From contig JABJMI010000805.1 of assembly GCA_018659505.1 (NCBI GenBank), forward strand, positions 1-10,747: DNA of 10,747 nucleotides, written 5' to 3'. The stretch is from Planctomicrobium sp. (GTDB lineage: Bacteria > Planctomycetota > Planctomycetia > Planctomycetales > Planctomycetaceae). This document shows positions 1 to 10,747 of this stretch, piece by piece. A program made the translations under genes and the position numbers. The notes under the pieces are model-generated. The model searched no databases and was not told the origin of the DNA. It worked only from the letters and a program-made list of their open reading frames with translations. Each line of letters starts with the position of its first letter. The stretch's first letter is position 1.

Positions 1-96
1 GCTCCCTCCGCGTTCTTCTGTTCATTTTTGGCTTAGAATTAGATAGATTTTCAACCGAACTGGTTAAGTAATGCCCGTGAATTCAGGTCGTGTAAT

Positions 97-612
97 TCAA
101 TCACCACCATGCAGAATCAATTCCGCAATCTCCTGAACGCGTGTTAACGGGATTCCCTCTCTTTGTTCGACAGCTAAGGGATGGTCAGTCGGTTCGAGTT
201 CTATGAAAGGTTTTCGACCGACTGCTCGGGGGTGGATGTTCGCCTTCAGGTTCTGGCTGTCTGGATAAGTCGGTAAAGTTGTTGCGATCAAGCCGAACAT
301 CGGTGGCTGCTGATCTCGTTCGGGATTCTCCCATTGATCGAGTGTCTTCTTGAAGTTCTCTTTGCTGACTGAGACCCAAACATCCCATGAAAAAAGTTGA
401 TCCGAATCAATGATCGGCAGCTCCAGGTTTCCACAAAGGAAAAAATGCTCCTGATCGATAACGCAGAGGTCAGGCGAGAGCATTGTTCTCTCTGAGACTT
501 CTTCCGCTGGAATCGAAAAGTAGATTGCCGGTGCTTCAGGTCCATAAGCGAGCGGCAGTTCGTCATGGTATTGCTCGCAGCGACTGCATTGAAAACCATT
601 TTTATTTGACAT
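97..612 (-). CDS. DUF2199 domain protein
   Basis: A 171-residue protein whose whole length matches the DUF2199 family as I know it. It opens with F-x-C-x-x-C-x3-H followed by LP (C9, C12, H16), which suggests a small metal-binding or structural knuckle. The family block SPDLC (46-50) with a following FFLCG is present, as is WDVWVSVS (76-83), and HPLAVEQ-x-GI (144-154) lies near the C-terminus. There is no signal peptide or membrane segment, so it is probably cytoplasmic. The start at 612 is chosen because the C-x-x-C knuckle begins nine residues later, as is usual for the family. No strong Shine-Dalgarno sequence precedes it. It is divergent from the MoxR gene across 176 bp. The family has no established function that I know of, and none is inferred here. 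Confidence 0.88.
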   Translation of the reverse strand: MSNKNGFQCSRCEQYHDELPLAYGPEAPAIYFSIPAEEVSERTMLSPDLCVIDQEHFFLCGNLELPIIDSDQLFSWDVWVSVSKENFKKTLDQWENPERDQQPPMFGLIATTLPTYPDSQNLKANIHPRAVGRKPFIELEPTDHPLAVEQREGIPLTRVQEIAELILHGGD

Positions 613-788
613 TCTGTTTGCTTTCGAAATTCATGACTCTTCTCGTGTTACGATTCTCTGCACGATCAAGTCAGATAGTGTAGACACGTCGTGCATTCCT
701 AAAAAGCTGACTCTGTTGTTGGATTGTTATCATCCAGTAAACTGATGTATTGATGAAGTGAACTCAACCGATATGAACTGAGTCTGGA

Positions 789-1865
789 ATGAATCGACAA
801 AGTGATGATGCAGGTCTGCTTGAAGGACTTGGTGAAAGTGAGACCAGCGAGATGGAAGCGCAAGCGATCCGTGGGCTTGCGACTGCCTACTCGCGGATGC
901 GTGAAGAAATCGGCAAGGTGATCATCGGTCAAGAAGATGTAGTCGACCAGTTGTTGATTGCACTCTTCAGCCGCGGACATTGTCTGCTGGTCGGTGTTCC
1001 AGGATTAGCGAAAACGCTACTCGTCAGTACTGTTGCCCGTATCTTGCAACTCTCGTTCCGTCGGATTCAGTTCACACCAGACTTAATGCCTTCGGACATC
1101 ACTGGAACTGATGTCTTGCAAGACGACCCTGAAACTGGTCACCGCAGTTTCCAATTTATGCAGGGACCGATCTTCACTCACATCTTATTAGCAGACGAAA
1201 TCAACCGGACTCCGCCGAAAACGCAAGCTGCTTTACTGGAAGCGATGCAAGAACGGCATGTCACTGTCGGCTCAAGCACTTATCGATTGCCGTCTCCATT
1301 CTTCGTTTTAGCAACTCAGAATCCGATTGAGCAGGAAGGAACTTATCCTCTTCCCGAAGCACAACTTGACCGTTTTATGTTTAATGTGCTGGTCGATTAC
1401 CCAAGTGCTGCGGAGGAATTACGCATCCTCAAACAGACAACCGGCAGCCACAACCCTGAATTGAAACCAGCTTTGACAGGTCCACAAATTCTGGCACTTC
1501 AAGAGGTCGTAAGAAAAGTTCCCGTCGCTGAGCATGTTTTTGTTTATGCACGCGATCTTGTAAGAGCCACGCGACCAAATGAAGAAGGTGCGACTGGCTT
1601 CATTAAAAAATATCTGACGTGGGGCGCCGGTCCCAGGGCAGGGCAGTATCTCATTCTAGGTGCGAAAGCGCGTGCGATCTTAGAAGGTCGCTTTCATGTC
1701 ACGACTGAAGATGTGAAGTCGGTGGCGACTCCAGTTCTTAGGCATCGCATTCTGACAACATTTCAAGCCGACAGCGATGGAATTTCTCCAGAAGATGTGA
1801 TCCAAAAGCTGATCTCTCACGTTAAGGTTGAAGTAAAGGAAAAAGCAAATCGGTTAAGGAAGTAA
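789..1865 (+). CDS. MoxR-family AAA+ ATPase
   Basis: A 358-residue MoxR-type AAA+ ATPase, a class of chaperone-like enzymes that remodel or activate partner proteins, often with von Willebrand factor A proteins. Visible motifs in order are Walker A GVPGLAKT (69-76), the [12 protein letters not shown] block (95-106), Walker B ILLADE followed by INR (132-140), sensor 1 ATQNP (175-179), and AQLDRF with an arginine-finger candidate R195. The C-terminal part (about 215-350) is the usual lid region. The ATG at 789 gives a variable acidic N-terminus. An internal ATG at 852 (M22) is possible, and neither has a strong ribosome site. MoxR genes usually head operons with DUF58 and VWA membrane genes. 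Here the next gene is a sigma factor instead, so the partner is not visible in this window. Confidence 0.95.
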
Positions 1866-1879
1866 GTTCACTCGTTAGC

Positions 1880-1898
1880 TGCACACATATTGTGTGCA
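1880..1898. promoter_or_regulatory. Dyad between moxR-like and sigma-factor genes
   Basis: The sequence TGCACACATATTGTGTGCA has two perfect 8-bp arms around a 3-base centre. It lies 14 bp after the MoxR stop and 66 bp before the chosen sigma-factor ATG. There is no T-run after it, so it is unlikely to be an intrinsic terminator. A symmetric protein-binding site controlling the sigma gene is the simpler reading. No regulator is identified. Confidence 0.4.
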
Positions 1899-1964
1899 CC
1901 CCGCTGGACTTACGAATTATTTGAATTCTTCCATGGGGCGTATTCCAAGTTACTAACTAATTTT

Positions 1965-2603
1965 ATGACAAGCTCAGCTACAGATCGTGAACTAATTAAA
2001 CGTATTCGTGCCGGGGATGAAAAAGCCTGGCAGGAGTGTATCCGGCTGTACGAAGGTCGCTTGATCGCCTTTGTTGATAGCCGGTTGCGAGATCGTGCTG
2101 CTGCGGAAGATGTCGTTCAAGAGACATTTCTCGGTTTCTTAACGGCTTTGCCAAACTTCGACGAAACAAAAAAGATTCAATCATTCTTGTTTGCCATCGC
2201 TGCACATAAGTTGACAGATCTCTTCAGGAAAAACGGACGTCGCCCGACGCTTCCCTTGAATGCAGGCAATAGTTCCGCAGGAGATTACGATCCTGTCGGC
2301 AAAGCGCGCGTTGCATCGAGTATCGCCAGAAGTGTCGAGCGAAAAACCGGCGAAGAAGAAGTCATCTCCCAGGCACTTGAAGAGTTGATCTCTGGTTGGA
2401 AAAGCAGCCACGAATTCGAACGCTTGAAGTGTACAGAACTACTCTTTGTAAAAGGCTACGCCAATAAAGAAGTCGCTGACCTACTGAACATCAGCGAACA
2501 GGCAGTTGCCAATCACAAGTATTTTGTGGTCTCAAAGCTGAAAGACGCTGCCGAAAAGTATTCAAGCGATTTTGATCTCGATGCGTTTGGGTTATCTGAA
2601 TGA
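1965..2603 (+). CDS. ECF-type RNA polymerase sigma factor
   Basis: A 212-residue sigma-70 family protein with only regions 2 and 4, as in ECF sigma factors. Region 2 spans about residues 7-92. It includes AEDVVQETFLGFL (47-59), the core-binding helix, and IQSFLFAIAAHKLTDLFRK (71-89), the segment expected to read the -10 element. A polar linker of about 45 residues (92-137) follows. Region 4 (about 138-200) carries the helix-turn-helix ANKEVADLLNISEQAVANHK. I chose the ATG at 1965. A TTG at 1890 would add 25 aromatic-rich residues unlike the family and would begin inside the dyad at 1880-1898. Neither start has a clear Shine-Dalgarno sequence. It lies 99 bp downstream of the MoxR gene on the same strand, so co-transcription is possible. 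No anti-sigma gene is adjacent, so its control is unknown. Confidence 0.9.
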   Translation: MTSSATDRELIKRIRAGDEKAWQECIRLYEGRLIAFVDSRLRDRAAAEDVVQETFLGFLTALPNFDETKKIQSFLFAIAAHKLTDLFRKNGRRPTLPLNAGNSSAGDYDPVGKARVASSIARSVERKTGEEEVISQALEELISGWKSSHEFERLKCTELLFVKGYANKEVADLLNISEQAVANHKYFVVSKLKDAAEKYSSDFDLDAFGLSE

Positions 2604-2720
2604 TGCTTGAGACGTACTCTCTCATTTTGAAAGTTTTGGCTCAACGATAATATGCTGTCCGCTGTTCTATTCTGAGCGGGAAACAGTTTCAACTCGGAGA
2701 GATTCAGCCGAAAGAGATCT

Positions 2721-2783
2721 GGAACACTGATCTCCGCTAATCAGCACTAATGAAAGAGATTGATTAGTGATGATTAGTGTTCC
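2721..2783. repeat. Imperfect inverted repeat, GATTAGTG type
   Basis: Arms at 2721-2743 and 2761-2783 are complementary at 19 of 23 positions, with a 17-base spacer. The right arm contains GATTAGTG twice (2762 and 2772, period 10), and the spacer carries a further related ACTAAT. The ends are exact (GGAACACT with AGTGTTCC). It could form a long hairpin in RNA or single-stranded DNA. It is one of several stuttering inverted repeats in this window. Confidence 0.75.
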
Positions 2784-3036
2784 AATGAGAAGCTTCTCAG
2801 CCAAGGAGGCTGCGTTGTGTTGATCTGCCTCACAGCACTCACCGCAATAATGATTTGCGAAACGGCGTTTCTTGGCTTCTTTAATTGCCGTAAGTTCATA
2901 TTAATGTGGTGTTTGTGTTAATGTTGTAAGGTGGGGGAATAGACTCTGTCGGTTCTTGTCGCAGGGAAAGTCACGAGTGAGGGTAGACGTTGCCTTGGAT
3001 TCGGCTCTAAAATGGCTAATTCGTAACAGATCAGCC

Positions 3037-3056
3037 TGATAATGAATTCATTATCA
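3037..3056. promoter_or_regulatory. Perfect 20-bp palindrome, Fur-box-like
   Basis: TGATAATGAATTCATTATCA is self-complementary at every position and ends 19 bp before the DUF1573 start codon. Its half-sites match the classical Fur box (GATAATGAT-AAT-CATTATC), but it is one base shorter at the centre. The position between promoter and ribosome site suits a repressor operator. Assignment to Fur is inference from the resemblance. The altered spacing could mean another regulator of the family or an unrelated one. Confidence 0.5.
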
Positions 3057-3075
3057 TCAATATGATAGAAGAGTT

Positions 3076-4140
3076 ATGTACTTCGCGGCTAAGAATGGAG
3101 AGTTCGGCGTGATTCCTAAATCGATAGTTGCTGCGTTGATGGTTTGCGCCTGTTTGACGACTAGCGGAGTCGTTGAAGCACAAGGTGCAGAGTTAAACTG
3201 GGCTGAGAAAATGTTCTCGGACCTCAAAGTCGATTTCGGGACCGTCGCTCGTGGAGCAGATACTCGACATCAGATTGTCCTTGAAAATCTGTATGAAGAA
3301 GATGTGATCATTCTCGATGTCGACACCACTTGTGGTTGTACAGCTGCCAATCCTGACAAAACGATGTTGAAGACCGGTGAGAAAGCACGCATTGATGTCG
3401 TCATGGATACTCGAAAGTTCATGCACCGCAAAGATTCGAATGTCGACGTGACACTCGAATTCCATGGAGCGAAAGGGACGGCTACTAAAAAGATTCGTGT
3501 GCCAATCACGGTCTATATTCGTTCAGACGTTGTATTAACTCCGGGGAACGTAGATTTTGGTGTCGTCGACTTTGGACAAGCAGCCGAGCGTACGATCAAG
3601 GTTGCCTATGCAGGTCGGGAAGATTGGCAAATTAAATCAATTAAAAACGATACCAAAATTCTCAAGGCACAGATCGTTGAAACCGAGCGGGGTAATGGTC
3701 GCGTTACATATAGTTTGACTGTGCAACTTGATGGGAATTCCGGTATCGGCACATTCCAGGATAAACTCTATCTGGTCACCGACGATCAGAATTCCCCCGA
3801 GGTTCCAGTGCCGGTCGTCGGACGAATTGCTCCTGATATTGAGGTCGTTCCTGGTCAATTTGCCTTAGGCAATGTTTCTGCCGGAGATGTGAAACCATTC
3901 AATGTCGTCATCAAAGGGAGAAAACCTTTCGTGATTGAAAGTATTGAATGCGAGAAACACCCCGAAAGCTTTGAAATCCGCCCGCTGGCAGGCGAAGCGA
4001 AAACTGTTCATGTGATTCCGTTTCGCTTTACCGCTCCTGAACAGGTCGGAGAGTTCGCAGACACATTTACTGTGACTGTTGCCGGTCGCGAAGGAACTCT
4101 CTCATTCGGAGCAAATGGTGTTGTTGGCAGCGGTACTTAG
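3076..4140 (+). CDS. Secreted DUF1573 protein with Ig-like repeats
   Basis: A 354-residue exported protein. A signal peptide is visible: lysines at K6 and K15, a hydrophobic stretch SIVAALMVCACLTTSGVV (16-33), and likely cleavage after VEA (35). The first domain (about 47-150) is DUF1573: the VDFGTVARG strand start, then an N-x-Y step, then DVDTTCGCTAA with C86 and C88, the family's signature cysteine pair. Two further beta-sandwich repeats follow, at about 155-250 and 253-350. Each opens with the same pattern (VDFGVVDFGQ at about 159, FALGNVSAGD at about 262), resembling ASPM/SPD-2/Hydin-type modules. A GAAGAG ribosome site at 3068-3073 supports the ATG at 3076. The protein probably acts in the periplasm or on the cell surface. 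Its biochemical role is not established. The palindrome just upstream suggests regulated expression. Confidence 0.9.
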   Translation: MYFAAKNGEFGVIPKSIVAALMVCACLTTSGVVEAQGAELNWAEKMFSDLKVDFGTVARGADTRHQIVLENLYEEDVIILDVDTTCGCTAANPDKTMLKTGEKARIDVVMDTRKFMHRKDSNVDVTLEFHGAKGTATKKIRVPITVYIRSDVVLTPGNVDFGVVDFGQAAERTIKVAYAGREDWQIKSIKNDTKILKAQIVETERGNGRVTYSLTVQLDGNSGIGTFQDKLYLVTDDQNSPEVPVPVVGRIAPDIEVVPGQFALGNVSAGDVKPFNVVIKGRKPFVIESIECEKHPESFEIRPLAGEAKTVHVIPFRFTAPEQVGEFADTFTVTVAGREGTLSFGANGVVGSGT

Positions 4141-4462
4141 CTGTTAGAAATTCTACAGTATTACCATTTTAGAGCTGATTCTTGTTCGATTGAATCGGTT
4201 AAACACAAGTCGGATCTTAATGGATATCAAATTGGCGGTTCGATGCGGACAATGTGTTGATCGTAGCCATTCAACCCACAAAATGACGACGACAAAGTGT
4301 CTCTGTTAACTCAAGCTCAGTTCATCGTTAAACTGTGACATTGAACAATTGTTTCGTTATTCAACTACTCTTTATGTAGGAATTCACAAGCATCGATTCT
4401 TATTGAAGTCTGTTGTTTTAGATATTTTCAGATTCATCTATCTTTGGGAAGAGGGGTAAACA
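4141..4462. other. Intergenic region, no gene
   Basis: These 322 bp show no coding frame. Directly after the DUF1573 stop is a small hairpin (4141-4158, eight pairs with one bulge and essentially no loop) followed only by an AT-rich stretch, so it is at best a weak terminator. An AACAATTGTT palindrome sits near 4345. I could not pick out a -35/-10 pair for the next gene with confidence. Confidence 0.5.
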
Positions 4463-5224
4463 ATGGAGCCTACACAACATCCGGTCTGGAATGCCTTTAA
4501 GAACCGTTTAGCAGGAAAAGCGGGCTGGACTGAGGACAAAATTCTCGACCTTTGGACCGACTTTGTTAATGGAATGGAACTTCAGAAGCAATTCATTGCG
4601 AAAGACAAAACGAACAACACACACATCGCGAAAAAGACCTCCAATAAGCATTACGAAGGGATTGCCACGAAACTGAAAGAGAAATTGGTGGCAGCTGACG
4701 GAAAGATGGCATTGTGGTGTGGAGGCTATGGAGTCAGCGAATACGCTAGATACAAGGGTTACACAACACTCGAAAGTACAGTTTTGGGAGGAGCGTTTGA
4801 TCAGCTCTATGAACAGAATTTAAAGCCGAATAATATCTCCTGGGATGTCATTGCGCCGTTATGGAATGCTCTCTCTGAGATGTACGTCAAAATGGGGAAG
4901 TCGGCAGTCACTGTCTTTATTCGTGTTCACGATCCTATGAGTGTGCTGCTGAGAAAAGAGATCCCTGCGGTTGCGGGCAAGAATAATTTTATCAACAGGA
5001 CATTCGCAGATCTGGAAGATCTGTCATACGATGGGCTCTCATGGAGGGTCGTTTTTGGGGACGGAGCAAAAGAACAACTTAAGGAGCTAAACGAGAAAGG
5101 CGAATTAGTTGACAGCTATGGATTTATATCGCTAATGCAAGCCAGAAAAGTCCTCAAAGCCTATTTGGCTAAGAACTGTGACGGTCGGACAAACTTCGCT
5201 GCGAAAGCAATGAAAACCGATTGA
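4463..5224 (+). CDS. CD38/ADP-ribosyl cyclase-like NAD-consuming enzyme
   Basis: A 253-residue protein that I align by eye with human CD38 and Aplysia ADP-ribosyl cyclase over nearly its whole length. Blocks in order: VWNAFKNRL (8-16; CD38 has VWDAFKGAF); LWCGGYGVSEYA (84-95; Aplysia FWSGVYDEAHDYA); TLESTVLGGAFDQL (102-115; CD38 TLEDTLLGYLADDL); LWNALSEMY (133-141; CD38 FWKTVSRRF); KEIPAV (165-170; Aplysia YELPNL); WRVVFGD (194-200; CD38 AWVIHGG). This places W85, E104, W134 and E166 at the active-site positions, with E166 as the catalytic glutamate. Such enzymes cleave NAD to nicotinamide and cyclic or linear ADP-ribose. There is no signal peptide or membrane anchor and only two cysteines (C86, C239), so it is probably cytoplasmic. 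AGAGGGG at about 4449-4455 supports the start. It is a lone gene with no partner on its strand. The product type (cyclase or hydrolase) cannot be told from sequence. Confidence 0.72.
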   Translation: MEPTQHPVWNAFKNRLAGKAGWTEDKILDLWTDFVNGMELQKQFIAKDKTNNTHIAKKTSNKHYEGIATKLKEKLVAADGKMALWCGGYGVSEYARYKGYTTLESTVLGGAFDQLYEQNLKPNNISWDVIAPLWNALSEMYVKMGKSAVTVFIRVHDPMSVLLRKEIPAVAGKNNFINRTFADLEDLSYDGLSWRVVFGDGAKEQLKELNEKGELVDSYGFISLMQARKVLKAYLAKNCDGRTNFAAKAMKTD

Positions 5225-5289
5225 CAGATTTCACTCTGAATTGATTCAATTGGGTGGTTTACATATTGATCAGTCTTTGTCTGTTAACT

Positions 5290-6213
5290 TCAGTCAATCT
5301 TAATCGGTGGGACGAAGTCATCTGGCTTCAAGGTCAGCAGCGAACAGTTAAGAGCTGGCAAAAGTCTTTCTGCGGTATTGCCGATCAAATAGCCTGGGAT
5401 TCCGCCACGGGCGATTGTCCCCATAACTAAGAGTCCGGCTTGATGTTCGTTCACTGCTTCTTCAACTACGGAATCAGCTGGACCACCTTGAATGACGACT
5501 TGCGTACCTTGCTGTAGAGTGCGGAAGTCGGTCATCGATAAGCGTTCGTTGACTTCGTCTTCAGCGTCTTGGCGGCATTTGGCTTTATATGCGTCAAGAT
5601 CCTCCTGGGACGCCTCTGTTCTTCGCATTGGACCTTCCAGCGGATAATTTACGGAATGTACGACGACAAGTCTGGCATCAATGAGTTGTCCGGTAGAGAC
5701 CGCTGCATGAAGAACTTTCTCACCAACTGGGGAAAAGTCATCCGCTGCGACAATCGTTTCAACATCCAATGGTTGAACATCTGGACGTGTAATAAAAACC
5801 GCACACGGACAACTTCGGATCAGCTTCATAGCAGTACTGCCGTAGAGCATCCGCTGGGCGGTCGTTTTCTCTCGCGTCCCTACGATGACCAAGTCCGAAT
5901 CTGATTGAATTGCTTCTCTCGTGATTTCGTACCAGCCTTTTCCGTAGACGATTTTAGAGCTGATCTGCATATCGCTCTGTGCCGAATCGTTGATCAATTC
6001 TCCTAATCGATTGTTGACAATCGACTGTGGGCTATCTGCATCATCCGCACCTGCTTCTAAGGACGGATCTAAAACTGTGATGAACGAAAGTTCTCCGCTG
6101 ACCATTTTTGCCAGCCAGATCGCTTTTTGAATTGCAACTTCAGTCGGCACAGGGAGTTTGCCGGTGTGTGAATTAAAATCGACACCAACGAGGATTTTTT
6201 TATACGACTGCAT
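5290..6213 (-). CDS. Tandem-domain universal stress protein (UspA family)
   Basis: A 307-residue cytoplasmic protein with two Usp domains, about 4-143 and 150-297, an arrangement like UspE. Domain 1 starts KKILVGVDF and ends in GTREKTTAQRMLYGSTAMKLI (112-132). Domain 2 starts ETIVAADDFSPVG and ends in GTIARGGIPGYLIGNTAERLL (265-285). Both resemble the G-x2-G-x9-G-S/T nucleotide-binding loop. Domain 2 keeps the glycine spacing, but N279 replaces the first Ser/Thr. Domain 1 has Lys-Thr where the second glycine is expected, so domain 2 is the better ATP-binding candidate. AAAGG eight bases upstream supports the start. The gene is convergent with the CD38-like gene, with 65 bp between stops. Usp proteins modulate survival under stress; the specific signal is unknown. 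Confidence 0.93.
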   Translation of the reverse strand: MQSYKKILVGVDFNSHTGKLPVPTEVAIQKAIWLAKMVSGELSFITVLDPSLEAGADDADSPQSIVNNRLGELINDSAQSDMQISSKIVYGKGWYEITREAIQSDSDLVIVGTREKTTAQRMLYGSTAMKLIRSCPCAVFITRPDVQPLDVETIVAADDFSPVGEKVLHAAVSTGQLIDARLVVVHSVNYPLEGPMRRTEASQEDLDAYKAKCRQDAEDEVNERLSMTDFRTLQQGTQVVIQGGPADSVVEEAVNEHQAGLLVMGTIARGGIPGYLIGNTAERLLPALNCSLLTLKPDDFVPPIKID

Positions 6214-6298
6214 GGGAAACCTTTACTGTTCTATTTGTAGCCCGCGAATGATTACGGTCTATTATCTCTGATTGTTGAATGTATTGAAACTATTGGAC

Positions 6299-6686
6299 AA
6301 CCACGAAACACACAAATGACACGAAAACACTGTCGTGAAAGACCCGCATGAGTCCCTGAATCTGTCTATCTCATTCTGAAAACTTAGACAGGATTGACAT
6401 GATGAACATGATAAATTTGGTGCCCCCCTCGAATTGAACGATCTCTACGTCCCTGAAGAGAATTCATAACAGGTCAGTCAATCATTCCAACGAAGGCAAA
6501 AATTTCTATTTGATGAAAAGAATGGAGTGCATCTTATCCTGTAAATCATGTCCATCCTGTCTACTTACTTTTGTCATAAAAGTGTGGAGCGTCAAGATTT
6601 TTCGATCGTCTTTGCATTTCCAAAGTTTCCTGATTTGTTTAGTGGCTGCCCTTTTTTCTTTCGTGTGATTCGTATATTTCGCGGTT
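6299..6686. repeat. Outer inverted repeat, CACGAAA type, in gene-free gap
   Basis: Arms at 6299-6326 and 6659-6686 are complementary at 23 of 28 positions; four of the five mismatches are transitions. Each arm stutters with period 9 (CACGAAA at 6302, CACAAA at 6311, CACGAAAA at 6320). The arms enclose a second, unrelated inverted pair. The whole gap 6214-6776 lacks a convincing gene: the open frame on the minus strand reads through the repeat arms and resembles no protein I know. Arms of this wording recur in many unrelated bacterial genomes, from memory often beside GxxExxY (PDDEXK-like) genes. No such gene is present here. Confidence 0.75.
6385..6563. repeat. Inner inverted repeat, GACAGGAT type
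   Basis: Arms at 6385-6414 and 6534-6563 are complementary at 26 of 30 positions, with about 119 bases between. The left arm is a period-9 series: GACAGGATT (6387), GACATGATG (6396), AACATGATA (6405). A third copy of CTGTCTA at 6362-6368 could pair locally with TAGACAG at 6385-6391, giving an alternative small hairpin. The pair sits symmetrically inside the outer repeat, 58 bases in from the left arm and 95 from the right. Confidence 0.75.
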
Positions 6687-6776
6687 AAAAGAGTCTCTTT
6701 TCTCACCAATCCGTCAACGGGTACATTATCTCTGATCGCAACGAATACTTTCATCGAAGACCTACGAACAATTTTT

Positions 6777-7598
6777 TCAACCTCGCAAATCAATTGCCTG
6801 CATTAAGTCGTTGGTTTTCTCGTATGCCTCTTGAACCCATTCTTCGATATTGTCGGGGTCGGGAGAATATTCTAGCTCAATAGAAATTGCCCCATCGATT
6901 TCGAGTTCCTTGATCTCTTTCAAGTAGGGAGCGAAGTCGACAACGCCTCGCCCAGGGGGTAAGTCTCCATGCTTCTTTCCATCGCAATCAGAGATGTGAA
7001 CATGGAAAGTCTTGCCACGGAGTTTTGAGATTTCATTGGCAGGAACTTTTGCAAGATGCAAATGTGAGATATCAATATTCGCTCCGACGGCTCGGTGACC
7101 GACTTCATCGACAAAATCGACCATTTTGTCGATGTTATTCAGTAGTGAGAGCGGAAACGGTTCGAGTTCCAATGCGATTCGTACTCCTAACTCACCCGCA
7201 TAATGAGCAAGCTCCATGCAACTTTCGACTGCCAGTTGCCATTGATCCTCAGGAGGAATGACTTCCTGATTCCAGATATATTCTCCCAGAACAAGTAGCA
7301 AATTGTCAGCCTGGTACTCATAAACCAAATCCAGAAACGACTTGCAGCGGTCAATATGAAACTGTTGAACACTCGGATTGAAGTCAATTAAACCCTCAGC
7401 GACGCAGCAGATCGAGCGGATCGGTAACTCCAGATCATCACATTTATCTTTAATGAGACGTCTTTCTCGCACATCGATATCAAGCGGATCGGTGAAGATA
7501 TCAACAGAGTCGAATCCGATCTGCTTCGTTTTCTCAAGTCCCCAAGAGGTTTCGCGTCCCGCTTGAGCCCACGCAGAATTAATCAGTCCCAATTGCAT
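6777..7598 (-). CDS. Sugar phosphate isomerase/epimerase-like TIM-barrel protein
   Basis: A 273-residue protein of the xylose-isomerase-like/AP-endonuclease-2 barrel family, which includes ketose 3-epimerases, hydroxypyruvate isomerase and inosose dehydratase. The N-terminus MQLGLINSAW and SWGLEKTKQIGFDSVDI are the usual first strand and helix. Expected metal ligands lie at strand ends: E144 or E146 in ALELEP, D176 and H179 in ANIDISHLH, H199/H201 in FHVHISD, and E241 in ISIELE. GRGVVDF (217-222 region) is the conserved arginine loop after the histidine strand. No signal peptide is seen, so it is cytoplasmic. No clear ribosome site precedes the ATG. It is divergent from the aldolase gene across 220 bp. 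The exact substrate cannot be read from sequence; a role in sugar or polyol interconversion is inferred. Confidence 0.88.
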   Translation of the reverse strand: MQLGLINSAWAQAGRETSWGLEKTKQIGFDSVDIFTDPLDIDVRERRLIKDKCDDLELPIRSICCVAEGLIDFNPSVQQFHIDRCKSFLDLVYEYQADNLLLVLGEYIWNQEVIPPEDQWQLAVESCMELAHYAGELGVRIALELEPFPLSLLNNIDKMVDFVDEVGHRAVGANIDISHLHLAKVPANEISKLRGKTFHVHISDCDGKKHGDLPPGRGVVDFAPYLKEIKELEIDGAISIELEYSPDPDNIEEWVQEAYEKTNDLMQAIDLRG

Positions 7599-7746
7599 TG
7601 AATTTCACTTGTTTGTAGAGAATCATAGGGTCCGACCGGTGGAGTGACGGTCGCTAGATCACTAAGATAACGCTTTTGAGTGTGAGATTCGAATCGGTAG
7701 AGCTCTCTCATTTCCTTTTCATCTCAACAAATCTAAAAGTCGTTGA

Positions 7747-7765
7747 ACCAATCGTTCAGATTGGT
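7747..7765. promoter_or_regulatory. Hairpin/dyad upstream of aldolase gene
   Basis: ACCAATC and GATTGGT form perfect 7-bp arms around GTTCA, in the gap between the divergent isomerase-like and aldolase genes. A possible extended -10 (TGCTATATC, 7769-7777) begins four bases after it. The dyad would then overlap the -35 zone of the aldolase promoter as an operator. The promoter match is weak. Confidence 0.3.
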
Positions 7766-7818
7766 GATTGCTATATCCCGAGCAAATAAATTTAAGAAAG
7801 AATTACAGGAGCCATTAA

Positions 7819-8859
7819 ATGCCAGTCGCAACACCAGCACAATACGCAGCGATGATTGACGCTGCTCAAGCAGGCGATTACGCCTACCCCGCTATCAACG
7901 TGACATCGCTCGTCACAATCAATGCCGCTTTGAAAGGTTTCGCTGATAAAGGTTCCGATGGAATTATTCAGATGTCGACCGGTGGCGGAAAATTCGCTTC
8001 GGGATTAAACGTCGGTGACGAAGTTTTAGGAAGTATTGTTTTAGCGGAAGCGATTCACCGCCTCGCTGAGAGATATGACATTCTCGTCGGAATTCATACT
8101 GATCACTGTCCACCTAAAGCTGTTGATAGTTTCTTGAAGCCATTGATTCAAGCGACCGCAGATCGTCGCGCAGCTGGGCAAGGAAATCTATTCCAGTCGC
8201 ACATGCTTGATGCTTCGAACTTACCACTTGAAGAGAACATGGCACTCTCTAAGGATCTCCTCAAGATGTGTGTCGAGAATGAAATCATCCTCGAGATCGA
8301 AGCCGGTATCGTCGGTGGAGAAGAAGACGGTGCCGCCGGTGCCGAAATGGAAAACATTCCAGACGATAAACTCTACACAACACCTGAAGACATGGTTCAG
8401 GTGCACGAAGCATTAAGTGACATTGGTCGCTTCCTCTTCGCTGCGACTTTCGGAAATGTTCACGGGCACTACAAGCCAGGTTCAGTTACCTTACGACCGG
8501 ACATTCTCAAGAAAGGACAGGAAGCAGTTGTTGCTAAGTATGGTAAAGATGCTGCGTTTGATCTTGTTTTCCACGGTGGATCGGGAACACCTCGTCACGA
8601 ACTTGAAGAGACACTCGCATACGGCGTCGTGAAGATGAATATCGACACCGACACTCAATATGCCTTCACTCGTCCCATCGTTGGTCACATGTACGAAAAC
8701 TATTCAGGTGTCCTGAAAGTTGACGGCGAAGTCGGCAACAAGAAAGTTTACGACCCACGTGCCTACTTGAAGAAGGGTGAACAAGGAGTCGCAGACCGCA
8801 TCGGTCAAGCATGCGACGATTTGCACTCAACCGGAAATTCAATCTTCGGCAAAGTCTAA
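7819..8859 (+). CDS. fbaA: Class II fructose-bisphosphate aldolase
   Basis: A 346-residue zinc-dependent aldolase that interconverts fructose 1,6-bisphosphate with dihydroxyacetone phosphate and glyceraldehyde 3-phosphate in glycolysis and gluconeogenesis. It is of the E. coli FbaA subgroup. GIHTDHC (91-97) supplies catalytic D95 and zinc ligand H96. EIEAGIVGGEEDG (159-171) includes E161. FGNVHGHYKPG (211-221) gives zinc ligand H215. FHGGSG (251-256) gives zinc ligand H252 and the phosphate-binding loop. KMNIDTDTQYAF (272-283) is the second phosphate-binding segment. Length is close to the 359 residues of FbaA. The start is fixed by AGGAG at 7807-7811, the best ribosome site in the window. 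It is monocistronic: a strong terminator follows 29 bases after the stop. No key residue is missing. The enzyme is cytoplasmic. Confidence 0.96.
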   Translation: MPVATPAQYAAMIDAAQAGDYAYPAINVTSLVTINAALKGFADKGSDGIIQMSTGGGKFASGLNVGDEVLGSIVLAEAIHRLAERYDILVGIHTDHCPPKAVDSFLKPLIQATADRRAAGQGNLFQSHMLDASNLPLEENMALSKDLLKMCVENEIILEIEAGIVGGEEDGAAGAEMENIPDDKLYTTPEDMVQVHEALSDIGRFLFAATFGNVHGHYKPGSVTLRPDILKKGQEAVVAKYGKDAAFDLVFHGGSGTPRHELEETLAYGVVKMNIDTDTQYAFTRPIVGHMYENYSGVLKVDGEVGNKKVYDPRAYLKKGEQGVADRIGQACDDLHSTGNSIFGKV

Positions 8860-8888
8860 TCCTTTTCGAACGAAGCTTTATGATTTTC

Positions 8889-8923
8889 AAGAAGCCCGAC
8901 AACCTGTCGGGCTTCTTTTTTTT
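8889..8923 (+). terminator. Intrinsic terminator of the aldolase gene
   Basis: A perfect 12-bp stem (8889-8900 with 8906-8917, core AAGCCCGAC/GTCGGGCTT) with loop AACCT runs directly into eight Ts (8916-8923). It lies 29 bases after the aldolase stop and ends that transcription unit. Confidence 0.95.
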
Positions 8924-8974
8924 CAATGCACTTTATGAGGTGTTTTTGAGTCTTAGGTTTCAGAGAGTATAAAG

Positions 8975-9039
8975 CACGCAGAGACGCAGAGAACGCTAAG
9001 TTTTCAGTGATTTCTCCGCGATCTCTGCGGCTCTGCGTG
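8975..9039. repeat. Hairpin repeat, ACGCAGAG type
   Basis: Arms at 8975-9000 and 9014-9039 pair at 22 of 26 positions around a 13-base loop. The left arm repeats ACGCAGAG at 8976 and 8984, with a degraded third unit at 8993. Unlike the terminator 50 bases earlier it has no T-run. The ACGCAGAG wording is one I remember as dispersed in many distant bacterial genomes. Confidence 0.8.
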
Positions 9040-9124
9040 AGACAATTTTCACTTCATCTTTATGAGAAGAATCATCCTTTTCTGACTCTTGTGCTCCAGC
9101 GTAATTTTGATCCTTTTAAATTGA

Positions 9125-9178
9125 AACGCAAAGACGCCAAAAATCCTTTGCACCTTCGCGTCATTGCGACTTTGCGTT
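9125..9178. repeat. Hairpin repeat, ACGCAAAG type
   Basis: AACGCAAAG (9125-9133) and CTTTGCGTT (9170-9178) are exact complements. The pairing extends inward to 9140 and 9163, at 13 of 16 positions overall. The unit ACGC recurs at 9126 and 9134 (period 8). A partial inner copy (CCTTTG...CACCTTCGCGTC) suggests the right arm also stuttered before decay. It is related in design, though not in wording, to the repeat 90 bases upstream. Confidence 0.7.
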
Positions 9179-9285
9179 GAATGATGTCTCTTTCATCATC
9201 TGCAATAATGACGTCCAGCAGTTTCTTCTCAGAGACCTTTCCAACTGTTATTGATTTCAAGTCACCATGAGTGCGATCTATATGC

Positions 9286-9316
9286 TTGCACATCCTCTCT
9301 ACGAAATTGCTACAAT
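9286..9316 (+). promoter_or_regulatory. Candidate promoter of the sugar ABC operon
   Basis: An extended -10, TGCTACAAT (9308-9316), matches TGnTATAAT at all but one position. A poor -35-like TTGCAC (9286-9291) lies 19 bases before the hexamer, which is long spacing. The expected start near 9323 would leave a leader of about 55 bases. Confidence 0.4.
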
Positions 9317-9324
9317 CTCGAATC

Positions 9325-9341
9325 AAACAATGTTATTGTTT
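9325..9341. promoter_or_regulatory. Dyad at the predicted transcription start of the ABC operon
   Basis: AAACAAT-GTT-ATTGTTT has perfect 7-bp arms and begins about nine bases after the -10 hexamer, a typical repressor-operator position. It is 38 bp upstream of the binding-protein ATG. It lacks the central CG of classic LacI-family sites, so the regulator type is open. Confidence 0.4.
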
Positions 9342-9379
9342 TAATGACTTTAATCGCTCGATAAATCCAGGGGAACCTC

Positions 9380-10369
9380 ATGCTTCGACACCTTCTTTGT
9401 CCGTTGATTCTCGTTACGTTATTCCTCTCTGGTTGTGCTGGTTCGAAAGAACAGGGAACTCCCCAGACAACCGACTCCCCAACAGTTACAGAATCACGAG
9501 GAACAATCGGATTCTCTGCACTCGACTTAAAGAATCCATTCTTCAAAATCATCGCAGACACACTGACCGAAGCTGCAAAAGAAGAAGGCTTTGAAGTCGT
9601 TGTCACAGATGCGGAAAGTGATGTGAACAATCAATCGAAACAGATTGACAACTTCATCGCCCAGGAAGTGACAGCTATCATTCTTAACCCTGCTAATCGA
9701 ATATCAATTGCACCAGCGATTCAAAGGGCGAACGAAGCAGGCATTCCTGTGTTTACCTGTGATTTACAATGTGAAGCCGATGATATTGAGATCATTGGGC
9801 ATATCGGCACAGATAATTACTCAGGAGGCAGACTCGCTGGAAAAGCAATGATTGAAGCTCTGGGGGAAGCAGGAGGAGAAGCACTTGTTTTACATTTCAA
9901 ACAGGCGAATTCGTGTGTTGAAAGAGTCAACGGTTTCAACGACGAAATCAAGGAATACAACGAGGGGAAAGAGTCTGGTCAAATTAAAGTTGTTTCGGAA
10001 CTCGAAGGAGGAGCTTCGCAAGACATCAGCTTGAAAGCGACTCAGGATGCTCTGCAACAGCACCCCAACTTGGCTGGGATTTTTGCCATCAACGACCCGT
10101 CAGCTTTAGGGGCAGTGGCAGCTCTCAACCAATCTGACAAAGCCGACCAGATTCAAGTCATCGGTTTCGATGGCCAATTAGACGGGAAACAGGCAATCAA
10201 AGATGGAAAGATTTATGCCGACCCAATTCAATTCCCCAAAAAAATGGCAACCGGAACCGTCCAGAACATCGTGAAATACCTAGACGGCGAAGAAGTGACT
10301 ACAGTTGAACTCATCCCAACCGAACTCTACCGCAAAGAAGACGCAATGAAAGATCCGGAATTGAAGTAA
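9380..10369 (+). CDS. Sugar ABC transporter substrate-binding lipoprotein
   Basis: A 329-residue lipoprotein of the RbsB-like periplasmic binding family that captures a sugar for an ABC importer. The lipobox LSGC (16-19) makes C19 the lipidated residue, followed by a polar linker to about residue 40. The mature two-lobe fold shows KNPFF (51-55), INDPSALGA-like hinge residues (237-245), VIGFDG (260-265) and DPIQFP (281-286). Compared with E. coli RbsB from memory, the ligand contacts N, F, F, the Asp of CD, R182, N238, D264 and Q284 are kept. The arginine after the Asp (LDRQ in RbsB) is leucine here (CDLQ, 127-130). This argues against simple D-ribose binding. The start is fixed by AGGGGA at 9369-9374. 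The ATPase gene follows after 93 bp on the same strand. Confidence 0.93.
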   Translation: MLRHLLCPLILVTLFLSGCAGSKEQGTPQTTDSPTVTESRGTIGFSALDLKNPFFKIIADTLTEAAKEEGFEVVVTDAESDVNNQSKQIDNFIAQEVTAIILNPANRISIAPAIQRANEAGIPVFTCDLQCEADDIEIIGHIGTDNYSGGRLAGKAMIEALGEAGGEALVLHFKQANSCVERVNGFNDEIKEYNEGKESGQIKVVSELEGGASQDISLKATQDALQQHPNLAGIFAINDPSALGAVAALNQSDKADQIQVIGFDGQLDGKQAIKDGKIYADPIQFPKKMATGTVQNIVKYLDGEEVTTVELIPTELYRKEDAMKDPELK

Positions 10370-10391
10370 AGAGTCGAGAAATTGTTGTGCC

Positions 10392-10408
10392 GTTCACTTC
10401 AAGTGAAC
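10392..10408. promoter_or_regulatory. Hairpin between binding-protein and ATPase genes
   Basis: GTTCACTT-C-AAGTGAAC has perfect 8-bp arms around one base. It sits 22 bp after the binding-protein stop and 54 bp before the ATPase ATG. There is no T-run. It could be an operator, or an RNA stem that stabilises the upstream mRNA so that the binding protein is made in excess, as is common in such operons. Extra unpaired bases would be needed to form a real RNA loop. Confidence 0.4.
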
Positions 10409-10462
10409 TGCTAATCCAGCATCATCGATCATGTGATATCTATTTAGATCGAACAAAAAAAC

Positions 10463-10747
10463 ATGTTGAACACCCCACTTGAACCCGGAACACCTCTTCT
10501 CGAAATGCGGGGGATTTCTAAATCGTTCAGTACGGTCCAGGTGCTTGATGGTGTGTCGCTGACTTTAGATCATGGTGAAGTGCTTGCACTGTTGGGGGAG
10601 AACGGTGCGGGGAAAAGCACTTTGATGAAAATCTTGTGCGGGATTTATCGTCCCACACTGGGAGATGTGATCGTCAATGGTGAGACTCTTAAGCCGGGCA
10701 ATGCTCAAGCGGCACAGCGGGCAGGTGTGAGTGTGATTCATCAGGAA
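10463..10747 (+). CDS. Sugar ABC transporter ATP-binding protein (partial, 5' end)
   Basis: The first 95 codons of an ABC ATPase, cut by the window edge. LLEMRGISKSF (12-22) is the typical first strand, LLGENGAGKST (43-53) contains Walker A, and CGIYRPTLGDVIVNG (59-73) is the next conserved stretch. The Q-loop begins at VIHQE (91-95), where the sequence ends. GENGAGKST with IHQE is the pattern of RbsA/MglA-type sugar importer ATPases, which carry two nucleotide-binding domains and run to about 500 residues; only the start of the first is seen. The ATG at 10463 keeps the usual short lead-in. The ATG at 10505 would cut into the first strand. No clear ribosome site precedes it. With the binding protein upstream it forms a carbohydrate importer; the permease gene is expected beyond the window. 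Confidence 0.93.
   Translation, partial: MLNTPLEPGTPLLEMRGISKSFSTVQVLDGVSLTLDHGEVLALLGENGAGKSTLMKILCGIYRPTLGDVIVNGETLKPGNAQAAQRAGVSVIHQE

Follow-up and report, generated by a model that had tools for sequence, protein, structure and literature searches.

The window, the whole stretch of 10,747 nucleotides from Planctomicrobium sp. analysed here, is the entire contig 304 of a host genome that is 75% complete and totals 4.65 Mb over 951 contigs. The SBP_bac_10 (DUF1559) family, a planctomycete hallmark, has 42 matches in this genome against none in 14 control genomes, which points to a planctomycete host. The feature of interest in the window is a gene for a protein resembling ADP-ribosyl cyclases (ARC), which lies between two native genes:

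3076..4140, forward strand: DUF1573 protein, upstream neighbour, native gene (five congeners have a single match apiece at E<=1e-30)
4447..4456, forward strand: candidate ribosome-binding stretch, purine-rich GGAAGAGGGG, ahead of the ATG (from the sequence)
4463..5224, forward strand: free-standing ADP-ribosyl cyclase-like protein, 253 residues (ORF with ATG; relatives at 28-33% identity; profile match to CD38 and Tac1; predicted fold)
4715..4717, forward strand: codon of W85, CD38 W125 position (register of the PDB profile alignments; invariant in 17/17)
4772..4774, forward strand: codon of E104 in TTLE, CD38 E146 position (same register; invariant in 17/17; Ala in the relative L061)
4862..4864, forward strand: codon of W134 in PLWNALS, CD38 W189 position (same register; invariant in 17/17)
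4958..4960, forward strand: codon of E166 in KEIP, position of the CD38 catalytic E226 (opposite CD38 chain residues; invariant in 17/17)
5290..6213, reverse strand: universal stress protein (Usp), convergent downstream neighbour, native gene (five congeners have a single match apiece at E<=1e-30; synteny)

The original prediction of a free-standing gene is borne out by a TAA in frame at 4457-4459, two codons before the ATG, which leaves no N-terminal extension to the protein, and by the lack of a delivery domain. Nothing in the protein suggests a signal peptide or an anchor in the membrane (the highest 11-residue hydropathy within its first 40 residues is 0.6), and it has two cysteines, Cys 86 and Cys 239. 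The GC content of the gene is 45% (GC3 51%), beside 46-49% (GC3 44-47%) for seven neighbours, and a promoter and terminator scan around it returned nothing informative. Its stop codon is 65 bases from the convergent Usp gene, too tight for an immunity gene to fit there. No immunity gene adjoins it, both flanking gaps being free of ORFs of at least 60 residues; a family search of the window returned no immunity family among nine of its genes and two of its smaller ORFs, and no mobile-element family was present among the nine genes scanned.

Usp, a TIM-barrel isomerase-like protein, a class II aldolase and a periplasmic sugar-binding protein form one block (5290-10369) that is collinear in all four congeners examined, in which DUF1573 is located elsewhere. 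Contamination of the contig was considered and ruled out, since DUF1573 and Usp each have a single match at E<=1e-30 in every one of the five congeners and the Usp block is collinear in four. The ARC gene was not found in the five congeners searched and sits at the point where gene order departs from the four examined.

Searches with the single protein were largely empty. The original prediction had proposed a profile match to PF02267 as a check, and none was obtained: no Pfam family matched the protein at E<=10, PF02267 (gathering cut-off 25 bits) and eCIS_core included. NCBIfam and PADLOC also gave no match, the PHROG search gave one at E=0.19, and phmmer against the PDB returned RtcB alone (E=1.3-1.4). 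Among 40 relatives' genomes and 392 phylum-sample genomes the protein is present in its own genome only; a candidate from the latter sample (G189, E 1.4e-4 with the A2 profile described below) was rejected, the match lying at the start of an ORF read as kinase-like. PF02267 gave 11 matches at E<=10 in nine of 30 relatives' genomes, none of them above the cut-off and none in G000, and matched three of the 14 control genomes too. Phages and viral contigs held no relative, nor did a first scan of the genome-contig collection. A tblastn search of plasmids gave one record, from Streptomyces sp. SAT1, with 28% identity over residues 6-251 (E=3e-19) and all four active-site residues retained.

A two-row alignment led to 16 loci in the genome-contig collection, all from Streptomyces, Streptantibioticus or Actinacidiphila; this locus scan was not exhaustive, because two short patterns were used. 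These loci and the window protein make up the alignment A2, from which SAT1 was left out because it had been found by another tool. Identity between the window protein and any other row is 28-33%, against 44-97% among those rows themselves, so that it is the outlier of A2. With a profile built from the remaining 16 rows it scores 125 bits (E=1.5e-37), and the same profile reported neither any of 1000 shuffles nor the reversed protein under the default filters of HMMER.

When A2 was searched against 177,635 distinct PDB sequences, seven matched at E<=10 and the top five were ARC chains: 5bnf (porcine CD38, 4.9e-4, the only one below 0.001), 3gh3 (0.06), 3p5s (0.081), 9ouf (0.19) and 3gc6 (0.34); the two other matches (E 1.2) are unrelated. 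The chains 3gh3, 3p5s and 3gc6, named CD38 molecule in the PDB, are presumably bovine CD38. Entry 9OUF bears the depositor's name Ribonuclease and is the structure of Tac1, according to the passages of PMC12356396 on it. PF02267 itself matches 14 of 17 family members below its cut-off (E<=1, best E 0.01; displayed scores of relatives 11.1-13.7 bits against the 25 bits required), the window protein not being among the 14. Chance resemblance was rejected in view of the A2 profile result in the PDB and the shuffle control. The interpretation in the original prediction is supported in part: homology with CD38 and Aplysia cyclase is well supported, the A2 profile, the sub-cut-off PF02267 matches and the fold comparison speaking for it, but the PF02267 search with the protein itself gave no match and its Foldseek E-values are 0.2 or worse.

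In a 396-genome sample of the Streptomyces phylum, A2 gave two matches at E<=1e-5, namely the member of the centre genome itself and L057, a 201-residue open frame that runs off its contig start (E=3.7e-9 per genome). An Imm74 gene (E=2.7e-14) adjoins the latter, so that A2 recovered a Tox-ARC/immunity pair, whose Tox-ARC likewise stays under the PF02267 cut-off at 17.6 bits. At this locus (L057:1-606 and 533-874) the compact Tox-ARC frame beside Imm74 is followed downstream by an ORF read as transposase-like. Divergent ARC-like segments, with W/E/W/E seen by eye, were also noted in genomes of the Streptomyces sample at L058:1986-4001 (PF02267 below cut-off), L059:975-2114 and L060:866-1870 (both without a PF02267 match). 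Two near-identical frames, L062:2883-3371 and L063:2481-2981, consist of the N-terminal tag of the Streptomyces relatives and the N-terminal ARC lobe without the catalytic part, and represent truncated copies.

The frame 4463..5224 and the residues W85, E104, W134 and E166 are as originally described, with the spacings of 19 from W85 to E104 and 32 from W134 to E166 confirmed and 30 between E104 and W134. None of the four varies across the 17 rows of A2; T101, N135, S138, S160 and V161 are likewise invariant, and so are, in a conserved C-terminal part, W194, E208, L215, Y234 and L235. In the A2 profile alignments, each of the five ARC chains has W, E and W at the positions of W85, E104 (in TLE) and W134. 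For E166, in the family segment E-[IV]-P, the counterpart is Glu in the chains 3gh3 and 3p5s but Gln in 3gc6, and the alignments with 5bnf and 9ouf stop short of it. The shorter stretch between E104 and W134 faces a cysteine-containing insertion of the CD38 chains, where the original prediction had placed it. There are 84 residues ahead of W85 and 87 after E166.

Structure prediction without an alignment gave a model of no use (pLDDT 46.7); the predicted fold considered here is of moderate confidence. CD38 is the top row of the Foldseek search with it, yet all E-values are 0.2 or worse, and BFVD gave nothing below E 0.1. RsbR heads the VIA listing, in which 49 of the 50 rows listed are CD38, Aplysia cyclase or CD157, with alignments that span the model from residue 5-6 to 196-238; for Aplysia cyclase they pair residues 5-6 to 236-238 of the model with residues 4-5 to 250-251 of the chain. 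The lobe sizes and the extent of the VIA alignments, which are CD38-like, led us to the name long form.

The 17 Streptomycetaceae relatives (L010-L026, L010 being annotated as hypothetical protein) resemble the window protein mostly over the whole length, at 28-33% identity and with the same four residues, but differ at the N-terminus. Nine of them carry an LQRxAGNxAV-type tag in the strict pattern and six more a variant recognised by eye, whereas no such tag was seen by eye in L022 and L026; Pfam eCIS_core was found in two of the four Streptomyces relatives scanned. The window protein has neither, since it has no region ahead of the ARC domain in A2. The LQRxAGNxAV motif is a mark of contractile injection system (CIS) cargo. 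The tag segment of SAT1 also matches proteins of Streptomyces clavuligerus plasmids, one of them annotated DUF4157. The sheath family PF04984 is present in all 15 relatives' genomes searched whole (L026 not included), with none in the SAT1 plasmid record. As background, 129 of 199 genomes in a sample of the genus Streptomyces have it, many with two or more matches, and among these 129 are all five genomes with a full-length ARC match (ten have any ARC match). At that rate 15 out of 15 would arise with a probability of 0.648^15, about 0.0015, a figure to be read with the relatedness of the species, some common to both sets. Since phage tails, too, are matched by PF04984, the co-occurrence is support and not proof. 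Clustering of ORFs around the 17 loci brought out no common immunity neighbour; one cluster, in six of the 17, was identified as an ABC transporter from a scan of a single member. These sequence features suggest that L010-L026 are likely CIS cargo with an NAD-cleaving domain. In the open literature, subscription papers and preprints excluded, no paper was found that links extracellular contractile injection with ADP-ribosyl cyclase or CD38, and the main text of an eCIS toxin paper mentions neither CD38 nor cyclase (PMC11297309); a Streptomyces mirabilis ARC protein does appear in Figure 5A of PMC12605009.

The original prediction regarded the family as mostly animal, a premise that is out of date because bacterial Tox-ARC, Tac1/Nac1 and ARCtox have already been published. 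Zhang et al. 2012 gave the name Tox-ARC to a domain of polymorphic toxins that occurs in six bacterial groups, with delivery by T2SS, T5SS, T6SS or T7SS and immunity by Imm74/Imm63, and proposed that animal and fungal ARC were acquired from bacteria (PMC3482391); theirs, too, is a bacterial ARC domain predicted from sequence, and the Tox-ARC row of their table includes neither planctomycetes nor PVC/CIS. Colautti et al. 2025 characterised Tac1 and the non-toxic Nac1 and argue for convergence with CD38 (PMC12356396), Martinkus et al. 2025 characterised ARCtox (PMC12605009), and equivalent active-site residues were mutated in Tac1 and ARCtox, as described in passages of the two papers. PMC9503650 further mentions Arc domains in a small number of viruses and in one phage of Streptococcus.

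Tac1 (Streptococcus parasanguinis, 9OUF) and ARCtox (Pantoea PANA_2924) share with the window protein the bacterial ARC fold, predicted for the latter, and the W/E/W/E site. In the published descriptions, however, they form compact toxin domains at a C-terminus (crystal construct 458-602; chains 250/252-385), joined to an LXG or PAAR part and accompanied by an immunity gene, neither of which is found at the window gene; as computed from their residue numbers, they end 29 residues past the catalytic Glu, against 87 in the window protein, and Tac1 is stated to be without helices of the animal enzymes (PMC12356396, PMC12605009). Nac1 of Actinophytocola oryzae is similar in having no toxin-system neighbours or immunity gene, but it has a predicted signal peptide, the catalytic Glu123 and Ala at the E146 position, whereas the window protein keeps this Glu and has no apparent signal peptide; Nac1 is described as making roughly as much cADPR as ADP-ribose, and the E516A variant of Tac1 as releasing cADPR (PMC12356396). 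With CD38, CD157 and Aplysia cyclase (PF02267) the window protein has in common the residue register of the CD38 chains, the overall predicted fold and similar lengths ahead of the first Trp and beyond the catalytic Glu; it differs in lacking the cysteine insertion between E104 and W134, in its two cysteines and in showing no signal peptide or anchor.

We propose that the gene product is, with high probability, a cytosolic-type NAD(P)+ nicotinamide-cleaving enzyme with an ADP-ribosyl cyclase (CD38) fold, in keeping with the sequence evidence and the model. By homology, NAD+ would sit in a cleft with a helical lobe on one side and a small beta-sheet lobe on the other, W85 and W134 stacking against it; nicotinamide would leave, E166 stabilising an oxocarbenium-like intermediate; and E104 would steer this intermediate to water, giving ADP-ribose, instead of letting it go as cyclic ADP-ribose. 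With E104 retained, the main product would be ADP-ribose, as it is with CD38 and Tac1; the absence of this Glu from Nac1 and the effect of E516A in Tac1 lean the same way. Aplysia cyclase, however, also has an E104-type Glu and makes cADPR, so that either product may be formed. By analogy, E104 argues weakly against substantial cADPR release by the window protein. Of the two activities raised in the original prediction, NAD cleavage is likely from homology, and putative intracellular cADPR signalling is possible.

Whether the protein might instead be an unrelated helical protein with chance motifs has to be asked in view of a single sequence without matches, weak Foldseek E-values and RsbR at the head of the VIA list; with the top five PDB profile matches all being ARC chains in residue register and a Tox-ARC/Imm74 pair recovered by the same profile, this is extremely improbable. 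As to its role, we tentatively favour an NAD-depleting enzyme, either of effector type or self-limiting, that occurs sporadically, spread horizontally and would act in conflict or under stress or infection; the sporadic distribution and the kin speak for it. Somewhat doubtful is a delivered effector, i.e. an untagged cargo of a host contractile injection or other secretion machine: the eCIS_core, the strict tags and the sheath genes of the Streptomyces kin, more frequent than in the genus sample, would agree with it, but the window protein begins at its ARC domain just after a stop, and no PF04984 sheath gene was found in the 75% complete host genome.

A stand-alone signalling enzyme, a Nac-like cyclase making intracellular cyclic ADP-ribose upon an unspecified trigger, would account for the missing delivery domain, signal peptide and adjoining immunity gene, and has a precedent in Nac1, described in a passage of PMC12356396 as a non-toxin ARC that makes cADPR. 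It is unlikely, given that E104 is kept where Nac1 has lost it, that Nac1 has the predicted signal peptide not apparent here, that the nearest relatives look like CIS cargo, and that sporadic presence with no partner gene in sight ill suits core signalling. It is a rather improbable view that the long-form clade, and not the compact toxins, is the nearest bacterial kin of CD38 and that the planctomycete member is a regulated NAD-consuming or cADPR-signalling enzyme inside its own cell. Sporadic occurrence, a locus at odds with the gene order of the four congeners examined and the existence of truncated family copies might also point to decay, in which an ARC domain gained by horizontal transfer would have lost both delivery part and activity; against a full-length frame with four active-site residues, a purine-rich stretch ahead of the start and a base composition near that of the neighbours, this is very unlikely.

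From its sequence, the window protein is thus read as a free-standing representative of a clade of long-form bacterial ARC proteins, those of Streptomyces having the look of CIS cargo. Bacterial ARC enzymes are already known as toxin domains: in the published passages they are compact domains with delivery parts and mostly immunity partners, together with non-toxic ones of which the secreted Nac1 was tested. What is new is the free-standing long-form variant, about the length of the animal catalytic part, from a phylum that those ARC passages do not name; the tie of the clade to contractile injection systems was not found in print, and the clade points to ARC enzymes as cargo of such systems in Streptomyces. 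A leaderless, CD38-sized bacterial member makes it testable whether bacteria turn this fold on the NAD of their own cells, and whether the long form is the type to which the animal enzyme CD38 is closer.

One further relative, at L061:967-1911 on the reverse strand, has Ala at the E104 position, as in the cADPR-making Nac1, and is a possible natural cyclase-type member, so that both kinds of product may occur in the long-form clade.
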